Both the position numbers and the translations under genes were made by a program. This document shows, one piece after another, positions 1 through 64,000 of a stretch of DNA of 64,000 bases; positions within the stretch are counted from its first letter, which is position 1, and the number at the start of each line of letters is the position of its first letter. The notes beneath the pieces were generated by a model. It had not been told where the DNA came from, did not search any database, and saw only the letters and a list, made by a program, of their open reading frames with translations. The stretch comes from Candidatus Binatia bacterium (lineage in GTDB: Bacteria > Desulfobacterota > Binatia > UBA12015): assembly GCA_029243485.1 (NCBI GenBank), contig JAQWRY010000086.1, positions 372,001 to 436,000 on the forward strand, written 5' to 3'.

Positions 1-10
1 AAGACCGCGC

Positions 11-1123
11 TCAGAGGCGCATGGGCATGACGACGTAGCTGTACGTGTCGTCGTCTTCCGTGCGGATGACACCGGGGCTCACGTCGTCGATCAATCCGAT
101 CTCGATCTTTGAATCATCCGGCAGAACGGCCAGGACGTCGGTCAGATACCGAGAGTTGAACCCGACTGTCATGTCGTCTCCGTCGTACGAGACTTCGAGA
201 TCCTCGCTGGCTTCGCCGAAGTCGGGGCTGCTCGCGGAGACCGTCAGCTGGTTGGCCGAGACGGCGAGGCGAACACCGCGCGAACGATCGCTCGCAACGA
301 CCGAAACGCGCTTCAAGGCCGACAGGAGATCGTCCTTGGGAACGGCGGCCCGGAACTTCACTTCACCCGGGATCACCTGCTCGTAGTTCGGGAACTCACC
401 ATCGATGAGCCGCATCACCAAGGCAACGTCGGCCAACTCCACTCGAACGACGTTTCCGCCAATGCTGAGCGAGGCGTCTCCGTCTTTGCCGTCGAGAAGC
501 CGGCGCAGTTCCGCCAGGCCCTTCCGAGGCAGGATGATGCCCTTTTCCGGCGCGCTCGCACCCGGCACCGGCTCGTTCACCAGCGCGAGACGGTGGCCAT
601 CCGTGCCGACCAGGCGCAGTGTTTCGTCGCTGCCGTTGAGGAAGACCCCACCCAGGTGGGCGCGTGTATCGTCCGTCGAGACTGCGAACAGCGTACGGTC
701 GATCATCCGAGAAAGCGCTTCCACGTTCACCGTGAACTTCGAGACGGCCTCGTTGTCGGCTTGCGGGAACGTCGGGAAATCCTCTGCTGGAAGGCCCACG
801 AGACGGACCCGCGAACGACCGGAAACGACCTCGACGAAGTGATTTTCGAGCAACCGAATCGTGACATCACCGGGGCGAAGCTCGCGAACGAGCTCGTAGA
901 ACTTGCGCGCGCCGACGGTGGCGGCACCGGCCTGGGTGACCTTGGCTCCACAACGCCGTTTGATGTGAACTTCGAGGTCCGTGGCAGCGATCGAGAGATC
1001 CTCGCCGGCCTCGAGCAACACGTTGGCGAGGATGGGCATCGTGTTGCGTCTTTCGACGACGCCCTGCGTGAGTGCCAATGCCTGCGTGAACTCACCTCGA
1101 TCGATCGAGAACTCCATCTGCAT
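11..1123 (-). CDS. dnaN: DNA polymerase III subunit beta (sliding clamp)
   Basis: Encodes the ring-shaped clamp that tethers DNA polymerase III and other enzymes to DNA at the fork. The 370-residue length matches the family. The protein begins with the typical FSIDRGEFTQAL-like strand and ends in VMPMRL, the conserved C-terminus of the third clamp domain. Two in-frame ATG codons open the gene (1123 and 1117). A purine-rich AAAGAG lies about 8 nt before the second, so M3 may be the true start. It lies downstream of dnaA on the same strand, the classical order near a bacterial origin. Identification is secure. Confidence 0.97.
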   Translation of the reverse strand: MQMEFSIDRGEFTQALALTQGVVERRNTMPILANVLLEAGEDLSIAATDLEVHIKRRCGAKVTQAGAATVGARKFYELVRELRPGDVTIRLLENHFVEVVSGRSRVRLVGLPAEDFPTFPQADNEAVSKFTVNVEALSRMIDRTLFAVSTDDTRAHLGGVFLNGSDETLRLVGTDGHRLALVNEPVPGASAPEKGIILPRKGLAELRRLLDGKDGDASLSIGGNVVRVELADVALVMRLIDGEFPNYEQVIPGEVKFRAAVPKDDLLSALKRVSVVASDRSRGVRLAVSANQLTVSASSPDFGEASEDLEVSYDGDDMTVGFNSRYLTDVLAVLPDDSKIEIGLIDDVSPGVIRTEDDDTYSYVVMPMRL

Positions 1124-1185
1124 CGCTCTTTCGGTCTATAGGACCTTGGTCCGCTCCCTATTCTCTCTTTAGGATATTAAAAGAA

Positions 1186-1197
1186 TAGTAGTAGTAG
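1186..1197 (+). other. Candidate DnaA-trio (four tandem TAG)
   Basis: TAG is repeated four times without interruption. DnaA-trio elements, which DnaA filaments bind as single strands during origin melting, are repeats of 5'-TAG/TAA. They lie between the AT-rich unwinding region and a DnaA box, as here. Confidence 0.5.
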
Positions 1198-1304
1198 GGG
1201 CTGCTGAAAACGGGGACAACTACTCCAACACCTTGTTATTTCTAATAAATCGACTGTGCACGAAGAGCGGAGAGTAATCCGGAGAAACGACGCGAGCGCC
1301 GGAT

Positions 1305-1332
1305 TTGTCCGAAAGATCGCAGCTTGTCCGAA
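1305..1332 (+). repeat. Direct repeat TTGTCCGAA, two copies 19 bp apart
   Basis: TTGTCCGAA occurs at 1305-1313 and 1324-1332. Each copy matches 6 of 9 positions of the DnaA box TTATCCACA and shares the TTGTCC core with the better box at 2818-2826. They may be low-affinity DnaA sites or a separate regulatory repeat. Confidence 0.45.
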
Positions 1333-1393
1333 GCCGCTCCACAGCCCATCCACAGGGTCGTAACGATGGAGCTTTTGGCTTCGAGACGCAACA

Positions 1394-2773
1394 TCAAGCC
1401 CGCCCTCGGGTGAGCTGTGCCTCGAGAGTTTCGAGAGTGGAGGCGAGGCCCGGATCGTTCTGAATTCGGCGTGCGACGCTCTCGGCCGCGTGCATGACGG
1501 TGGAATGGTGCCGCTTGCCGAAGTTCTCACCGATGACCGGAAACGAGGAACTCGTGAGTTTGCGACACAGGTACATCGCGCACTGACGCACGGGTGCGAT
1601 GTGCTGCGTGCGACGCTTCGAGTTCATCTCGATGAGGGTTACGCCGTAGTGCTCGCACACGAGCTTCTTGACCTCGTCGATCGTGAGTTCGCGCGGGCGG
1701 GAACGGAAGTGCGGCTTCAATACGTCTTGCGCAAACGCGACCGTGATCTCGCATCCTTGCAAGGATGCGCTCGCGTTGAGTCGCGTGAGTGCACCTTCGA
1801 GCTCGCGCACATTGTCGCCGATTGCACTGGCGATGAAGTTCGCGACATCGGGCGATAGTGCGAGACCGGCCGCCTCCGCCTTCTTCTGCGCGATCGCCGT
1901 TCGCGTTTCTATCTCAGGGGACTGGATGTCGGCCGTGAGACCGGACTCGAAGCGGTTCCGCAGGCGTTCTTCGAGTCCGGAAATGTCCTTCGGGAACTTG
2001 TCGGACGTCAATACGATCTGCTTCCGACCTTCGTGTAACGTGTTGAAAGTATGGAAGAATTCTTCCTGGGTGCGCTCGCGGCCGGCCAGGAACTGGACGT
2101 CGTCGAGGATCAGGAGATCGACCTTCCGGAAGCGGTTCTTGAAGTCGCCCATCCGGTCGCGTTTGAGCGACGAGATCATGTCGTTCACGAACGCTTCGCT
2201 CGAAAGGAAGACGACCTTGGCCATCGGGTTCTTTTCGAGCACCCGGTGACCGATCGCGTTCGCAAGGTGGGTCTTGCCGATCCCGACCGTGCCGTAGATG
2301 AACAGCGGGTTGTATTGCTCACCCGGGTTCTTGGCCACGGCCTGGGCAGCGGCGTGCGCGAACTGGTTGCTCGAACCTACGACGAAGTTCGAGAATGTGT
2401 AGCGCGGGACCAGATTCCCCACGCGCGCGTTGGTACGCGTGCGTTTCGGCCTACTGGCCGCTGCCTTTGTGCCAGCGGGCCTCTTCTCGTCCGCCGCCTC
2501 TGAAGGCGCATCGGGCTGGAAGAGCTCACGCTGACGACTCGCTTCGACGCGGAATTGAATGCTGGGGGCAGGATGCGATTCGTCTCCGAAGGACGATCTG
2601 AGCGCATCGAGATAGTGACGGGTGACCCAGTCACGGTAAAATTTCGACGGTGCTTCGAAGAGCACCTTGCCGCCACCACATTCCGCGACCCGCAGAGGCT
2701 TGATCCAGACGTCGAAGTTGCTCTCTCCAAGCGACTTCTTGAGCCTCTCGCGAGCATGGTGCCAAGAGTGCAT
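1394..2773 (-). CDS. dnaA: Chromosomal replication initiator protein DnaA
   Basis: DnaA is the AAA+ initiator that binds oriC and melts it. The N-terminal domain starts MHSWHHARERLKK. A basic linker follows. The AAA+ core has Walker A (GTVGIGKTH), Walker B (LLILDDVQF) and the sensor region around LRNRFESGL. Domain IV ends with the DnaA-box-reading helix-turn-helix (FGKRHHSTVMHA). An in-frame ATG at 2800 would add nine residues (MGNGGEAGP). The family N-terminus aligns with the internal MHSW methionine, so I use 2773. No strong ribosome site marks either start. It is followed by dnaN after 270 bases. Confidence 0.96.
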   Translation of the reverse strand: MHSWHHARERLKKSLGESNFDVWIKPLRVAECGGGKVLFEAPSKFYRDWVTRHYLDALRSSFGDESHPAPSIQFRVEASRQRELFQPDAPSEAADEKRPAGTKAAASRPKRTRTNARVGNLVPRYTFSNFVVGSSNQFAHAAAQAVAKNPGEQYNPLFIYGTVGIGKTHLANAIGHRVLEKNPMAKVVFLSSEAFVNDMISSLKRDRMGDFKNRFRKVDLLILDDVQFLAGRERTQEEFFHTFNTLHEGRKQIVLTSDKFPKDISGLEERLRNRFESGLTADIQSPEIETRTAIAQKKAEAAGLALSPDVANFIASAIGDNVRELEGALTRLNASASLQGCEITVAFAQDVLKPHFRSRPRELTIDEVKKLVCEHYGVTLIEMNSKRRTQHIAPVRQCAMYLCRKLTSSSFPVIGENFGKRHHSTVMHAAESVARRIQNDPGLASTLETLEAQLTRGRA

Positions 2774-2805
2774 AGGCCCAGCTTCCCCCCCATTGCCCAA
2801 AGGGC

Positions 2806-2814
2806 TTGTTCACA
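2806..2814 (+). promoter_or_regulatory. DnaA box (TTGTTCACA)
   Basis: Seven of nine positions match TTATCCACA. It is 3 bp from the next box and lies just upstream of dnaA. Confidence 0.5.
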
Positions 2815-2817
2815 GCC

Positions 2818-2826
2818 TTGTCCACA
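2818..2826 (+). promoter_or_regulatory. DnaA box (TTGTCCACA)
   Basis: Eight of nine positions match TTATCCACA. It faces the perfect box at 2829-2837, giving an inverted pair with a 2-bp gap. Confidence 0.65.
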
Positions 2827-2828
2827 GG

Positions 2829-2837
2829 TGTGGATAA
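2829..2837 (-). promoter_or_regulatory. DnaA box (TTATCCACA, perfect consensus)
   Basis: The plus strand reads TGTGGATAA, the exact complement of the consensus DnaA box. It is the strongest DnaA site I found in the window. Confidence 0.8.
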
Positions 2838-2887
2838 GGCGAAAACTCTCAGTGGAAACAGATAGTTACCCGTGTCCCCAACGGGCT

Positions 2888-2896
2888 TTATTCACA
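2888..2896 (+). promoter_or_regulatory. DnaA box (TTATTCACA)
   Basis: Eight of nine positions match the consensus (T for C at position 5). It lies 50 bp from the main cluster. Confidence 0.6.
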
Positions 2897-3130
2897 CTGA
2901 GAGAAAACTACCGTGCCATCCCGACGTTCTCGTCCACGACGATTCGACGATGGGTGATGCGTAACCGGATTGTAGATGATCGGTGGAGCTTTTTGAGAAG
3001 GTTCACACAGAGGTGTGTGAGGCGGCGTTTCTAGGCCCGCTCGATGAAAGTTGCAAGACGAAAACAAAACGAAGCGATGAAGTCGTTGATGTTTCGGTAG
3101 AAAAAACTTTTCCGAGAGGAACCGACACGA

Positions 3131-3157
3131 CTACATCGCGCATGCGTTGCGATGTAG
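3131..3157. repeat. Perfect 9-bp inverted repeat upstream of hemL
   Basis: CTACATCGC (3131-3139) and GCGATGTAG (3149-3157) are exact reverse complements separated by 9 bases. The dyad ends 29 bases before the hemL start codon. It is followed by a pyrimidine-rich stretch but not a clean T-run. It could be an operator, a leader hairpin or an origin-linked element. Confidence 0.5.
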
Positions 3158-3186
3158 GTCTCTGATTCTCTATTCTTCGTCACAAC

Positions 3187-4458
3187 TTGCACGACACATC
3201 GACAAAGTTGCTGACACGCGCAGCCAGTATCATCCCGGCGGGTGTGAACAGTCCCGTTCGCGCTTGGGGTGCGGTTGGCGGCGAACCACGTTTCCTTGTC
3301 CGCGGACGCGGTGCGTTCGTTTGGGACGCCGACGGCAACGAGTTCATCGACCTGGTCTGCGCGTGGGGGCCGTTGATTGCGGGACACGCGCACCCCGACG
3401 TCGTGCAAGCGGTGACTAACGCGGCAAAACGCGGAACGGGGTTCGGGGCACCGAACCCCGTCGAGATCGAACTCGCCGAGGCGATCGTCGGTTCTTTCCC
3501 GTCGATTGAGAAGGTGCGTCTGGTCACCTCGGGCACCGAGGCGACGATGACGGCGATGCGCATCGCGCGCGGCGCCACCGGGCGCTCGCGCGTGATCAAG
3601 TTCAACGGTTGCTACCACGGCCATCACGACAGCTTGCTCGTGAAGGCTGGTTCAGGCGCCGCGACACTCGGCGTGCCTGACAGCGCAGGTGTGCCGGCAG
3701 CCATCTCCGAGCTCACGAGCGTCGTCGAGTACAACGACCTGGAGTCGCTGCGCGCCTCAATCGCGGCCGATCCGCCTCCGGCGGCGGTCATCGTCGAGCC
3801 GGTCGCGGCCAACATGGGAGTCGTTCCACCCTCGCCAGGCTTCCTCGAATCGATCATCGAGCTCTCCCACGAGGTAGGGGCACTGGTCATTTTCGACGAA
3901 GTCATCAGTGGCTTCAGAGTTGCTCGGGGCGGCGCGCAAGAGCTCTACGACGTTCGGGCGGACCTCACATGTCTCGGGAAAGTGATCGGTGGGGGCCTGC
4001 CCGCGGCAGCCGTTGGTGGTCGCGCCGACCTCCTGGATCTCCTGGCACCGATCGGACCGGTCTATCAAGCGGGAACGCTCTCCGGGAACCCGATCGCGTG
4101 TACGGCCGGGCGCGAAACGGTCCGATTGCTCGACGACGGCGCGTACGCGACGCTCGAGCGGCGAGGCGCAGCGCTCGAGACCGGGTTGAAAGATGCGATT
4201 GGAACCGCTGGTGTTCAGGCGTGCGTGCAACGAGTCGGCTCTCTGCTGACTCTCTTCTTCGGTGTGGAGTCCGTCTGCGACTTCAAAGATGCGTCGAGCA
4301 CCGACACGGAAGCCTTCGCAAGCTTCTTCCGTGCCATGATCGAAAACGGAGTGAACCTGCCGCCTTCGCAGTACGAGGCGTGGTTCGTTTCCCTCGCGCA
4401 CGGCGACGCCGAGATTGATCGGATCCTCGACGCGGCCAAGCGCGCACTCGGCGCGTGA
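3187..4458 (+). CDS. hemL: Glutamate-1-semialdehyde 2,1-aminomutase
   Basis: PLP enzyme that converts glutamate-1-semialdehyde to 5-aminolevulinate in the C5 pathway of tetrapyrrole synthesis. The protein is 423 residues, the usual length. It shows the family N-terminal block (IPAGVNSPVRAW), the glycine-rich PLP phosphate region (VTSGTEATM) and the catalytic Schiff-base lysine in GKVIGGGLPAAA at about K265. The start is a TTG codon, the first that gives the normal N-terminus. The TGA stop overlaps the GTG start of the next gene, so it is translationally coupled to the ATP synthase accessory genes. Confidence 0.95.
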   Translation: MHDTSTKLLTRAASIIPAGVNSPVRAWGAVGGEPRFLVRGRGAFVWDADGNEFIDLVCAWGPLIAGHAHPDVVQAVTNAAKRGTGFGAPNPVEIELAEAIVGSFPSIEKVRLVTSGTEATMTAMRIARGATGRSRVIKFNGCYHGHHDSLLVKAGSGAATLGVPDSAGVPAAISELTSVVEYNDLESLRASIAADPPPAAVIVEPVAANMGVVPPSPGFLESIIELSHEVGALVIFDEVISGFRVARGGAQELYDVRADLTCLGKVIGGGLPAAAVGGRADLLDLLAPIGPVYQAGTLSGNPIACTAGRETVRLLDDGAYATLERRGAALETGLKDAIGTAGVQACVQRVGSLLTLFFGVESVCDFKDASSTDTEAFASFFRAMIENGVNLPPSQYEAWFVSLAHGDAEIDRILDAAKRALGA

Positions 4459-4763
4459 CGTTGGTGACCTCAAACGACGAGGCATCCAAGAGTCCTCGCA
4501 AACGCGAGAAGCCGGCCGATCCTCGACTGTCCCGTCGCGCCGTTCGCATTCAGATGACGGGGGTCGGTCTCGAGTTCGGCGCGAGTGTGATCGGCGGACT
4601 CGCGGTCGGCTACTACCTGGACGAGTGGCTCGGCACGGAGCCGGTATTCGTCCTCCTGTGTGTGTTCGGTGCGCTCGTGGTGACGGTCACGCACCTCGTC
4701 GCGCTCTCGCGGCGCCTCGATCGGCTCCGCCGAGCTGACGAAGAGGGTTCCTCCGACGACTGA
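4455..4763 (+). CDS. atpZ: AtpZ/AtpI-family F0 accessory membrane protein
   Basis: A 102-residue protein with a charged N-terminus and two predicted membrane segments (about residues 32-52 and 60-82). The GYYLDEWLGT motif joining them is typical of AtpZ proteins encoded at the head of F-type ATP synthase operons, where they are implicated in Mg/Ca transport or c-ring assembly. It starts at GTG 4455, overlapping the hemL stop, and is followed by an AtpI-like gene, atpB and atpE. The role is inferred from family and position. Confidence 0.8.
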   Translation: MTLVTSNDEASKSPRKREKPADPRLSRRAVRIQMTGVGLEFGASVIGGLAVGYYLDEWLGTEPVFVLLCVFGALVVTVTHLVALSRRLDRLRRADEEGSSDD

Positions 4764-4842
4764 CGCGACGACGGACCCGCCGACCGGAGCTGCCAAGCTG
4801 CGTCTGGCGCAGATCGGATCCTGGCAGGCCGCCCTCCTCGCG

Positions 4843-5166
4843 ATGGGCGGGGGGACGCTGGCTTGTCTGGGCCGGGGCTCGGCCGCGAGCCTCGTCGCTG
4901 GGGGCTTCATGATGTTCGGAAGCCTGTCTTTACAGCGCTTTGCGGTCACCGCGGCCTTCCGGCGGCATCGACAACCCGGCCTCGCGCTGTCCCTTCTCCT
5001 GCTGAAACTGATGCTCGTACTGGCCTTCATCTACGTCGGATTCAACACGGCGCTGATCGCGCCCCTCTCCTTTGCCGCCGGTGCGACGACCCTCCCCGTG
5101 GCGATCGTTTTTGACGTCTGTTACGTGGATTGGTCGACGCGCCGGTCGCGCGTGCTCTCGAGCTGA
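4843..5166 (+). CDS. atpI: ATP synthase subunit I-like protein (AtpI family)
   Basis: A 107-residue hydrophobic protein with about three to four membrane segments, including LALSLLLLKLMLVLAFIYVG. It precedes atpB, the position of the AtpI c-ring assembly helper. The reading frame stays open upstream to about 4684 and would encode a plausible N-terminal helix, but it contains no ATG, GTG or TTG before 4843. Either this ATG is the start or a CTG codon is used (candidates near 4735 or 4798). Sequence identity is weak, so the call leans on operon position. Confidence 0.7.
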   Translation: MGGGTLACLGRGSAASLVAGGFMMFGSLSLQRFAVTAAFRRHRQPGLALSLLLLKLMLVLAFIYVGFNTALIAPLSFAAGATTLPVAIVFDVCYVDWSTRRSRVLSS

Positions 5167-5181
5167 GAGGATTCTGGTCGC

Positions 5182-5874
5182 ATGGAACACCCCGTTACTT
5201 GGACATTTTTGCTTGGAATTCCGACGCCTTGGGCGTCGGTCGTCACCGGAGTGTTCGTGATGGCCGTGCTGCTCCTGGTCGCGTCGCGCGCCCGTTCGGC
5301 CGTGACTTCCGAGGGCGCGATCATCCCTGACGCGGGCCTAACCCCGCGAAATGTCTTCGAACTCATGGTCGAGGGCCTCGGCAGCCTCGCCGACCAGGTC
5401 ATCGGGCACGGCAGCAAGCTCTACGTGCCGATCCTGTGCTCCTTCTTCATCTTCATCCTGGCGTCCAACATGCTTGGATTGGTTCCGGGTTTCGGCCCGC
5501 CGACGTCCGATTTCGACATCACGCTGGCGCTAGGTGTTTGCTCGTTCCTGATCTTCAATTGGTACGGCTTCAAAGTTCAGGGGATGGGCTACCTGAAGCA
5601 CTTCGCCGGGCCGATGCTCGCCCTGGCCCCGTTGATCTTCACGCTGGAGATCATCGGCGTCATGGTCCGCCCGTTCTCGCTCGGTCTGCGTCTTTTCGGG
5701 AACATGTTCGGTGATCACCTGGTGCTCGAGATCTTCACGGATCTCACCAAGGTCGGGGTCCCGGTCATCTTCTACTTCCTGGGCACGCTCGTTTCGTGCA
5801 TCCAGGCGTTCGTCTTTACGCTTCTCACACTGATCTACATTGGCCTCTCCGTCGCACACGACGAGGGTCATTAG
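5182..5874 (+). CDS. atpB: ATP synthase F0 subunit a
   Basis: Integral membrane subunit a forms the two ion half-channels against the c-ring. The 230-residue protein contains the hallmark segment RPFSLGLRLFGNMFGDH. The second arginine of that segment (about R170) is the essential stator arginine. Earlier segments (ILASNMLGLVPGF) are also typical. An AGAGGA ribosome site precedes the ATG at 5182. It is followed 117 bases later by atpE. The gene for subunit b and all F1 genes are absent from the window, so the synthase is encoded at two or more loci. Confidence 0.95.
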   Translation: MEHPVTWTFLLGIPTPWASVVTGVFVMAVLLLVASRARSAVTSEGAIIPDAGLTPRNVFELMVEGLGSLADQVIGHGSKLYVPILCSFFIFILASNMLGLVPGFGPPTSDFDITLALGVCSFLIFNWYGFKVQGMGYLKHFAGPMLALAPLIFTLEIIGVMVRPFSLGLRLFGNMFGDHLVLEIFTDLTKVGVPVIFYFLGTLVSCIQAFVFTLLTLIYIGLSVAHDEGH

Positions 5875-5991
5875 GAGCTCTTCGCGAGCTCCCAAAACGA
5901 ACGCCGGTCGGCCTTCTGGGCGATGTTGTGATGAGGATGAGGATAGAGGCGTGCTCTACGAATCCGACCAGGCGAGAAAGGAGAAACATCA

Positions 5992-6315
5992 ATGAATCGC
6001 ATCAATGGAATTCTTCTCGTCGCTCTCTTGGCGGCGATCGCAGTTCTCGCTCCCGGCACCGCATTCGCGGCTGAGGGTGCAGCGGCTGGCTCGGCTTCGA
6101 TGATCGCGCTCGCCGCGGGCCTCGCCATCGGGCTCGCTGCCATCGGCGCGGCCCTCGGTCAGGGTCGTGGCCTGGCGGCCGCGATGGAGTCGATCGGTCG
6201 TAACCCGAACTCGGCCGACCGCATCCAGACCCCCATGATCCTGGGTCTCGCGTTCATCGAGGCGCTCGCAATTTACGCCCTCGTGATCGCGTTCCTGCTT
6301 CAGGCCAAGATCTAA
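5992..6315 (+). CDS. atpE: ATP synthase F0 subunit c
   Basis: Proteolipid of the rotating c-ring. The mature two-helix hairpin is preceded by a hydrophobic leader ending in AFAAEG, so this c subunit may be made with a cleavable signal-like extension, as in several deltaproteobacterial relatives. The polar loop [10 protein letters not shown] and the ion-binding glutamate in FIEALAIY (about E90) are present. The residue after the glutamate is alanine rather than the serine of sodium-binding rings, which favours proton coupling. A strong AAAGGAG ribosome site at 5977-5983 fits the high copy number needed. Confidence 0.95.
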
Positions 6316-6335
6316 AGCAGCACCTTCGGAACCTC

Positions 6336-6364
6336 GCGCTCGGCGGCGTCCTGTTGCCGGGCGC
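6336..6364 (+). terminator. Hairpin downstream of atpE, possible terminator
   Basis: GCGCTCGGC (6336-6344) pairs with GCCGGGCGC (6356-6364), all Watson-Crick except one G-U pair, with an 11-nt loop. It starts 21 bases after the atpE stop. No T-run follows directly, so it may be a pause, an mRNA stabiliser or a factor-dependent terminator. Confidence 0.35.
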
Positions 6365-6435
6365 GGGGATCCAAGTTCACCACAACCTCTCCTTCTTCCT
6401 TGAACAAGTTTTTCTTCAAATACCGGCGGTAAGAA

Positions 6436-6465
6436 TTGACACGCGGTAAGTGTCCCGGGTATTGA
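6436..6465 (+). promoter_or_regulatory. Candidate promoter for parB
   Basis: A perfect TTGACA at 6436-6441 is followed 18 bases later by TATTGA (6460-6465), a weak -10. The parB GTG start is at 6523, with an AGGGGG ribosome site shortly before it. Confidence 0.4.
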
Positions 6466-6522
6466 GAATACAGGCTTTTTTGTCTGCGCAGGCCTGGGGT
6501 TGTAGGTCAGAGGGGGTGTGGA

Positions 6523-7416
6523 GTGGCTGATGGGGGAGAGGTTCAGCAGACCTCGAAGGCTAAGCCCAGATTCGCCATGGCGGGTCAGATCTTTGGCCGC
6601 CGTCGGACGGTGTTCGCAGCTGTCCCGATCGCGGTCATCAAACCAAATCCGAAGCAGCCGCGGCAGTACTTCGATCCTGAGGCGCTCGCGGAGCTGGCCG
6701 AGTCAATCAAGGCTCGCGGGTTGCTCCAACCGGTGATCGTTCGCCGTGACGACGACGGTGGTTACACCCTGATCGCTGGGGAACGCCGCCTCCGTGCCGC
6801 GGAACTGGCCGGTGTCGGACTCGTTCCGGCCATCTTGAGCAATCACGATCTGCTCGAGGTCGCGCTCGAGGAGAACATCCAGCGGCAGGACCTGAACGCC
6901 CTCGAGGAAGCGGAAGCTCTCGCCATCCTGGCATCCGAGCGCGGTTATTCTCACGCCAAGCTCGCCGGGGTGATTCACAAGAGCCGGCCCTATGTGTCGA
7001 ACACGCTGACGCTCACGCGCCTGCCCCAGGACATCAAGCGCGAGTATCTCGACCAGGGCGCCGTGGTTTCCCGCGAGATCATGATCAGCGTGGCTCGTCA
7101 GGAGTCGCCGGAGGAGATGCACGCGCTCTGGAAGCGCGTGAAGCTCGGCGCTCTCTCGGTCCGCAGCTTCCGGCAACGGGCCGAGGCGAAGAAGCCCTTT
7201 CTTCCGGTCGTCCAGGTTATCAAGAACACTCGGAAGCTCGGCCGAGCGATCCGGCAGCTGAGCGGCCTCGGCACCCTCGAGGAGGCCCAGGCGGCCACCT
7301 TGCGGCGCTCCCTACTCCGGGCCCGAAAGGCGATCGATCGGGTGCTCTCGGAGCTTCCCGAGCAGGAAAAAAAGGCGAATCCGCGGCCTCGTGCCTTGGT
7401 CGCAGTCCGCGGGTAG
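6523..7416 (+). CDS. parB: ParB/Spo0J-family chromosome partitioning protein
   Basis: CTP-dependent DNA-clamp protein that loads at parS sites near oriC to drive origin segregation. In this 297-residue protein the order is a basic N-terminal tail, the ParB N-domain with IKPNPKQPR and the CTP-binding GERRLRA motif at about residues 86-92, ENIQRQDLN, and a helix-turn-helix (HAKLAGVIHKSRPYVSNTL). A C-terminal dimerisation region follows. It starts at GTG 6523. Position about 4 kb from oriC fits. No parA lies beside it and I found no clear parS site in the window, so the ATPase partner must be elsewhere. An orphan ParB paralogue is possible. Confidence 0.88.
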   Translation: MADGGEVQQTSKAKPRFAMAGQIFGRRRTVFAAVPIAVIKPNPKQPRQYFDPEALAELAESIKARGLLQPVIVRRDDDGGYTLIAGERRLRAAELAGVGLVPAILSNHDLLEVALEENIQRQDLNALEEAEALAILASERGYSHAKLAGVIHKSRPYVSNTLTLTRLPQDIKREYLDQGAVVSREIMISVARQESPEEMHALWKRVKLGALSVRSFRQRAEAKKPFLPVVQVIKNTRKLGRAIRQLSGLGTLEEAQAATLRRSLLRARKAIDRVLSELPEQEKKANPRPRALVAVRG

Positions 7417-7568
7417 CGGTCTTCTCGGACCTCTCCGCCGCGCGGCTCAAGTTTCTTTCCGGACGGCCGATTTGCGGGTCAAATCCCCGTTTTCGGGTCT
7501 ACCCCTGTGGAGACAGCTCGGCGATCCAGATACATCGGATATTGGGATTTAGTGGGAGGCGTACGCCG

Positions 7569-8144
7569 ATGAGAACAGCGGTCAGGATGATGGTGGTGGT
7601 GGCGGCGGTGGTCGCGATGCCAGCTATGGCAGCGGCCGAGGAGATTGCCTCGAGTATCGGGACGTCTTGGGACTGCAAGGGGCAGACCGAAGAGCGTCCG
7701 TACATCTGCGACGTCGGACAGCCGCAGCCGCTCTCGATGACGAGTTTCGTGCAGATCTTGCAGGACGACGCGGCGATTCGCGCGACCGTCGCGCGCATCG
7801 GGATGCCGGACGCGGTCGAGCTCCAGCGCGTCCTCGTAAACGATCCCTGGCTGAACTACGAGGTCCGAACGTACTACCGCGACTACGACCGGATGTACGT
7901 CTTCGCCCGCGCCTTCGTGCTCGGGAACCCGCAAGTGTCTCTCCTGCGGCACGAGGGTCCGATCCCGCCGCATTGGCTCGCGAGTCATGCGCCGATCGAC
8001 GTCGACGCAGCGGCGCGGCGCGCCGAACACGCCGCGGCTCGGGCCGAAGCCGTAGCGGAGCGCGCCGAGCGCCTAGCCGACCGGGCCGAGTCGATCGCCG
8101 ACGCGATGGCCGCCGACTTCCCCCGTCGCTTGCAGAAGAACTGA
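7569..8144 (+). CDS. Exported protein of unknown function with C-terminal helical repeat
   Basis: I do not recognise this family. From the ATG at 7569 (ribosome site GGGAGG nine bases upstream) the protein has a clear signal peptide, a hydrophobic stretch ending near AMAAAEE. A compact middle region follows with two cysteines (WDCKG and YICDV) that could form a disulfide. The last 45 residues are an alanine- and glutamate-rich amphipathic helix with RAExxAxRAE-type repeats, likely a coiled coil. An earlier in-frame TTG at 7542 would spoil the signal peptide. It is probably periplasmic. It lies in the same direction as parB but has its own leader. Confidence 0.7.
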   Translation: MRTAVRMMVVVAAVVAMPAMAAAEEIASSIGTSWDCKGQTEERPYICDVGQPQPLSMTSFVQILQDDAAIRATVARIGMPDAVELQRVLVNDPWLNYEVRTYYRDYDRMYVFARAFVLGNPQVSLLRHEGPIPPHWLASHAPIDVDAAARRAEHAAARAEAVAERAERLADRAESIADAMAADFPRRLQKN

Positions 8145-8174
8145 CCGGCTCCGACTAGGGCCGCCCTTTTTGCG

Positions 8175-9122
8175 ATGCGCGCACTTGTCTGGGATGGCCG
8201 GGAGCTGGGCTTCGTAGACGATGTTCCACCGCCGACGCCCACGGATGGCACGGCCGTCGTGCGGGTTCGGCTCGCCGGCATATGCTCGACAGATCTCCAG
8301 ATCCTGAAGGGATACATGGGGTTTCGCGGGATTCTCGGTCACGAGTTCATCGGCGAAGTCGTGGAAGGGCCGCCTGATCTCCAAGGCCGCCGCGTCGTAG
8401 GCGAGATCAACTTCGCCTGCGGTCGCTGTGAGACCTGTCAGGCGGGCAGGCCACGGCACTGTCCCGTGCGCACCGTGCTCGGCATTCAGGGGGCTGACGG
8501 TGCCTTTGCAGAGCTGGTTCGCCTGCCGGTTGAGAACCTCCACGTGGTGCCGGACGACGTGGATGACCGCACCGGGGTCTTCGTCGAGCCCCTCGCCGCC
8601 GCCTTCGAGTCGGACGCACAGACCCGCGACCTCGCGGGCGGCAAGTCCGCGGTCGTCGGCGCCGGCAAGCTCGGGCTCCTCGTCGCACAGGTCCTGGCGG
8701 CCCGAGGGGACGACGTTACCGTCGTGTGCCGAAGCGAGGGCGCTCGGCGCCGGGTCGGGGCTCTCGGTCTGCACGCTGCCGACGAGCGCTCCGCGTCTGC
8801 GGGACGCGACCTCGTGGTCGAAGCCACGGGCGCGGTAGAGGGACTCGCGATCGCCATGGGTCTAGTGCGTCCCCTGGGTACGATCGTCGTGAAGTCGACC
8901 GTCGCGGCGCACCACTCACTGGACCTGGCGCCGATCGTGATCCACGAGATCTCGCTCGTGGGATCCCGTTGCGGGCCGTTCGCGCCCGCTCTCGAGGCCC
9001 TGCGGACGGCGGCCGTGTCGGTCGCGCCGCTGCTCGACGAGGTCTACCCGCTCGAGCGGGGGGTCGAGGCCGTCGCTGCTGCGGCCCGACCCGGCTCCCT
9101 CAAGTTCCTACTCGAACCATAG
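8175..9122 (+). CDS. Zinc-dependent medium-chain alcohol dehydrogenase
   Basis: MDR-superfamily NAD(P)-dependent dehydrogenase of the threonine/sorbitol dehydrogenase branch. Visible features are the catalytic zinc cysteine in GICSTD, the HEF motif, four structural-zinc cysteines in CGRCETCQAGRPRHC, the VEPLAAA motif and a Rossmann glycine pattern (VVGAGKLGLLVAQVL). At 315 residues it is about 30 shorter than typical members, mostly in the nucleotide-binding half and C-terminus. The substrate cannot be told. It begins 30 bases after the exported hypothetical and ends 6 bases from a convergent gene. Confidence 0.85.
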   Translation: MRALVWDGRELGFVDDVPPPTPTDGTAVVRVRLAGICSTDLQILKGYMGFRGILGHEFIGEVVEGPPDLQGRRVVGEINFACGRCETCQAGRPRHCPVRTVLGIQGADGAFAELVRLPVENLHVVPDDVDDRTGVFVEPLAAAFESDAQTRDLAGGKSAVVGAGKLGLLVAQVLAARGDDVTVVCRSEGARRRVGALGLHAADERSASAGRDLVVEATGAVEGLAIAMGLVRPLGTIVVKSTVAAHHSLDLAPIVIHEISLVGSRCGPFAPALEALRTAAVSVAPLLDEVYPLERGVEAVAAAARPGSLKFLLEP

Positions 9123-9128
9123 GCCGGT

Positions 9129-9566
9129 TCAGGCCGACTTCCGCATGGTTCGATCTCGCAGCGAGATCGAGTGACGCTTGCCGTTCACGCGGCGGAACGG
9201 GAAGCGGTACATGCCGAGCCCACCAGCGTCGCGCTCGGTCTTCCAGTTCCCGAGGCCTTTACGCAGTGTTTCCGGCTCGAAACGAAGTGCCGCGCAGATG
9301 TTCTCGAACGAGTACGGCCAACTCGTGTCGGTCGAGTTGATCCAGCTCTCGGCTTCTTCGAAGAGTCGGCGATTGCGACGACCCTGCTCGCCCGCATACC
9401 GCTGGTAGGTCGCTACCGCGTCCTCCATTACGGCCAACATGAGACGGACCTCCGGCTGGTCGGTGCGCTCCATCTGAACGCGGTCGCGGTACTGTTCGGG
9501 GGTGATGAGATCCGGCTCGAACAACCGAGCGACCACATCCTCTTGTATTACCTGCGCGCCTTCCAT
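9129..9566 (-). CDS. Conserved hypothetical protein, about 145 residues
   Basis: I use the internal ATG at 9566 (MEGAQVIQED) because a GGAGG ribosome site lies five bases before it. The frame is open upstream to an ATG at 9713, but that extension covers the divergent promoter region. The protein is charged and mostly helical. Its core (FEEAESWINSTDTSWPYSFE, followed by NICAALRFEPETLRKGL) resembles a small family common in deltaproteobacterial genomes, and the last part reads like a helix-turn-helix. The C-terminus is basic (RVNGKRHSISLRDRTMRKSA). A DNA-binding role is possible but unproven. It is divergent from the Hint-like gene. Confidence 0.75.
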   Translation of the reverse strand: MEGAQVIQEDVVARLFEPDLITPEQYRDRVQMERTDQPEVRLMLAVMEDAVATYQRYAGEQGRRNRRLFEEAESWINSTDTSWPYSFENICAALRFEPETLRKGLGNWKTERDAGGLGMYRFPFRRVNGKRHSISLRDRTMRKSA

Positions 9567-9672
9567 AGAGCCTCCTGTGAGTCCAGCCTTCTCACGACGC
9601 AAGTCCTGTGCCGGACCCGCCCTGTAATTCCGGGCCGGGCAAGATGTCGATCGGCCTTTTGGCGTCCGGATT

Positions 9673-9698
9673 TGTGACATATCTTGAGATTGCGACAT
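9673..9698. repeat. Short direct repeats in divergent promoter region
   Basis: TGTGACAT (9673-9680) and TGCGACAT (9691-9698) repeat with an 18-bp period and flank the small dyad ATCTTGAGAT at 9681-9690. On the minus strand this reads ATGTCGCAA and ATGTCACAA. The position between divergent genes (starts at 9566 and 9719) suggests a shared regulatory site. Confidence 0.4.
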
Positions 9699-9718
9699 CA
9701 GAACTAGCCACATTGCGT

Positions 9719-10237
9719 ATGGCTGACAAACCGAAAAAACCGATCCTGCCCACCCTGACGCGGTTGGCCGCCGACTCGCTTGTCGAGACTATCGACGGAC
9801 CTGTGGAGATCGTTAAGCTCGTGGGCAAAGTGATGCCGGTCCTGACGCGTTTCGGGGACGGCAACCTAGGGTTCCGCATGATGACCCAGATCCGCGAGCT
9901 CCATGCGGACGCCGATCTCATCCGCCTGACGAATGCGGATGGCCAGGTCCTCCGCGTGGGCCTCGACCACGTCTTCGTTCGCGCGAACGGCGACGAAGCA
10001 CGCGCCGCGGAGTTGGCGGAAGGCGACGAGCTCGCCTCGGGCTGGAGCTACCCGGCCGGATACGAAGTCCCGGATGCTGAGGAGTACGCTGGGGACGTGC
10101 GCGGCAAGACGTGGAGCAACTCGGTAGTCGTTCGCTCGGTCGACAAGGGTGAGCGCGGACCCCTGTACGGCGCGACGGTGAAGGAAACGAAGAGCTACTA
10201 CCTCACGTTCGGCGCCCAATCGCGCGCCCAGGAGTAG
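9719..10237 (+). CDS. Stand-alone Hint (hedgehog/intein)-like domain protein
   Basis: This 172-residue cytoplasmic-looking protein has two blocks typical of Hint folds. Block A-like is DSLVETIDGPVEIVKLVGK at about residues 19-37. Block B-like is RLTNADGQVLRVGLDHVFVRANGD with a histidine at about residue 84, followed by AAELAEGDEL, the usual strand pair. The residue that should be the nucleophilic Cys/Ser before block A is arginine or alanine (TRLAADS), and there is no C-terminal His-Asn pair. Protein splicing is therefore unlikely. There is no adjoining extein or toxin domain. The start at ATG 9719 is preferred over 9608. The function is unknown; the fold call is inference from motifs. Confidence 0.6.
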   Translation: MADKPKKPILPTLTRLAADSLVETIDGPVEIVKLVGKVMPVLTRFGDGNLGFRMMTQIRELHADADLIRLTNADGQVLRVGLDHVFVRANGDEARAAELAEGDELASGWSYPAGYEVPDAEEYAGDVRGKTWSNSVVVRSVDKGERGPLYGATVKETKSYYLTFGAQSRAQE

Positions 10238-10270
10238 CTCCCGGCGGGTGACGCCCTGCTCTGTCGGGTC

Positions 10271-10864
10271 CTACGTCGCGGTTTCGACCGCGCGACGTGC
10301 GTACCGGGCCAGCATGTCGGCTTCGAGATTGACCGGGTCGCCAGCCCGGCGCTCGCCGAGCGTCGTGACTTCCAGCGTGTGCGGGATCAGGGCGATCGAG
10401 AACCGGTCCGCGCCGGGCGAACAAACGGTGAGGCTGATCCCGTCGATCGCGACGGATCCCTTGTCGGCGACGAAGCGGCCGAAGTCTTCTGGGAAGGAGA
10501 TCGTGAGCCGCTGGCCCTCTCCCTCGGGCTCGAAGGACACGATCTTTCCGACGGTGTCCACGTGGCCGAACACGAAGTGTCCGCTGATCCGATCGCCGAC
10601 TCGCAGGGAGCGCTCGAGATTCAGTCGAGCGCCGGGTGTCAGAGATCCGAGCGTCGTGCGGTCGAGCGTCTCGACGCTCAAATCAGCGACGAAACCGGTC
10701 TCCGTGGTTTCGCGTACGGTCAGACAGACGCCGTTGGTGGCGATGCTCTCGCCGAGGACGAGCTCCTTGGGATCGAGGCCGCCTTCGACGGTGAGGACGG
10801 CATCGCCGCCGCGGCGCTCGAAAGAAGCGACGCGGCCAAGGGCTTCAATGATTCCGGAAAACAC
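10271..10864 (-). CDS. ribE: Riboflavin synthase subunit alpha
   Basis: Trimeric enzyme that dismutates two 6,7-dimethyl-8-ribityllumazines into riboflavin. The 197-residue protein has the family N-terminus MFSGIIEALG and two homologous lumazine-binding barrels. Their matching motifs are ATNGVCLTV in the first and VAIDGISLTV in the second. FVADLSVETL is also typical. No other rib genes lie nearby, so it is detached from a ribD-ribA-ribH operon. A small membrane-protein gene lies 84 bases upstream on the same strand. Confidence 0.95.
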   Translation of the reverse strand: MFSGIIEALGRVASFERRGGDAVLTVEGGLDPKELVLGESIATNGVCLTVRETTETGFVADLSVETLDRTTLGSLTPGARLNLERSLRVGDRISGHFVFGHVDTVGKIVSFEPEGEGQRLTISFPEDFGRFVADKGSVAIDGISLTVCSPGADRFSIALIPHTLEVTTLGERRAGDPVNLEADMLARYARRAVETAT

Positions 10865-10948
10865 GAGATTCAGTCAGCCTTCTGCCCGTTCCCACCACCC
10901 AACCCTCCGTCCGCGGCGCCCGCAGGCTTCGCGGTCGCTCAGGCGCCG

Positions 10949-11221
10949 TCAGGCGCTCGGGGGCGGAGCGGGCTCGGGCGCGGCCGCTCCCTCGATGTTC
11001 CCGGACTTGGGGTACAGACGAGACGCGGCCCACGGGTGCGAAGCCAGGAGCGGCAACCCCACACCTGTCAGGGCGAATCCGATGACGATCCAGAGGAAGA
11101 ACTCGTTCAGGATTCCCAACGCCACCATAACCAGACCCCAGGTCGCGATCGCCACGGAGGCTATGAACTGGATGACGAACGACACGCTTTGCGCACTAGC
11201 ACGGGTCCGGATCACATTCAC
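10949..11221 (-). CDS. Small two-helix membrane protein, unknown function
   Basis: A 90-residue protein with two strong membrane segments, about residues 13-35 (VSFVIQFIASVAIATWGLVM) and 41-60. A cytoplasmic-type proline/alanine-rich tail follows (PEPAPPPSA). I recognise no family. It sits between ribE (downstream, same strand) and clpB (divergent, 121 bases away). Coding potential is supported by the clean membrane topology and third-position GC bias. Confidence 0.6.
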   Translation of the reverse strand: MNVIRTRASAQSVSFVIQFIASVAIATWGLVMVALGILNEFFLWIVIGFALTGVGLPLLASHPWAASRLYPKSGNIEGAAAPEPAPPPSA

Positions 11222-11342
11222 GCGATCGTCCCCGTCGCCACCCGGTCAAAAGTGCGCGCTGGCTTGCCGATCGCTGAATCGTGCCTATGGTTCTCTAGGT
11301 CCGGGACGATAAAAGCCCGGCCGAAAAGGAGAATTTACGCGT

Positions 11343-13973
<2,631 letters not shown>

Positions 13974-14003
13974 GCGTTTGCACAGCTGGCGGATCCCCTT
14001 GGA

Positions 14004-14033
14004 TTGACAGGCGCTAACCCGAGGCACTATCAA
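14004..14033 (+). promoter_or_regulatory. Candidate promoter for the TetR gene
   Basis: TTGACA (14004-14009), 18-bp spacer, then TATCAA (14028-14033). An AGGAG ribosome site at 14045-14049 and ATG at 14054 follow, giving a very short leader. Confidence 0.5.
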
Positions 14034-14053
14034 GAGAATCCGTCAGGAGCAGC

Positions 14054-14632
14054 ATGGACGCGCGCAGCAAGATCCTTGAGACGGCATCGCGACTCTTCGC
14101 CACACACGGCTACGACAGCACATCCTTGTCGCTCGTCGCGAAGGACGCCAGCGTCAGTAAAGCGCTGATCTTCTGGCACTTCGAGAACAAGGAGAGCCTC
14201 TATGAGGCGGTCCTGGAGAGGACCATCGAGCCGTACCGGATCGAACCGGAACGGATCGCCGGGCAGAGCGTTCCGGATCAGGTAGAGCACCTCATCGACC
14301 TGTACTTCGAGTTCGTGACCGAGAACGTTCACTCGGTTCGTTTCTTCCTGAGCCTGTTCCTGCGCGACGACAAGCGGCCGGACGACTTCTTCGCACACGT
14401 TCTCGATCTCTACCGCCACTACCGCGGGCTTCTCGCCGGCGCACTGCGTGCAGGTCAGGAAGCGGGAACGCTCACCCGGGACATGAATGTCGACGCACAC
14501 TCGGCTCTGATCCTGAGCAGTCTGAACGGCATCCTCGTGCAGGCGCTCACCGGCGAGAAGGACGTCGCCTCGCCCGAGCGTCTGGTGCAGGAGCTCAAGT
14601 CCAGTTTGGTTGACAGGCTCCGGGTGCAGTGA
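14054..14632 (+). CDS. TetR/AcrR-family transcriptional regulator
   Basis: A 192-residue repressor-type protein. The N-terminal helix-turn-helix is canonical (RSKILETASRLFATHGYDS, then ASVSKALIFWHFENKESLY). The remaining helices would form the ligand-binding and dimer domain. The C-terminal region (ALILSSLNGILVQALTGE) resembles the TetR_C domain of membrane-efflux or lipid-linked regulators. The next gene starts 15 bases after its stop, so the target may include that hypothetical. No divergent partner gene exists, since clpB runs in the same direction upstream. Confidence 0.9.
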   Translation: MDARSKILETASRLFATHGYDSTSLSLVAKDASVSKALIFWHFENKESLYEAVLERTIEPYRIEPERIAGQSVPDQVEHLIDLYFEFVTENVHSVRFFLSLFLRDDKRPDDFFAHVLDLYRHYRGLLAGALRAGQEAGTLTRDMNVDAHSALILSSLNGILVQALTGEKDVASPERLVQELKSSLVDRLRVQ

Positions 14633-14647
14633 GACCTTGACGCCGCG

Positions 14648-15196
14648 GTGAGTCCGCGTGCGTCAAGATCCAGTGCAGATCCGATGCGCGAGTGGGTGCG
14701 TCGGATGGCCGACCAAGCTCATCAAAAGGCTGAGGACCGCCCTCGTGTGCCACGCCGGTTGAACCGCGAGAAGGCGTTGTTCGCGCAGCGCGCGCAGCAC
14801 GTGAAGAACCTCTTCCAACGCCTGGAGATGCTCTGCCAGTCGGTCAACAAAGAGGCCACCGGCACGCCGATCACCGCGCAGCGGACGCTGAAGTCCAAGA
14901 ACCTCGGCGGCATCGACGTCCCGGACAACGGGCGTCTCGTCTTGAAGTTCCTCGAGCGGCGGATCGAGGTGGTGATCAACCCACTGCAGAGCGTGGGTGG
15001 CCGCCCCGCACCCATCGGTGAGGTCGCCACCGCATCGGTAATTCTCTATGACGCCGACGATCCGAGCGGGGCCGACTGTTACGACATGGTGCTCCGCGAA
15101 GACGGCTGGCACCGGCGCACCGAGAGCGGCAAAGTCGGTGCCCCTGCTCTTGCCGAGAAGGACCTGAAGCGCCTGATCGAGTGGCTCCTTCTCTGA
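14648..15196 (+). CDS. Hypothetical protein, 182 residues
   Basis: No family recognised. The protein is soluble, with a basic helical N-terminal third (HQKAEDRPRVPRRLNREKAL) and then a mixed alpha/beta region (RLVLKFLERRIEVVIN, ASVILYDADD, CYDMVLREDGWHRR) that looks like a small beta-sheet domain. GTG 14648 is used here; ATG 14684 (MREWVRRMADQ) is equally possible. It follows the TetR gene closely on the same strand, so the two are probably cotranscribed. Confidence 0.65.
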   Translation: MSPRASRSSADPMREWVRRMADQAHQKAEDRPRVPRRLNREKALFAQRAQHVKNLFQRLEMLCQSVNKEATGTPITAQRTLKSKNLGGIDVPDNGRLVLKFLERRIEVVINPLQSVGGRPAPIGEVATASVILYDADDPSGADCYDMVLREDGWHRRTESGKVGAPALAEKDLKRLIEWLLL

Positions 15197-15234
15197 TCCG
15201 CGCCGCCGGCGGTCTGAGTTTCGGAACGAGGACT

Positions 15235-15939
15235 CTAGCCCGGGTCTTTGCCGGTCGCCTGCATGTAGAACGAGAGGCCGGTGTAGTAGGCGGGGTAGAA
15301 GAGCGATGCCGCGGCGAGGCCGGTCGCCTTCTCGGGCAACGCCGCTAGCGTCATCAGTCCTAGTACGGCCCATACGACGCCGAGCCCGATCGTCAGCGGC
15401 CGCAGGAACACCGTGCGGGATGGGTACACGAACCGCAGGGGCGCGAACACGAGAACCGCGAGTACGCCGGTGACGACGGCGCCCGTCCCGGGGCCGACGT
15501 CGAAGACGTAGAGGTAGAACGCGATGATGTTCCAGTAGCTCGGGAAGCCGGTGAAAAAGTGATCGGGCGTCTTCGCGTCGGCGTGACAGAACCGATAGGC
15601 GGACGCGAGCAGAGCGGCGCCCCCCGTCAAGTATCCGAACGGTCCCGCGAGGAGTCCGATCTGTAGCATTAGGAAGACCGGAACCACGACGAAGTTCAGG
15701 TAGTCGACGATGTCGTCGAGCTCGGCGCCGTTGTATTCCGGCACGACCTCCTTCACTCCTACGAACCGCGCGAGTGCTCCGTCGCTCGCGTCGATCGCAA
15801 TCGCTGCGCAGAGCCAGAGGAAGGCCTCCTGGATGTCCCCACGAGCACCCGCGAGAAGTGCGAGGAGCCCGATGATCGAACCCAGCGCCGTGTAGAGATG
15901 AACGGCCCAGCCGGCGAGGCGACGCCCGCTCGTGATCAT
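15235..15939 (-). CDS. pcs: Phosphatidylcholine synthase (CDP-alcohol phosphatidyltransferase)
   Basis: Integral membrane enzyme condensing CDP-diacylglycerol with choline to give phosphatidylcholine. The 234-residue protein has about seven to eight membrane helices and the CDP-alcohol phosphotransferase signature in the form characteristic of Pcs. DASDGALAR is separated by a longer insert (VKEVVPEYN) from GAELDDIVDYLNF, preserving DGxxAR and GxxxDxxxD. The enlarged spacer and the FFTGFPSYWNI segment point to Pcs rather than PgsA or PssA. Its ATG overlaps the stop of the upstream VOC gene by 4 bases. Confidence 0.85.
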   Translation of the reverse strand: MITSGRRLAGWAVHLYTALGSIIGLLALLAGARGDIQEAFLWLCAAIAIDASDGALARFVGVKEVVPEYNGAELDDIVDYLNFVVVPVFLMLQIGLLAGPFGYLTGGAALLASAYRFCHADAKTPDHFFTGFPSYWNIIAFYLYVFDVGPGTGAVVTGVLAVLVFAPLRFVYPSRTVFLRPLTIGLGVVWAVLGLMTLAALPEKATGLAAASLFYPAYYTGLSFYMQATGKDPG

Positions 15940-16349
15940 CTCGCCACCTCAATGGGGGAGATCGTCGGTTCGAACAGGATCTGCACGCTGTTGCCGTCGG
16001 GGTCGGCCACGTAGCAGGAGACGCTGTCGTCGCGGTGCGTCTTGGTACCCTGCAGGATCGTGACCCCCGCCTGTTCGAGCGCCGCCTCGGCCTCGCCGAC
16101 TTCCGGGGCGGACCCGACGAGGATTCCGAGATGGTCTAGGGGGCCCCCGTCGCGTGAGACCGCGTCGGCGCGGTGCAGCGCGAGACTGTCGCACCCGGAA
16201 CTCAGGTAGACGTTCTCCGGATCGGGCTGCCAGACCACCGAGAACCCGAGCATGTCGCAGTAGAACCACAGGGCGCGATCGAGATTGCACACCCGCAGGG
16301 CCAGGTGACGCATTCCGAGGCTCTTCAGTGCGGGCTTCGTCGCGGACAT
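15936..16349 (-). CDS. VOC-family (glyoxalase/bleomycin resistance) protein
   Basis: A 137-residue vicinal-oxygen-chelate fold protein with two beta-alpha-beta-beta-beta modules. It starts RHLALRVCNLDRALWFYCDMLGF and ends SCYVADPDGNSVQILFEP. Candidate metal ligands are the first histidine (H15 region), the middle histidine of DHLGILVGS and the C-terminal glutamate in LFEP, the usual positions for a dioxygenase or lyase. The substrate is unknown. It is translationally coupled to pcs through an ATGA overlap. Confidence 0.85.
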   Translation of the reverse strand: MSATKPALKSLGMRHLALRVCNLDRALWFYCDMLGFSVVWQPDPENVYLSSGCDSLALHRADAVSRDGGPLDHLGILVGSAPEVGEAEAALEQAGVTILQGTKTHRDDSVSCYVADPDGNSVQILFEPTISPIEVAR

Positions 16350-16459
16350 CGGCGATGGTCTCTATAGCACGGATCGGCCGGGGTGGGATTGGGGCGGTCG
16401 AGCAACATTTCCTGCACCAGTAAGCGCGCCCGCGCCGTCCTTCCGCGATTTCGATAGCG

Positions 16460-18136
16460 TTAGTAAGGCCAGACGCGAACGACGCTGCCGTTTTCCGGCG
16501 AGGCGATCACCACCGACCCATCGGATCCGATCGCGATCGGGACCGGCAGCGGTCGGCCGCCTCGTTTCGTCCGGAGGGCGAGGCCCTCCACGACCCGGTG
16601 TTCTGTCCCGTCCCTCGAACGCATGAGGAGCGTGCCTTTGCGCTCCTCGGCGATGTACAGCGGCTTTCCGCGCGCCGTCGTGAGACCCGCCGGCCCCGCG
16701 AGTTCGCTCGCGACGACGGTAGGCGCTTCGTCGGGTCGGATGCGCAGCACTCGGCCGCCGTCTGGCTCCGCCGCGAGGATCCGCTCGCCGCGCGTCGCGA
16801 GCGCGACCGGTGACATCAGCCCGCTGGCCAGGGTGTAGGGCACGGCACCAAGCCCGAGTCGCACGACCCGTCCGGCCCCGGTCTCGGCGATCACGAGGTC
16901 GCCCCCGAGTGTGCGCAAGACACTGGTCGGCCAGTCGAGCCCGGACGCGATGCGCGTCGCCTCACCCCGCCGGAGGTCGACCTGTAGGAGCTCGCCCTCT
17001 TGGGGTGCGGTGATCCAAACGATCCCGGGAAGGCCGCCGGCGAGGCCCACCGGCGGGGGCATGCCGTCGAATCGGGCGAGGACGAGGAGTTCGATCTTCC
17101 CGTCGCGGATGCGCTTGATCGACGCCCGGTCCGCCACGATTAGATCCTGGCCGTCGAAGATGATCCCACCGGGCAGCACGAGGCCGCTCGGGACCAGCAT
17201 ACGGCTCGCACTCGGCCAGGGTTTGAACGCACGCAGAGAACCCGTGGCCTCGTTCGAGAGAACGACGGTTTCACCGCAGACAACGAAGTCGGCTATCCCC
17301 GGCGGAAGGCTCGCCAGCGACAGCCCCTGCTTCCCGGCCTCGGGCAGGGTTCGGATTTTGCCGCTCCCCGACTCGAGAACGATCCGTGCACCATCGGGCG
17401 CGCGTCCGGTCGCGGCTGGGATGTCGATCCCCTCTGCGAGCACGGTGGTCGCCTTGGTGCGTGGATCGATCGCCACGACCTTGCCGTTCTCGCGCAGCGG
17501 GACGAGCAGGGTGCCGTCGTCGTCCTGACTCAGGCGACCCGGGCAACCGAGACTCGTGGCGAGGACCTCGAGGAGGCTGCCGTCGCCTGCGTCGAGTCGC
17601 AGGAGCCGCCCCCCTCGCGCGCACTCCGCCGCGATCAGGTCGCCGCTCTGCGCCACGATGATTCCGCGGAGATCGGAGAGCCCGGGGCCGATACGGTCCC
17701 AGCGGGTTCCGCCCGGCTGCCGCCGCCAAACGCCGCCGGCCTCGGCGGTCGCGACGTAAAGGACACCGTGCTCGTCGAAGGCGAGATCGGTCGGATGCCG
17801 GAAGCCGTGCGGAGTACCGATCCGACCCACGGTCCCGTCCGCGCGAACCGACGAAAGCCGGTCGACGAGCGGCTCTGCGACGTAAATCTGGCTCTCGTGA
17901 CACGCGAGCCCGCCGGCGCCCCGCAACGGAGAAGCCGGAATCACCGTCTCCAGGCGGCGTGTCCCCGTCGCGCGAACCGACCGGGACGTATCGGTCGCGA
18001 TGCCGACACCGAGCCTGGAACGCGCCTGCGAAAGCTCCTCGTCGAGGGTCTTCCGATCGGAACTCGCTCCCGCGCAGGCCCAGACTGTGGCAACTGCTGC
18101 GGCGAGGGCCCAGCACCGGGCCGAGCTTCGGCTCAC
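16460..18136 (-). CDS. Exported NHL/SMP-30-type beta-propeller protein
   Basis: A 558-residue protein with an N-terminal signal sequence ending near TVWACAG; the cysteine may be a lipobox, though the residue at -2 is tryptophan, which is unusual. The rest is built of repeats of about 45 residues with GVLYVATAEAGGVWR-like, GDLVIAETGAGRVVRL-like and GSVVIASPENGSVVRV-like blades, typical of six-bladed NHL or gluconolactonase-like propellers. Repeat count suggests one large or two small propellers. No catalytic residues can be assigned. Its start overlaps the stop of an acyl carrier protein gene by 4 bases, an odd pairing of exported and cytosolic products. Confidence 0.8.
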   Translation of the reverse strand: MSRSSARCWALAAAVATVWACAGASSDRKTLDEELSQARSRLGVGIATDTSRSVRATGTRRLETVIPASPLRGAGGLACHESQIYVAEPLVDRLSSVRADGTVGRIGTPHGFRHPTDLAFDEHGVLYVATAEAGGVWRRQPGGTRWDRIGPGLSDLRGIIVAQSGDLIAAECARGGRLLRLDAGDGSLLEVLATSLGCPGRLSQDDDGTLLVPLRENGKVVAIDPRTKATTVLAEGIDIPAATGRAPDGARIVLESGSGKIRTLPEAGKQGLSLASLPPGIADFVVCGETVVLSNEATGSLRAFKPWPSASRMLVPSGLVLPGGIIFDGQDLIVADRASIKRIRDGKIELLVLARFDGMPPPVGLAGGLPGIVWITAPQEGELLQVDLRRGEATRIASGLDWPTSVLRTLGGDLVIAETGAGRVVRLGLGAVPYTLASGLMSPVALATRGERILAAEPDGGRVLRIRPDEAPTVVASELAGPAGLTTARGKPLYIAEERKGTLLMRSRDGTEHRVVEGLALRTKRGGRPLPVPIAIGSDGSVVIASPENGSVVRVWPY

Positions 18137-18369
18137 CGGGCCGGAGAGCGTTCGACGATGGCCAGGATATCGTTCAGGGATTTCGCCGAGCCCAGGTCGT
18201 CGCTCGGGACGCGGATGTCGAATTCCTCATCCAACGCGGACGCGATTTCGACCAGGGACAGCGAATCGAGCTGCGCCACGTCGTTCAGTTGGGTCTCGGG
18301 CTCGATGCGCTCGGGCGGGACCCGAAGCACCTCGGCTACCAGATTTCGGGCTCTATCGAGGTTGCTCAC
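18133..18369 (-). CDS. Acyl carrier protein
   Basis: A 78-residue four-helix acyl carrier protein. The phosphopantetheine site is the serine in QLDSLSLVEI (about S36), followed by the acidic recognition helix and EFDIRVPSDD. It starts at GTG with an AGGAG ribosome site eight bases upstream. It is not next to fabD/fabG/fabF, so it is not the housekeeping AcpP by context. It may instead serve a specialised acylation or polyketide-like pathway. It is coupled to the downstream propeller gene. Confidence 0.9.
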   Translation of the reverse strand: MSNLDRARNLVAEVLRVPPERIEPETQLNDVAQLDSLSLVEIASALDEEFDIRVPSDDLGSAKSLNDILAIVERSPAR

Positions 18370-18448
18370 GACTTTTCTCCTGGGAGGGAGGTTGGCATCA
18401 ACTTCCCAGCCCTGATACTTTTCGGGATGTAGCGGATCAGGGGGACGG

Positions 18449-18769
18449 ATGAAACTCGGACGAACAGTGGTGGTGGCAGGATTGCTCGTGGCTCTTTCGG
18501 CTTTGCCGGCAAGCGCCGTTGACGATTATGACGACTCGCAGTCCAATCCCTTGCGGTTGGCGGCCTATCTGGTTCACCCGATCGGCTTTCTCGCCGAGTG
18601 GTTGGTGACGCGTCCCTTCCATCGCATCGTCTCGCAGGACGATCTCGCGTCCGTCTTCGGTCACACCCCGCACGAAGGATTCGACTACGAGACCTACACC
18701 GAAGGTCTGAGCACCGGTGTCACGTACGAGCTTCCCTACACGCCGATCCGCGAACCTACCGCCCGCTAG
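18449..18769 (+). CDS. Small exported hypothetical protein
   Basis: A 106-residue protein with a clean signal peptide (MKLGRTVVVAGLLVALSALPASA, cleavage before VDDYDD). The mature part contains LRLAAYLVHPIGFLAEWLVTRP and FGHTPHEGFDYETYTEG. The amphipathic HPIGFLAEWLV segment resembles short exported proteins seen in deltaproteobacterial genomes, but I assign no function. It is divergent from the acp gene by 79 bases and overlaps the uvrD stop by 4 bases in convergent orientation. Confidence 0.65.
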   Translation: MKLGRTVVVAGLLVALSALPASAVDDYDDSQSNPLRLAAYLVHPIGFLAEWLVTRPFHRIVSQDDLASVFGHTPHEGFDYETYTEGLSTGVTYELPYTPIREPTAR

Positions 18770-21039
18770 ACCCCTTCCATCCCTTCGACGGTCAGCGGGG
18801 CGAAGCGCGCGATCAGCTTTTTGATTCCGGCGCGTTCGAACTGGACCGTGAGCTTGGTGCCCTCGCCGGTGCCTTCTTTGCGGCGGACCACACCGGCCCC
18901 GAACTTGGGGTGACGGACGCGCGTTCCGACGCGTAGCGGGACGTCGGCCTCGTCGCCGCCGAACTCCTGGCTCACGCTGTAGTCGATCCGCGGCTCGTCG
19001 TCGTTCTCGGGTTCCGGTTCGTCCGAGCCGGTTTCGGCAACGCGTCCGAGGTCTTCCAGGCGACGAGCGGCGTCGGCGCCCGGCCCATCATCGTCCCACG
19101 TGCCGACGCGCTTGAGCAGATCTCGCGGGATTTCGCGCAGGAATCGGGACGGAGGATTCCGTTGGCTCTGTCCCTGAAGCATCCGGAAGCGAGCGCGGGA
19201 GAGGTGCAGGTGCTCGCGGGCGCGAGTCATGCCGACGTAACAGAGGCGGCGTTCCTCCTCGACCGTCCCGTCGTCAATCGCGCGCGCGTGCGGGAAGACG
19301 TGCTCCTCCATGCCGACCAGGTGGACCACCGGGAACTCGAGTCCCTTCGAGTTGTGAAGGGTCATGAGGCTGATCGCGCCACCGCTCTCGCCGACGGCAT
19401 CGAGGCCGGAGACCAGCGCGGCGCGTTCGAGGAAGGCGTCGATCGCGGTGAGCCCGTCGGGGAGGGCGCCCATGTCGTCGACCTCGCGTGCGGCGCCGAC
19501 GAGCTCCTCCAAGTTGTCGGCGCGCGTAATCGCTTCCTCGGACCCTTCGGCCTGGAGGCGCGCGAGTAGGCCGGTCTCGTGGATCACCGCCGTCACGATG
19601 TCGCCGAGGCTCGAATTTTGTGTGAGCGACCGGAGTCTCGCGATCATCTGCCAGAAGTCGGCGGCGCGCGTGGCGCTCGCCCGCGCGAGCTTGATCGCAT
19701 CCGGATTCTCGACGAGGCGACTCAACATCACACCGATCGAGACGCCATCGGCTTGTGCCGCCCCGGTGAGCGCCTTTACGGTCGTCGCGCCGATTCCACG
19801 CGTCGGAACGTTGATGATGCGCGTGAGGCTCACGTCGTCGTCGGGGTTCACCAGCAGGCGCAGGTACGCGAGGATGTCCTTCACTTCCTTGCGGTCGTAG
19901 AAGCGCACCCCGCCGACGAGGACGTAGCGGAGTCCCTGCCGCACGAACTCTTCTTCGAGAACGCGTGACTGCGCGTTCGTGCGGTAGAAGACAGCGACCG
20001 AACTGAGCGCGCGCCCGCGGAGGACTTCTCCACTCACGTCGTTCGTGACCCAGCGGGCCTCCGCCCGATCGTCGTTGAAGACCGCGAGGGTCACCTTCTC
20101 GCCCTCGCCGTTCTCGGTCCACAGCCGTTTCCCGTGCCGGCCGGCGTTGCGTTCGATCACCGCGCTGGCGGCGGCTAGGATGTTCCCCGTGGAGCGATAG
20201 TTTTGTTCGAGTCGGATGATGTGCGCGTCGGGGTGGTCGCGTTCGAACTCGAGGATCGCGCGGACCGTCGCACCGCGGAAACCGTAGATTGACTGATCGT
20301 CGTCGCCAACGACACAGAGGTCGCCGGTGCGGCCGGCGATCGCGTCGATCAGGAGATACTGCGCGTGGTTGATGTCCTGGTACTCGTCTACGAGCACGTG
20401 GCGATAGCGCCGTCGAAATGTCTGACGGAGATCGTCGTTCTCGGTGAGGAGACGGACCATCGCGGTGATCAGGCTCCCGAAGTCGAGGGCCCCGGCGCGT
20501 TCCAGAAGCTCCTCGTACCGGCGCGCTGCCAGGAGGGTTCCCTCGCCGCGGAACCCGTCGCCGGTCGGGCTCTGCGTTCGGAGATCCTGAGCGTGGTTCT
20601 TGCTGCGGTCGAGGAACGATCGCAGCATCCGCGGTGACACGAGATCCTCAGGAACTTCGACTTCCTGGAGGGCGCGTCGACACAGGGCGAGGCTGTCGGC
20701 GTCATCGTAGATCGCAAAGGAGTTCGGAAGGCCAAGAAGGCCTGCGTAGCGCCGGAGCCAGCGCGCGCAGGTCGAATGGAATGTACCCACGGTGAGCCCG
20801 CCGAGGTCGCCGCCGAGGAGGTGCTCGATCCGCGCGCGCATCTCGCGCGCGGCTTTGTTGGTGAAGGTGACCGCGAGAATCTCGTCGGGCTGCGCGCGTT
20901 CGGTGTCGACGAGGTGCGCGATCCGGTGGGTGAGGACCCGGGTCTTGCCGCTTCCGGCTCCGGCGAGAACGAGTAGTGGTCCGTCGGCGTAGGTCACCGC
21001 TTCTAGTTGCGGTTCGTTCAGTTCACCGAGGTTGATCAC
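18766..21039 (-). CDS. UvrD/PcrA-type ATP-dependent DNA helicase
   Basis: Superfamily 1A 3'-5' helicase for nucleotide excision repair, mismatch repair or removal of RecA and stalled forks. The 757-residue protein shows Q motif LNEPQLEAV, Walker A (AGAGSGKT), motif II (VDEYQDIN), motif III (GDDDQSIYGFRGA), motif IV (EQNYRSTG), motif V (LMTLHNSKGLEFPVV) and motif VI (VGMTRAREHL). The C-terminus (VGTRVRHPKFGAGVV) is the Tudor-like domain that contacts RNA polymerase in PcrA. Start at 21039 (MINLGELNEPQ). It is likely the last gene after two glycosyltransferases, separated by 55 bases. Confidence 0.95.
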   Translation of the reverse strand: MINLGELNEPQLEAVTYADGPLLVLAGAGSGKTRVLTHRIAHLVDTERAQPDEILAVTFTNKAAREMRARIEHLLGGDLGGLTVGTFHSTCARWLRRYAGLLGLPNSFAIYDDADSLALCRRALQEVEVPEDLVSPRMLRSFLDRSKNHAQDLRTQSPTGDGFRGEGTLLAARRYEELLERAGALDFGSLITAMVRLLTENDDLRQTFRRRYRHVLVDEYQDINHAQYLLIDAIAGRTGDLCVVGDDDQSIYGFRGATVRAILEFERDHPDAHIIRLEQNYRSTGNILAAASAVIERNAGRHGKRLWTENGEGEKVTLAVFNDDRAEARWVTNDVSGEVLRGRALSSVAVFYRTNAQSRVLEEEFVRQGLRYVLVGGVRFYDRKEVKDILAYLRLLVNPDDDVSLTRIINVPTRGIGATTVKALTGAAQADGVSIGVMLSRLVENPDAIKLARASATRAADFWQMIARLRSLTQNSSLGDIVTAVIHETGLLARLQAEGSEEAITRADNLEELVGAAREVDDMGALPDGLTAIDAFLERAALVSGLDAVGESGGAISLMTLHNSKGLEFPVVHLVGMEEHVFPHARAIDDGTVEEERRLCYVGMTRAREHLHLSRARFRMLQGQSQRNPPSRFLREIPRDLLKRVGTWDDDGPGADAARRLEDLGRVAETGSDEPEPENDDEPRIDYSVSQEFGGDEADVPLRVGTRVRHPKFGAGVVRRKEGTGEGTKLTVQFERAGIKKLIARFAPLTVEGMEGV

Positions 21040-21094
21040 CGATCGGCAGAGACTAGCCGACCCGGACGAAAAGGGAACCCGTCAGTGCGGTGCA

Positions 21095-22294
21095 CTAGGT
21101 GGGAAACTCCGTGAGCAGGCGGCGCTCGTAGGAGCCGAGACTGTACTCGCGTTCAACGTACGCGCGCCCGCCCGCCCCGAGCCGTTCGCGAAGGTCGGCG
21201 GACGTGAGCAGCATCCGCACCGCGGCCGCGAACTCCGCGCCATCCCGAACCCACAGGCCGGCTTCGCCGTCTCGACAGTGATCGACCATGACTTCGGACC
21301 GCGCGTTCACGAGGAGGCTGGTTCGCACAGCCATCGACTCGAGCAACACGATGCCGAGACTCTCGAAGGGGGAGGGGTGCACGAACGCGAGCGCGCGCGT
21401 CATGAGGTCGAGCTTCTCGACTTCGGACACGAAACCCCGGAGCTCCAGGCCGGGCAGGTCCGGGAGAGACATCGAAGGCTCCCCGATCAGGACCAGTCGA
21501 GGCGGGTCTGGCTCGACCCGCCGGAGTGCCTCGTACCAGCCGAGGAGCTCTCCGATGCCCTTCTGCGTGTCGATCCGGCCGGCGTACAGGAGGAACGGCG
21601 ATGCGTCGGGCGTCGCGGCCGGATCCGGAGGGATCGCGACGCCGTACCCGAGCAGTCGCGCGGTTGGGGTGTGCTGGGGATAGAGCCTCGAGACGAGCCG
21701 GATCTCTGCTTTGGTGGAACAGAGGAGCGTCGCCCGGGCGAGCCGGCGCCCCAACACCGGTAGATACGCGGGTGGCTCGTCGTGGAGTGTAGGGACGACG
21801 CGCGCCTTCTCGGGGTCGACCGCGAGAAGGCCGTCGTACGTCGTCGGGTACAGGTAGGTCACAAAGAGGACACGATCGAACTCGCCCCGGCGCAGGGTCT
21901 CGAGGAGTTCCGGGGCAACGGGGCCCTGTCCCCGGATGAACTCCTCCTGCAGCGCGTCGGGCCACGCGCGCACGCGCTCTTCGAACGCCTTTCGGGTGTC
22001 GGCCTCGAGACGCGCGAAGTCGCTGGGGTCGAATCCTTCGTGCAGGAGGCCACTCACCGCAGACCAGCCGCGGGTGCGTCCTTGAGTCACGGGAAAGCGC
22101 TGGACCCGCACTCCGTCGATGGTGCTCTCGCCCGCCGGGTAGACGGCAGACCAGGTGTGGTAATCGCCCGCGGTCGTGGTGAGGACTTCGACCTCGTGAT
22201 GCTTGGCGAGGATCCCGGCCATGAGGGCGGCGTGGCGCTCCGCTCCGCCCAGCAGGTCTGCGCCGTACCTCTGCACTACGATCTTGATCCGCAC
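21095..22294 (-). CDS. Glycosyltransferase, GT4 family
   Basis: Retaining GT-B glycosyltransferase of 399 residues. The N-terminal domain starts MRIKIVVQRYGADLLGGAERHAA, with the GGAE loop typical of GT4. The C-terminal domain has LLYAGRIDTQKG, which contacts the sugar nucleotide, and the EX7E element in PFESLGIVLLE. Substrate is unknown; context with another glycosyltransferase and a methyltransferase points to surface polysaccharide or glycolipid synthesis. The next gene's stop lies 3 bases upstream. Confidence 0.9.
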   Translation of the reverse strand: MRIKIVVQRYGADLLGGAERHAALMAGILAKHHEVEVLTTTAGDYHTWSAVYPAGESTIDGVRVQRFPVTQGRTRGWSAVSGLLHEGFDPSDFARLEADTRKAFEERVRAWPDALQEEFIRGQGPVAPELLETLRRGEFDRVLFVTYLYPTTYDGLLAVDPEKARVVPTLHDEPPAYLPVLGRRLARATLLCSTKAEIRLVSRLYPQHTPTARLLGYGVAIPPDPAATPDASPFLLYAGRIDTQKGIGELLGWYEALRRVEPDPPRLVLIGEPSMSLPDLPGLELRGFVSEVEKLDLMTRALAFVHPSPFESLGIVLLESMAVRTSLLVNARSEVMVDHCRDGEAGLWVRDGAEFAAAVRMLLTSADLRERLGAGGRAYVEREYSLGSYERRLLTEFPT

Positions 22295-22297
22295 CGC

Positions 22298-23407
22298 TCA
22301 GATCTCCGCGAGCGCTCGCCGGAGCGAGGTTCGGATGGCGCCTTCGGAGAAGGAGTCAGCGACTCGTTCTCGCTGGGCTGTGACGAGGCGTTCGCGAAGC
22401 GTGGCGTCTTCGAGCACGCGATGGACGGCCGCGGCGACGACCTCATCTGCGTCGTCGATCACCATCCCGCTCTCGCCGAGTGTCGTGGCCACTCCCGGCT
22501 CTTGCGTTGCCACGATCGGCACGCCGAACTGCGTTGCCTCGATCAGCGGGACGCAGAACCCCTCGTGTTCGGAACAGCACAAGAACAGAGACGCGGTCAG
22601 ATAGGCGGCCTTGAGCTCGGCTTGGCTCACCGTCCCACAGAACTCGACGCAGTCCGGGTCGGCGCCGCGCGCGCGGTCGAGCTCGACCCGCCCGGTCCAT
22701 CGATGAAGACGGGGATCCGCGCCACCGACGATTCGCAGAGGCAGAGGGCGACCGTAGAGCTCGCGGTACACGGCCGCGATCCGAAGCAGGCGCCGGTGGC
22801 CCTTGTGCGGGGCGATGCGTCCGACGAAGAGAACGGAAGGGCGTCTCTGCCAACGCCGAATCGCGTCCTCGTCGGGAACGAGGTCCGTCATTTCGTGCGC
22901 GCGGTGAAACGGGGGTACGATGCGAACGCGCTCCGGAGCGGCACCGGCCTGGCACAGGTCGTCGCTGTTGCGCGGAGACGCCGCCAGGAAACCGGCGATG
23001 CGTCGGTCGCGCGCCAGGCGGCGCCGTTGCGCGATGCCCTGCCCGGCGGCGTCGACGAACTCGTCGCTCACCCCAGAGAAGAACTCCGGCGGGGTCACGT
23101 TGTGATCGCGGACCACGACCGGACCGGTCGCACGCTCGAGTAGCGCCATACCTTCGTCCCACCGCGCACCGCAGTGGTAGATCGTGACCGGATGTTTGCT
23201 CGCAAGGAACCTGCGCGCCGCGGGCAGCCCCTGCGCGCCGTGGTCCGATGAATCCGATCCGGCGAAGAGACGCGCATCCCAGCCATCGATGCGGAGTGCT
23301 TCGGTCATGCCGAGGGCGTCGTTGCTCGTCGCATCGGCGCAGGACAGCGATGCGACGAGGATCGCCGCGCTCCGGGTGGTCCTTCTACGCGCGGCCGATG
23401 ACGGCAT
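22298..23407 (-). CDS. Glycosyltransferase, GT4-like
   Basis: A 369-residue GT-B enzyme. The donor-binding half carries VLFVGRIAPHKGHRRLL and the EX7E motif in EHEGFCVPLIE. The N-terminal half (IYHCGARWDEGMALLER) resembles enzymes that act on lipid- or polysaccharide-linked acceptors. The first residues are arginine-rich, so a later start such as M34 is possible. The 5' end overlaps the upstream methyltransferase gene by 23 bases, indicating translational coupling within a three-gene operon. Confidence 0.88.
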   Translation of the reverse strand: MPSSAARRRTTRSAAILVASLSCADATSNDALGMTEALRIDGWDARLFAGSDSSDHGAQGLPAARRFLASKHPVTIYHCGARWDEGMALLERATGPVVVRDHNVTPPEFFSGVSDEFVDAAGQGIAQRRRLARDRRIAGFLAASPRNSDDLCQAGAAPERVRIVPPFHRAHEMTDLVPDEDAIRRWQRRPSVLFVGRIAPHKGHRRLLRIAAVYRELYGRPLPLRIVGGADPRLHRWTGRVELDRARGADPDCVEFCGTVSQAELKAAYLTASLFLCCSEHEGFCVPLIEATQFGVPIVATQEPGVATTLGESGMVIDDADEVVAAAVHRVLEDATLRERLVTAQRERVADSFSEGAIRTSLRRALAEI

Positions 23408-24515
23408 AGTCCTGTGGGCCGAATACGACGTCGTTCAGGACGGCCGCGTTGCGCGCGTCGGGGCCGCCGCCCGGCGGCAGTTCCATCCGTTTTTCGGGTT
23501 CGACCTCGCCCGAGTAGACCACTTCCGAATCCGTGAAGCCTGCCTCGGTGACGAGGAACCGGAGTGTCAGCGGATGAAGAGCCTGGCGATGCGTCGGATC
23601 GATCGTCCAGCTTCGCGAGAAAACGATGAGGCTCGCGAGGTTCACGGTCTCCGCGAGGAACACCCCGCCGGGCCGAAGCTTGCGCTTTGCGAGCTGCAGT
23701 AATCGGAGCACGACGGGCAGCGAGAGGTGCTCGACGACCTGCAGCGAGACGACTCCGCCCAGCGAGTCGTCCGGGCAGGCTTCGAGCGCGGCGATGAGGT
23801 CGCCCCGGGACGCGTCGAGACCGGCCGCGCGGGCGCGTTCGACCGCCCCTGCTGACTGGTCGATGCCCCGGGCTTCCACCCCGTTCTCCCGCAGGAGGCG
23901 CAGGAAGGAGCCGTCTCCGCAGCCCAGGTCCACGACGGGTCCGGCGCTCGCGTCGGGGAAGAACCGCAGATACGGGCGCTGTGATTCCGAGATCTTCGCC
24001 GGGCTTCCGCGAAACGCTTCCTCGAACCGCTCGTAGTCGAAGCCCACTTCGCCCGCGGCCGCCACGCCCCGGTCTCGTGCGAGGGCGTCTTCGATCGCGA
24101 GGATCCGGCGTTCTAACGCTGACAGCCGCTCCTCGACCCGGGTGGTGCTGGTACCGACCGCGGCCCCGATCTCACCAAGTCGTTCGACAAGGGCGCGATC
24201 GAAGGTCGTCTGTTGATCCCAGATGGGTGTCAGGAGGCGGACCAGCAGGCGTTTCAGCCCGAGAACGGGGGCGCCGAGCAGGGCTCGGTGGGAGTGGATA
24301 CTCCCACCGCGTGGGTCCGCGAGGGCCCGCAATTCGGCGAGGGCACAGGGCAGGTCCCGCAGAAGGAGAGTCGAGCCCGCGGCGGAATCTCCCGCCCCGT
24401 CGGAGTCGTTTTCGGGGTGTAGGGGTTCGAGCGGCGCGACGGCGCTCGGCCCGAGTTTCGCGCGCAGTTCTGCCGCCTCGCTCCGCAGTTCTGCGACCAG
24501 CGCCTCGATATCCAA
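23385..24515 (-). CDS. SAM-dependent methyltransferase with N-terminal coiled coil
   Basis: I place the start at TTG 24515 because an AAGGAGG ribosome site lies about 10 bases before it; the open frame extends to 24755 but that part is antisense to rlmE. The 376-residue protein begins with a helical region (IEALVAELRSEAAELRAKL) and a middle helix (RVEERLSALERRILAIEDAL). These are followed by a class I methyltransferase domain with motif I VVDLGCGDGSFLRLL, the acidic GIDQSAG and the VEHLSL segment. It resembles the coiled-coil methyltransferases of O-antigen and capsule operons that control chain length or methylate terminal sugars. It sits upstream of two glycosyltransferases. Confidence 0.8.
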   Translation of the reverse strand: MDIEALVAELRSEAAELRAKLGPSAVAPLEPLHPENDSDGAGDSAAGSTLLLRDLPCALAELRALADPRGGSIHSHRALLGAPVLGLKRLLVRLLTPIWDQQTTFDRALVERLGEIGAAVGTSTTRVEERLSALERRILAIEDALARDRGVAAAGEVGFDYERFEEAFRGSPAKISESQRPYLRFFPDASAGPVVDLGCGDGSFLRLLRENGVEARGIDQSAGAVERARAAGLDASRGDLIAALEACPDDSLGGVVSLQVVEHLSLPVVLRLLQLAKRKLRPGGVFLAETVNLASLIVFSRSWTIDPTHRQALHPLTLRFLVTEAGFTDSEVVYSGEVEPEKRMELPPGGGPDARNAAVLNDVVFGPQDYAVIGRA

Positions 24516-24654
24516 GCTCTGCTGGCCTCCTTGGCCCACCGTGGGCGCTCCTAACACGGATCCGTGGGCGACCCAACGGCCGGAATACTCGCAATCCCCG
24601 CTACTTGCGAAGCCGGGAAGGCGCGTGCCACGCTTCTCGTCCGGGTTCTGTGAG

Positions 24655-25278
24655 GTGGCGTACAATCGAAAGGACGCGGCGTACCGCCGGGCGAAGCAGG
24701 AGGGGTATCGGTCGCGAGCGGCGTACAAGCTGATCGAGCTCGATCGGCGCTTCAAGCTGTTCCGCCACGGATACCGCGTGGTGGATCTGGGCTGCTGGCC
24801 CGGGGCGTGGCTGCAGTACGCCTCGGAGAAGACCGGCCCTTCGGGCCGCGTCGTCGGCGTGGATCTCGCGGAATCCGACCCGATCGGCGGGAAGAACGTT
24901 CGGATTCTGGTGGGGGATGTGGCCGATCCGGCCGTCGGTGCTCAAGTTTTCGAGGAACTCGGGGGCCCCGCGGACGTGGTCCTGTCGGATTTGGCCCCGA
25001 AGCTCAGTGGGGTGAAGCCCGCAGATGCTGTGCGGCATGCGGACCTCGTGCGCGTCGCGATCGAGCGCGCTCGCGGGTGGCTTCAGCCCGACGGCGCGCT
25101 CATTGTGAAGCTCTTCATGGACGCGGAATATCAGGGCCTTATTTCCGAGTTGCGGAGGACGTTCAAGGCTGTACGCTCAGTGAAGCCGGACTCGACCCGG
25201 CAGGGCTCGTCCGAGCTCTATACCTGTGCCCGAGGCCTGCGGGGCGACGGAAAAAGCTCCGCCGGCAGTGAGAACTGA
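24655..25278 (+). CDS. rlmE: 23S rRNA (uridine-2'-O-)-methyltransferase RlmE (FtsJ/RrmJ)
   Basis: Methylates the 2'-O of U2552 in 23S rRNA during 50S maturation. I choose GTG 24655 because it yields the family N-terminus (M)AYNRKDAAYRRAKQEGYRSRAAYKL and 207 residues; the open frame extends further upstream but is antisense to the methyltransferase gene. The K-D-K-E tetrad is intact: K25 in AAYKL, D in LSDLAPKLSG, K in LIVKLFMD and E in GSSELY. Motif I is VVDLGCWPGAW. Divergent from the glycosylation operon. Confidence 0.93.
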   Translation: MAYNRKDAAYRRAKQEGYRSRAAYKLIELDRRFKLFRHGYRVVDLGCWPGAWLQYASEKTGPSGRVVGVDLAESDPIGGKNVRILVGDVADPAVGAQVFEELGGPADVVLSDLAPKLSGVKPADAVRHADLVRVAIERARGWLQPDGALIVKLFMDAEYQGLISELRRTFKAVRSVKPDSTRQGSSELYTCARGLRGDGKSSAGSEN

Positions 25279-25309
25279 CGTGGGACAGCGGGTTCCAAAT
25301 TTCAGCAAG

Positions 25310-27259
25310 ATGCGAGTTTGCCGAGGCCTGATCCTGGCCCTGGTCGTTGCCGGGTTGGGCCTTCTCACAGGCGCGCGTCCGGCGGATGCGGACGTGGTCA
25401 ACAACCTCATCCTCATCGAGGATGACGGCACCATCCTGGAACCGGCCGATCCGCTGCCGCTGGGGGGGCATCGGGTCGTCCTCACGCCCGCCGCGGGCGG
25501 ATACACCTCACGCGTCGAACCGGGTGTGGTTCCGGCTGCGCTCGGCGCACGGCTCGCTCTGGGTGCGCCGGACGAACCGGCCCACGTGCCTCTCGTCCGG
25601 CCCGTCTCGATGTACGGGCAGTTCCATCAAGATCTTTTCATTCACCCGCACGGCGCCATCAGTTTCGGCGCGCCTCTGCCCGAGGGCGCCGGCGCCTGGG
25701 CGACCGACTCCGCGGATTGGCTCGCCGGGCTCGTCGCTGGGCCGCCGGTCCTCGCCGTTCTGTGGAACGAGCTGCGGCCGAACGAGGGCTCGACGCCCGG
25801 AGCCGGCGTCTACATTGCAGAGCTTCCCGACCGCGTGGTCGTCACCTGGGCTCGGGTGCCCTCGGCGCGTCCGGCCGGCCAGCCGAACACGTTCCGAGCG
25901 GTGCTTCATCGAAACGGGTTCATCGAGCTCGAGTATCCCCGCGTTTCCACCGGCTGGGGCATCGTCGGTCTGTCTCCGGGCAGCGACCGCGTCGGCACCG
26001 ACATCGTCGACCTCGTAACCGAGCCCGACATCCTGCCGGGCCGCGCGCTGTTTTCCTGGTACCGCGACCGGCCGCGCCTGAACGAGGTCGCGCTGGCCCG
26101 ACGCGTCTACACCGAAGCGCCCGACCGGTTCGACTTCCTCGCCGTGTTCACCGATCGCGTCGTCGAAGGCTCGCACCTTGTGGGTAGCGTTACCGTTGCG
26201 AACGACGTGCAGGGCATCGGCATGCCGATCTTCGATCACGCCCAGGTGTTTGGGAGCCGGAAGCTCGAGCACATCGTGCTCATGAATTCCCTGTCGTTCT
26301 ACGACGACGATCCAACCAAATCCCCCCGCATTCCAAGCTATGCGTACTCGCCCTCGACGCTTGCCGTTCTCGGTCACGAGCTCGGTCACCGCTGGCTCGC
26401 CCAGGCAGGCGAGCCGCTGGTCGCGCCCGGTCGGCGAGGGCATTGGAACTACTTCCTCGACAGTGGCGGGTCGTTCATGGGCGGCAGCAGCCTCACCGAG
26501 AACGCCGACGGCACCTTCACGACCGACGAGGTGATGTCGCGGTTCGGTGCCCTCGACCAGTACCTGATGGGAATACGCCCGGCGGACGAGGTCGACGATT
26601 TTTTCGTGGTGGAGCGCCCCTGGGGGGTCGACGAGACGGCCAGTGCGGCTCCTTCGGCCGGCTTGACCTTCGCGGGCGAGCGGCGCGATCTCAGCGTGGA
26701 CGACGTGATCGAGCAGCTCGGTGAACGCACGCCGATCGAGGACGGGGTTCGAACCTTCCAGATGGGCTTTGTCCTCGTCGTACCGCAGGGGGTTGCTCCG
26801 GCGCAGGCCGACGTGAACAAGCTGCAGCGGGTACGGCGTGGATTCGGTCCGTACTTCCGAGCAGCCACCGATGGCCGCGCGCGTGTGCGCACCTGGATGC
26901 CCCGCGGCACGTTCGCGCAGGCCGCCCCGATCCCCGCGCCGCTGCCTCGCAACCCGTTCATTCTAGGCGTCGACTTCCGTGCCGCGGACGACGGGACGAC
27001 GGTTGCCTCGGTCGACTTCCTCGACGTCGGTGGCGACCTGCTCGAACTCGAGCTCTCCACGGACGCGAGCATCGGCGTGCCGCCTTCGAGCATCGACCTC
27101 GCACCGGCGGCCTTTGGAAATCTTCGCGGCACCGTTTCCTTCGCGCTCCGACACATTCCGGCGGGAGCGACCGAGATTCACCTGGCCCTCGTCGACTCGA
27201 CGGGGCTGCGCAGCGAAACGTACGCGGTCCCGATCCCCGAAAGCATGTCCGAGACCTGA
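25310..27259 (+). CDS. Exported putative metalloprotease with NIDO-like region
   Basis: A 649-residue exported protein: signal peptide MRVCRGLILALVVAGLGLLTG ending ARPADA, from ATG 25310. Residues about 100-240 (MYGQFHQDLFIHPHGAISFG, VLWNELRPNEG, VVVTWARVP) resemble a NIDO-type extracellular domain. A zinc-protease motif HELGH at about residues 356-360 is followed by GGSFMGGSSLTENADG and FGALDQYLMGIRPADEV. The C-terminus (about 560-640) looks like an immunoglobulin-like beta domain. The third zinc ligand cannot be assigned with confidence. A secreted or cell-surface peptidase is the best reading, but the family is unfamiliar. Confidence 0.7.
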   Translation: MRVCRGLILALVVAGLGLLTGARPADADVVNNLILIEDDGTILEPADPLPLGGHRVVLTPAAGGYTSRVEPGVVPAALGARLALGAPDEPAHVPLVRPVSMYGQFHQDLFIHPHGAISFGAPLPEGAGAWATDSADWLAGLVAGPPVLAVLWNELRPNEGSTPGAGVYIAELPDRVVVTWARVPSARPAGQPNTFRAVLHRNGFIELEYPRVSTGWGIVGLSPGSDRVGTDIVDLVTEPDILPGRALFSWYRDRPRLNEVALARRVYTEAPDRFDFLAVFTDRVVEGSHLVGSVTVANDVQGIGMPIFDHAQVFGSRKLEHIVLMNSLSFYDDDPTKSPRIPSYAYSPSTLAVLGHELGHRWLAQAGEPLVAPGRRGHWNYFLDSGGSFMGGSSLTENADGTFTTDEVMSRFGALDQYLMGIRPADEVDDFFVVERPWGVDETASAAPSAGLTFAGERRDLSVDDVIEQLGERTPIEDGVRTFQMGFVLVVPQGVAPAQADVNKLQRVRRGFGPYFRAATDGRARVRTWMPRGTFAQAAPIPAPLPRNPFILGVDFRAADDGTTVASVDFLDVGGDLLELELSTDASIGVPPSSIDLAPAAFGNLRGTVSFALRHIPAGATEIHLALVDSTGLRSETYAVPIPESMSET

Positions 27260-27272
27260 GCGGGCCTCGGGT

Positions 27273-29645
27273 CTAGCGCAAGTGGACGATGGTCGCGCCG
27301 GATCCGCCGGCGTTCCCTTCGGCTTCTTCGAAGCGCACGACGTAGGGTGAATCGGCGAGGTACTCACGCACGGCGCTGCGCAAGGCGCCCGTGCCGTGGC
27401 CGTGGACGATTCGCACGAAGCTCCTGTCGTCCAGTGAGGCTCGATCGAGGAAGGATTCGAGCCGCTCCAGGGCCCGCACCACCCGGGCGCCGACGAGGTT
27501 GAGTTCCATCGAGGACGACGTGTCGTCGGACTCGCGTGGAGCCCGGCGGACGAAGTGGGACGGGCCGTGGGCCTTCGGGAACTTGGGCGCCGCACCCCCG
27601 AGGCGTCGGAGTTGTTTCGCGGGCACGTCGAACCGGATCGAGCCGCGCTCGATCTGAGCGCGTTCGCCGGCGATTTTCACGAGTTTGCCCCGCACGCCGT
27701 TGCCGACGATCTCGACTTCGTCCCCCACAGAGAGTGTCGTCGGGGGCGAGGAGGGCGGTCTCGGGCCCTCGTCGAACGTGGCCGCGCGGCGCTCGTCGAC
27801 CCGGGCGCTCTGCTCGAGACCGGCCTGGTGCACCCGACGGGCGGCGCCCTGTGGGTCGCGTCGGGCTTCGGCGAGTAGACGGCGCCCCTCGGTCTTGAGT
27901 TCCTCGGCGAATCGCTTCGCCTCGCCGAGTTCGTCCGCCCATTTCTTCTTCTTCTTCTCGCGGAGTTCTCCCGCCAGGGTCTCGTGCTCGGTCTGGAGCT
28001 TCCGAAGCCGTTCCCTCTCGGTGGCCATCTCCGCGGCGTCGCTCTCGTACCGGCGCCGCTCGGCCTCGAGCTGCGTGACGGCGTCGCCGAGGCTCTGGGC
28101 GAGATCTCCTCGCTCTCGTTCGGCCGCCGTCAGAAGGTCTTCGGGCAGGCCGAGGCGGCGTGCCATCGCGAGTCCGAGGCTCGGCCCGATGCTGCCGTAG
28201 ATCAGGCGGTAGCGAGGCGAGAAGGTGTCTGGGTCGAAGTCGACCGCGGCGACGGTCGCCCCGCCCGAGTTCAGCGCGAAGATCTTCACGGTCTGGAAGT
28301 GCGTGGTGGCAAGCACCCGCGTGCCGCGGGAAATAAGGTTCTGCAGCAGTACGCGGGCGAGTGCGGCCCCGTCTTCGGGGTCGGTTCCGGTTCCCGGTTC
28401 GTCGAGTAGAACCAAGGAGGCGGAACCGCTCGCCGACAGGATCTCTCCCAGGTTCCGGATGTGGCCCGAGAACGTCGAGAGATCGTCCGCGACGTTCTGT
28501 TGGTCGCCGATGTCCGTCCAGACGCCGTCGAAGAGCGGAAGCGCGGCCCCGGCTTCGGCGAGGATCGGAATGCCGGCCTGCGCCATCAGCGACGTGAGCC
28601 CCAGCGTCTTCAGGGCAACGCTCTTCCCGCCAGTATTGGGACCGGTGAGCACGAGCAGCTTCGTCTCGGCGTCGAGCTCGATGTCGACGGGAGTGACGGG
28701 TCGTCCAGTCAAGACCAAAAGTGGGTGGCGAGCCTTCCGCAAGAAGACCGCGTCGCCGGCCTCGCCGATGCGAGGACAGATAGCGTCGTGTTTTGCGGCG
28801 AAGCGGGCGCGGGCGGCGACGGTGTCGAGATCGACCAAGGCGCCGAAGGCCTCTTCCAACCCGTCCGCGAACTGACCCACCATCTGGGTGATCTCGGTGA
28901 GGATCCGCGCTTCTTCTTCGGCCTCCTCACGGGCGGCGATCAGGAGCCGGTTGTTGCCCTCCACGGCGAAGAGCGGCTCGACAAAGAGCGTCTCTCCCGA
29001 ACTCGAACGATCCTGAACGATGCCGGGGAGATCGGATTGGGTTGCGGCGCGCACGGGTACGACGAAGCGCCCGTTGCGAACGGTGACGTACTCGTCGGCG
29101 AAAAGCCGGTCGCTCGACGACTTCCGAAACAGACGCCCGAGCCGTGCTTCGATCTCGGATCGAAGCTGCCGCAGTTCGCGACGGACCGCCCGAAGAGCGG
29201 GGCTCGCGTCATCGCGCAGGTTCCCTTCCTCGTCGAGTGTGTCCGCGAGCTTCCGACCTAGCTCGGGCATGGAGTGAAGAGAGCCGACCGATCGCATCAG
29301 AAGGGGGCGCCCCGACGCGTTCGCCCGGAGGTAGCCGCGCATGAGCCGTACCGCCGCCAGCGAGCTCGCGACCTCTAGGAGTTCCGCACCCGAGAGCCTC
29401 GCGCCGAGCGTTCGGGACTCCGAGAGGTGGTGCCGAATGTCCGGAAAATCACCCAGTGGGACCGGTTCGTCCGCCATGAGCGCGATCAGGTCGGAGACGC
29501 GGGTCAGCTCGTTGCGGACGACACTCGAGAGCCCCTCCGGCTGAAGCCCGCGACAGGCTTCTTTGCCGGCGCTCGACGCCGCGTGACGCGCGATTTCGGC
29601 GAGCAGAGTTCCGAACTCGAGGGTTTCGAGATCCTTGGCGCGCAA
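27273..29645 (-). CDS. mutS2: Endonuclease MutS2
   Basis: MutS-homologue ATPase with a C-terminal Smr nuclease domain, linked to suppressing recombination and to rescue of collided ribosomes. The 790-residue protein has no mismatch-recognition domain I, as expected for MutS2. It has the core and clamp helices, Walker A TGPNTGGKSVALK, Walker B LVLLDEPGTGTDPEDGAAL, a long charged coiled coil (about 515-620), a KOW-like segment (VGDEVEIVGNGVRGKLV) and the Smr domain with VRIVHGHGTGALR. The start is TTG 29645. It is the last gene of the molybdopterin operon, 21 bases after moaE. Confidence 0.95.
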   Translation of the reverse strand: MRAKDLETLEFGTLLAEIARHAASSAGKEACRGLQPEGLSSVVRNELTRVSDLIALMADEPVPLGDFPDIRHHLSESRTLGARLSGAELLEVASSLAAVRLMRGYLRANASGRPLLMRSVGSLHSMPELGRKLADTLDEEGNLRDDASPALRAVRRELRQLRSEIEARLGRLFRKSSSDRLFADEYVTVRNGRFVVPVRAATQSDLPGIVQDRSSSGETLFVEPLFAVEGNNRLLIAAREEAEEEARILTEITQMVGQFADGLEEAFGALVDLDTVAARARFAAKHDAICPRIGEAGDAVFLRKARHPLLVLTGRPVTPVDIELDAETKLLVLTGPNTGGKSVALKTLGLTSLMAQAGIPILAEAGAALPLFDGVWTDIGDQQNVADDLSTFSGHIRNLGEILSASGSASLVLLDEPGTGTDPEDGAALARVLLQNLISRGTRVLATTHFQTVKIFALNSGGATVAAVDFDPDTFSPRYRLIYGSIGPSLGLAMARRLGLPEDLLTAAERERGDLAQSLGDAVTQLEAERRRYESDAAEMATERERLRKLQTEHETLAGELREKKKKKWADELGEAKRFAEELKTEGRRLLAEARRDPQGAARRVHQAGLEQSARVDERRAATFDEGPRPPSSPPTTLSVGDEVEIVGNGVRGKLVKIAGERAQIERGSIRFDVPAKQLRRLGGAAPKFPKAHGPSHFVRRAPRESDDTSSSMELNLVGARVVRALERLESFLDRASLDDRSFVRIVHGHGTGALRSAVREYLADSPYVVRFEEAEGNAGGSGATIVHLR

Positions 29646-29666
29646 GGTGAATGGATCCGTCGGACG

Positions 29667-30152
29667 CTACTCGGAAGCCGCGCCGCCGTCCTCGTTTTTC
29701 CAGACGCCTTCTTTGCCCGCCTGGTCGCCGATCCAGATGGCGCCGCCCTCGAAGAACTCCTTCTTCCAGATCGGCACGACTTCCTTCAGGCGATCGATGG
29801 TGAACCGCGCCGCCTCGAAGGCGTCCCCCCGATGGGCGGACGATGCGGCGATGGCGACGCTGGCTTCCCCGATGGGGACGACTCCGGTCCGATGCACGAC
29901 GGAGATCTTGGCAACCGGCCAACGCGTGGAGGCTTCCGCTGCAATGGACTGGAGTTCCTTCTCCGCCATTGCGGGATACGCCTCGTACTCTAGACGTTCC
30001 ACGTTCCGCCCGTCGTTGTTGTCCCGGGTCATACCGACGAAGAGAACGGTGGCGCCGGCGCCGGAGTCTGCGGTCGCAGACATCAGGTCGTCGATACGGA
30101 TCGGCTCGGCGGTGAGGCGAATCATGCCGGAAGTATACGCGGACGTGCTCAT
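29667..30152 (-). CDS. moaE: Molybdopterin synthase catalytic subunit
   Basis: MoaE receives sulfur from MoaD-thiocarboxylate and converts cyclic pyranopterin monophosphate to molybdopterin. The 161-residue protein shows GATVLFVGMTRDNNDGRNV, LEYEAYPAMAEKEL, the HRTGVVPIGEASV block and the active-site lysines in PIWKKEFFEGG. The ATG at 30152 overlaps the moaD stop (ATGA), supporting this start, although M10 is an alternative. moaA, moaC and moeA are not in the window. Confidence 0.95.
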   Translation of the reverse strand: MSTSAYTSGMIRLTAEPIRIDDLMSATADSGAGATVLFVGMTRDNNDGRNVERLEYEAYPAMAEKELQSIAAEASTRWPVAKISVVHRTGVVPIGEASVAIAASSAHRGDAFEAARFTIDRLKEVVPIWKKEFFEGGAIWIGDQAGKEGVWKNEDGGAASE

Positions 30153-30394
30153 CGGCCGCCACTCACCGGCGGGATGAGCGCGATCTCGTCCCCGTCCTTC
30201 AACAGCTGCGTCGGCTCGCAGTATTCTTCGTTGACGGCGAGGGAAATGCGCCCGGCGTCGGCCATCGCGGGGAGGTCGCGACGCAGTTCCGCCAAGAGGT
30301 CGGCCGCCGTCGTACCGTCGGCGATGTCGTGCTCCATCGCTTTCTTGCCGGTGCGCTCGCGCAGCGAGGCGAAGAACAGAATCTGGACCTTCAT
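30149..30394 (-). CDS. moaD: Molybdopterin synthase sulfur carrier subunit
   Basis: An 81-residue ubiquitin-fold protein that ends in the diagnostic di-glycine near the C-terminus (ALIPPVSGGR). The terminal arginine after GG means either the last residue is removed or the thiocarboxylate forms differently; canonical MoaD ends exactly in GG. The start MKVQILFFASLRERTG is typical. Both ends overlap neighbours by 4 bases (moaB upstream, moaE downstream). Confidence 0.9.
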   Translation of the reverse strand: MKVQILFFASLRERTGKKAMEHDIADGTTAADLLAELRRDLPAMADAGRISLAVNEEYCEPTQLLKDGDEIALIPPVSGGR

Positions 30395-30924
30395 GGTGCG
30401 ATCAATCCGAGGATGTGTCCGAGTTCCGGGCCGATGAGCTTGTCGATCCCGAGTCGGACCGCCTTGGTCGAGCCGGGGAGGGCGAAGACGGCGGTGCGAC
30501 CGGTGACGCCCCCGATCGCTCGGGACAGCATCGCCGCCGAGCCGATCTCTTCGTACGAGAGGGTTCGGAAGATCTCCCCGAACCCGTCGAGGGGCTTCTC
30601 GAGCGCCTCCTGGACGGCTTCGAAGGTCACGTCGCGTGGTGCGACGCCGGTTCCACCGGTGAGAAGAACCGCGTCGGTCACGTCGTCTGCGATGGCTTCG
30701 CGCAGGACAGCGACGATCGCCTGGCGCTCGTCCTTCACGATCTCGCGGCGCACGACGTCGTGTCCGGCCGCAAGGAGGCACTTCTTCGCGGTGGCCCCGC
30801 TCTTGTCGTCGTCCATCGTTCGGGTGTCGCTCACGGTGACGACGAGGCACCGGACGGTCCGTTTGCCGGCGGCCTTGTGTTGCTGCACGGGGTCGCCGTG
30901 CTTGTGGGAATCTCCGTGTGCCAT
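30391..30924 (-). CDS. moaB: MoaB/MogA-family molybdopterin adenylyltransferase
   Basis: Adenylates molybdopterin before metal insertion, or acts as the related MoaB. The 177-residue protein carries LTGGTGVAPRDVT, FGEIFRTLSYEEIGSAA and FALPGSTKAV, the substrate-binding signature. The first 20 residues are histidine-rich (HGDSHKHGDPVQQHK) and may bind metal, an addition not seen in the core fold. It is followed by moaD with a 4-base overlap and preceded by the BtuF-like gene with a 10-base gap. Confidence 0.92.
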   Translation of the reverse strand: MAHGDSHKHGDPVQQHKAAGKRTVRCLVVTVSDTRTMDDDKSGATAKKCLLAAGHDVVRREIVKDERQAIVAVLREAIADDVTDAVLLTGGTGVAPRDVTFEAVQEALEKPLDGFGEIFRTLSYEEIGSAAMLSRAIGGVTGRTAVFALPGSTKAVRLGIDKLIGPELGHILGLIAP

Positions 30925-30934
30925 CGGTGTTCTC

Positions 30935-31861
30935 TCAGCTCGTGCGCGTGATCTTGGCCCAGGCTCCGTCGGGCAGCAGGTCGGCGCAATCGCCCGGATG
31001 CAGGAGCCCCGCCAGGATCTCGGCGGACTCTACCAGACGCGGCCCCGGACGGTTGAAGTAGGCGTTTCCATCGACGGCGAAAACGCGGTCGTTGCGTACG
31101 GCGGCGAGGGAGTCCCAACGAGACTCCCTGAGGAGGTCGCGAAGCTCGGCGCTGGTTTTGGCGAGATCGAAGCCGCACGGCATCGCACACAGGACGTCGG
31201 GCGCCGCGCGCTGGAGGTCCTCGAACTCCATCCATGGGCTGTGGGCGCCGGCGCCGACGAGATCACTCGTACCCCCGGCGGCCTCCACCAATTCGGGGAC
31301 CCAATTGCCCGCGGCCATCAGTGGTTCGAGCCACTCCACGCAGGCGATCCGCGTTCGCTCGAGTCGGCGCGTTCGTCGCTCGAGGCTGGCCATCCGACCT
31401 GCGAGCTCGGTGGCCATGGCCTCGCCGCGGTCCGCAATTCCCGCTGCCGTGGCCACCGTCTCGACGTCGCGCCAGACGTCGCGCAAGCGGCGCGGGCTGA
31501 GCGATACGATCTCGGCGGGGGTGCCCGTGAGTTCGCGGGTCGCACCGACGACGTCGTCGTAAGAGACCGCGCACACTTCGCATTGGTCCTGGGTGACGAT
31601 GAGGTCGGGCGCGAGCTCACCGAGCAGCTCGGTGTGGATCCGGTAGACCGAGAGCCCGCCCTTCACCAGATCGGTCACGCCCTCGTGGATCTCTCGGCTC
31701 GATCCGTCGACGTCGATCTTCGGCGCGGTGACAATGGGCAGGCCGACGACATCGGACGGGAAGTCGCACTCGTGCGACACACCGACGAGGTTCTCTCGCA
31801 GGCCCAGCGCGCAGACGATCTCGGTGGCGCTGGGAAGGAGCGATACGATCCGGAGGCTCAA
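30935..31861 (-). CDS. BtuF/TroA-like cobalamin-type binding protein without signal peptide
   Basis: Periplasmic-binding-protein fold of the BtuF class (VSLLPSATEIVCALGLRENLVG, then DLIVTQDQCEVCAVSYDDV). The 308-residue start is TTG 31861, whose TTGA overlaps the TGA stop of the upstream gene; the frame also stays open further upstream. The start leaves no signal peptide, so the protein may be cytoplasmic, as in a subgroup of BtuF-like proteins outside ABC transporters. No permease or ATPase genes lie nearby. The pair DQCEVC could bind metal or cobalt. Its place in a molybdenum-cofactor operon suggests a cofactor-related role, which is inference. Confidence 0.82.
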   Translation of the reverse strand: MSLRIVSLLPSATEIVCALGLRENLVGVSHECDFPSDVVGLPIVTAPKIDVDGSSREIHEGVTDLVKGGLSVYRIHTELLGELAPDLIVTQDQCEVCAVSYDDVVGATRELTGTPAEIVSLSPRRLRDVWRDVETVATAAGIADRGEAMATELAGRMASLERRTRRLERTRIACVEWLEPLMAAGNWVPELVEAAGGTSDLVGAGAHSPWMEFEDLQRAAPDVLCAMPCGFDLAKTSAELRDLLRESRWDSLAAVRNDRVFAVDGNAYFNRPGPRLVESAEILAGLLHPGDCADLLPDGAWAKITRTS

Positions 31862-32061
31862 GAGAGCACCGATCCGCTGCTCGGCGGCGGTTCTTCGAGT
31901 TTGTCCCCGCAGGTGCTCCCGCATTGGGTGCAGAGGTACTCGTACTTGTCGCCCTCGGGCAGGCACAGGAGCAGGTGCTTTCGCACGGGCTGAGCGACCC
32001 GACACTTCGGGCAGAGCAGCAGCGAGACCTCGAGCGACTCGAAGCTGGCACGCGGGTCCAT
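31858..32061 (-). CDS. Small zinc-ribbon protein
   Basis: A 67-residue protein with two CxxC knuckles, CPKC at about residues 17-20 and CTQC at about 44-47, plus two further cysteines (LLC and GSTC). This is a treble-clef or zinc-ribbon pattern. The end is acidic and serine-rich (KLEEPPPSSGSVLS). ATG at 32061 is the only start giving the two knuckles a compact protein. It overlaps the BtuF-like gene by 4 bases. A zinc-binding adaptor or regulator is plausible; no function is known to me. Confidence 0.7.
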   Translation of the reverse strand: MDPRASFESLEVSLLLCPKCRVAQPVRKHLLLCLPEGDKYEYLCTQCGSTCGDKLEEPPPSSGSVLS

Positions 32062-32277
32062 GGGCGGAACCTTACCGCCGGGGCCGGACGTGGAACAAGG
32101 TTGGGACGGGTAGGGACGTTCTTTAATCTCGTCGGCTTCTTTGATCGTAACTCTTGTCGAGCCTCGATCGTGCACAGCAGCCCGCGCCTCGCCGTTGGGT
32201 CGGCCGAGTTGCAGGGGGTCGGAGCGCCATGCTCGCTGGACTCGACGGTCCCGATGCCGGTGGCGTAGACTGCGGGG

Positions 32278-33516
32278 ATGCGGGCACCGCTCTACTCCTC
32301 TCAGGCCGACGAGATCTTCAGCGCGGAGGCGATCGAGGATCCGCACCGGCTCTATGCGCGCCTGCGGCGGGAGGCTCCGATCGCCCGCGTCGCGGCCACC
32401 GGCGTCCACCTCGTCGCGACCCGTGATCGGATCGAGGAAGTGCTGGACCGCGAGGAGGACTTCTCGGCGAACTTGACGGGAGTCCTCATCCGGGGCGACG
32501 AGGGCCAGCCGACCACGCTGGACCTGCCCCAGAATGCCGCCACCCGCGTCATCGCGACGGCCGACGAGCCCTCCCACGCCGTGCACCGGGCGGTCTCCCA
32601 GCCGCGAATGTCGAACAGTCGTATCACCGAGCTCGAGGGTCCGATTCGGTCGTGGACGTGTGACGCCCTCGGCGCCTGGATGAAGGACGGCGGTGGCGAC
32701 TTCATTCCGGTTGCGGAGCTCATCCCGGCTCGGGTCGTCGCCGAGCTTCTCGGTCTGCCCGACGGCGACGTGAGTCGGCATCGCACGTGGGCGATGATGG
32801 GCGGCGACATCCTCGCCGGCGACATTGGGCACGAGCAGCTGGCCCGGCTCACCACGGAATCGGTGGAGATGGCGAAGTATCTCGGAGAGCACTTCGAGAA
32901 CGCCCGCATTTCTCCGCGACCGGAGGTCGACGCGCCCATGCTGCACGCCCTCGCACGCGGCGTGCAGGGCGGGAAGATCGCTACGGACGAAGCCGTCGGC
33001 ATCGCGACGGTGATGTTCGGTGCTGGTGGAGAATCGACGGCAGCGCTGATCGGGTCGGTGGTCCGGCGCCTGGCGGAGGCACCGGAGGTCGCCGAGTCTC
33101 TGCGCGGTGATGCGAAGCTCATCCCGGTTTTCGTCGAAGAGGTCGCCCGCCTCGAGCCGCCCTTCAAGTTCCACTACCGGGCGGTTCGCCGGGAGTGTGA
33201 GCTGGGCTCCTTCTCGCTCGTCCCGGGAGACCGTCTGATGCTACTTTGGGCCTCCGCGAACCGGGATGCGGATCGGGTGGAGGATCCCGACGCGTTCCGG
33301 CTCGATCGTCGCTTTCCGCGAGATCACCTGACCTTCGGCCGCGGCGGGCACTTCTGCATCGGTGCCGGCCTGGCGCGGCTCGAAGCGCGGATCGTCTGCG
33401 AGGAGCTTCTTGCGCGGGCAGGGCACCTCGCGCTGTCGGCCGAAGCGGCTCCGGTGTACGCGAAGAGCATCTTCGTGCGTCGGCTGGAGTCGTTGCCGCT
33501 CGCTTATGGTGCCTAG
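32278..33516 (+). CDS. Cytochrome P450
   Basis: Haem-thiolate monooxygenase of 412 residues, the length of soluble bacterial class I P450s. Visible motifs are the I-helix oxygen-activation segment FGAGGESTA, the K-helix ExxR (EEVARLEPP) and the haem loop FGRGGHFCIGAGLAR with the proximal cysteine at about C360. There is no ferredoxin or reductase beside it, so electron partners are elsewhere. Substrate is unknown; such P450s are abundant in lineages that handle terpenoids, steroids or hydrocarbons. Confidence 0.93.
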   Translation: MRAPLYSSQADEIFSAEAIEDPHRLYARLRREAPIARVAATGVHLVATRDRIEEVLDREEDFSANLTGVLIRGDEGQPTTLDLPQNAATRVIATADEPSHAVHRAVSQPRMSNSRITELEGPIRSWTCDALGAWMKDGGGDFIPVAELIPARVVAELLGLPDGDVSRHRTWAMMGGDILAGDIGHEQLARLTTESVEMAKYLGEHFENARISPRPEVDAPMLHALARGVQGGKIATDEAVGIATVMFGAGGESTAALIGSVVRRLAEAPEVAESLRGDAKLIPVFVEEVARLEPPFKFHYRAVRRECELGSFSLVPGDRLMLLWASANRDADRVEDPDAFRLDRRFPRDHLTFGRGGHFCIGAGLARLEARIVCEELLARAGHLALSAEAAPVYAKSIFVRRLESLPLAYGA

Positions 33517-33581
33517 GAACGCCCCGCGAACGGCCGGGGCCCGCCCCTGACGGTCCGGCGCCCGTCCGTTATACCTGGCGG

Positions 33582-34898
33582 ATGTCCGAGCGCCCCGAAG
33601 GCACGCCGCGCAAGGTCTTTCTCGAGACCTACGGCTGTCAGATGAACGTCGCAGACTCCCAGCTGGTGGGAGGATTGCTGCAGGGCGCCGGTTACGAGCG
33701 GACGCAGGACCCCGCCGAGGCGGACGTCTTGCTCCTGAATACCTGCGCGATTCGGGAACGCGCCGAGGAGCGCGTCCTGGGCCGCCTCGGTGAGCTCCTT
33801 CAGTTCAAGCACGCTCGGCCGAGCGTTCAGCTCGGTCTTCTCGGGTGCATGGCCACGCATCTGCGTGAGCAACTGCTCGATCGGGCGCCCTACCTGGATC
33901 TGATCATCGGACCGGACGGGTACCGCGATCTTCCGATTCTTCTCGAAGAGGGCGCCGACCCCCGTGTCGACGTTCGGCTCGATCGCGACGAAACGTACGC
34001 CGATCTCATCCCCGATCATGGCCCCGGGCCGCGCGCGTGGCTCACCGTCATGCGCGGCTGCGACAAGTTCTGCACGTTCTGCGTCGTGCCGTTCACGCGC
34101 GGCCGCGAGCGCAGTCTGCCCCCCGACGCGGTCGTCGCGCAGGTCGAAGCCGCGGTCGCTGCAGGCAAGAGTGAGGTCGTTCTCCTGGGCCAGACCGTGA
34201 ACGCGTACAACGCGGATGGAGCCGACTTCGGCGATCTCCTGCGCCGCACCGCCGCCGTCGATGGCCTGAAGCGCATCCGGTTCACCTCGCCTCATCCCTC
34301 GGAGGTGTCGGACTCGATGATCGACGCGCTCGCGGACGAACCGAAGGTCATGCCGTATCTCCATCTCCCGCTGCAGTCGGCGTCGAACTCGGTGCTCGAA
34401 GCGATGGCGCGCGACTACACCATCGAGCAATACCGCGAGCTGCTCGGCCGGGTTCGCGACCGCATTCCGGGCATCGCTGTCTCCACCGACGTGATCGTCG
34501 GCTTCCCTGGCGAAGACCAGAAGCACTTCGACGAGACCGCCTCGTTCCTCGATGAGGCGCGGTACGACTTCGCGTATCTTTTCAAGTACTCGCCGCGGGA
34601 AGGTACGCGTGCCCACAAGATCCCGGATACGGTGAGCGAAAAAGAGAAGGGTCGTCGCCTCACGCAGCTGATCGAGCGGCAGGAAGAGATCGGCTTCGAG
34701 AAGAACCAGGAGCAGATCGGTCGCGAGCTCGAAGTGCTCGTCGAAGGACCGGCGCGTCGCCCCCCGGGCCATGTCGTCGGCAAGAGCGAGACCTTCAAGA
34801 CGACGATCTTCCGCGATCCGGGAGTAGCGCCCGGCGAGGTCGTCCGCGTCCGTGTCGACGGAGGCAGCGCGCACACCCTCCAAGCCACGGTCGTCTAG
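33582..34898 (+). CDS. miaB: tRNA-2-methylthio-N6-dimethylallyladenosine synthase MiaB
   Basis: Radical SAM methylthiotransferase acting on i6A37 of tRNAs. From ATG 33582 the protein is 438 residues. It has the N-terminal UPF0004 domain with cluster cysteines (ETYGCQMN, NTCAIRE, LLGCMA), the radical SAM motif CDKFCTFC at about residues 160-167 and the GxIxGxPxE-like region (VDVIVGFPGED). A C-terminal TRAM domain follows (EVLVEGPARRPPGHVVGKSE). The AIRE rather than ASIR context and VLGRLG place it with MiaB rather than RimO. Longer upstream frames are antisense to nothing but lack the family N-terminus. Confidence 0.94.
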   Translation: MSERPEGTPRKVFLETYGCQMNVADSQLVGGLLQGAGYERTQDPAEADVLLLNTCAIRERAEERVLGRLGELLQFKHARPSVQLGLLGCMATHLREQLLDRAPYLDLIIGPDGYRDLPILLEEGADPRVDVRLDRDETYADLIPDHGPGPRAWLTVMRGCDKFCTFCVVPFTRGRERSLPPDAVVAQVEAAVAAGKSEVVLLGQTVNAYNADGADFGDLLRRTAAVDGLKRIRFTSPHPSEVSDSMIDALADEPKVMPYLHLPLQSASNSVLEAMARDYTIEQYRELLGRVRDRIPGIAVSTDVIVGFPGEDQKHFDETASFLDEARYDFAYLFKYSPREGTRAHKIPDTVSEKEKGRRLTQLIERQEEIGFEKNQEQIGRELEVLVEGPARRPPGHVVGKSETFKTTIFRDPGVAPGEVVRVRVDGGSAHTLQATVV

Positions 34899-34912
34899 CT
34901 CCGGGGGCTTCT

Positions 34913-34967
34913 GCTGATTTCGGCCGGGCGCGGGAGTCGCTGCCGGGCCCCGATCGTCTAAATCAGC
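34913..34967. repeat. Inverted repeat between convergent miaB and the M1-like/barrel gene
   Basis: GCTGATTT (34913-34920) and AAATCAGC (34960-34967) are exact reverse complements with a 39-base GC-rich loop. It lies 15 bases after the miaB stop and 37 bases from the end of the convergent gene. It could be a bidirectional transcription stop. Confidence 0.4.
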
Positions 34968-35003
34968 CCGCGTCTCGGCCGAGAGGGGCCGTTACCCCTT
35001 GTG

Positions 35004-37424
35004 TCAGAAGGCCTGTCGGGTTCCGAACAGGACCTGGATGTCCTGTTGATCGCGGTCGAGTCGGGTCGCCAGCTCGAGGTAGGCCGAGCCCGGGAAGAAG
35101 CCCATGAAGTCGTAGAGGAGGCTGACCCCGACCCCGCCGCCGATGGCCCAGTTCGCGGGATTCACCGCCCGTCCGGCAGCATCGTCGACGTTGCCGGCGT
35201 CGAGGAAGAGGCGAACCTGCGGGCGGCGGTACGTCAGGAAGTCCAGGAGGTTCAGGTCGAACTCGGGGTAGACCGCCTGCCTCAGCTCGAACCGCGCGAG
35301 GCCGATGTTGCGGGCGAGTTCCTGGTTGATCGAGATGCCGCGGATCGCGCGTTGGCCGCCGAGCGCGTACTGCTCCTGGATGGGAACGCCGGACGCCGAG
35401 AAGTCCTGCTCGAAACCGCCGAGAAGCTCTAGTGCTGCGAGCGTGTTCGGCGAGAAGATCTTTGTCGTGCCGCGCAAGCGCGCGCCGTAGCGTAGGAAGC
35501 TGTAGTCGCCGCCGAGCGCCGAGTCGTAGCCGTCGACGAACAGTCGGAGGTTCCGCTTCTCCGTCGGGTTGTTGAACCAATAGACGTTGGAATAGTCGTA
35601 CCGGATTCCGAAGCCACCGATGCCCCCGGTGCTCCGCACGTCGGGGCGGCTATCGTCTTTGAACCCCGAGACGAGGCCCGAGATCTGGTAGAACAGCAGG
35701 ACGTTGTGTCGGTAGTTGTTTGGGTCGTTTCGCGATCCGAAGTGGAAGCGCGGGCCGGTGCGGAGGCCGTACGAGCGCTCGCTGAAGTACGGCGCGAACA
35801 CGATGTCCTTGGTGTAGTCGGAGCGTTTGCGCAGCAGGAACAACGCACCGAACCCAAACTGCGACGAGCTCACGTCGATGTCCGCGCTGTCGAGGATGAA
35901 CTGATACTTCGACCGCTCCCGCCGCGGTCGGAGGTTCGGATCGATGCGCGCCCGGGGGCCATCCGGAACGACGGGAACGCGAGCACTCTCGAGTTCCTCG
36001 CGCACCCGGGAAGGCTGCTGTGGTGTCGATGCCTGGAGGGTCTCGGCGAAGGTCACGCACGGCCCGTCGAGTCGTCCGAGGTAGGTCTCGATGGCGGAGG
36101 TCAGCGGTTCTTCGCCGACGCTGCGGTCGAGGCGGGCGAACGACAGGCGGGCCGGGGGCGCGACCCGGGCGTAGCTGAAGACGCTCTCGCGCAGTTCGTC
36201 GTCCGTCAGCGAGTTCTCGAAGAACGCCTCCACGAACGGGATCTTCGGCGCCGATTCGAAGCGGTCTACGATGGCGAGGAAATCGAGATATCGGATCCAG
36301 TCGTGCACGCTCTGGTGGTCCGGGTCCGTCGCCGCGAGGAACCGGTCGGCGAGGTACCAGGCCACGCCTTGCTGGATCCAATTGCGCTGCCCGGGGGGCT
36401 CGCACTCCATCATACGAGGCTGCAGTAACGCGGCGTACACGGCCTGCGCGATCTGCGCGCCGTGAAAGCCGCTGAGCACGTCCTGGACGTGCATCGCCCG
36501 ATCCGAGATCACGATCGGCGCGTCGCTCTGCGAGGTGAGATTCCAGCGCAGCGGGATCTGCGCAACCGTGAGGGCATCGGGCGCCGTGAGCGTGTTGGGC
36601 CTGTGGTCGAACGCGTGCAGGACCAAGGTCTGGAACCGCGTGTCCGGCTCGGGGTCCGGCCCGAGTCGATATGCGCGCGGCTCGTGGGGCTCGATGAAGC
36701 GGATCTTCGTATCGCCGCGGACGGACTCTGCGATGTCGGCGTCGAGCGGTGCGAGTAGGGCGAGGTTCCGCACGAGAGCGTGGGTCGTGCGGACGCTTCC
36801 TCCGTGCCCCGCCGGGAACACGGCGTCCCCCAGCACGAGCGCTCGATCGCTCGGGGCCTGGACGTTCGCGTCGACATTCGCGGGAGGCGGCGCCCAATCG
36901 GGGTGCCAGCCTCCATTGTCGTCGCGGGCGACGAGGTAGGGGTGCCACCCGCCGACCGCGGCGAAGCCTTGTTCGGTCACTCCGAAGGGGCCGAAGCGTT
37001 TCGGCACGTCGGTGCGGAACGCGACCACGATCTCGACCGACGTAAGCCCGCCCGCGGGAAGGTCGATCTCGAGGAGTGTCTCCTCGTCGGAACCCTGCGG
37101 CCGGTCGAGCCGGTGCGGCAATGCCTCGCCCGATGCGAGTTGCACGCCTTCGACTGTGATCCCGCCAGGGTGGAAGATCCCTCGCGGGTACACGTAGCGG
37201 CGCGTGGTGTCGTCGACTTCGGGCCCCTCTTTGCGGAACCGATTCGGGTAGAGGTGTAACAGGGCGACGTCGTCGCTGCGCTCGAACCGGATTCGTACCG
37301 TTCCCTCGATGACGCCGGCGTCGGGCTCGAGCGATGCCGCGATGTCGTAGCGGGGTGCCGCTGTCGCGACCGCGGCACCGAGGAAGACCTGCAGGAGGGC
37401 CAGGAGGAGCCGCGCGCGGTGCAT
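35004..37424 (-). CDS. M1-peptidase-like (inactive) domain fused to an Omp85-type outer-membrane barrel
   Basis: An 806-residue protein. Signal peptide 1-23 (LLLALLQVFLGAAVATA). Residues about 25-235 resemble the M1 aminopeptidase N-terminal saddle (YDIAASLEPDAGVIEGTVRI). Residues about 240-480 resemble its catalytic domain, but the zinc motif HExxH is HGAQI at 321-325 and the WLNEG glutamate is glutamine (WIQQG, 349-353), so peptidase activity is unlikely. Residues about 500-806 form a beta-barrel with the Omp85 L6 signature LGGQRAIRGI (R695-G696) and a terminal aromatic strand ending VLFGTRQAF. The product is probably outer-membrane with a surface or periplasmic M1-like module. Assignment of both halves is by motif. 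Confidence 0.75.
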   Translation of the reverse strand: MHRARLLLALLQVFLGAAVATAAPRYDIAASLEPDAGVIEGTVRIRFERSDDVALLHLYPNRFRKEGPEVDDTTRRYVYPRGIFHPGGITVEGVQLASGEALPHRLDRPQGSDEETLLEIDLPAGGLTSVEIVVAFRTDVPKRFGPFGVTEQGFAAVGGWHPYLVARDDNGGWHPDWAPPPANVDANVQAPSDRALVLGDAVFPAGHGGSVRTTHALVRNLALLAPLDADIAESVRGDTKIRFIEPHEPRAYRLGPDPEPDTRFQTLVLHAFDHRPNTLTAPDALTVAQIPLRWNLTSQSDAPIVISDRAMHVQDVLSGFHGAQIAQAVYAALLQPRMMECEPPGQRNWIQQGVAWYLADRFLAATDPDHQSVHDWIRYLDFLAIVDRFESAPKIPFVEAFFENSLTDDELRESVFSYARVAPPARLSFARLDRSVGEEPLTSAIETYLGRLDGPCVTFAETLQASTPQQPSRVREELESARVPVVPDGPRARIDPNLRPRRERSKYQFILDSADIDVSSSQFGFGALFLLRKRSDYTKDIVFAPYFSERSYGLRTGPRFHFGSRNDPNNYRHNVLLFYQISGLVSGFKDDSRPDVRSTGGIGGFGIRYDYSNVYWFNNPTEKRNLRLFVDGYDSALGGDYSFLRYGARLRGTTKIFSPNTLAALELLGGFEQDFSASGVPIQEQYALGGQRAIRGISINQELARNIGLARFELRQAVYPEFDLNLLDFLTYRRPQVRLFLDAGNVDDAAGRAVNPANWAIGGGVGVSLLYDFMGFFPGSAYLELATRLDRDQQDIQVLFGTRQAF

Positions 37425-37502
37425 CGGTCTTTCCTAGCTGGCCTCCAGCTTCTTGGAAACGGGTGGGATGAACCGCGCCCGAGGGTCGCGTATCCTACTG
37501 GA

Positions 37503-38090
37503 ATGGCCGACGAAGAAGATTACGGACCGCAGGGTGACGAGAGCCGTCACCTACCGCTGGAAGAACTCGAAGCGGCCTGGAGCCGCTTTCCCGCCCCGCC
37601 GGCGGACACCGGCCGAGTCGCTCTGATCGTGTCGCGGCGGGCCGATGGCGTGCGGGATACACCTCAGCGGGCTCGCCTCTCGGCCAAAGAGGGCGTGCCG
37701 GGCGATCGCTGGGCGCGGCGCACGGGCGACCGGCCCGACATGCAACTCGCGGTCATGCGGCGCGATATCGCCGAGTTGCTCGCGAACGGCCAAGCCATCA
37801 CGCTGGCCGGTGACAATCTCTTCGTGGATCTCGATCTGTCCGACCAAAACCTCCCGGCCGGCTCCCGGCTGCGGGTCGGCGCCGCGGTCGTCGAGGTTTC
37901 GCCCGAGCCGCACAACGGCTGCCGGAAGTTCATGGGTCGGTTCGGCAACGACGGGCTGCGCTTCATCTCGGACAAGGCCAAGCGCGATCAGCACATGCGC
38001 GGCGTCTATTGGACGGTCGTCGAGGCGGGCGATGTCGCGGTGGGCGACTCGATAGAAGTCCTCCAGCGCGGGGCCTCGGCACCAGCGTAG
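37503..38090 (+). CDS. MOSC-domain protein
   Basis: A 195-residue protein with a MOSC (MoCo sulfurase C-terminal) beta-barrel. The conserved cysteine is in HNGCRKFMGRFG, and LFVDLDLSDQNLPAGSRLRVG and VPGDRW match the family. Members such as YiiM and YuaD move sulfur or reduce N-hydroxylated compounds with molybdenum cofactor. The start at ATG 37503 removes a spurious upstream extension. The N-terminal 40 residues are acidic and helical, outside the domain. MoCo genes occur about 7 kb away but in a separate operon. Confidence 0.85.
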   Translation: MADEEDYGPQGDESRHLPLEELEAAWSRFPAPPADTGRVALIVSRRADGVRDTPQRARLSAKEGVPGDRWARRTGDRPDMQLAVMRRDIAELLANGQAITLAGDNLFVDLDLSDQNLPAGSRLRVGAAVVEVSPEPHNGCRKFMGRFGNDGLRFISDKAKRDQHMRGVYWTVVEAGDVAVGDSIEVLQRGASAPA

Positions 38091-38138
38091 ACCACCGCCG
38101 TAGACGTGGGCGGGGTCCACCCGTATGACTCCTCGGTC

Positions 38139-39077
38139 ATGGCGGGACAGGGCGACATCTCTCTGTCAGGGGCGCTCCGTTGGGACGGGCTCTTCTGGCG
38201 CCGAATCGCCTACTACGGGGCCGCCCATGGTCCCGATTGGTGGAAGAAGGGCATGCCGCCGCTATTTGGCTCTCTGTTCTTCGCGCTGATTGGCCGCAAC
38301 AGACGGGCAGTGGTCCAGAACCTCCGGCAGGTCCTCGGGCAGCCTGGTTGGCGGGCCGAGCATCGAGCGGCTCTGCAGACGTTCATCGAGTTTGCGTACG
38401 TGTTCCAGGAGACACTCGAGTTCGAGGGCCATCGTCTGCACGGGTCCGATCTTGCCGACGCCCTCGAGCTGGAGCTCGACATCCAGTACCCGCCGGACTT
38501 CGACCTCGACGAGATCCTCGCGCAGAAGCAGGGGCTCATCGTGCTCACCTCCCATTTCGGTTGCTGGGAGATCGGCGCACGGGTCATGCAGAAGCTCGAT
38601 CGGCCCGTGAATCTGGTGATGGCTACGGAAGCGAACGCGACCGTCGAGCGGTTCGCCGTGGAGAAGAAAGAGCAGCATGGGCTGAAGGTGATCCACTCCG
38701 ACCGATCCGCGTTCTCTTCGGTGGAGATGATCCGCGCGCTGCGACGAGGCGAGATCGTGGCGATCCAGCTCGATCGCGCGGCACCTGGCCAGGTGACGCA
38801 GCCAATCGACTTCTTCGGTAAACCGGCGCCGTTCCAGATCGGGCCGTTCATGCTCGCGAAACTCGCCGGAGTTCCCGTCTGGCCCGTGTACGTCGTGCGA
38901 TTGGGTCGGCGGCGCTTTCGGTTCCTTCCGGAACCGGTGCGGCACATCGACCGACAGGCGAGCCGGGATGAGGTCGTGGACGTGATGCGGGATGTCATGG
39001 GCAGCTTCGAACAGAACGTTCGTGCCTACCCGCATCAGTGGTTCCAGTTTCACGACGTCTGGGACAGTGGTACCTGA
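38139..39077 (+). CDS. LpxL/HtrB-type lysophospholipid or lipid A acyltransferase
   Basis: Membrane-bound acyltransferase of about 312 residues with the HxxxxE catalytic motif in LTSHFGCWEIG. It also shows the late block LDRAAPGQ, ARVMQKLDRPVNLV and a single N-terminal membrane anchor region (LFGSLFFALIG). Start is uncertain: ATG 38139 is used; GTG 38106 would add eleven residues. It heads a four-gene set with plsC-like, GT2 and AMP-forming ligase genes. That context suggests acylation of a glycolipid or aminolipid other than lipid A, but the acyl acceptor cannot be told. Confidence 0.85.
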   Translation: MAGQGDISLSGALRWDGLFWRRIAYYGAAHGPDWWKKGMPPLFGSLFFALIGRNRRAVVQNLRQVLGQPGWRAEHRAALQTFIEFAYVFQETLEFEGHRLHGSDLADALELELDIQYPPDFDLDEILAQKQGLIVLTSHFGCWEIGARVMQKLDRPVNLVMATEANATVERFAVEKKEQHGLKVIHSDRSAFSSVEMIRALRRGEIVAIQLDRAAPGQVTQPIDFFGKPAPFQIGPFMLAKLAGVPVWPVYVVRLGRRRFRFLPEPVRHIDRQASRDEVVDVMRDVMGSFEQNVRAYPHQWFQFHDVWDSGT

Positions 39078-39082
39078 GGCGC

Positions 39083-39871
39083 ATGCAGCAGCTACGGATT
39101 CCGGCCACACAGTGGGACGACGAACTCGTGACGAGCGTCGGCGCGTCGGCCGCGTCCCGCGCCCGGATCTTCCTGAACCGCATCCTCTTCCGCGCGATGG
39201 TGTTCTTCTGTGGAGCGGTCGCCGCGGTCCTGCATCCGCTCTCCCGCGAGAGGGCGTGGCAGTGGGTGGCGTTTTCGGCGCGAAGTCTGGGCGTCGCGAC
39301 CGGGGTCGAGGTGAAGCTCTTCGGGCTCGAGAATCTCCCCGCCGGCCCGAGCGTGCTCACGCCGAACCACGCGAGCCACTACGACATCGCCGCGTTGCTG
39401 GGATACCTGCCGGGCAACAATAGATTCGCCGCGAAGAAGGAGTTGTTCCGCGAGCCGATCCTTGGCGTGGCGATGAAGACCCTCGGAATGATCCCGATCG
39501 ATCGCGACGATCCCGCGAAGTCGATTGAGCGGCTCAACCGACTTGAAGAAGGTGGCCGCGGCGCGTTCTCGCTCGTGATGTTCCCGGAGGGAACGCGGTC
39601 CACGGAAGCCGGACTGCAGCCCTTCAAGAAGGGAGCCTTCGCGCTCGCCATCCAGCTGAAGCGACCCATCGTTCCGATCGCGATTCACGGCACCTCGGGC
39701 GTGATGCCGCGTGGCAGGTACCTGTCGATCCGTCCGGGCACCGTGGTCATCGAGGTGCTTCCCCCGATTGAGACCGCGGATCTGATTTACGACGATCGCG
39801 AACGTCTCTGTGATCAGACCCGCGCGGAGATCTTCGCGCGTCTCTCGCGGGCGCGAGAAACCGCGGAGTGA
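39083..39871 (+). CDS. PlsC-type 1-acyl-glycerol-3-phosphate acyltransferase
   Basis: A 262-residue lysophosphatidate-type acyltransferase. The HxxxxD motif is NHASHYD, the second motif is MFPEGTRST and a third is KRPIVPIAIHG. ATG 39083 begins six bases after the LpxL-like stop; ATG 39038 would overlap that gene. It shares its stop with the GTG start of the GT2 gene (GTGA). Having two different acyltransferases in one operon implies a diacylated product. Confidence 0.88.
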   Translation: MQQLRIPATQWDDELVTSVGASAASRARIFLNRILFRAMVFFCGAVAAVLHPLSRERAWQWVAFSARSLGVATGVEVKLFGLENLPAGPSVLTPNHASHYDIAALLGYLPGNNRFAAKKELFREPILGVAMKTLGMIPIDRDDPAKSIERLNRLEEGGRGAFSLVMFPEGTRSTEAGLQPFKKGAFALAIQLKRPIVPIAIHGTSGVMPRGRYLSIRPGTVVIEVLPPIETADLIYDDRERLCDQTRAEIFARLSRARETAE

Positions 39872-40560
39872 GCGAGCCCCGGATTGCGGCGCTGATCCCC
39901 TGCCTCGACGTCGAGGGTACGCTCGGCGCGGTGATTCAGGGGGTGCTCGCGCACGTCGATCACGCCCTCGTCGTGGACGATGGATCGACCGACAGTACGA
40001 GCGCAGCAGGAGCATCGGCAGGCGCCGACGTCCTGCGGCACGAGAAGAACCTGGGCAAGGGGGCCGCGCTGCGTTCGGGAATGGAACGGCTGCGCGACCA
40101 GGGATACACGCACGTCTTCAGCGTCGACGGGGACGGACAGCATCTGACCGACGAGATGCCCGTGCTCCTCGAGGAATGGCGCGAGGCCCCCGATGCCATC
40201 GTGGTGGGTGAGCGCATTCGTGAAGAGGGGCAGGAGGTCGCGGGGATCCGGCGGTTCGGGAACGACTTCGCGAACTGGTGGGTCGCGCTCGCGGCGGGGA
40301 CACGGTTCCCTGACACCCAATCCGGATTCCGGATCTACCCGATTGCCCCGACGCTCGGCCTTGGCGTCCGAGCCGATCACTACGAGTTCGAGAGCGAGGT
40401 TTTGATCCTCGCGGCCCGCCGGGGGCTCGATGTGAGGTCGCGGAAGGTGCACGTCTACTACCCTCCGCCCGACCGACTCGTGAGCCACTACAATCCGTGG
40501 ATCGACACGATTCGGATCATCAAGACCGTCGTCCCGTTCGCGGCCGGTTGGCGTGGATGA
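39868..40560 (+). CDS. Glycosyltransferase family 2 (dolichol-phosphate-mannose synthase-like)
   Basis: A 230-residue GT-A enzyme without membrane helices. It shows VVDDGSTDSTS, the DxD-like DGDGQHLTD and the RFPDTQSGFRIYP motif characteristic of polyprenyl-phosphate hexose transferases such as DPM1. It starts with GTG overlapping the plsC-like stop. The most likely product is a lipid-linked sugar. It is the third gene of the lipid operon. Confidence 0.9.
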   Translation: MSEPRIAALIPCLDVEGTLGAVIQGVLAHVDHALVVDDGSTDSTSAAGASAGADVLRHEKNLGKGAALRSGMERLRDQGYTHVFSVDGDGQHLTDEMPVLLEEWREAPDAIVVGERIREEGQEVAGIRRFGNDFANWWVALAAGTRFPDTQSGFRIYPIAPTLGLGVRADHYEFESEVLILAARRGLDVRSRKVHVYYPPPDRLVSHYNPWIDTIRIIKTVVPFAAGWRG

Positions 40561-40610
40561 GCCGCCGGGCTCACTGGTCATGCCGCTTCCGGCGTGCGAC
40601 ATAGGCTCGC

Positions 40611-42011
40611 ATGGACGGAGGACACGGCAGAGCGGCTCAGCCCGTGGCGTCCCGCGACGAGATCCTACGGTTGGCGATCGAGCGCGCGCGACAGAGCCCT
40701 TTCTACGCGCAGCATCTCGAGGGCCACACGCTGGAGTCGCGCAAGGATCTCGCGTCGCTCCCGTTTACGAAGAAGGGTGACCTGACCGCGGCGAGCCCCT
40801 TCGGCATGTTGGCGGTGCCGCCGTCCAAGGCGTGGCACTACCACGAGACCAGCGGAACCACGGGCGAGCCGACGTCGACGTGGTCGGGGCTCGACGAGCT
40901 GAAGCTGATGGCGACGCGCGTGCACTCGATGGTGCCCGAGCTCGATACCGAGACGATTCTGCTGAATCGATTCCCGCTGTTCGCGCCGGTCTCGTTCGTG
41001 TTCGAAGAAACGCTCCGACAGGCCGGAGCCTGTCACATCGCCGCCGGCAACATGAGCTGGGACGTGCCGTTCACCCGTGCGCTCGAGTTCATCCAGCGGC
41101 TGAAGGTGACGGCGATCTCGAGTCTTCCGCTCGAGCCCATCCTTCTTCGCGAGCTGGCCCGGGATCAGGGGCTCGATCTCCGGAAGGGTCTCGGCTCTGT
41201 CGAGGTGATCTTCTGCGGTGGTGCGGTTCTCCCTCCGGCGCTTCGCCGAGTTATCGAGCACGACTGGGAGGCTCGTATCGTCGAGATCTACGGATCGAAC
41301 GAGACGATGCTCATGGGCGTCGGGTGCACCGAGGGGCGGCTGCACCTTTGTGAAGAGCTTCTCGAGTTCGAGATCCTGCATCCCGATACCCACGAGCCGG
41401 TCGGTCCGGGCGAAGCCGGGATCGTGACGATCACGAGTCTGGTGCAGGAGGTCATGCCGCTCGTGCGGTACGTCACTGAGGACCTCGTTCGCCGCGAGAC
41501 CGAGCCGTGCCCGTGCGGCCGGGCCGACGAGACGATCGAGGTGCTCGGGCGCCTGGAGGAGGCCGTGGAGATCGCCGGTGGCCGTGCGATGCACTACGAG
41601 ATTCTGGACGCCGCCTACGAGTTCGCGGACGAGCTCGGGACCCGGATCTTCTTCATCTTGATTCGGCCCCACGAGCTGCGGCTGCTGGTTGAACTCGATG
41701 ATCCCAGCGGCGCGCATCCCGTAGAGGCAGAGCGCAAGCTCGCCGAGCGGATCGGTCTACCGATCACGGTCGAGCGGCTCGGGCCGAACGAAGTTCTCGA
41801 TCGCAGCGCGATGTTCCGGACGCCTTCGATCTACAAGCCGTCGGTGATCAGTGACTGGCGCCGCCCGGGACGCAAGCCCATCACGATCATGGAGGCGTTG
41901 CTCGAGTGGCCGACGTTCGACGGTCGGACGCTCTTCCATCTCGGCAAGCGTCAGATCCGAAACGCGCTTCGGCGGCGCCGCCTCACGCGCGAAGACGCGC
42001 AGCGAAGCTGA
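40611..42011 (+). CDS. AMP-forming acyl/aryl-CoA ligase, PaaK-like
   Basis: ANL-superfamily adenylate-forming enzyme of 466 residues related to phenylacetate-CoA ligase and coenzyme F390 synthetase. Visible motifs are SGTTGEPTST (ATP loop), YGSNETMLMG (A5), and a cysteine pair CPCGR followed by EVLGRLEEAVEIAGG. It activates a carboxylic acid as AMP ester for transfer to CoA or a carrier. The C-terminal basic stretch (RQIRNALRRRRLTRE) is unusual. It starts 50 bases after the GT2 gene and closes the four-gene set. Confidence 0.88.
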   Translation: MDGGHGRAAQPVASRDEILRLAIERARQSPFYAQHLEGHTLESRKDLASLPFTKKGDLTAASPFGMLAVPPSKAWHYHETSGTTGEPTSTWSGLDELKLMATRVHSMVPELDTETILLNRFPLFAPVSFVFEETLRQAGACHIAAGNMSWDVPFTRALEFIQRLKVTAISSLPLEPILLRELARDQGLDLRKGLGSVEVIFCGGAVLPPALRRVIEHDWEARIVEIYGSNETMLMGVGCTEGRLHLCEELLEFEILHPDTHEPVGPGEAGIVTITSLVQEVMPLVRYVTEDLVRRETEPCPCGRADETIEVLGRLEEAVEIAGGRAMHYEILDAAYEFADELGTRIFFILIRPHELRLLVELDDPSGAHPVEAERKLAERIGLPITVERLGPNEVLDRSAMFRTPSIYKPSVISDWRRPGRKPITIMEALLEWPTFDGRTLFHLGKRQIRNALRRRRLTREDAQRS

Positions 42012-42023
42012 TCGGGCGTTCGC

Positions 42024-42692
42024 TCAACCAGGCGGGCGATCGCGCAGAGCGATCGCCTTCTCCATCAGTGCATCGCGGTCCCGGTCCCACGAAAGGGTGC
42101 CGAGCACGATCTGCATCATGACGACTTTGCACCGTTGGATTTCCTTCTCGCCGACGCGCGCCTGATCGATCTCGGAGCTGACGCGCTCGAGTGCGGCGAC
42201 GACACCGACATAGAGAAGCGGGTCGGTCTCGGTGCCGAGCACCTCACTTGCTTCGGCGGTGAACCAGAGGGTGACCGCATCGAGGATCGCCTGGCGCTGT
42301 TGGCCTGCATTCGAGCCGGGCCGCATCGCTTCGGCGATCAGTACGGTCCCGATCGGTCCGATCGCTGCCCGCCAGCGCAGATAGGCGTCGATTGCTTTGT
42401 CGAGTCGCTCGAGCGGGTCGGCCGCGATCGCGATCGCACCCTTCATCGACTGGATCACCGAGAAGGCCTGCGATTCGGCGATCGCGTCGAAGACTTCATC
42501 GCGGTTCGCGAAGAACTTGTAGAACGTCGGCCGTGACACGCCGGCCTCGAGCAGGATGTCCTCGACGCGCGTGTCGTTGTAGCCGTGCTGCCCGAAGGCC
42601 TTCATCGCACCCTCGAGAATCCGGATGCGGCTCCCCGCGACGGGGACCTCCCGTTCGCGGCGGCGGCGACTTCGTCGCAGGGGGCGGGGCAT
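42024..42692 (-). CDS. TetR-family transcriptional regulator
   Basis: A 222-residue regulator with helix-turn-helix ILEGAMKAFGQHGYNDTRV and GVSRPTFYKFFANRDEVF. The first 17 residues are highly basic and may be a DNA-binding arm. It is divergent from the PF10118-like hydrolase gene, so self- and neighbour repression through the intergenic region is likely. It converges with the PaaK-like gene with a 12-base gap. Confidence 0.92.
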   Translation of the reverse strand: MPRPLRRSRRRREREVPVAGSRIRILEGAMKAFGQHGYNDTRVEDILLEAGVSRPTFYKFFANRDEVFDAIAESQAFSVIQSMKGAIAIAADPLERLDKAIDAYLRWRAAIGPIGTVLIAEAMRPGSNAGQQRQAILDAVTLWFTAEASEVLGTETDPLLYVGVVAALERVSSEIDQARVGEKEIQRCKVVMMQIVLGTLSWDRDRDALMEKAIALRDRPPG

Positions 42693-42793
42693 GAGATGTC
42701 CTAGAGATTACTGCGGTGTTAGTAAATAGCTGATCTTCCGAGGATAACTTTAGCCCGTATTCGCTAGGGTTTCTTCGTGAGTTGCGATTGAAC

Positions 42794-42822
42794 TTGACAC
42801 GTATGTTAACTTTGCGTACAAC
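42794..42822 (+). promoter_or_regulatory. Promoter/operator for the PF10118-type gene
   Basis: TTGACA (42794-42799), 17-bp spacer, TACAAC (42817-42822). The start codon at 42829 falls where transcription should begin, so the mRNA may be leaderless. An imperfect dyad GTATGTTAAC-TTTGCGTAC overlaps the spacer and could be the TetR site. Confidence 0.55.
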
Positions 42823-42828
42823 ACACTC

Positions 42829-43650
42829 ATGGCAACTCCAGCCCATCTCGACATCGAGCAGCGTGATCTCCACTTCGAATTCTCCCCCGAGGAACTCCGC
42901 AGCTGGCATCCCGACGGCCCCCACGTCGCGCATCTGTTCAACGCGATGTCGGTCTTCTTCCCCGAAGGCGAGAAGCTCTTCATCGAGGCCGTTCGCCACT
43001 ACCGCGATCGCATCGACGATCCGCAGTTGTCGGCGGACGTCCAGGCGTTCGTCGGGCAGGAGGCCATGCACAGTCGGGAGCACCGGCGGTACAACCAGGC
43101 TCTTGCGGATGCCGGACTCCCCGTGGCGAAGCTCGAAGGTTGGCTCAAGGGCTTCCTCGGCCGACTGAAGACGCGCACGTCTCCTATGGAGCGTCTGGCG
43201 ATTACGATCGCGCTGGAGCACTTCACGGCGATCATGGCGGGACAGGTCCTCGCCGACGACAGCCTCGGGCGCGACAACGAGGTCGCGAATGCCTGGCGTT
43301 GGCACGCAGTCGAGGAGACGGAGCACAAGGCGGTCGCCTTCGACGTCTATCAGGAGGTTTCCAAGCGCCCCGTGCAGGCGTACCTCTTGCGGAGCGTCGT
43401 GATGCTCAGCTCCTCGGCGATCTTCTGGTTCCTTGTCTTTCGCTTCCACTTCGCGCTGGTGAAGGCCGATGGTCTCGCGGGTGACGTGCGCGGCTGGCTC
43501 GCGTTCGGCCGGTTCCTCTGGCTCCGCCCCGGCATGTTGCGACGGTTGATCGCTCCGTGGGCGCACTACTTCCGACCGGGTTTCCACCCCTGGCAAGAGG
43601 ACAATCATAAGGTCGTGGACGAGTGGAAAGCCGAGCTCGACCCGGCCTGA
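42829..43650 (+). CDS. Ferritin-like metal-dependent hydrolase (PF10118-type)
   Basis: A 273-residue protein of the family annotated as predicted metal-dependent hydrolase. It is helical with a ferritin-like set of metal ligands: VGQEAMHSREHRRYN, ALEHFTAIMAG and WHAVEETEHKAVAFDVY. One membrane-like segment (SSAIFWFLVFRFHFALV) lies near the C-terminus. These proteins are commonly paired with TetR regulators, as here. Real activity is unknown; a di-iron oxidase is as likely as hydrolysis. Confidence 0.88.
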   Translation: MATPAHLDIEQRDLHFEFSPEELRSWHPDGPHVAHLFNAMSVFFPEGEKLFIEAVRHYRDRIDDPQLSADVQAFVGQEAMHSREHRRYNQALADAGLPVAKLEGWLKGFLGRLKTRTSPMERLAITIALEHFTAIMAGQVLADDSLGRDNEVANAWRWHAVEETEHKAVAFDVYQEVSKRPVQAYLLRSVVMLSSSAIFWFLVFRFHFALVKADGLAGDVRGWLAFGRFLWLRPGMLRRLIAPWAHYFRPGFHPWQEDNHKVVDEWKAELDPA

Positions 43651-43738
43651 ACACGGCATCGGTACGCGGCACGGCTTCGCCGTACTGCCGCGCCGCACCT
43701 AGGCGTGACCGGACCTGCGTGATATCTCGCCGTGAAGA

Positions 43739-45160
43739 ATGGTGAGTCGTAGTCTCCGCGTCCTGCTGATCTCGGCCAACACCGAGCAGCTCCCGGATCC
43801 CGTGTTCCCTCTCGGGGCCGCCTACATGGCGGCCGTGGCCGAGCGCGCGGGGCACGAGGTCGACTCGATCGATCTCTGCTTCCTCGACGATCGGCCGGAG
43901 CAGGTGGCCGAGAAGATCCGCGTCTTCGCGCCGGATGTCATCGGCATCTCACTGCGGAATCTGGATTCGTCGTCCTACCCCGAGAACACCTCGTACATCG
44001 ACGACTACCGGTCGCTCGTCGAGGCGGTCCGCAACCAGAGCGACGCGTTCATCGTCCTCGGGGGCGCGGGCTTTACGGTGATGCCGGCGACGATCATGCA
44101 GGTCCTGCCGGCGGACGCGGGTGTCGTGGGCGAGGGGGAGCACGCGTTTCCCTGGATCCTCACGCGGGTCGCCGATCGGGTTGCCCTCGAGACGACGCCG
44201 GAAGTTCTCTGCGAGCCGGCGGGACAGGGCGTTCTCGTGACACCTGTGACGCGCATCAAGCAGCTCGATGTCACGGGCGCCCCGATGCGGCAGAGGTTCG
44301 ACATGGACCTGTACTACGAGCGCGGCGGCGCTTTGAACATCCAGACCAAGCGCGGCTGTATGTTCGAGTGCGTCTTTTGCAGCTATCCGCTCATCGAAGG
44401 CTCGAAGGTGCGGATGCGCACGGCCGAGATCGTCGTGGACGAGATCCAGCAGATGCGTGAGGAGTTCGGCGTCCGTCACCTCTTCTTCGTCGACAACATC
44501 TTCAACCTGCCGATGCGGCACGCGAAGAACATCTGCGAGGAGATCATCCGTCGCGAACTGGACGTCGAGTGGTCGGGCTATCTCAACCCGAAGTTCATCG
44601 ACGAAGAGTTGTGCCAGCTCATGGCGCGGTCGGGTTGCAAGGCGATCGAGTTCGGAACGGACGCCGGTTCGGCGACGATGATCGAGAGCCTCAAGAAGGA
44701 GTTCGACATCGGCGATCTTCGGCGGACGTCGAAGCTCTGCCACGACCACAACCTGAAGTTCTGCCACAGCCTCATCTTTGGGGGCCCCGGCGAGAACAAA
44801 CAGACGGTGAACGAGACCCTGCAGCTCATGGACGAGCTTCAGCCGACTGCCGTGATCGCCATGACGGGGATCCGGATCCTGCCGGGCACCGGGATGGTCG
44901 ACCTGGCGATCCAGGACGGACAGATCGACGAGACGGACAACCTTCTGTACCCGCGCTTTTACATCTCACCCGGGCTGAAGGGGGAGATGATCGAACAGAT
45001 CGAGGGGCACGCGAAGACCCATCCGAATTGGATCGTGCCCGGCAAGAGCATCCGGACCAATGTCGCGGTCCTGCGGAAGCTGCGGGAGCGGAAGGTGAAG
45101 GGCCAGCTCTGGCGGCTCCTTCGACCTGCCAAGGGAACGGGAGCGGCAGCCCGACCCTAG
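43739..45160 (+). CDS. B12-binding-domain radical SAM enzyme
   Basis: A 473-residue class B-type radical SAM protein. Residues about 1-170 form a cobalamin-binding-like Rossmann domain (VLLISANTEQ, IVLGGAGFTVMP) but without the DxHxxG base-off motif. The radical SAM core has CMFECVFC (CxxxCxxC) in KRGCMFECVFCSYP, and later IFGGPGENKQTVNETL. Relatives methylate unactivated carbons or modify lipids such as hopanoids and chlorins. Nearby acyltransferases and an SDR make a lipid substrate reasonable but unproven. Confidence 0.88.
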   Translation: MVSRSLRVLLISANTEQLPDPVFPLGAAYMAAVAERAGHEVDSIDLCFLDDRPEQVAEKIRVFAPDVIGISLRNLDSSSYPENTSYIDDYRSLVEAVRNQSDAFIVLGGAGFTVMPATIMQVLPADAGVVGEGEHAFPWILTRVADRVALETTPEVLCEPAGQGVLVTPVTRIKQLDVTGAPMRQRFDMDLYYERGGALNIQTKRGCMFECVFCSYPLIEGSKVRMRTAEIVVDEIQQMREEFGVRHLFFVDNIFNLPMRHAKNICEEIIRRELDVEWSGYLNPKFIDEELCQLMARSGCKAIEFGTDAGSATMIESLKKEFDIGDLRRTSKLCHDHNLKFCHSLIFGGPGENKQTVNETLQLMDELQPTAVIAMTGIRILPGTGMVDLAIQDGQIDETDNLLYPRFYISPGLKGEMIEQIEGHAKTHPNWIVPGKSIRTNVAVLRKLRERKVKGQLWRLLRPAKGTGAAARP

Positions 45161-45176
45161 GTCATCGACCGCCGGC

Positions 45177-45953
45177 TCAGACGGGGAACGGCCAGTTCCC
45201 CATGATGAGGCCGCCGTCGATTTCGAGCACCTTGCCGGTCACGAAGCTCGCGGCCGGCGACGCAAGGTACATCGCCCCGATCGCGATGTCCTCGACTTCG
45301 CCGAGCCGCTTCATGGGCGTGAGTTCTTCCATCTTCGATCGCGAGTCGTCGTCGAGGAACGGGCCGAGCGACGAGGTGTCGGTCGAGCCGACCGCGATCG
45401 CGTTCACGCGCACGCGCGGTGCGAACTCCATCGCGAACTCGCGCGTCATGAAGGTGAGTGCGGACTTGGCCGTCCCGTAGGCAACGAAGCCCGACATCGG
45501 GATGCGGCCGGCGGACGAACTGATGTTCACGATCGACCCGCCCCCGCCTTCGAGCATGTGGGGAATCGTAAATCGACTCATCAGGAAGGCGGTCGTGACG
45601 TTGAAGCGAAAACACTCCTCGAACGCCTTCTCGCTCGTACGCAGCGCGGGCACGGGAGGGTAGCCCCCGGCGTTGTTCACGAGGATGTCGATGCGGCCGA
45701 ACTCGTCCATTGCTTTGGCAACGAGGTTCTCCAGCTGCTCGCGTTCGAGAACGTCGCACGCGACGGCGAGCGCTTTGCGACCGAGGCCGCGAACCTCCTC
45801 CGCGACTGCCTCGACCTGCTCGAGCGTGCGCGCCCCGCCCACGATGTCGGCCCCCGCCTCTGCCAGCGCGCGGGCGCAGCCGGCGCCGATTCCGCGCCCG
45901 GCTCCGGTGATGATGGCGACCTTCCCGTCCAGCCTGAATCGATCGAAAACCAT
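45177..45953 (-). CDS. Short-chain dehydrogenase/reductase (SDR)
   Basis: Classical SDR of 258 residues. It shows the nucleotide loop TGAGRGIGAG, NNAGG, catalytic serine in NISSSAGR and YGTAK for the YxxxK pair. The order resembles FabG and 7-alpha-hydroxysteroid dehydrogenase types. It converges with the radical SAM gene, with a 16-base gap. The substrate is not inferable. Confidence 0.92.
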   Translation of the reverse strand: MVFDRFRLDGKVAIITGAGRGIGAGCARALAEAGADIVGGARTLEQVEAVAEEVRGLGRKALAVACDVLEREQLENLVAKAMDEFGRIDILVNNAGGYPPVPALRTSEKAFEECFRFNVTTAFLMSRFTIPHMLEGGGGSIVNISSSAGRIPMSGFVAYGTAKSALTFMTREFAMEFAPRVRVNAIAVGSTDTSSLGPFLDDDSRSKMEELTPMKRLGEVEDIAIGAMYLASPAASFVTGKVLEIDGGLIMGNWPFPV

Positions 45954-46263
45954 GGCTTCGGATTAGCGCCGAGCGCAGCGGGGCGCCACCAGCCGGCGGC
46001 CCCTGTACCAGTGAGAGCGCCCGGCCGTGACAAAGCCGGGCTTCTGTAAGGCCCCGCTTCGGGAGGGACCGAATGCCTGCCCGGGCTTCGAGGGCACGGC
46101 GGGGACGAGTGGTCCAGAGCGGTTCTGCGAAGGGGGCTCCCGCGCCCGGCCGAGATCCGGAGAAGCTCCCGTGCCGCCTGGCACTTGCAGAAAAGGGGGG
46201 GGGAGCCCCCCACCCCCCCCGGCTAGAACGGGTCGGTTCTGGGGCGCAGTTGGGGCTTCGGGT
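45954..46263. other. Structured GC-rich intergenic region
   Basis: This 310-base gap lies between the SDR start and the methyltransferase stop, both on the minus strand. It contains several inverted repeats. GCCCGGC/GCCGGGC at 46019-46041 has perfect 7-bp arms and a 9-nt loop. CCCG-CTT-CGGG lies near 46053, and homopolymeric G9/C6/C8 tracts lie at 46195-46220. I see no coding signal: frames crossing it are rich in proline, arginine and glycine. It may hold a terminator plus an unknown structured RNA or leader of the SDR gene. Confidence 0.5.
46195..46220 (-). terminator. G/C-tract hairpin downstream of the methyltransferase gene
   Basis: On the minus strand eight G, T, six G, CT and nine C are followed directly by TTTTC. 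This is a stem with a short U-tract, 43 bases after the methyltransferase stop, and fits intrinsic termination. Tracts of nine identical bases are also prone to slippage and assembly error. Confidence 0.5.
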
Positions 46264-47040
46264 TCAGCGGTGTCCGACGACCAGGGCCGCTTCGAGCTTC
46301 ACCCGACTACAGCCCACGGCATCCGGGAAGAACGGCTCCCGGACGTCCCGTGGCGCGCGCCGCACGAAGGACCGCAGCGCGTCGACCGCGTCGCTCGGGG
46401 TTGCGCTTCGCCGCACCCACTCTTCGAAATCCATGTCGAGCCACCAACGCGGACCGCCCGCGGCCTTCATCCCGGTGTGCTCCAGCATGCGACACCAGTC
46501 AGAGACGCGGTGGTCACGAACGTGGCTCGCGTCCCGCAGGATCTCGAACGTGTTGAGGAAGGTGTCGCCGGCATGATCCTCGGGGGCCACGCTGTCGACG
46601 ACGAGGAACTTCCCCCCGGGCTTCAGCACCCGCGCGACCTCGGCGAGGGCTCGATCGAGATCCTCATAGTGGTGCGCGCTCTGGCGAGACGTCACCAGAT
46701 CGAAGTGCGCGTCGGGAAACGGAAGCGACTCCGCTTCGCCGCAGTGCCAGTGGAGGTTCGACAGCGACCGTTCCGCTGCGAGTCGGCGCCCCTGCTCGAG
46801 CATGGGCTCGGACAGATCGAGGGCGTGCACTTCGGCGACGTGCGGTGCGAAAAAGAGCGCAGTGTGACCCGCTCCACAACCGAGATCGAGTACGCGCTCG
46901 GTTCCGTGCGCGTCAGCGGCAATGAGCATTGCCTCGAGATCGGGGCCCCCGGCGTGCACACCACTCGTGGCGTAGGCCGCAGCGGCAGCGCTGAACTGGG
47001 CTTCTACCGCCTGCTTCAGGTTCATCGTAGTCGATTCCAT
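46264..47040 (-). CDS. Class I SAM-dependent methyltransferase (UbiE/BioC-like)
   Basis: A 258-residue methyltransferase. Motif I is VLDLGCGAGHTALFF, followed by the acidic ALDLSEPMLEQGRR, the FDLVTSRQSAHHYED post-II motif and LKPGGKFLVVD. I use ATG 47040 because a GGAAGGA site sits upstream; ATG 47082 would place the start inside the operator region. It is divergent from a MarR gene and separated by a 55-base region holding a perfect palindrome, so it is probably MarR-regulated. Confidence 0.88.
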   Translation of the reverse strand: MESTTMNLKQAVEAQFSAAAAAYATSGVHAGGPDLEAMLIAADAHGTERVLDLGCGAGHTALFFAPHVAEVHALDLSEPMLEQGRRLAAERSLSNLHWHCGEAESLPFPDAHFDLVTSRQSAHHYEDLDRALAEVARVLKPGGKFLVVDSVAPEDHAGDTFLNTFEILRDASHVRDHRVSDWCRMLEHTGMKAAGGPRWWLDMDFEEWVRRSATPSDAVDALRSFVRRAPRDVREPFFPDAVGCSRVKLEAALVVGHR

Positions 47041-47067
47041 GAGCTGTTCCTTCCGTACTTGCCTTAG

Positions 47068-47080
47068 GTTAATGATTAAC
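47068..47080. promoter_or_regulatory. Palindromic operator, MarR/methyltransferase divergent promoter
   Basis: GTTAAT-G-ATTAAC is a perfect 13-base inverted repeat in the gap between divergent starts (47040 and 47096). AT-rich 6+6 palindromes of this kind are typical MarR-family binding sites, so autoregulation is expected. Confidence 0.65.
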
Positions 47081-47095
47081 ATAGGTTAAATATAA

Positions 47096-47548
47096 ATGGG
47101 AAGCAAGCACAAACGAGCTCTCGCGTACGAGGCGATCCGGGTTCTCCAGGAGCTGGCGGACGTTTTCGAAAAACGTAGGCAGCAATTGGCCGCCGAAGCC
47201 GGGGTTTCCGACCTGCAATGGCGGGTGCTGGAGCAGGTCGCGGAAGAGGACTTCATGCCGTCGCTCTTCGCTCGGAGCCGTTCGCAGAGTCCCGCAGGCG
47301 TTTCCCGGACCCTCCGTCAGCTTCTCGAGCGGGACCTGGTGGGAGTTTCGATCGGACGCGGGGATGCGCGTCAGCGGGAGTACGGACTCACGGCGGCCGG
47401 GAAGCGACTCCTAGCGAGCCTTCGGGATCGACGCGAAGAGGCGATCGAGGCCGTCTGGCTGAAGCTCTCGGAGGAGGAGCTCGCCAACTTCGCCGCGATA
47501 GGAGCGGGTCTGGGGATACGGCTGCGGGGCTACGCGGGGCGGCACTGA
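47096..47548 (+). CDS. MarR-family transcriptional regulator
   Basis: A 150-residue winged-helix regulator. The recognition region includes GVSDLQWRVLEQVAEEDFM, SPAGVSRTLRQLLERDLVGVSIGRGDARQREYGLT and AGKRLLASLRDRREEAIEAV, with the wing residues intact. It begins 55 bases from the divergent methyltransferase gene. A sulfatase gene follows 60 bases after its stop and could be cotranscribed. Confidence 0.9.
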   Translation: MGSKHKRALAYEAIRVLQELADVFEKRRQQLAAEAGVSDLQWRVLEQVAEEDFMPSLFARSRSQSPAGVSRTLRQLLERDLVGVSIGRGDARQREYGLTAAGKRLLASLRDRREEAIEAVWLKLSEEELANFAAIGAGLGIRLRGYAGRH

Positions 47549-47608
47549 GATTCAGCGGATTGCGTGCGTAGAGTCACCGCGCATACAGTCCGCGCGGGAA
47601 TCTTCATC

Positions 47609-48928
47609 GTGACACCACTCCGACAATTCTCGTGCACGCTCGTCGTGCTTGCGATGCTCGGCCCCGGCGTGGCGCTCGCTGCGGAGGAGGAAACCAAGCC
47701 TCCGAACATCGTGCTCATCCTCGCCGACGATCACGCGTATCCCTATTTCGAGTTCATGGGCGACCCGACGGTGATCGCACCGAACATCGATCGGCTCATC
47801 GAGGGCGGTACGACGTTCAGCATCGGCTACAACACGGCGAGCGTCTGCCTTCCGTCTCTGATCACTCTTCTAGACGGGACCGAACCGTACCCCCGCAGGA
47901 GAGGTTGGCCCGAAAAGCAGCCCCACCTCGATAAACGGTCGCTCCCCGGCCGGCTCCAGGAGCGCGGCTACAAGAGCCTGCAGGCCGGAAAGTTCTGGGT
48001 GAACGACTACGCGGCCGGAGGTTTCACGGCCGGCACGAAAGGCCCCGACGCTCATGGCCGGCCGTTCCAAATCGCCATGGGGGGCGCCGACGGGCTGGCG
48101 GTCGGCCGGACGACGATGGCGCCGGTCTACGACTTCTTGAACGAAGTCGGTGACGAGCCATTCTTCCTCTGGTTTGCACCCGAGCTACCGCACGGACCAT
48201 GGGACGCTCCGGCGCGTTACCTCGAGCTCTATGCCGATTCCGACATCGATGAAGATGCGAAGCAGTACTACGCGAGCATCTCCTGGTTGGACGATTCGGT
48301 CGGCGCGTTGGTCGACTATCTGGAGCACAAGGGGCTGCGCGAGAACACGTTGATCCTCTACCTGTCCGACAACGGGCAGGGGCCCTTCAAGTTCGAGGGG
48401 GACCCGGTGCCGACGGGGCGTCGTTCGAAGTCGACTCTGTTCGAACTCGGATTCCGGACACCCATCGTTTTCAATTGGCCGGGCCACGTTCCGGCCGGGG
48501 TGGTCCGCGAAGACCTGGTCTCGACGCTGGACATCGTGCCAACCCTGATGAACTACGGCGGGGTCGACGTGCCCGAGAGCCTCACGGGTCTCGACATCCG
48601 CACGAACGTCGAAGAGCAGACACGAGTGGATCGGCGCCAGATCATCGGTCGCGCGAGGGGACGCATTCCGGGGTTCGAACCTGAAGGCCTCGAGGGGCTG
48701 AAGTGGAAACCGGTGCAGGCGTTCTACCTGCGCGATCCGCGGTGGCACTACATCTGGTACCAGGCGCTCGATCTCGAACTGCTCTTTGACTTGCAACAGG
48801 ACGCGAAGGAGCGAGTGAACGTGGTCACTGAGCACCCGAAGCTGGTCGCCGGGTTCCGCTCCGAAATCGAGACGTGGAAGACGGCGCCGCTTCCGGGTGG
48901 GAGCTCGGCCGCGCCGAAGACCGACTGA
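47609..48928 (+). CDS. Exported sulfatase-family protein with altered active-site signature
   Basis: Alkaline-phosphatase-superfamily protein of 439 residues. GTG 47609 gives a good signal peptide (TLVVLAMLGPGVALAAEE); GTG 47564 is an alternative. It shows the N-terminal metal motif NIVLILADDHAYPYFEFMG, APNIDRLIEGGTTF and SDNGQGPFKFEG. The signature that makes formylglycine should be CxPxR; here it is CLPSL, so the cysteine is kept but the essential arginine is leucine. Activity is therefore doubtful, or the reaction differs. Confidence 0.82.
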   Translation: MTPLRQFSCTLVVLAMLGPGVALAAEEETKPPNIVLILADDHAYPYFEFMGDPTVIAPNIDRLIEGGTTFSIGYNTASVCLPSLITLLDGTEPYPRRRGWPEKQPHLDKRSLPGRLQERGYKSLQAGKFWVNDYAAGGFTAGTKGPDAHGRPFQIAMGGADGLAVGRTTMAPVYDFLNEVGDEPFFLWFAPELPHGPWDAPARYLELYADSDIDEDAKQYYASISWLDDSVGALVDYLEHKGLRENTLILYLSDNGQGPFKFEGDPVPTGRRSKSTLFELGFRTPIVFNWPGHVPAGVVREDLVSTLDIVPTLMNYGGVDVPESLTGLDIRTNVEEQTRVDRRQIIGRARGRIPGFEPEGLEGLKWKPVQAFYLRDPRWHYIWYQALDLELLFDLQQDAKERVNVVTEHPKLVAGFRSEIETWKTAPLPGGSSAAPKTD

Positions 48929-48937
48929 GCCGCTGAG

Positions 48938-49708
48938 TCAGTCCTTCGCGGGAAACGCGAAGCGCGTCGGGTCCTTTGCGGAGGCGGTGTTGAGTAGGTC
49001 GGCGTCGCCCTCGGTCAGGTCCCCGAGCGTAGCGAGCATATCGTAGCCGCGGAACTGGGTCTTCGACATGTGCAGAGCCCATTCGGGCTTGGCGGCGAGG
49101 CGGGCGACCCAGTCTTGGACCGCATCGTCGAGCGCGTCGTCGTCGACCACCCGGTTCAGCAGGCCGAACCGGTCGGCGGCCTCCGCATCGAAGCGGTCGC
49201 ACAGGAGGATGATTTCCTTGGCCCGTGCCGGTCCGACGAGGTGGGCGAGGCGAGGTGCGCCGCCCCAGGTGAGCGGGATCCCGAGGTCGACTTCGGGGAC
49301 GTGAAAGATCGTGCTTCGTGCGGCGATCCGAAAGTCGCACGCCGCGGCGAGCAGCACGCCGCCCCCGATCGCGTGGCCCTGGAGGCGGGCGATGGTGATC
49401 GCTTCGCATCGCTCGATCGCTTCGACCGCGCGCTTGCCCATCTGCGCCATGTACCGACGCTCGCGTTCGAGCCCGGTCGGTGCGGCGCTTCGTCCCGGTG
49501 GGTCTTTACGATCCGCTCCGGCGCAGAAGGACAGTCCGCGTCCCGCGAGGACGACGACCGAGGTTTCGAACGACGTCTGCAGTTCCTCGAAGACGGCCCG
49601 AATCTCTTCGAGCGCTCGGCCACTCAGTGCGTTCCGACGCTCGGGGCGGTTCAGCCAGACCCGGGCGACCTTGCCCTGCTTCTCGAGGGTGAGTGTCTCG
49701 TACGACAT
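48938..49708 (-). CDS. Enoyl-CoA hydratase/isomerase-family (crotonase) protein
   Basis: Crotonase-fold protein of 256 residues. The CoA and oxyanion-hole segments are VVLAGRGLSFCAGADRKD and GHAIGGGVLLAAACDF. The second catalytic glutamate position is present in FHVPEVDLGIPLTWGG. The first (equivalent to rat Glu144) is leucine in GGGVLLAA, as in several isomerases and CoA hydrolases. Hydratase activity is thus less likely. Upstream, 58 bases of its 5' end overlap the remnant methyltransferase gene. Confidence 0.88.
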   Translation of the reverse strand: MSYETLTLEKQGKVARVWLNRPERRNALSGRALEEIRAVFEELQTSFETSVVVLAGRGLSFCAGADRKDPPGRSAAPTGLERERRYMAQMGKRAVEAIERCEAITIARLQGHAIGGGVLLAAACDFRIAARSTIFHVPEVDLGIPLTWGGAPRLAHLVGPARAKEIILLCDRFDAEAADRFGLLNRVVDDDALDDAVQDWVARLAAKPEWALHMSKTQFRGYDMLATLGDLTEGDADLLNTASAKDPTRFAFPAKD

Positions 49709-50085
49709 CTAGACGGCCCTACGGGACGAGGGCGGCCAGATCCACCCGGGCGTTCCGCGGGAGGGGTCGCGTCCCTGCGCCAGGCGCGCCGCGTGGCAAT
49801 CGCGCGGACGAATCCCATCGTGCGACCGGCGTCCTCGCGGATCGAGTCGACTCCCTTGCGCCAGCTGTCTTCCATGGTGTCGGCGAGCTGCACGTCGAGC
49901 TCGGCGGACTTCGCGAGATGACGACGCCAGTACTCCGCGCTCTGCCAGGTCTCGAAGGCCCCCTCCTGGAGCTTGAGCCACTCCATGAGCCACAACGCGT
50001 TGGGCCCCGTCTGGTTCCGGAGCATCCAGTCGCGGTCGTACTTGTGGGAGAGCGGGAATCGGTCGTTCGGCAGAAGCTCGGCCAT
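49651..50085 (-). pseudogene. SAM methyltransferase remnant with internal in-frame deletion
   Basis: The first 37 residues (NDRFPLSHKYDRDWMLRNQT, then GPNALWLMEWL) are the N-terminus of a family of about 270-residue methyltransferases. Residues about 44-100 (TWQSAEYWRRHLAKSAELDV, DTMEDSWRKGVD, EDAGRTMGFVRAIATRR) are its C-terminal end. The intervening Rossmann domain with the SAM-binding glycine motif is missing, about 130-150 residues. The junction lies near 49945-49975. The tail from residue 101 is arginine/proline-rich read-through. It cannot methylate. Whether the 144-residue product has a new role is open. Confidence 0.65.
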
Positions 50086-50118
50086 CGTCTCGCTGCGGCG
50101 CGCCGAGGCCGGGGTTCC

Positions 50119-50640
50119 TTACGCGGTCTCCAGGTCGACATCGACCATGAGGTCGTTCGCGATCTCTTCTAGCCCGTCGCGCAGCGCGGCGGTCGAAACC
50201 GTGCTTGGCACGTGCAGGCTGGCCTTTGCCTGGAAGAGGGGCTCCCCGGACTCCGGCGCGCTGGTACAGGACGTCTCCAATTCTTCCACGTTCACGCAAT
50301 GAGCGGCGAGGACTCCGGAGATGTCGCGCACGATCCCGGCCCGATCCCGTCCGACGATCGAGAGCCTGAGGAGCCGCGTCGCGCGATCGTCTTCGACCTC
50401 GGTGGGTTCGACCGTGATCCGAAAGCCGTCGGCACCGAGTGCTCCGAGTGCGTGGGTCAGCTCGTCCGCGCGCTCCGCGGGGATCTCGACGCGGAGAAGG
50501 CCGGCGAATTTTCCCGCGAGTCGCGCCATTCGGCTCTCGACCCAGTTGCCGTCGTGATCGGCAACGACCTGAGACAGCGAGCCAACCAAACCCGGGCGGT
50601 CGGGCCCGATGCACGTCAGAACCAGAGAAGTCTTCATCAC
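50119..50640 (-). CDS. Tandem ACT-domain regulator (GcvR-like)
   Basis: A 173-residue protein with two ACT domains. The first is LVLTCIGPDRPGLVGSLSQVVADHDGNW, followed by SRMARLAGKFAGLLRVEIP. The second is LLRLSIVGRDRAGIVRDISGVLAAHCVNVEELET. This architecture matches the glycine cleavage repressor GcvR and related amino-acid sensors. Ligand-binding glycines (GPDRPGL and GRDRAGI) are intact. No gcv genes are nearby, so the partner is unknown. Confidence 0.88.
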   Translation of the reverse strand: MMKTSLVLTCIGPDRPGLVGSLSQVVADHDGNWVESRMARLAGKFAGLLRVEIPAERADELTHALGALGADGFRITVEPTEVEDDRATRLLRLSIVGRDRAGIVRDISGVLAAHCVNVEELETSCTSAPESGEPLFQAKASLHVPSTVSTAALRDGLEEIANDLMVDVDLETA

Positions 50641-50825
50641 CTCTGATTCTCGGCCAGGCCCGGCGCCGGTTCAAGCGCAGCGGCGCACCTGCTGGGGCAG
50701 CCCACGCGGCACCGCTCATGAACCAATGTTCATGATCCGGAAAGCTCCCGGACTGGGACTCGGGCCTACCATTCACGTCGAACCACCCAGCACGAAGAAA
50801 CCATTTCCCTGGAGGAGTCGATCCG

Positions 50826-51821
50826 ATGAACGAACAGGTAGCCGCATTCCCAACCGAGTCCACGCAGCCCAAAGTCCATTTCGAGAGGCTTCGCGAGCAT
50901 CTGAACCGCCGCATCGTGGGTCAGGAGACGCTGACGGACCGCCTTCTCGTGGCGCTGCTGGCCGATGGCCACCTGCTCGTCGAGGGGGCCCCCGGGCTCG
51001 CGAAGACCAAGGCGATCCGAGAGCTCTCGGACGCGGTCGAGGCCGAACACCATCGGATTCAGTTCACGCCGGACCTGCTCCCCGCCGACCTGACGGGCAC
51101 CGACGTGTATCGACCCGAGGACGGTAGCTTCGCGTTCCAGCGCGGCCCCGTGTTCCACAACCTGGTTCTCGCCGACGAGATCAACCGCGCCCCCGCTAAG
51201 GTGCAGTCCGCGTTGCTCGAGGCGATGGCAGAGCGACAGGTCACGGTGGGCCGGCACACCTACGAGTTGCCGAAGCTGTTTCTCGTGATGGCCACGCAGA
51301 ATCCGATCGAACAGGAAGGCACGTATCCGTTGCCGGAGGCGCAGCTCGATCGGTTCCTGATGCACATTCGGATCGGCTACCCGAACGTCGAGTCCGAAAG
51401 AAAAATTCTGCAGCTCGTAAGAGGAGAGGCACGCGGAGAAAATCTCGGGGAGTTCACGACCGTCTCCCAGGCGACAATCTTCGCGGCGCGGGGTGAGGTG
51501 TTGGACCTCTACCTCGCTCCGGCGTTGGAGGAGTACGCGATCCAGCTCGTGCTGGCCACGCGCACTCCTTCGGCGTACGGACAGGACCTCGCGAAGGCCG
51601 TCCGCTGCGGTGCGAGTCCCCGCGGCACGATCGCCCTGGATCGCTGCGCGCGCGCGCATGCCTGGCTCCGCGGCGCCGAGTTCGTCGCGCCCGAGGACGT
51701 CCAGGCCGTTGCGAAAGACGTCCTGCGCCACCGCGTACTGCTGAACTTCGAGGCAGAAGCGGACGGGATGACACCCGACTCGTTCCTCGACGAGCTCATC
51801 GCTCGCGTTCCTCTGGTCTGA
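50826..51821 (+). CDS. MoxR-family AAA+ ATPase
   Basis: First gene of the Bat operon. The 331-residue ATPase has Walker A-like EGAPGLAKT, Walker B VLADEINRAPAKVQ and the sensor region MATQNPIEQEGTYPLPEAQLDRF, all diagnostic of MoxR. These act as chaperones that fit von Willebrand proteins with metal or help assemble envelope complexes. A GGAGGAG ribosome site precedes the ATG. It is followed by DUF58 three bases later. Confidence 0.94.
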   Translation: MNEQVAAFPTESTQPKVHFERLREHLNRRIVGQETLTDRLLVALLADGHLLVEGAPGLAKTKAIRELSDAVEAEHHRIQFTPDLLPADLTGTDVYRPEDGSFAFQRGPVFHNLVLADEINRAPAKVQSALLEAMAERQVTVGRHTYELPKLFLVMATQNPIEQEGTYPLPEAQLDRFLMHIRIGYPNVESERKILQLVRGEARGENLGEFTTVSQATIFAARGEVLDLYLAPALEEYAIQLVLATRTPSAYGQDLAKAVRCGASPRGTIALDRCARAHAWLRGAEFVAPEDVQAVAKDVLRHRVLLNFEAEADGMTPDSFLDELIARVPLV

Positions 51822-51824
51822 ACC

Positions 51825-52778
51825 GTGTCTCAGGAACGAGACACAAACTACGGCGTGGTGGCGAGCCTGGACGAACTCGTCCGCCAGCGGTCGCCTTTCC
51901 GCTCGGTGGGGATCTCACCCACTGGGCGCGTGCGAACTTTGCAGTCGGGCTCCTACGACTCGGCCTTTCATGGTCGGGGCATGGAGTTCGACGAGTCGCG
52001 GGAGTACCAGGCCGGCGACGACGTGAGGACGATCGACTGGCGCGTCATGGCGCGAACTGGCCGCGTTCACACGAAGCTCTTCCACGAAGAGCGCGAGCGA
52101 CCGGTTCTCCTGCTGGTCGACGCGCGCCTTCCCATGCGCTTCGGCACGCGGGACTCGTTCAAGTCGGTTCTCGCCGCTCGAGCGGCCGCGACTTTGGCGT
52201 GGGCCGCTCGCGATGCGGGCGACCGGGTCGGCGGTCTCATCCTCACGCCCTCGGGGCATCGAGAGGTGGCACCGCAACGAACGCGGGGTCGCCTCGTCGG
52301 GTTTCTTCGTCAACTGAGCGATGCGACCGCGGACGAGACTGAGGGCACGGCTCTCCCGCTCTCCGAAGGGCTCGCTCGCCTCGGGCGGGTCGCCCGTCCC
52401 GGCACGTTGGTGCTTCTCCTGAGCGACTTTCACGATCTCGACGACGACGTCGAGCGCGAGATCGGGCGATTGGCGCGTCGTTGCGACGTCGCGTGTCTAC
52501 TCGTGCACGACGTGCTCGAGTCGAGCGCGCCGGCGTCCGGGGACTACCGGATCAGTGACGGCGAGCGGGTCCTCCGCCTCCCGACCGAGAACGAAGGTTG
52601 GCGTACCGAGTACGCCGAGCGGTTCGCGGAACGACGCAATCGCTTGGAGAAGACGTGCAGTCGCAATCGCGCGGCGTTCCTTCCCCTGCAGACGGGCGAG
52701 GACTGCCAGACCGTGCTGCGTGCGGATCGGTTCGCCCGTGCGTTCGGCGGCGCGCGCGCCGCGGGAGGTCAGGCATGA
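51825..52778 (+). CDS. DUF58-domain protein (Bat operon)
   Basis: A 317-residue protein with a DUF58 core (GMEFDESREYQAGDDVRTIDWRVMART) and a VWA-like fold downstream (ERPVLLLVDARLPMRFG, GTLVLLLSDFHDLDDDVERE). Such proteins are constant partners of MoxR and are thought to bind the ATPase. The GTG start at 51825 lies three bases after the moxR stop and the stop overlaps the DUF4381 gene. It is cytoplasmic with no membrane segment in view. Confidence 0.92.
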   Translation: MSQERDTNYGVVASLDELVRQRSPFRSVGISPTGRVRTLQSGSYDSAFHGRGMEFDESREYQAGDDVRTIDWRVMARTGRVHTKLFHEERERPVLLLVDARLPMRFGTRDSFKSVLAARAAATLAWAARDAGDRVGGLILTPSGHREVAPQRTRGRLVGFLRQLSDATADETEGTALPLSEGLARLGRVARPGTLVLLLSDFHDLDDDVEREIGRLARRCDVACLLVHDVLESSAPASGDYRISDGERVLRLPTENEGWRTEYAERFAERRNRLEKTCSRNRAAFLPLQTGEDCQTVLRADRFARAFGGARAAGGQA

Positions 52779-53314
52779 ACGCACCCACGGATTTGATGAA
52801 TGCCGCGGCCGGCGGCGCGCAGGGAGACCCTCTCGCTGCGCTTCGCGGAATTCATTTTCCCGCTGCGGTCGGCATGTGGCCACCGGCCCCGGGCTGGTGG
52901 ATCGCGCTGGCGGTGGTCGTCGCCTTGCTCGTCCTCACCGTCGTGGGGATCCGGATCCGACGGGCCAGTCTCGCCCACCACGCCCTCTGTGAACTTGAAA
53001 CCATCGACGGAGCGTCGGCCGACTTCCAGGGGCTGGCGACCTCCGTCTCGGCGCTTCTGCGCCGGGTCGCCCTTACCCGCTTCGGTCGAACCCAAGTCGC
53101 CAGTCTGCACGGGTCGGCCTGGCAGGAGTTCCTGTCGGAGACGAGCCCGCGCGAGAAGCGCAGGCGGGTGTCGTTCGACGAGGACATGGGCCAGCTCCTC
53201 GCGATGGCGCCGTACGCACCGCCCGGCTCGGCTTCGTTCGAGTTGGAAGGGACGAGCGTAGGACGCAAGGGCGTCGTCGCTGCTGCGCGCGATTGGATCC
53301 GGTGGAACACATGA
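52775..53314 (+). CDS. DUF4381-type membrane protein (Bat operon)
   Basis: A 179-residue protein with one strong membrane helix (WWIALAVVVALLVLTVVGIRI, residues about 41-61) and a helical cytoplasmic C-terminal half (TSVSALLRRVALTRFGRTQVASL, GSAWQEFLSE). The sequence around WPPAPGWWIAL is typical of DUF4381. Start at ATG 52775 overlaps the DUF58 stop by four bases. It sits between DUF58 and BatA, its usual place. Confidence 0.85.
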   Translation: MNAPTDLMNAAAGGAQGDPLAALRGIHFPAAVGMWPPAPGWWIALAVVVALLVLTVVGIRIRRASLAHHALCELETIDGASADFQGLATSVSALLRRVALTRFGRTQVASLHGSAWQEFLSETSPREKRRRVSFDEDMGQLLAMAPYAPPGSASFELEGTSVGRKGVVAAARDWIRWNT

Positions 53315-54333
53315 TGGAATTCGGTTGGCCTTGGGCCTTTGCGTTGGTGCCCCTTCCCTTTGTCGTGCGCCGCTTCTTCCCCGCTGCGCCGCAGACGCGG
53401 GCCGGGGCGCTGCGCGTTCCCTTCTTCGATTCCATCGCCTCGATGCGTGGCGGTCTCCTCCCCCCCACGCTCGGCCGTCGGGCGCTGCTCGCCGTCATGA
53501 CCACGGCATGGATTTTTCTGGTCGTGGCGGCGGCACGCCCGATGTGGGTCGGCGAGCCCGTCGCGTTGCCGGCAGAAGGCCGCGACCTGATGCTGGCCGT
53601 CGACCTTTCGGGCAGCATGGCGCGGGAGGACTTCACTCTCGGTGGGCGCGCGGCCGATCGGCTGACCGTGGTGAAGGAGGTCGCCGAGGACTTCATCGGT
53701 CGGCGCGAAGGTGACCGGCTGGGTCTCGTTCTCTTCGGAACGCGAGCCTATCTGCAGGCGCCGCTCACGTTCGATCGACCGACGGTGCAGACGCTGCTCG
53801 ACGAGGCCCAGATTGGCCTCGCGGGTGAGGAGACGGCGATCGGCGACGCGATCGGGATCGCGACCAAGCGACTCCGCGATCGGCCCGCCGACAGCCGCGT
53901 TCTGGTTCTGCTGACCGATGGTGCCAGCAACGCGGGCGCTCTCGATCCTGTCGACGCGGCGCGACTCGCAGCGGCCGAGGGGATCCGCATCTACACGATC
54001 GGCGTCGGTGCGGATCAGATTGCGATGCGGAGCGCGTTTGGGACCCGCATGGTGAACCCATCGGCGGACCTCGACGAGCGAGCGCTCTCGGAGATCGCAG
54101 ACCTCACCGGCGGTGCGTACTTCCGCGCCAAGAATATCGAAGGGCTCGCGAACGTCTATCGCGAGATCGACCGTCTGGAGCCCGCCGTCGCCGAGCCGCT
54201 CTACGTACGACCGACCAAGGACCTGTTCGAGTGGCCGCTCGGAATTGCCCTCGCGCTGAGCCTGGGCATCGGACTCGCAGAGATCCGGCCCTCGTTCGGC
54301 GCCACCGGCCACGTCTCTTCCGAGGTAGCCTGA
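53311..54333 (+). CDS. BatA-type von Willebrand factor A membrane protein
   Basis: A 340-residue membrane-anchored VWA protein. A hydrophobic N-terminus (FGWPWAFALVPLPFVVRRF) and a second helix (ALLAVMTTAWIFLVVAAA) precede the VWA domain. MIDAS is intact: DLSGSMARED (DxSxS), the threonine in GEETAIGDAIG and LTDGASNAG. A C-terminal membrane helix follows (LGIALALSLGIGLAEI). The ATG at 53311 overlaps the DUF4381 stop (ATGA). Bat proteins are linked to oxygen tolerance and envelope stress. Confidence 0.9.
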   Translation: MMEFGWPWAFALVPLPFVVRRFFPAAPQTRAGALRVPFFDSIASMRGGLLPPTLGRRALLAVMTTAWIFLVVAAARPMWVGEPVALPAEGRDLMLAVDLSGSMAREDFTLGGRAADRLTVVKEVAEDFIGRREGDRLGLVLFGTRAYLQAPLTFDRPTVQTLLDEAQIGLAGEETAIGDAIGIATKRLRDRPADSRVLVLLTDGASNAGALDPVDAARLAAAEGIRIYTIGVGADQIAMRSAFGTRMVNPSADLDERALSEIADLTGGAYFRAKNIEGLANVYREIDRLEPAVAEPLYVRPTKDLFEWPLGIALALSLGIGLAEIRPSFGATGHVSSEVA

Positions 54334-56342
54334 TGATTCCAACCGACTTTCATTTCGAGCGCCCCCTGTTGCTTCTGGCCCTGCTGCCGGCTGCGTTCGT
54401 GCTCTGGCACTGCGTCCGCGCGGCGACGCGTGGGACCGCGTGGCGTGATGCGGTGGATGCGCATCTGTTGCGTCACCTCACTCTCCCCGGAGAGGGAGGC
54501 ACCCGAACCTGGCCGTTCTGGATGCTCGGCGCCGGCTGGCTTGCTGCGAGTCTGGCGATGGCGGGCCCGAGTTGGGAGCGCGTCGCACAGCCGACGACGA
54601 AGACGACCGAGGCCACGGTCGTGGCGCTCGACATGTCCGTTTCGATGGACGCCGAGGACCTCACGCCGTCGCGTCTCGCGCGGGCGCGCTACAAGTTGCA
54701 AGACGTTCTCGAGCGTAGCGCCGGCGGACAGGTCGGCCTCGTGATCTACTCGGACGAACCCTTCGTGGCGTCCCCCCTGACCGACGATGGGCGCGTCATC
54801 GCGGAGATGATCCCGACGCTCACGAGCGACATCATGCCGGGGCGGGGGAGTCGTCCCGATCGTGCAATCGATCAAGCGGCCGCGCTTCTCGAACAAGCTG
54901 GCGTCCCCGGAGGACGGATTCTCGTCTTCGGGGACTCGGCCGGGGACGACCCCTCTGCGACTCGCGCGGCCGCCGCTCGTGCCGCAGAGAGTGGCAGGCG
55001 TGTTTCGGTGCTCGCTATCGGAACGCAGGAGGGTGCTCCGGTCCCCGACGGGCGCGGGGGTTTCGCGCGGACGGCGGACGGCGAGAGGTTTCTGGCCAGT
55101 GTTCCCGTCGATGAACTTCGGGCGCTCGCGGCGTCGGGTGGCGGTCGGTTCGCGAACTTGACCTCCGGCGAGACCGACCTGGACGTTCTGCTCGCCGAGC
55201 GGCTGTCACTTGCGAGCACGAGCGACGATGCGTCGGTATCGGCGGCGAACGTCGAGATCTGGAAGGACGCGGGCGTGTACCTGCTCTTTCTGCCGATCCT
55301 GCTCGCGCCGTTGGCCTTCCGACGGGGTTGGCTTGCGGTCGTCCTGATCGGGATCGCGCTCAGTGCGCCGTCCGAAGCGCGAGCCGGCGTGTGGGACGAT
55401 CTCTGGCAGACCCCGGATCAGCAGGGAGCCGAGGCGCTCGCCGCGGGTGATGCCGAGAGCGCTTCGGACCTCTTCGAGGCGTCCGACTGGCGTGCGGCTG
55501 CGCAATACGAGAGCGGCGAATACGAAGAAGCGAGCACCCAGTTTGCGGCGCTGTTCGGGGAGGAGAATCGTTACAATCTGGGGAACGCTCTGGCGCGAAC
55601 CGGAAAGCTGGAAGAGGCGATCTCGGCGTACGACGAAGTCCTCGAGGCCGAGCCCGGCCACGAGGACGCGACGTTCAACCGAGACCTGGTCGAGAAGCTG
55701 CTCGACCAACAACAGCAAGAACAGCAGCAACAGCAGTCGCAGAACGGCGAGGGCTCCGAGGACCCCGAACAGCAGCCCGAGGATGGCGAGGGCCAGGAAC
55801 AAGAGCAGAGCGAGGCCGACGGGGGCGGCGAGGAACAGCCGCAAGAGAACGCTTCGCAGTCCGGGGGCGAAGGCGCGGAGCAAAAGGAGTCGGTTTCCGA
55901 GCAAGCGTCCTCCGAGAGCGAAGGCGAGCCTTCGACCGAGCAACGGGAGACGGCTTCCGGTGAAGGCGAGGAGTCCGAACGAGAGCCGTCCGCTCAGGCG
56001 AAGAGCGGCAGTGAGCAGGAAGATCCGTCGAGCGAGCAACAGGCCCAGCGGCCCGAAGTCGAGGAGGGGGACGGATCGAACTCCGTCAGCGACCGCCTCG
56101 ACGAGGCACTTGAGAATGCCGAGGCCGAGGGGCCGGGCGAGCCGGGTTCCCAGATGGCCGCGACCGAAGCAGCCGAGCCGATCTCCGAAGAGGAGCAGGC
56201 TCGCGAACAGATGCTCCGCCAGGTCCCTGACGACCCGTCGGGTCTCCTGCGCGCGAAGATCCATCGCAAGTACGCCGAGAAGCGATTCGCCGAGCAGCAG
56301 CGTCGGCTCGTGCAGCAACGAGGAGGCAACTCATGGTGGTGA
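54333..56342 (+). CDS. Fused BatB-BatC protein (VWA plus TPR plus Q/E-rich tail)
   Basis: A 669-residue protein. The N-terminal BatB part has membrane helices, the VWA MIDAS in VALDMSVSMDAED and a further helix at about 310-350 (YLLFLPILLAPLAFRRGWLAV). A tetratricopeptide region (about 385-455: AAQYESGEYEEASTQFAALF, YNLGNALARTGKLEEAISAYDE) corresponds to BatC. Residues about 459-640 are low-complexity, rich in glutamine, glutamate and serine. The end (REQMLRQVPDDPSGLLRAKI) is the conserved BatC C-terminus. It overlaps the BatA stop by one base and BatD by ten. Confidence 0.88.
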   Translation: MIPTDFHFERPLLLLALLPAAFVLWHCVRAATRGTAWRDAVDAHLLRHLTLPGEGGTRTWPFWMLGAGWLAASLAMAGPSWERVAQPTTKTTEATVVALDMSVSMDAEDLTPSRLARARYKLQDVLERSAGGQVGLVIYSDEPFVASPLTDDGRVIAEMIPTLTSDIMPGRGSRPDRAIDQAAALLEQAGVPGGRILVFGDSAGDDPSATRAAAARAAESGRRVSVLAIGTQEGAPVPDGRGGFARTADGERFLASVPVDELRALAASGGGRFANLTSGETDLDVLLAERLSLASTSDDASVSAANVEIWKDAGVYLLFLPILLAPLAFRRGWLAVVLIGIALSAPSEARAGVWDDLWQTPDQQGAEALAAGDAESASDLFEASDWRAAAQYESGEYEEASTQFAALFGEENRYNLGNALARTGKLEEAISAYDEVLEAEPGHEDATFNRDLVEKLLDQQQQEQQQQQSQNGEGSEDPEQQPEDGEGQEQEQSEADGGGEEQPQENASQSGGEGAEQKESVSEQASSESEGEPSTEQRETASGEGEESEREPSAQAKSGSEQEDPSSEQQAQRPEVEEGDGSNSVSDRLDEALENAEAEGPGEPGSQMAATEAAEPISEEEQAREQMLRQVPDDPSGLLRAKIHRKYAEKRFAEQQRRLVQQRGGNSWW

Positions 56343-58114
56343 GCCACATCCGAACCCTGGCCGTCGTCACGGCATTCACCCTCGTGGCCTCGACCGCTTC
56401 CGCGGCCGGTCTCGAGGCACGCCTCGGACACTCCGTGGTTCGCGCCGGGGAGCACGTGCAACTCCAGCTTCGTGCGCCCATCGACGGCTCGGTGGCGACG
56501 CCCGATCTGTCTCCCCTGGAACGCGACTTCGAGATTCTCGGTACGCAACAGAGTCAGAGAATCACCGTGGTGAACGGACGCCGCGAGGCGAGTGTCGACT
56601 GGACGGTCACGCTCCTGCCGCGCAGCACCGGTGAGATCGTGATCCCGCCCCTGCACGCCGGCGCCGCGACGAGCGAGCCGCTTCGGATCCGTGTGGCCGA
56701 GGCGGCGCCCCCGCCGAGCCGCGCGGACGCGCCCGACTTGTTCGTCGAGAGCACGGTGGACCAGATCTCGCCGTACGTTCAGGGCGAGGTCCGCTACACG
56801 GTGAAAGTGTACGACGGCATCGGGATTCGCGGGGGTGGTCTCACCGCACCGCAGGTCGAGAACGCGCGAGTGACCGTGGCCGGCGAGGGGCGGACCTACG
56901 AGGAGACCGTGAAAGGCCGCCGTTACCAGGTCCATGAGCGCGAGTACGTTCTCGCGCCTCAGGCGAGCGGCAAGATGGTCGTCGCCCCGGTGACGCTCGA
57001 GGCGCGGATCGCCGACCCGGGCGCGCGCGGCCGGTCGCCGGTCGCCGACTTCTTCGGCGGCCAGGATCCGTTCGGCGCAACGTTCGGACGCTTCGGGTCT
57101 GGTCTGTTCGATCAGATGATGAACCCGGGTCGCCAGATCCGGGTGCGCTCGAACGCGATCGAGATCGACGTGCAAGCGCGTCCGGACGGTGCGCAGGGAT
57201 GGTTCCTGCCCGCCAAGCACGTGGAGATCGCCGAAGCCTTCGAGCCGGCCTCGCCGTCGTTCCGGGTCGGCGAAGCGGTGAAGCGGACGGTGACGCTCCG
57301 CGCGCTCGGTGCGTCGGCGGAGCAGCTTCCGGCGTTCGAGATTCCGGCCGTCGAAGGAGTTCGCCAGTACGACGAGGGCTCCCGCGACGGAACCCTGCCA
57401 ACGGACGATGGGACGGTCTCGGTGCGCGAACAGACCGTTGCGCTCGTGCCCTCGAGCCCGGGCGCGGTGATCCTGCCCCCGGTGCAGGTGACGTGGTGGG
57501 ATGCGACGAACGAAGTCGAGCGTACCGCGGAGCTGCCCGCGCGCGAGATCCAGGTCCTCCCGGCAATGGGCGCGGCGACCACTGTCCCGGCGCCGGCAAG
57601 TGCACCCATTGCCAAGCCGGCCGTAACGAATCCGGAACCGTCGGTGGGCTCGACGGAGCCTGCCGCGAAAGAAACCGGACTTCTCGAGGGATGGCTTCCC
57701 GCCCTGGCGGCACTTCTCCTCGGACTCGGGGGTGCTTGGGTCGTTGTGCTGCGCCGCCGGCGTTCCGTGGGTGACCCTGCATCCGAACCCGGTGCGCCCC
57801 ATCTCCTGAAGGAGGTCCAGAAGGCCTGTGGCGCGGCGGACCCCGCCGGAACGCGGGATGCGCTCGTTCGGTGGGCACGCGCCCGTTTCGGGGTCGGTGC
57901 ACCGGCGAATCCGCGGATGATCGCGCTTCGTCTGGGGCACGACGAGTTCTCCTCCGAGGCTCTGAGGCTCGATCGCAGCCTGTATGCGCCCGGTGCGGAC
58001 GCCTTCGATGGGGCGCGCTTCTGGCAGCAACTGCGCCTGGCCCTGCGGGCCGAAGGTGCCGCCGATCGTTCGACGGCGCCGCAGGTTCTCCCGGAGCTCT
58101 ATCCGTCGAGGTGA
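56333..58114 (+). CDS. BatD-type oxygen tolerance protein
   Basis: A 593-residue exported membrane protein. Signal peptide near residues 1-25 (TLAVVTAFTLVASTASAAGL). The bulk is beta-rich repeats typical of BatD (FEILGTQQSQRITVVNGRRE, VRYTVKVYDGIGIRGGGL). A single helix at about 445-468 (WLPALAALLLGLGGAWVVVL) leads to a cytoplasmic helical domain (WARARFGVGAPANPRM). It starts ten bases before the BatB/C stop and ends overlapping a convergent gene by 16 bases. Confidence 0.9.
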   Translation: MVVSHIRTLAVVTAFTLVASTASAAGLEARLGHSVVRAGEHVQLQLRAPIDGSVATPDLSPLERDFEILGTQQSQRITVVNGRREASVDWTVTLLPRSTGEIVIPPLHAGAATSEPLRIRVAEAAPPPSRADAPDLFVESTVDQISPYVQGEVRYTVKVYDGIGIRGGGLTAPQVENARVTVAGEGRTYEETVKGRRYQVHEREYVLAPQASGKMVVAPVTLEARIADPGARGRSPVADFFGGQDPFGATFGRFGSGLFDQMMNPGRQIRVRSNAIEIDVQARPDGAQGWFLPAKHVEIAEAFEPASPSFRVGEAVKRTVTLRALGASAEQLPAFEIPAVEGVRQYDEGSRDGTLPTDDGTVSVREQTVALVPSSPGAVILPPVQVTWWDATNEVERTAELPAREIQVLPAMGAATTVPAPASAPIAKPAVTNPEPSVGSTEPAAKETGLLEGWLPALAALLLGLGGAWVVVLRRRRSVGDPASEPGAPHLLKEVQKACGAADPAGTRDALVRWARARFGVGAPANPRMIALRLGHDEFSSEALRLDRSLYAPGADAFDGARFWQQLRLALRAEGAADRSTAPQVLPELYPSR

Positions 58115-60372
58115 ATCGCGGATACGCTCGCGCGCGGGGCGAGGAAATACGGACTTTTCCAACCCACGAGGTTCTGCGGGGACGGCTCCTCTCGCTCCGA
58201 TCGCACCGAGAGCTCCAGGATGACGGCCTTGCCGGCGAACGCGGCGAGGTCGACGGTGGACTTGTTCCAGGCCCGGTCCTCCACCTCCATCGCGGGGTCC
58301 AGATCCCTTTCGAACAGGACGTGTCGCGCGGGGTTCAGTGGTTCCTTCAAAACCATTCGGAAGGTGAACGGGCCGCCCTTCACGTCGAGCCACCGGTCGG
58401 GGTTCACGCCGAAACCGAAGTTCAGCAGAGTCTGCTTTTCAGGGACGAACACCATGAGGCGAGTTCGTCTGCCGACCGGCTGGGTCAGGACCTCGTCGAA
58501 CGACCAGGTTTCCCACTTGGCGCCGTTCAACTTCTTGCGGAGCTGACCCGCGAGGGGAATCGGAAGAGACGGGGGCGGTACCTGGAGCCGGAGTCCCATG
58601 ACGATGGGCCCGTGCGTCTCGCGTGAGAAGACTCGCTCGACCTCGAAGTTCTCGACCAGGTGATCGAACAGCTTCGGCGCGTTGGTTCGGAACGCGCCCA
58701 GGTGCTGGTACTGCGAGACACTGTAGATCACGTTCGTGATCCCCTTGTTCTCGAAGTCGGCGATGATCTTCTCGTCGCGGTTCTCGTTCTGCGACGGCCA
58801 GACGACGTAGTAGCCACCGGCCGTGGTACGTCCCGCGAGGAACCCCAGCATCGGCTGCACCGGGTACACGGGAACGGGTGTTCCCGGGGGTGCGGCCGCA
58901 TCGAGGTACTCGACGACGTCTTGAATGATGGGTCCGTTCTGCGGATCGCCGTAGACGCCACCGCGCGGCATGTCGAGCGGCCAATTGATTCGATGCCGCA
59001 GGTCGATCATCAGCGCGATGGAAAGACCGAGCGTGCACACCATGACAAAGGCCGTCACGGCGCCTGTCGCTCTGCGCGCAGGAGTCGGAAGCGTCCGCAT
59101 GGTGTCGTATAGGAGGACGGCACCGAGCGTGATGCTCGGCGGGTACACCATCATGAGGTGGACCCAATCGCGCGGCTTGTTGAACGCCAGCAGGAATCCA
59201 CCGGCAAACGCGAGGAGGAGAAGCCGTCGTTCACCATAGTCGGGGTCGTCTCCGGCCATACGACCGCGAATGATCTTCGTTCCCCAGAGAGTCGCGGCGG
59301 TGAAGTACGATAGGATCGGCGCCCAGTAGAACAGCTTCAGCGTTACGTCCCAGAAGGCCGTGTCGAGGTACAGCGGCCCGCTGCTCATCTCGCTGACGAA
59401 ACAGCCCGGGCACGGGTACCACCACAAGGTGGCGAGGATGGCAGGGAAGTAGCTGCCGATCTCCGCGCGCAGATTCGAATCCTGACCCCAGAGCGGCCAG
59501 AGGTCGGGAAGCGCGGTGAAGTGGAGCTTGTCCATCAGCGTGAATGGGAAGACCCACGTCTGATCGATCATGGCTTCGAGCGCGCCTTGAGACGCGAAGT
59601 AGAGAATCGAGGGCACGACGATGGCGAGCGCGGCGAGCCCGAGCGTTGCGCCGGGCAGGAGTGCGCCGAAGAACGTGGGGCGCTTCTTCGCGTCGAGCCA
59701 CGGGAGAATCAGCAACGCGAGCCCAAGGGAGCCGGTCACGGCGAGCCCGTAGTTCTGTTTGCTCATGATGCCCGCGCCGGCGCACAGCCCGGCGATGAGG
59801 ACGTAACCGAGGCTGCGTGTTCTTCGATAAACGCAGACGAGTGCGACCGCCGTCGTCATGAGAACGGCGGAAACGAGCGAGTAGCTGTAGATGTGCCAGT
59901 GCGGAAAGGCCCAGACGCGGTAGCAGAGCAGAGCGAACACGACGCCGAAACACCAACGACGCGACAGGAGCTCGCGACTAATGCGATAGATGGCCGCGCA
60001 GTAGAGTGCGAAGCCGCCCATGGCGAGGATGCGTGTGCTCTCGACGGAGGGCCCGGTGAAGCGAAACCACCACGACAGGAGGTAGAATGCGCCGGGGAAC
60101 GGCGCGTCGCTCGTGACGTCGCGATACAGGACTTTGCCTCGGTTGAGGTCGTCTGCGATGGCGAGGATGTAGCCCTCGTCCTGAAGGCTGAGCCAGCGGT
60201 CATGGATCGGCCACTGGAAGGCGACGGCGACGGCGACTACGGCGAAGCCCAACCAGATGTCGGTGCGGTCGAGCGGCTCCGGGCGGTCCCGGACGACGTC
60301 ACTCGCGCCGCCGGCGCCTGGGTTCCCGTCACTCATCCGGGCTACGATCACGGATGGCGGTAGCGGCGTCAA
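58099..60372 (-). CDS. GT-C-type glycosyltransferase-like integral membrane protein
   Basis: A 757-residue protein with about ten to eleven membrane helices in the first 480 residues and a soluble C-terminal domain. The first extracytoplasmic loop has an LQDEGYILAIADD motif, the D/E position used by ArnT/PMT enzymes for metal or acceptor binding. It probably transfers sugars from polyprenyl phosphate. Start at 60372 or M13 at 60336. Operon-like with the next gene (18-base gap). Confidence 0.78.
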   Translation of the reverse strand: MTPLPPSVIVARMSDGNPGAGGASDVVRDRPEPLDRTDIWLGFAVVAVAVAFQWPIHDRWLSLQDEGYILAIADDLNRGKVLYRDVTSDAPFPGAFYLLSWWFRFTGPSVESTRILAMGGFALYCAAIYRISRELLSRRWCFGVVFALLCYRVWAFPHWHIYSYSLVSAVLMTTAVALVCVYRRTRSLGYVLIAGLCAGAGIMSKQNYGLAVTGSLGLALLILPWLDAKKRPTFFGALLPGATLGLAALAIVVPSILYFASQGALEAMIDQTWVFPFTLMDKLHFTALPDLWPLWGQDSNLRAEIGSYFPAILATLWWYPCPGCFVSEMSSGPLYLDTAFWDVTLKLFYWAPILSYFTAATLWGTKIIRGRMAGDDPDYGERRLLLLAFAGGFLLAFNKPRDWVHLMMVYPPSITLGAVLLYDTMRTLPTPARRATGAVTAFVMVCTLGLSIALMIDLRHRINWPLDMPRGGVYGDPQNGPIIQDVVEYLDAAAPPGTPVPVYPVQPMLGFLAGRTTAGGYYVVWPSQNENRDEKIIADFENKGITNVIYSVSQYQHLGAFRTNAPKLFDHLVENFEVERVFSRETHGPIVMGLRLQVPPPSLPIPLAGQLRKKLNGAKWETWSFDEVLTQPVGRRTRLMVFVPEKQTLLNFGFGVNPDRWLDVKGGPFTFRMVLKEPLNPARHVLFERDLDPAMEVEDRAWNKSTVDLAAFAGKAVILELSVRSEREEPSPQNLVGWKSPYFLAPRASVSAIHLDG

Positions 60373-60390
60373 CGACGGGTGCCGGGGAAC

Positions 60391-62532
60391 TCACGGCTTC
60401 ATCTGCTTCACGTCGACCGCAACACGTCCGGTGGCGATCGGCGCCTCTGCACCTCGCTGCTCGAGGAAGACCTCGAGCTGCCATCTGCCGGGTGCGCCGA
60501 ACGGCGGGATGACCATCACGGGTTCGGTCCGCGTTGTGTGCGCCGGTACGTCCGCGAGCAGCCTCGAGAACGGTCCCGAGGGCTGCGTGCGGCCGTCAGG
60601 ATCTGTCCAGGCGTAGGTCAGCCCGACGAGTCCCTCCGTCGCGACGTTGACCGCGGGCCACGCGCACGGGCTCTCGTTCTCGAAGCGGACCGGAATCGGA
60701 ATCGGGAACGCCGTCAGCGCAACGACCGCGGGCGCCTCGACCGCGAGGATCCGGCCGGAGCGGCATTCGCTGGCGAGCGCGGCGGTCGGCAGGCCCGTCC
60801 AGGTCGCTCTCGTTGGGTTGCCGTCGGCGGTGGCGAGCCGGTCTCGCCACAGACGCTGAGGCTTTCGGGTCACCTCGTAAACCTCGTCCGGCCCGAACCG
60901 GGCGATCGGTTCGAGCCCGGCCGTCTGGACATGTTTCCAAAGCGACCGCTCGGATCCGATGAGGTCGTCTCGGTGCACCACGATCCAACGTACGTCGACG
61001 GCGTCGACGAGAAACTGCAGAGCGTCCGACGCCGGAAGCTGTCGAATGGCCGTCGTTAGGAACGAAGTCGTGATCGGCTCGTAGCCGCTGTAGCCGTTCA
61101 CGAGGGGATGCCAGTGCTCGGTGCTCGCCATCATGTAGCGTGCGTTGCGAGCGGCGCCGACGAAATCCCCTTCGATGGATGAGGTTGGGATCTCGAGCAC
61201 GGCGCCGCCTCGCGACTGCGCGTCGAGCCATTCGTAGACGGGCGCGGCGTTCGCACCCAGGTGGGCGGAGAATACAGGCGACGGGGTCGGTGCGGCGGCT
61301 ACGGCGCAGGCGACTGCGACGGTGACTCCCGCGCTCGCCTGGAACCACCCCGGGGACCGGCGCGTCCAACGTGCGAAGGCGTGGCCCGCGAGCGCCGCGA
61401 GGCCGACGAGCGCGATGATGAAGAAGCGTCGAGGACCGCGAATCGACGAGAAGCCGGGAAGGTAATCGTAGAAGAGCAGGTATGGCGTCGGCAGGGAGAC
61501 GGCGCCGATCTTCAGGTAAGGCCCGGTCGAGAACAAAACGGCGACACCCACGACGGCCCACAGGGCCCACTCTCGCGCCGTCATGACGATCGGATCGCGC
61601 CGGATCGCGCGTGCGAGCCGTTCGGCGAGATCTCCGGCGACGAGGGCGAGGACGGCGACACCGGCGAGCGCCACGAACGCGACGCTGAGGTAGTCCCACG
61701 GGGCCCAAGCGTGACCGACGAATCGCGTCGGATCAAACGGCGCGATGATCCCTTCGGCGCGTGCGCGTAGGTACGGCAGTGCAACCGGAGCGGCAATCGC
61801 CGCGCCGATTCCCATCGCTGCTACGATGCCGGCGGCGGCACGAAGCGGCTCACGCCGTGTCGCGGTCAAGCGAGCGACGGCATAGGCACCCGCTGCGAAC
61901 GCGATGAAATACCCTAGATATAGACAGGCAAGGATCTGGAACGCGACGGCGGCAGCCAGTCCGACCAGGTTCCGGAAACGTCGGTGATCGAGCCATAGAT
62001 CGATCGCCAACAGGGCGAGCGGAAGGGCTCCGGTTGCGAGGTACTGCGGGTGCGGGAATCCCTCTACTCGCCACGGCGCAAACGTGAATGCCGCGCCGGC
62101 GACGAGGGCCGCTCCCGCGTTCTTGGTGTGCGAGAACACCAGAGCGAACATCCCGAGCCCGGCGAGCAGAAAGCTCTCGAGCGCCATCGCTTTGAGGACG
62201 GCGAGCACGCTTCCGGTTGCCGCGAAGACGGCTCCGGTGACCGGCACGTGCGCGATCATGTTCTCGGACAGTGCGATCGTGTTCGACGCTGGATAGAAGA
62301 TGTTCCCGTCAAACAAGGCCGTCGGGTCCGTGATCCCGGCTCGGGCGACCCAGCCGAGGATCCACGCGTTGAGCAAGAGGTCGGCGTTCTCGACGGCCGC
62401 GAAGAACGACGTGTCGCGCGGAAGCTCGTCGGCCGAGAGGAACCACGGGCGCAGCACCCACGGTGTCATCACGGCGAAGAACATCGCAGCGAGACTGCCC
62501 GCGAGCCACGCCCTCTTTCGAGTAACGGACAT
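60391..62532 (-). CDS. Large polytopic membrane protein, GT-C-like
   Basis: A 713-residue protein with about twelve membrane helices followed by an extracytoplasmic beta-rich C-terminal domain of some 200 residues. The first loop carries ENADLLLNAWILGWVARAG and GNIFYPASNT, typical of a lineage-wide membrane family with GT-C-like topology. A clear DD/DE catalytic pair is not seen, so enzymatic function is uncertain. It precedes the ArnT-like gene on the same strand. Confidence 0.7.
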   Translation of the reverse strand: MSVTRKRAWLAGSLAAMFFAVMTPWVLRPWFLSADELPRDTSFFAAVENADLLLNAWILGWVARAGITDPTALFDGNIFYPASNTIALSENMIAHVPVTGAVFAATGSVLAVLKAMALESFLLAGLGMFALVFSHTKNAGAALVAGAAFTFAPWRVEGFPHPQYLATGALPLALLAIDLWLDHRRFRNLVGLAAAVAFQILACLYLGYFIAFAAGAYAVARLTATRREPLRAAAGIVAAMGIGAAIAAPVALPYLRARAEGIIAPFDPTRFVGHAWAPWDYLSVAFVALAGVAVLALVAGDLAERLARAIRRDPIVMTAREWALWAVVGVAVLFSTGPYLKIGAVSLPTPYLLFYDYLPGFSSIRGPRRFFIIALVGLAALAGHAFARWTRRSPGWFQASAGVTVAVACAVAAAPTPSPVFSAHLGANAAPVYEWLDAQSRGGAVLEIPTSSIEGDFVGAARNARYMMASTEHWHPLVNGYSGYEPITTSFLTTAIRQLPASDALQFLVDAVDVRWIVVHRDDLIGSERSLWKHVQTAGLEPIARFGPDEVYEVTRKPQRLWRDRLATADGNPTRATWTGLPTAALASECRSGRILAVEAPAVVALTAFPIPIPVRFENESPCAWPAVNVATEGLVGLTYAWTDPDGRTQPSGPFSRLLADVPAHTTRTEPVMVIPPFGAPGRWQLEVFLEQRGAEAPIATGRVAVDVKQMKP

Positions 62533-62552
62533 GGCCTCTCAGGTCTTGCGAA

Positions 62553-63275
62553 TCAGGAGAGGGGTGACCATCTCACGGTGCGCAGCAATCGGCTTTGCCA
62601 CTGATCTCGGAGGGAAAGCGCATCGTGCATCCACGTGCCGGGCTTCATGTATTGGGGCGGTACCTCGTTGCAGAGCAGGCGCTCCATCGCTTCCGGCCGT
62701 TGCACCTTTTGCCAGAGGATCACCTCGCGTCGCTTACCGCTGCCGAAGGCCGTGCGATAGCTTGCGTCGACCGTGAGGATCCGCGGTCCCACCTCGCTCG
62801 TCTGTTTCATCTCCTCTGCGTAGTGCGAGCCCGAGCGATCGATGTATTCGTCGAGCTTACCCTCGTACGGCCAGACCGTGTCTTCCATGAAGAGGGCGAG
62901 CGGCTTCGCGGCGCCGTCGGTCGGCACCGCGGCGAAGTCGATGTCCTGGCGCGGCGACCAGGGCAGAGGCACGAGCATCTTGGCCTCGACCTCGTGGCGC
63001 ATCTCGTCGATCCGAGCGGCCCAGTCCGCGAGGTCGCCGGTCTCCACGCGCCGTGCGAGCCGGTCCCAGGCAGCGCCGTCTCGCAGAGCGGTGAGGGTGA
63101 TGACGCGATACGAGGGACCGGTCCCGTGGGCGTGACGGAGGAAGTACAGGAGGCGTCCGTCGTCGCCCGCCCCGAGGGTCTTCATCCAGCCGTCGCGGTA
63201 GACCTCGTCGAACTCCGCCTCGCGTTCGCCGTAAACCTCGTGGGTTTCGTGCAGGAGAAGCATGGCCCCGCTCAT
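62553..63275 (-). CDS. Hypothetical protein with two alpha/beta-barrel (NIPSNAP-like) modules
   Basis: A 240-residue soluble protein. The first half (LHETHEVYGEREAEFDEVYR, LLYFLRHAHGTGPSYRVITL) and second half (ALFMEDTVWPYEGKLDEYID, REVILWQKV) each look like ferredoxin-fold dimeric barrel domains. Such folds bind haem-like or aromatic ligands, but I assign no activity. The start at ATG 63275 is one base from the kinase stop; M5 is an alternative. Confidence 0.7.
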   Translation of the reverse strand: MSGAMLLLHETHEVYGEREAEFDEVYRDGWMKTLGAGDDGRLLYFLRHAHGTGPSYRVITLTALRDGAAWDRLARRVETGDLADWAARIDEMRHEVEAKMLVPLPWSPRQDIDFAAVPTDGAAKPLALFMEDTVWPYEGKLDEYIDRSGSHYAEEMKQTSEVGPRILTVDASYRTAFGSGKRREVILWQKVQRPEAMERLLCNEVPPQYMKPGTWMHDALSLRDQWQSRLLRTVRWSPLS

Positions 63276-63276
63276 A

Positions 63277-64000
63277 TCACGCTTCAGAGCGGACGGGCAG
63301 ATCGATGGTCACCACGAGTCCGGGGTTCGCGGCGCTCAGGCGGACGTCACCGCCATGCAGGTGAGCGATGGCGCGCACCAGGCTCAACCCGAGCCCGCTT
63401 CCGGTCGACGTGCGGCTCGCCTCGAGCCGGCTGAACCGGTCGAAGGCCTTGTCGAAGAAAGCGTCGGGCACTCCGGGCCCATCGTCCGCGACGACGATGC
63501 GCACGCGGTCGTCCGCGTTCTCGACCCGACACCGCAGGTGTCCGCCGGTTGGGACGTACTTCATCGCGTTGTCGAGGAGGTTCGTGATGGCCTGTCCGAG
63601 AAGGTTCGGGTTTCCGGAGAGACGTGCCGGCGGGCTCTTTTCCATTACGACGGAAAGTCCGGCGTCCTCTGCCGCGGGTTCGTAGATCTCCACGGCGTCT
63701 GAGACGATCTTACGGACATCGACGGGCTCGAAGTTCTTCCGGGGTTCACCCGACTCCGCGTGGGCGATCGTGAGGAGCGCGTTGAACATGCCGAGGATGG
63801 CGTCGGCATCCTCGATCGTGCCCTCGAGAGCCGCACGATACGCGGCGGGGTCATCCTTTCCGAGGAGTGCGACTTCGATGCGGCTCCTGAGACGCGAGAT
63901 CGGACTGCGCATGTCGTGCGCGATGTCGTCGGTCACCTCACGCATTGCCGACATCAGGGTGCCGATTCGATCGAGCATCCGGTTCAGGTTCTGGGAGAGC
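63277..64000 (-). CDS. Sensor histidine kinase, N-terminus beyond window
   Basis: The frame stays open to the window end, where SQNLNRMLDRIGTLM looks like the end of a HAMP domain, so the sensor and membrane parts lie beyond the edge. The visible part has the phosphoacceptor H-box (DDIAHDMRSPISRLRS), N-box (NLLDNAMKYVPTGG), G1 (VADDGPGVPDAFF) and G2 (STGSGLGLSLVRAIAH). No response regulator is in view; in two-component operons it would lie upstream, outside the window. Confidence 0.93.
   Translation of the reverse strand, partial: LSQNLNRMLDRIGTLMSAMREVTDDIAHDMRSPISRLRSRIEVALLGKDDPAAYRAALEGTIEDADAILGMFNALLTIAHAESGEPRKNFEPVDVRKIVSDAVEIYEPAAEDAGLSVVMEKSPPARLSGNPNLLGQAITNLLDNAMKYVPTGGHLRCRVENADDRVRIVVADDGPGVPDAFFDKAFDRFSRLEASRTSTGSGLGLSLVRAIAHLHGGDVRLSAANPGLVVTIDLPVRSEA

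Follow-up and report, generated by a model that had tools for sequence, protein, structure and literature searches.

The window, a stretch of 64,000 nucleotides from a Candidatus Binatia bacterium (GenBank assembly GCA_029243485.1, contig JAQWRY010000086.1, positions 372,001 to 436,000), carries on its reverse strand a gene whose product is predicted to join an M1 peptidase-like module to an Omp85-type barrel, next to a forward-strand series of genes that begins with a divergent MOSC-domain gene. The features are listed below in window coordinates.

35007..37424, minus strand: pseudo-M1-Omp85 fusion gene, 806 amino acids (ATG at 37424, stop codon 35004-35006)
37359..37424, minus strand: Sec-type signal peptide, residues ~1-22, without a lipobox Cys (by eye)
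36660..37355, minus strand: region like the M1 N-terminal (saddle) domain, residues 24-255 (AlphaFold and structure comparison; boundary approximate)
35985..36659, minus strand: region like the M1 catalytic domain, without zinc site, residues 256-480 (structure and profile-profile comparison, alignment)
36450..36464, minus strand: HGAQI in the HExxH position, residues 321-325 (alignment)
36366..36380, minus strand: WIQQG in the WxxEG position, residues 349-353 (alignment)
36255..36269, minus strand: VDRFE, residues 386-390 (same in 19 of 19 aligned rows)
35007..35927, minus strand: predicted Omp85-type barrel, residues ~500-806, last residue Phe (Pfam, profile search, alignment)
35334..35363, minus strand: L6-type motif LGGQRAIRGI, residues 688-697 (alignment)
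37419..38090, plus strand: divergent neighbour with a MOSC domain (by eye, its real start is likely to lie inside the given frame)
38106..39077, plus strand: LpxL-type acyltransferase, matching E. coli ApeJ (sequence match)
39038..39871, plus strand: PlsC-type acyltransferase, the window copy falling below the ApeD threshold (sequence match)
39868..40560, plus strand: GT2 glycosyltransferase, matching E. coli ApeJ (sequence match)
40611..42011, plus strand: AMP-binding ligase that scores below the cut-offs of the related PaaK, BagE/FevW and flexirubin FlxY models (profile match)

Neighbouring genes were called with a home-made, GC3-based pick that miscalls a miaB-like gene at 33.5-34.9 kb, so the start positions given for the neighbours are approximate. 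The fusion frame is a real gene rather than a chance frame, since it has close relatives that match over the full length at 80% and 74% identity and its dN/dS is low: the 24 values obtained (eight pairs, three regions each) ranged from 0.065 to 0.589 and were all below 0.6, with dS close to saturation in several of the pairs. The barrel was the most constrained region in six of the eight pairs, was tied in one and was not in the other. Selection maintains both halves of the fusion protein. A decaying pseudogene was also considered; it is ruled out by the intact frames and the same dN/dS range.

Detection of the M1 domain by sequence alone failed, both with Pfam (the window protein and the relatives scanned) and with a sequence search of the PDB, and structure and profile-profile comparison were therefore required. 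AlphaFold models were built from eight-row alignments for the window protein (mean pLDDT 66.6) and for a relative, L035 (63.0); the first 37 ten-residue blocks of the window model include 24 with a pLDDT of at least 80, and residues 372-421, including the best-conserved VDRFE, were below 50. Against the PDB, the best M1 match of the window model had a Z of 23.9 over 362 aligned residues (rmsd 5.3; VIA) and that of the L035 model a Z of 24.6 over 417 (rmsd 6.8). By their titles, the best 50 rows in each of four such comparisons were M1-type aminopeptidases, EryP, LTA4 hydrolase or complexes containing one. The 19-row profile of the fusion family matched two bona fide M1 proteins from the phylum, both with HExxH, at a probability of 94.5 (E 7.5e-8, 415 columns), as against 0.2 and 0.3 for an unrelated pump and acyltransferase used as controls. 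This alignment is two columns off register and of low confidence at the HExxH helix, and the WxxEG tryptophans do line up; with the distant member G385 in a seven-row alignment (A5), the M1 match shrank to its final portion (156 columns, probability 92.4). As modelled, then, the front half of the fusion protein has the M1 saddle and catalytic-domain fold. An earlier, sequence-only reading of this DNA had recognized M1-like saddle and catalytic regions and proposed AlphaFold modelling of the chain; the M1 fold was obtained, with the window and L035 models both matching M1 structures. Between the M1 core and the barrel, 14 of the 19 aligned family members have a beta-sandwich-like region of ~100 residues, which all six members of family f1, the window protein among them, lack.

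Conservation was read from an alignment (A3) of 19 of the 23 genomes of the window's class with the fusion; left out were G043, whose gene is broken across two frames, G104, truncated by the beginning of a contig, G110, of which a contig start leaves just the barrel, and G006, with a doubtful start, and the G010 row starts within the signal peptide. HExxH was found in none of the 19 rows, and no chain has it anywhere along its length. Its first histidine (H321) is invariant, followed by E in 12 rows, G in two, Q in two and A, D or R in one each, and the fifth position of the motif holds L (14), I (3) or V (2) and never His. At the glutamate of WxxEG there is E in 12 rows, D in three, Q in three and A in one, with Gln in the window protein, and the distance to this position from the first His is 30-31 residues in all 19, compared with 22 in L073, a genuine M1 protein (by eye). 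Also invariant in 19 of 19 are PLR 291-293, S307-D308, W349 and VDRFE 386-390. Members of the window's genus have lost the most, with HG or HA followed by WxQQG. GxMEN is the exopeptidase motif of M1 peptidases; around its expected place the window protein has SDAPIVISDR, and no MEN occurs there in the 19 rows. Of the two members from a second class, one has HQESL and the other QNAKV (by eye) in the place of HExxH; in G536 the first His, too, is gone (by eye).

These observations bear out the earlier claims that HExxH is lost as HGAQI (residues 321-325) and the WLNEG glutamate as WIQQG (residues 349-353). That reading also asked whether homologues share the loss of the zinc site, and the outcome is as it predicted: all 19 lack HExxH. 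In detail, the second His is always gone, and the catalytic-Glu and third-ligand positions, lost in the window's genus, are each still Glu in 12 of 19. Because HExxH is missing from all 19 while other residues are invariant and dN/dS stays below 0.6, we conclude that the protein is a maintained, presumably catalytically dead M1 module on an Omp85-type barrel.

The C-terminal half is predicted to be an Omp85-type barrel. In the window protein this half gives an Omp85 Pfam match of 20.6 bits, below the cut-off of 24, and a weaker ShlB match; relatives L035, L056, L037 and L055 pass the cut-off, L054 and L044 miss it, and the distant L072 has no Omp85 Pfam match. A profile built from seven rows finds BamA (4k3c) with an E of 6e-4, the match lying in the L6 region. 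The stretch LGGQRAIRGI, which we take to be the L6-type motif, has its Arg in 19 of 19 rows of A3 and Arg-Gly in 16. Strand count and topology are of low confidence, the ten-residue barrel blocks below pLDDT 60 numbering 15 of 31 in the window model and 28 of 31 in that of L035. No POTRA family match was given by Pfam in the window protein, an eight-row scan or six further relatives; a short divergent POTRA near residues 481-520 is conceivable. A barrel with the L6 RG motif, as first described, thus appears to be Omp85-type on sequence grounds, its models being of low confidence, and the pairing of a dead M1 domain with such a barrel agrees with the structure, profile and alignment results together.

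Matches to the fusion protein were found in 29 of 148 genomes of the window's class. The fusion is present in 23 of the 148: 21 with both halves, of which one is split over two frames, and G104 and G110, which are cut by contig ends. Five class genomes have a weak barrel match only (G020, G032, G045, G052 and G053), and one of the same genus as the window (G003) retains only a C-terminal remnant of the gene (L048, ~8407-8499). The split gene in G043 (L043) represents a frameshift or an assembly error. Among 395 sampled genomes of the phylum and 26 of the class of G385, the fusion occurs outside the window's class only in G385 and G536, from one family of a second class; other matches in the phylum sample were a short barrel stretch or the C-terminal part of an M1 protein. 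A plasmid search gave no match. In the gene tree, families f1, f11 and f13 each form a well-supported group, f6 is left open, and good support is found for 12 of the 18 inner branches.

The gene context of the fusion points to a lipid or pigment-lipid pathway. Using the aryl-polyene (APE) proteins of E. coli CFT073 as queries, we compared ORFs within 10 kb of the fusion gene in 21 loci, a set without G104, G110, G003 and the two second-class loci and with several loci shorter than 10 kb on one side; KR and methyltransferase matches were left out as too general. Two or more APE-matching ORFs were present in 12 of the 21 loci and one or more in 14, compared with no match in any of 20 control stretches, each 20 kb long and hand-picked at round coordinates, rather than at random, in six of these genomes. 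When kinds of gene were counted instead of ORFs, nine of the 21 loci had at least two kinds. Because the loci share descent, 12 loci do not amount to 12 independent events, and the differing gene sets in f1, f11, f13 and f15 are a better argument for the link than the locus count. For neighbour groups, six-frame clustering was dropped because the antisense ORFs of GC-rich DNA overwhelmed it, and a single-linkage group (F1) that mixed LpxL acyltransferases with B12-radical-SAM proteins was excluded from the counts.

In the f1 loci, the ligase and the transferases adjoin the fusion gene, and PlsC-type counterparts of the window gene in G001, G005, G006 and G010 do match ApeD. Some 40-50 kb further along the window's contig lie a ketosynthase, reductase, ligase, ACP and pump. 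In f13 (G112 and G038) and in G057, the fusion gene is followed by an ACP, LolA and an RND/MMPL pump; a FabA-like dehydratase is also present in G038, a ligase of one sequence group occurs in both G112 and G057, and a lipoprotein of G112 matches LolB1 at 21.1 bits, where the cut-off is 50. Ketosynthases, a reductase, an ACP, LolA, a dehydratase and a pump come after the fusion gene in G111, and a ketosynthase with a chain-length-factor-like ORF is found in G031, G105 and G051; G031 also has many other APE-like genes nearby. One APE match each was found in G018 and G002. ApeN (DUF3261) was the best match of no ORF in the fusion loci.

Several other features of these neighbourhoods were noted. 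In the window's own genome (G000), the distal genes occupy ~448.9-459.9 kb of contig C86 as an APE-like core of ketosynthase, ketoreductase, AMP ligase, ACP and MMPL pump, and the pump has one TGA within its match, yet an open frame of 891 amino acids. A B12-binding radical SAM protein is encoded near the fusion gene in several families (window 43739-45160; L036, L037, L042 and L056). Three f11 loci have one sequence group between the fusion gene and the ketosynthase (L040:8870-9313, with an MGS-like domain by Pfam; also L041 and L055), and in G112 caspase-domain and WD40 proteins are encoded directly before the fusion gene (L054:2409-5872).

The APE link does not extend to every member. No APE match was found nearby in seven of the 21 loci (f6 loci G024, G030, G037, G043 and G050; G015; and G025, a 5-kb contig). 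The second-class fusion genes are flanked instead by phosphoglycerate-mutase-like and nucleotidyltransferase-like genes (named by eye), and G003 has kept the LpxL/PlsC/GT2 operon despite loss of the fusion gene, with no MOSC gene called beside the remnant. Given the seven loci, the different second-class context and the loss in G003, the link is likely to represent a specialization within part of the fusion family, or else the protein has a broader role.

The fusion gene lies among polyene-lipid-type genes in many relatives and may therefore help to deliver such lipids to the outer membrane. We tentatively favor a role in the outer membrane as the component to which an APE/flexirubin-like lipid, or a lipoprotein of the same pathway, is delivered or by which it is inserted; this reading could well be right without being probable in itself. 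One could envision the dead M1 fold occupying the place of the POTRA arm on an Omp85-type barrel and, by analogy with PlpD, lying in the periplasm, where its cleft would bind a ligand rather than cut peptides; it might take over the pigment lipid (or else a carrier or lipoprotein belonging to the pathway) from a LolA/MMPL route and pass it to the barrel wall, there to enter, cross or flip in the outer membrane. LTA4 hydrolase, an M1 enzyme, acts on a polyunsaturated lipid, and its structures are among the matches of the L035 and window models; this makes reuse of the M1 fold for a lipid plausible and proves nothing. A more specific version, in which a new Omp85 architecture with a dead aminopeptidase fold as polyene-lipid receptor would supply the outer-membrane translocation or insertion step that is missing for aryl-polyene/flexirubin-type pigment lipids, we consider rather unlikely. 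The guess in the sequence-only reading of a binding or secretion module is compatible with the findings as a candidate function. As described for E. coli, the last step of the APE model may be a flip to the outer leaflet, and the relevant section names no protein for it (PMC8253772); in PlpD, the lipid-active domain is described as staying in the periplasm beneath its Omp85 barrel (PMC11116518); and flexirubin loci presented with LolA2 and LolB2 serve us as an analogy for the proposed route (PMC11885536). Against this reading, the weakly LolB-like lipoprotein of the f13 cluster could itself do the proposed job. CFT073 has a broken piece of a ShlB/FhaC-family gene beyond its ape genes, so that such neighbors can be incidental. 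The ShlB/FhaC family is of the Omp85-superfamily kind.

Alternatively, the protein could be a specialized assembly factor for outer-membrane proteins, with the pseudo-M1 domain replacing POTRA as a peptide receptor and the barrel inserting one or a few clients. This we judge unlikely on balance, yet the strongest of the competing explanations: an M1 cleft naturally holds peptides, the barrel is apparently Omp85-type with an L6 motif, the Omp85 proteins studied before PlpD are described as assembling or moving proteins (PMC11116518, PMC4104836), and no APE context would be required, as in f6 and the second class. However, it leaves the APE linkage (12 of 21 loci against 0 of 20 controls) unexplained, and no neighbor group besides the fusion itself is common to all loci. 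A receptor or sensor, that is, a ligand-binding pseudo-enzyme on a closed barrel that transports nothing and serves something like the lipid homeostasis of PlpD without catalysis, would accord with the account of PlpD as having a periplasmic domain and apparently no lateral gate (PMC11116518), and the invariant PLR, SD, H, W and VDRFE suggest a site that has been kept. These residues may equally be structural, however, and no signaling gene was noticed as a constant neighbor among the neighbor groups, so we regard this explanation as improbable.

The same conserved positions bear on whether the module could still be a hydrolase with a non-canonical metal or acid-base site. H321 is invariant and Glu persists at the HE and WxxEG positions in 12 of 19 rows each, but the remaining rows have G, A, Q, D or R there, a second His occurs in none, the His-Glu spacing of 30-31 departs from the 22 of L073 (by eye), and G536 is without the first His (by eye); residual activity therefore seems very unlikely. 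Least credible of all is export of the M1-like domain through the barrel to the cell surface, as in type Vd-like secretion. This was formerly the model for PlpD as set out in PMC4104836, but it is contradicted for PlpD in PMC11116518, on account of which we do not adopt it as the main reading, and the cargo would be a folded domain of ~450 residues.

Compared with known systems, the fusion protein shares the saddle and catalytic-domain fold, as modelled, with M1 aminopeptidases and LTA4 hydrolase (1z1w, ERAP1, E. coli PepN), and 14 of the 19 aligned rows retain the beta-sandwich-like region of such enzymes as well; unlike these enzymes, it has no HExxH, an incomplete WxxEG, no GxMEN-type motif and an attached barrel. 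PlpD-type patatin-Omp85 proteins likewise have an enzyme-like N-terminal domain on an Omp85 barrel, but in PlpD this is a patatin domain with reported phospholipase activity, accompanied by POTRA, whereas in the fusion protein it is a seemingly dead M1 domain and no POTRA was found. With the subfamilies of Heinz and Lithgow (2014; BamA, TamA, WD40, Metallo, noNterm and others) it has the barrel with the L6 motif in common. A pseudo-M1 domain on an Omp85 barrel is absent from the ten Omp85/TpsB architectures in the main text of that article, none of which is described with an M1 domain and where the word 'peptidase' does not occur, and its Metallo group corresponds to PF00149 (PMC4104836). Among the papers listed from the open-licence PMC literature, none was seen to name an M1-Omp85 fusion; four papers there contain both 'Omp85' and 'peptidase M1', and by their titles two deal with chloroplast outer envelopes, one with bacteriocins and one with a Burkholderia immunoproteome. 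The E. coli ape gene table contains no Omp85 or M1 protein (PMC8253772), unlike the fusion loci, which share with the E. coli APE and Flavobacterium flexirubin clusters the ACP, ketosynthase, LolA, pump, acyltransferases and ligase, as well as a weak LolB match.
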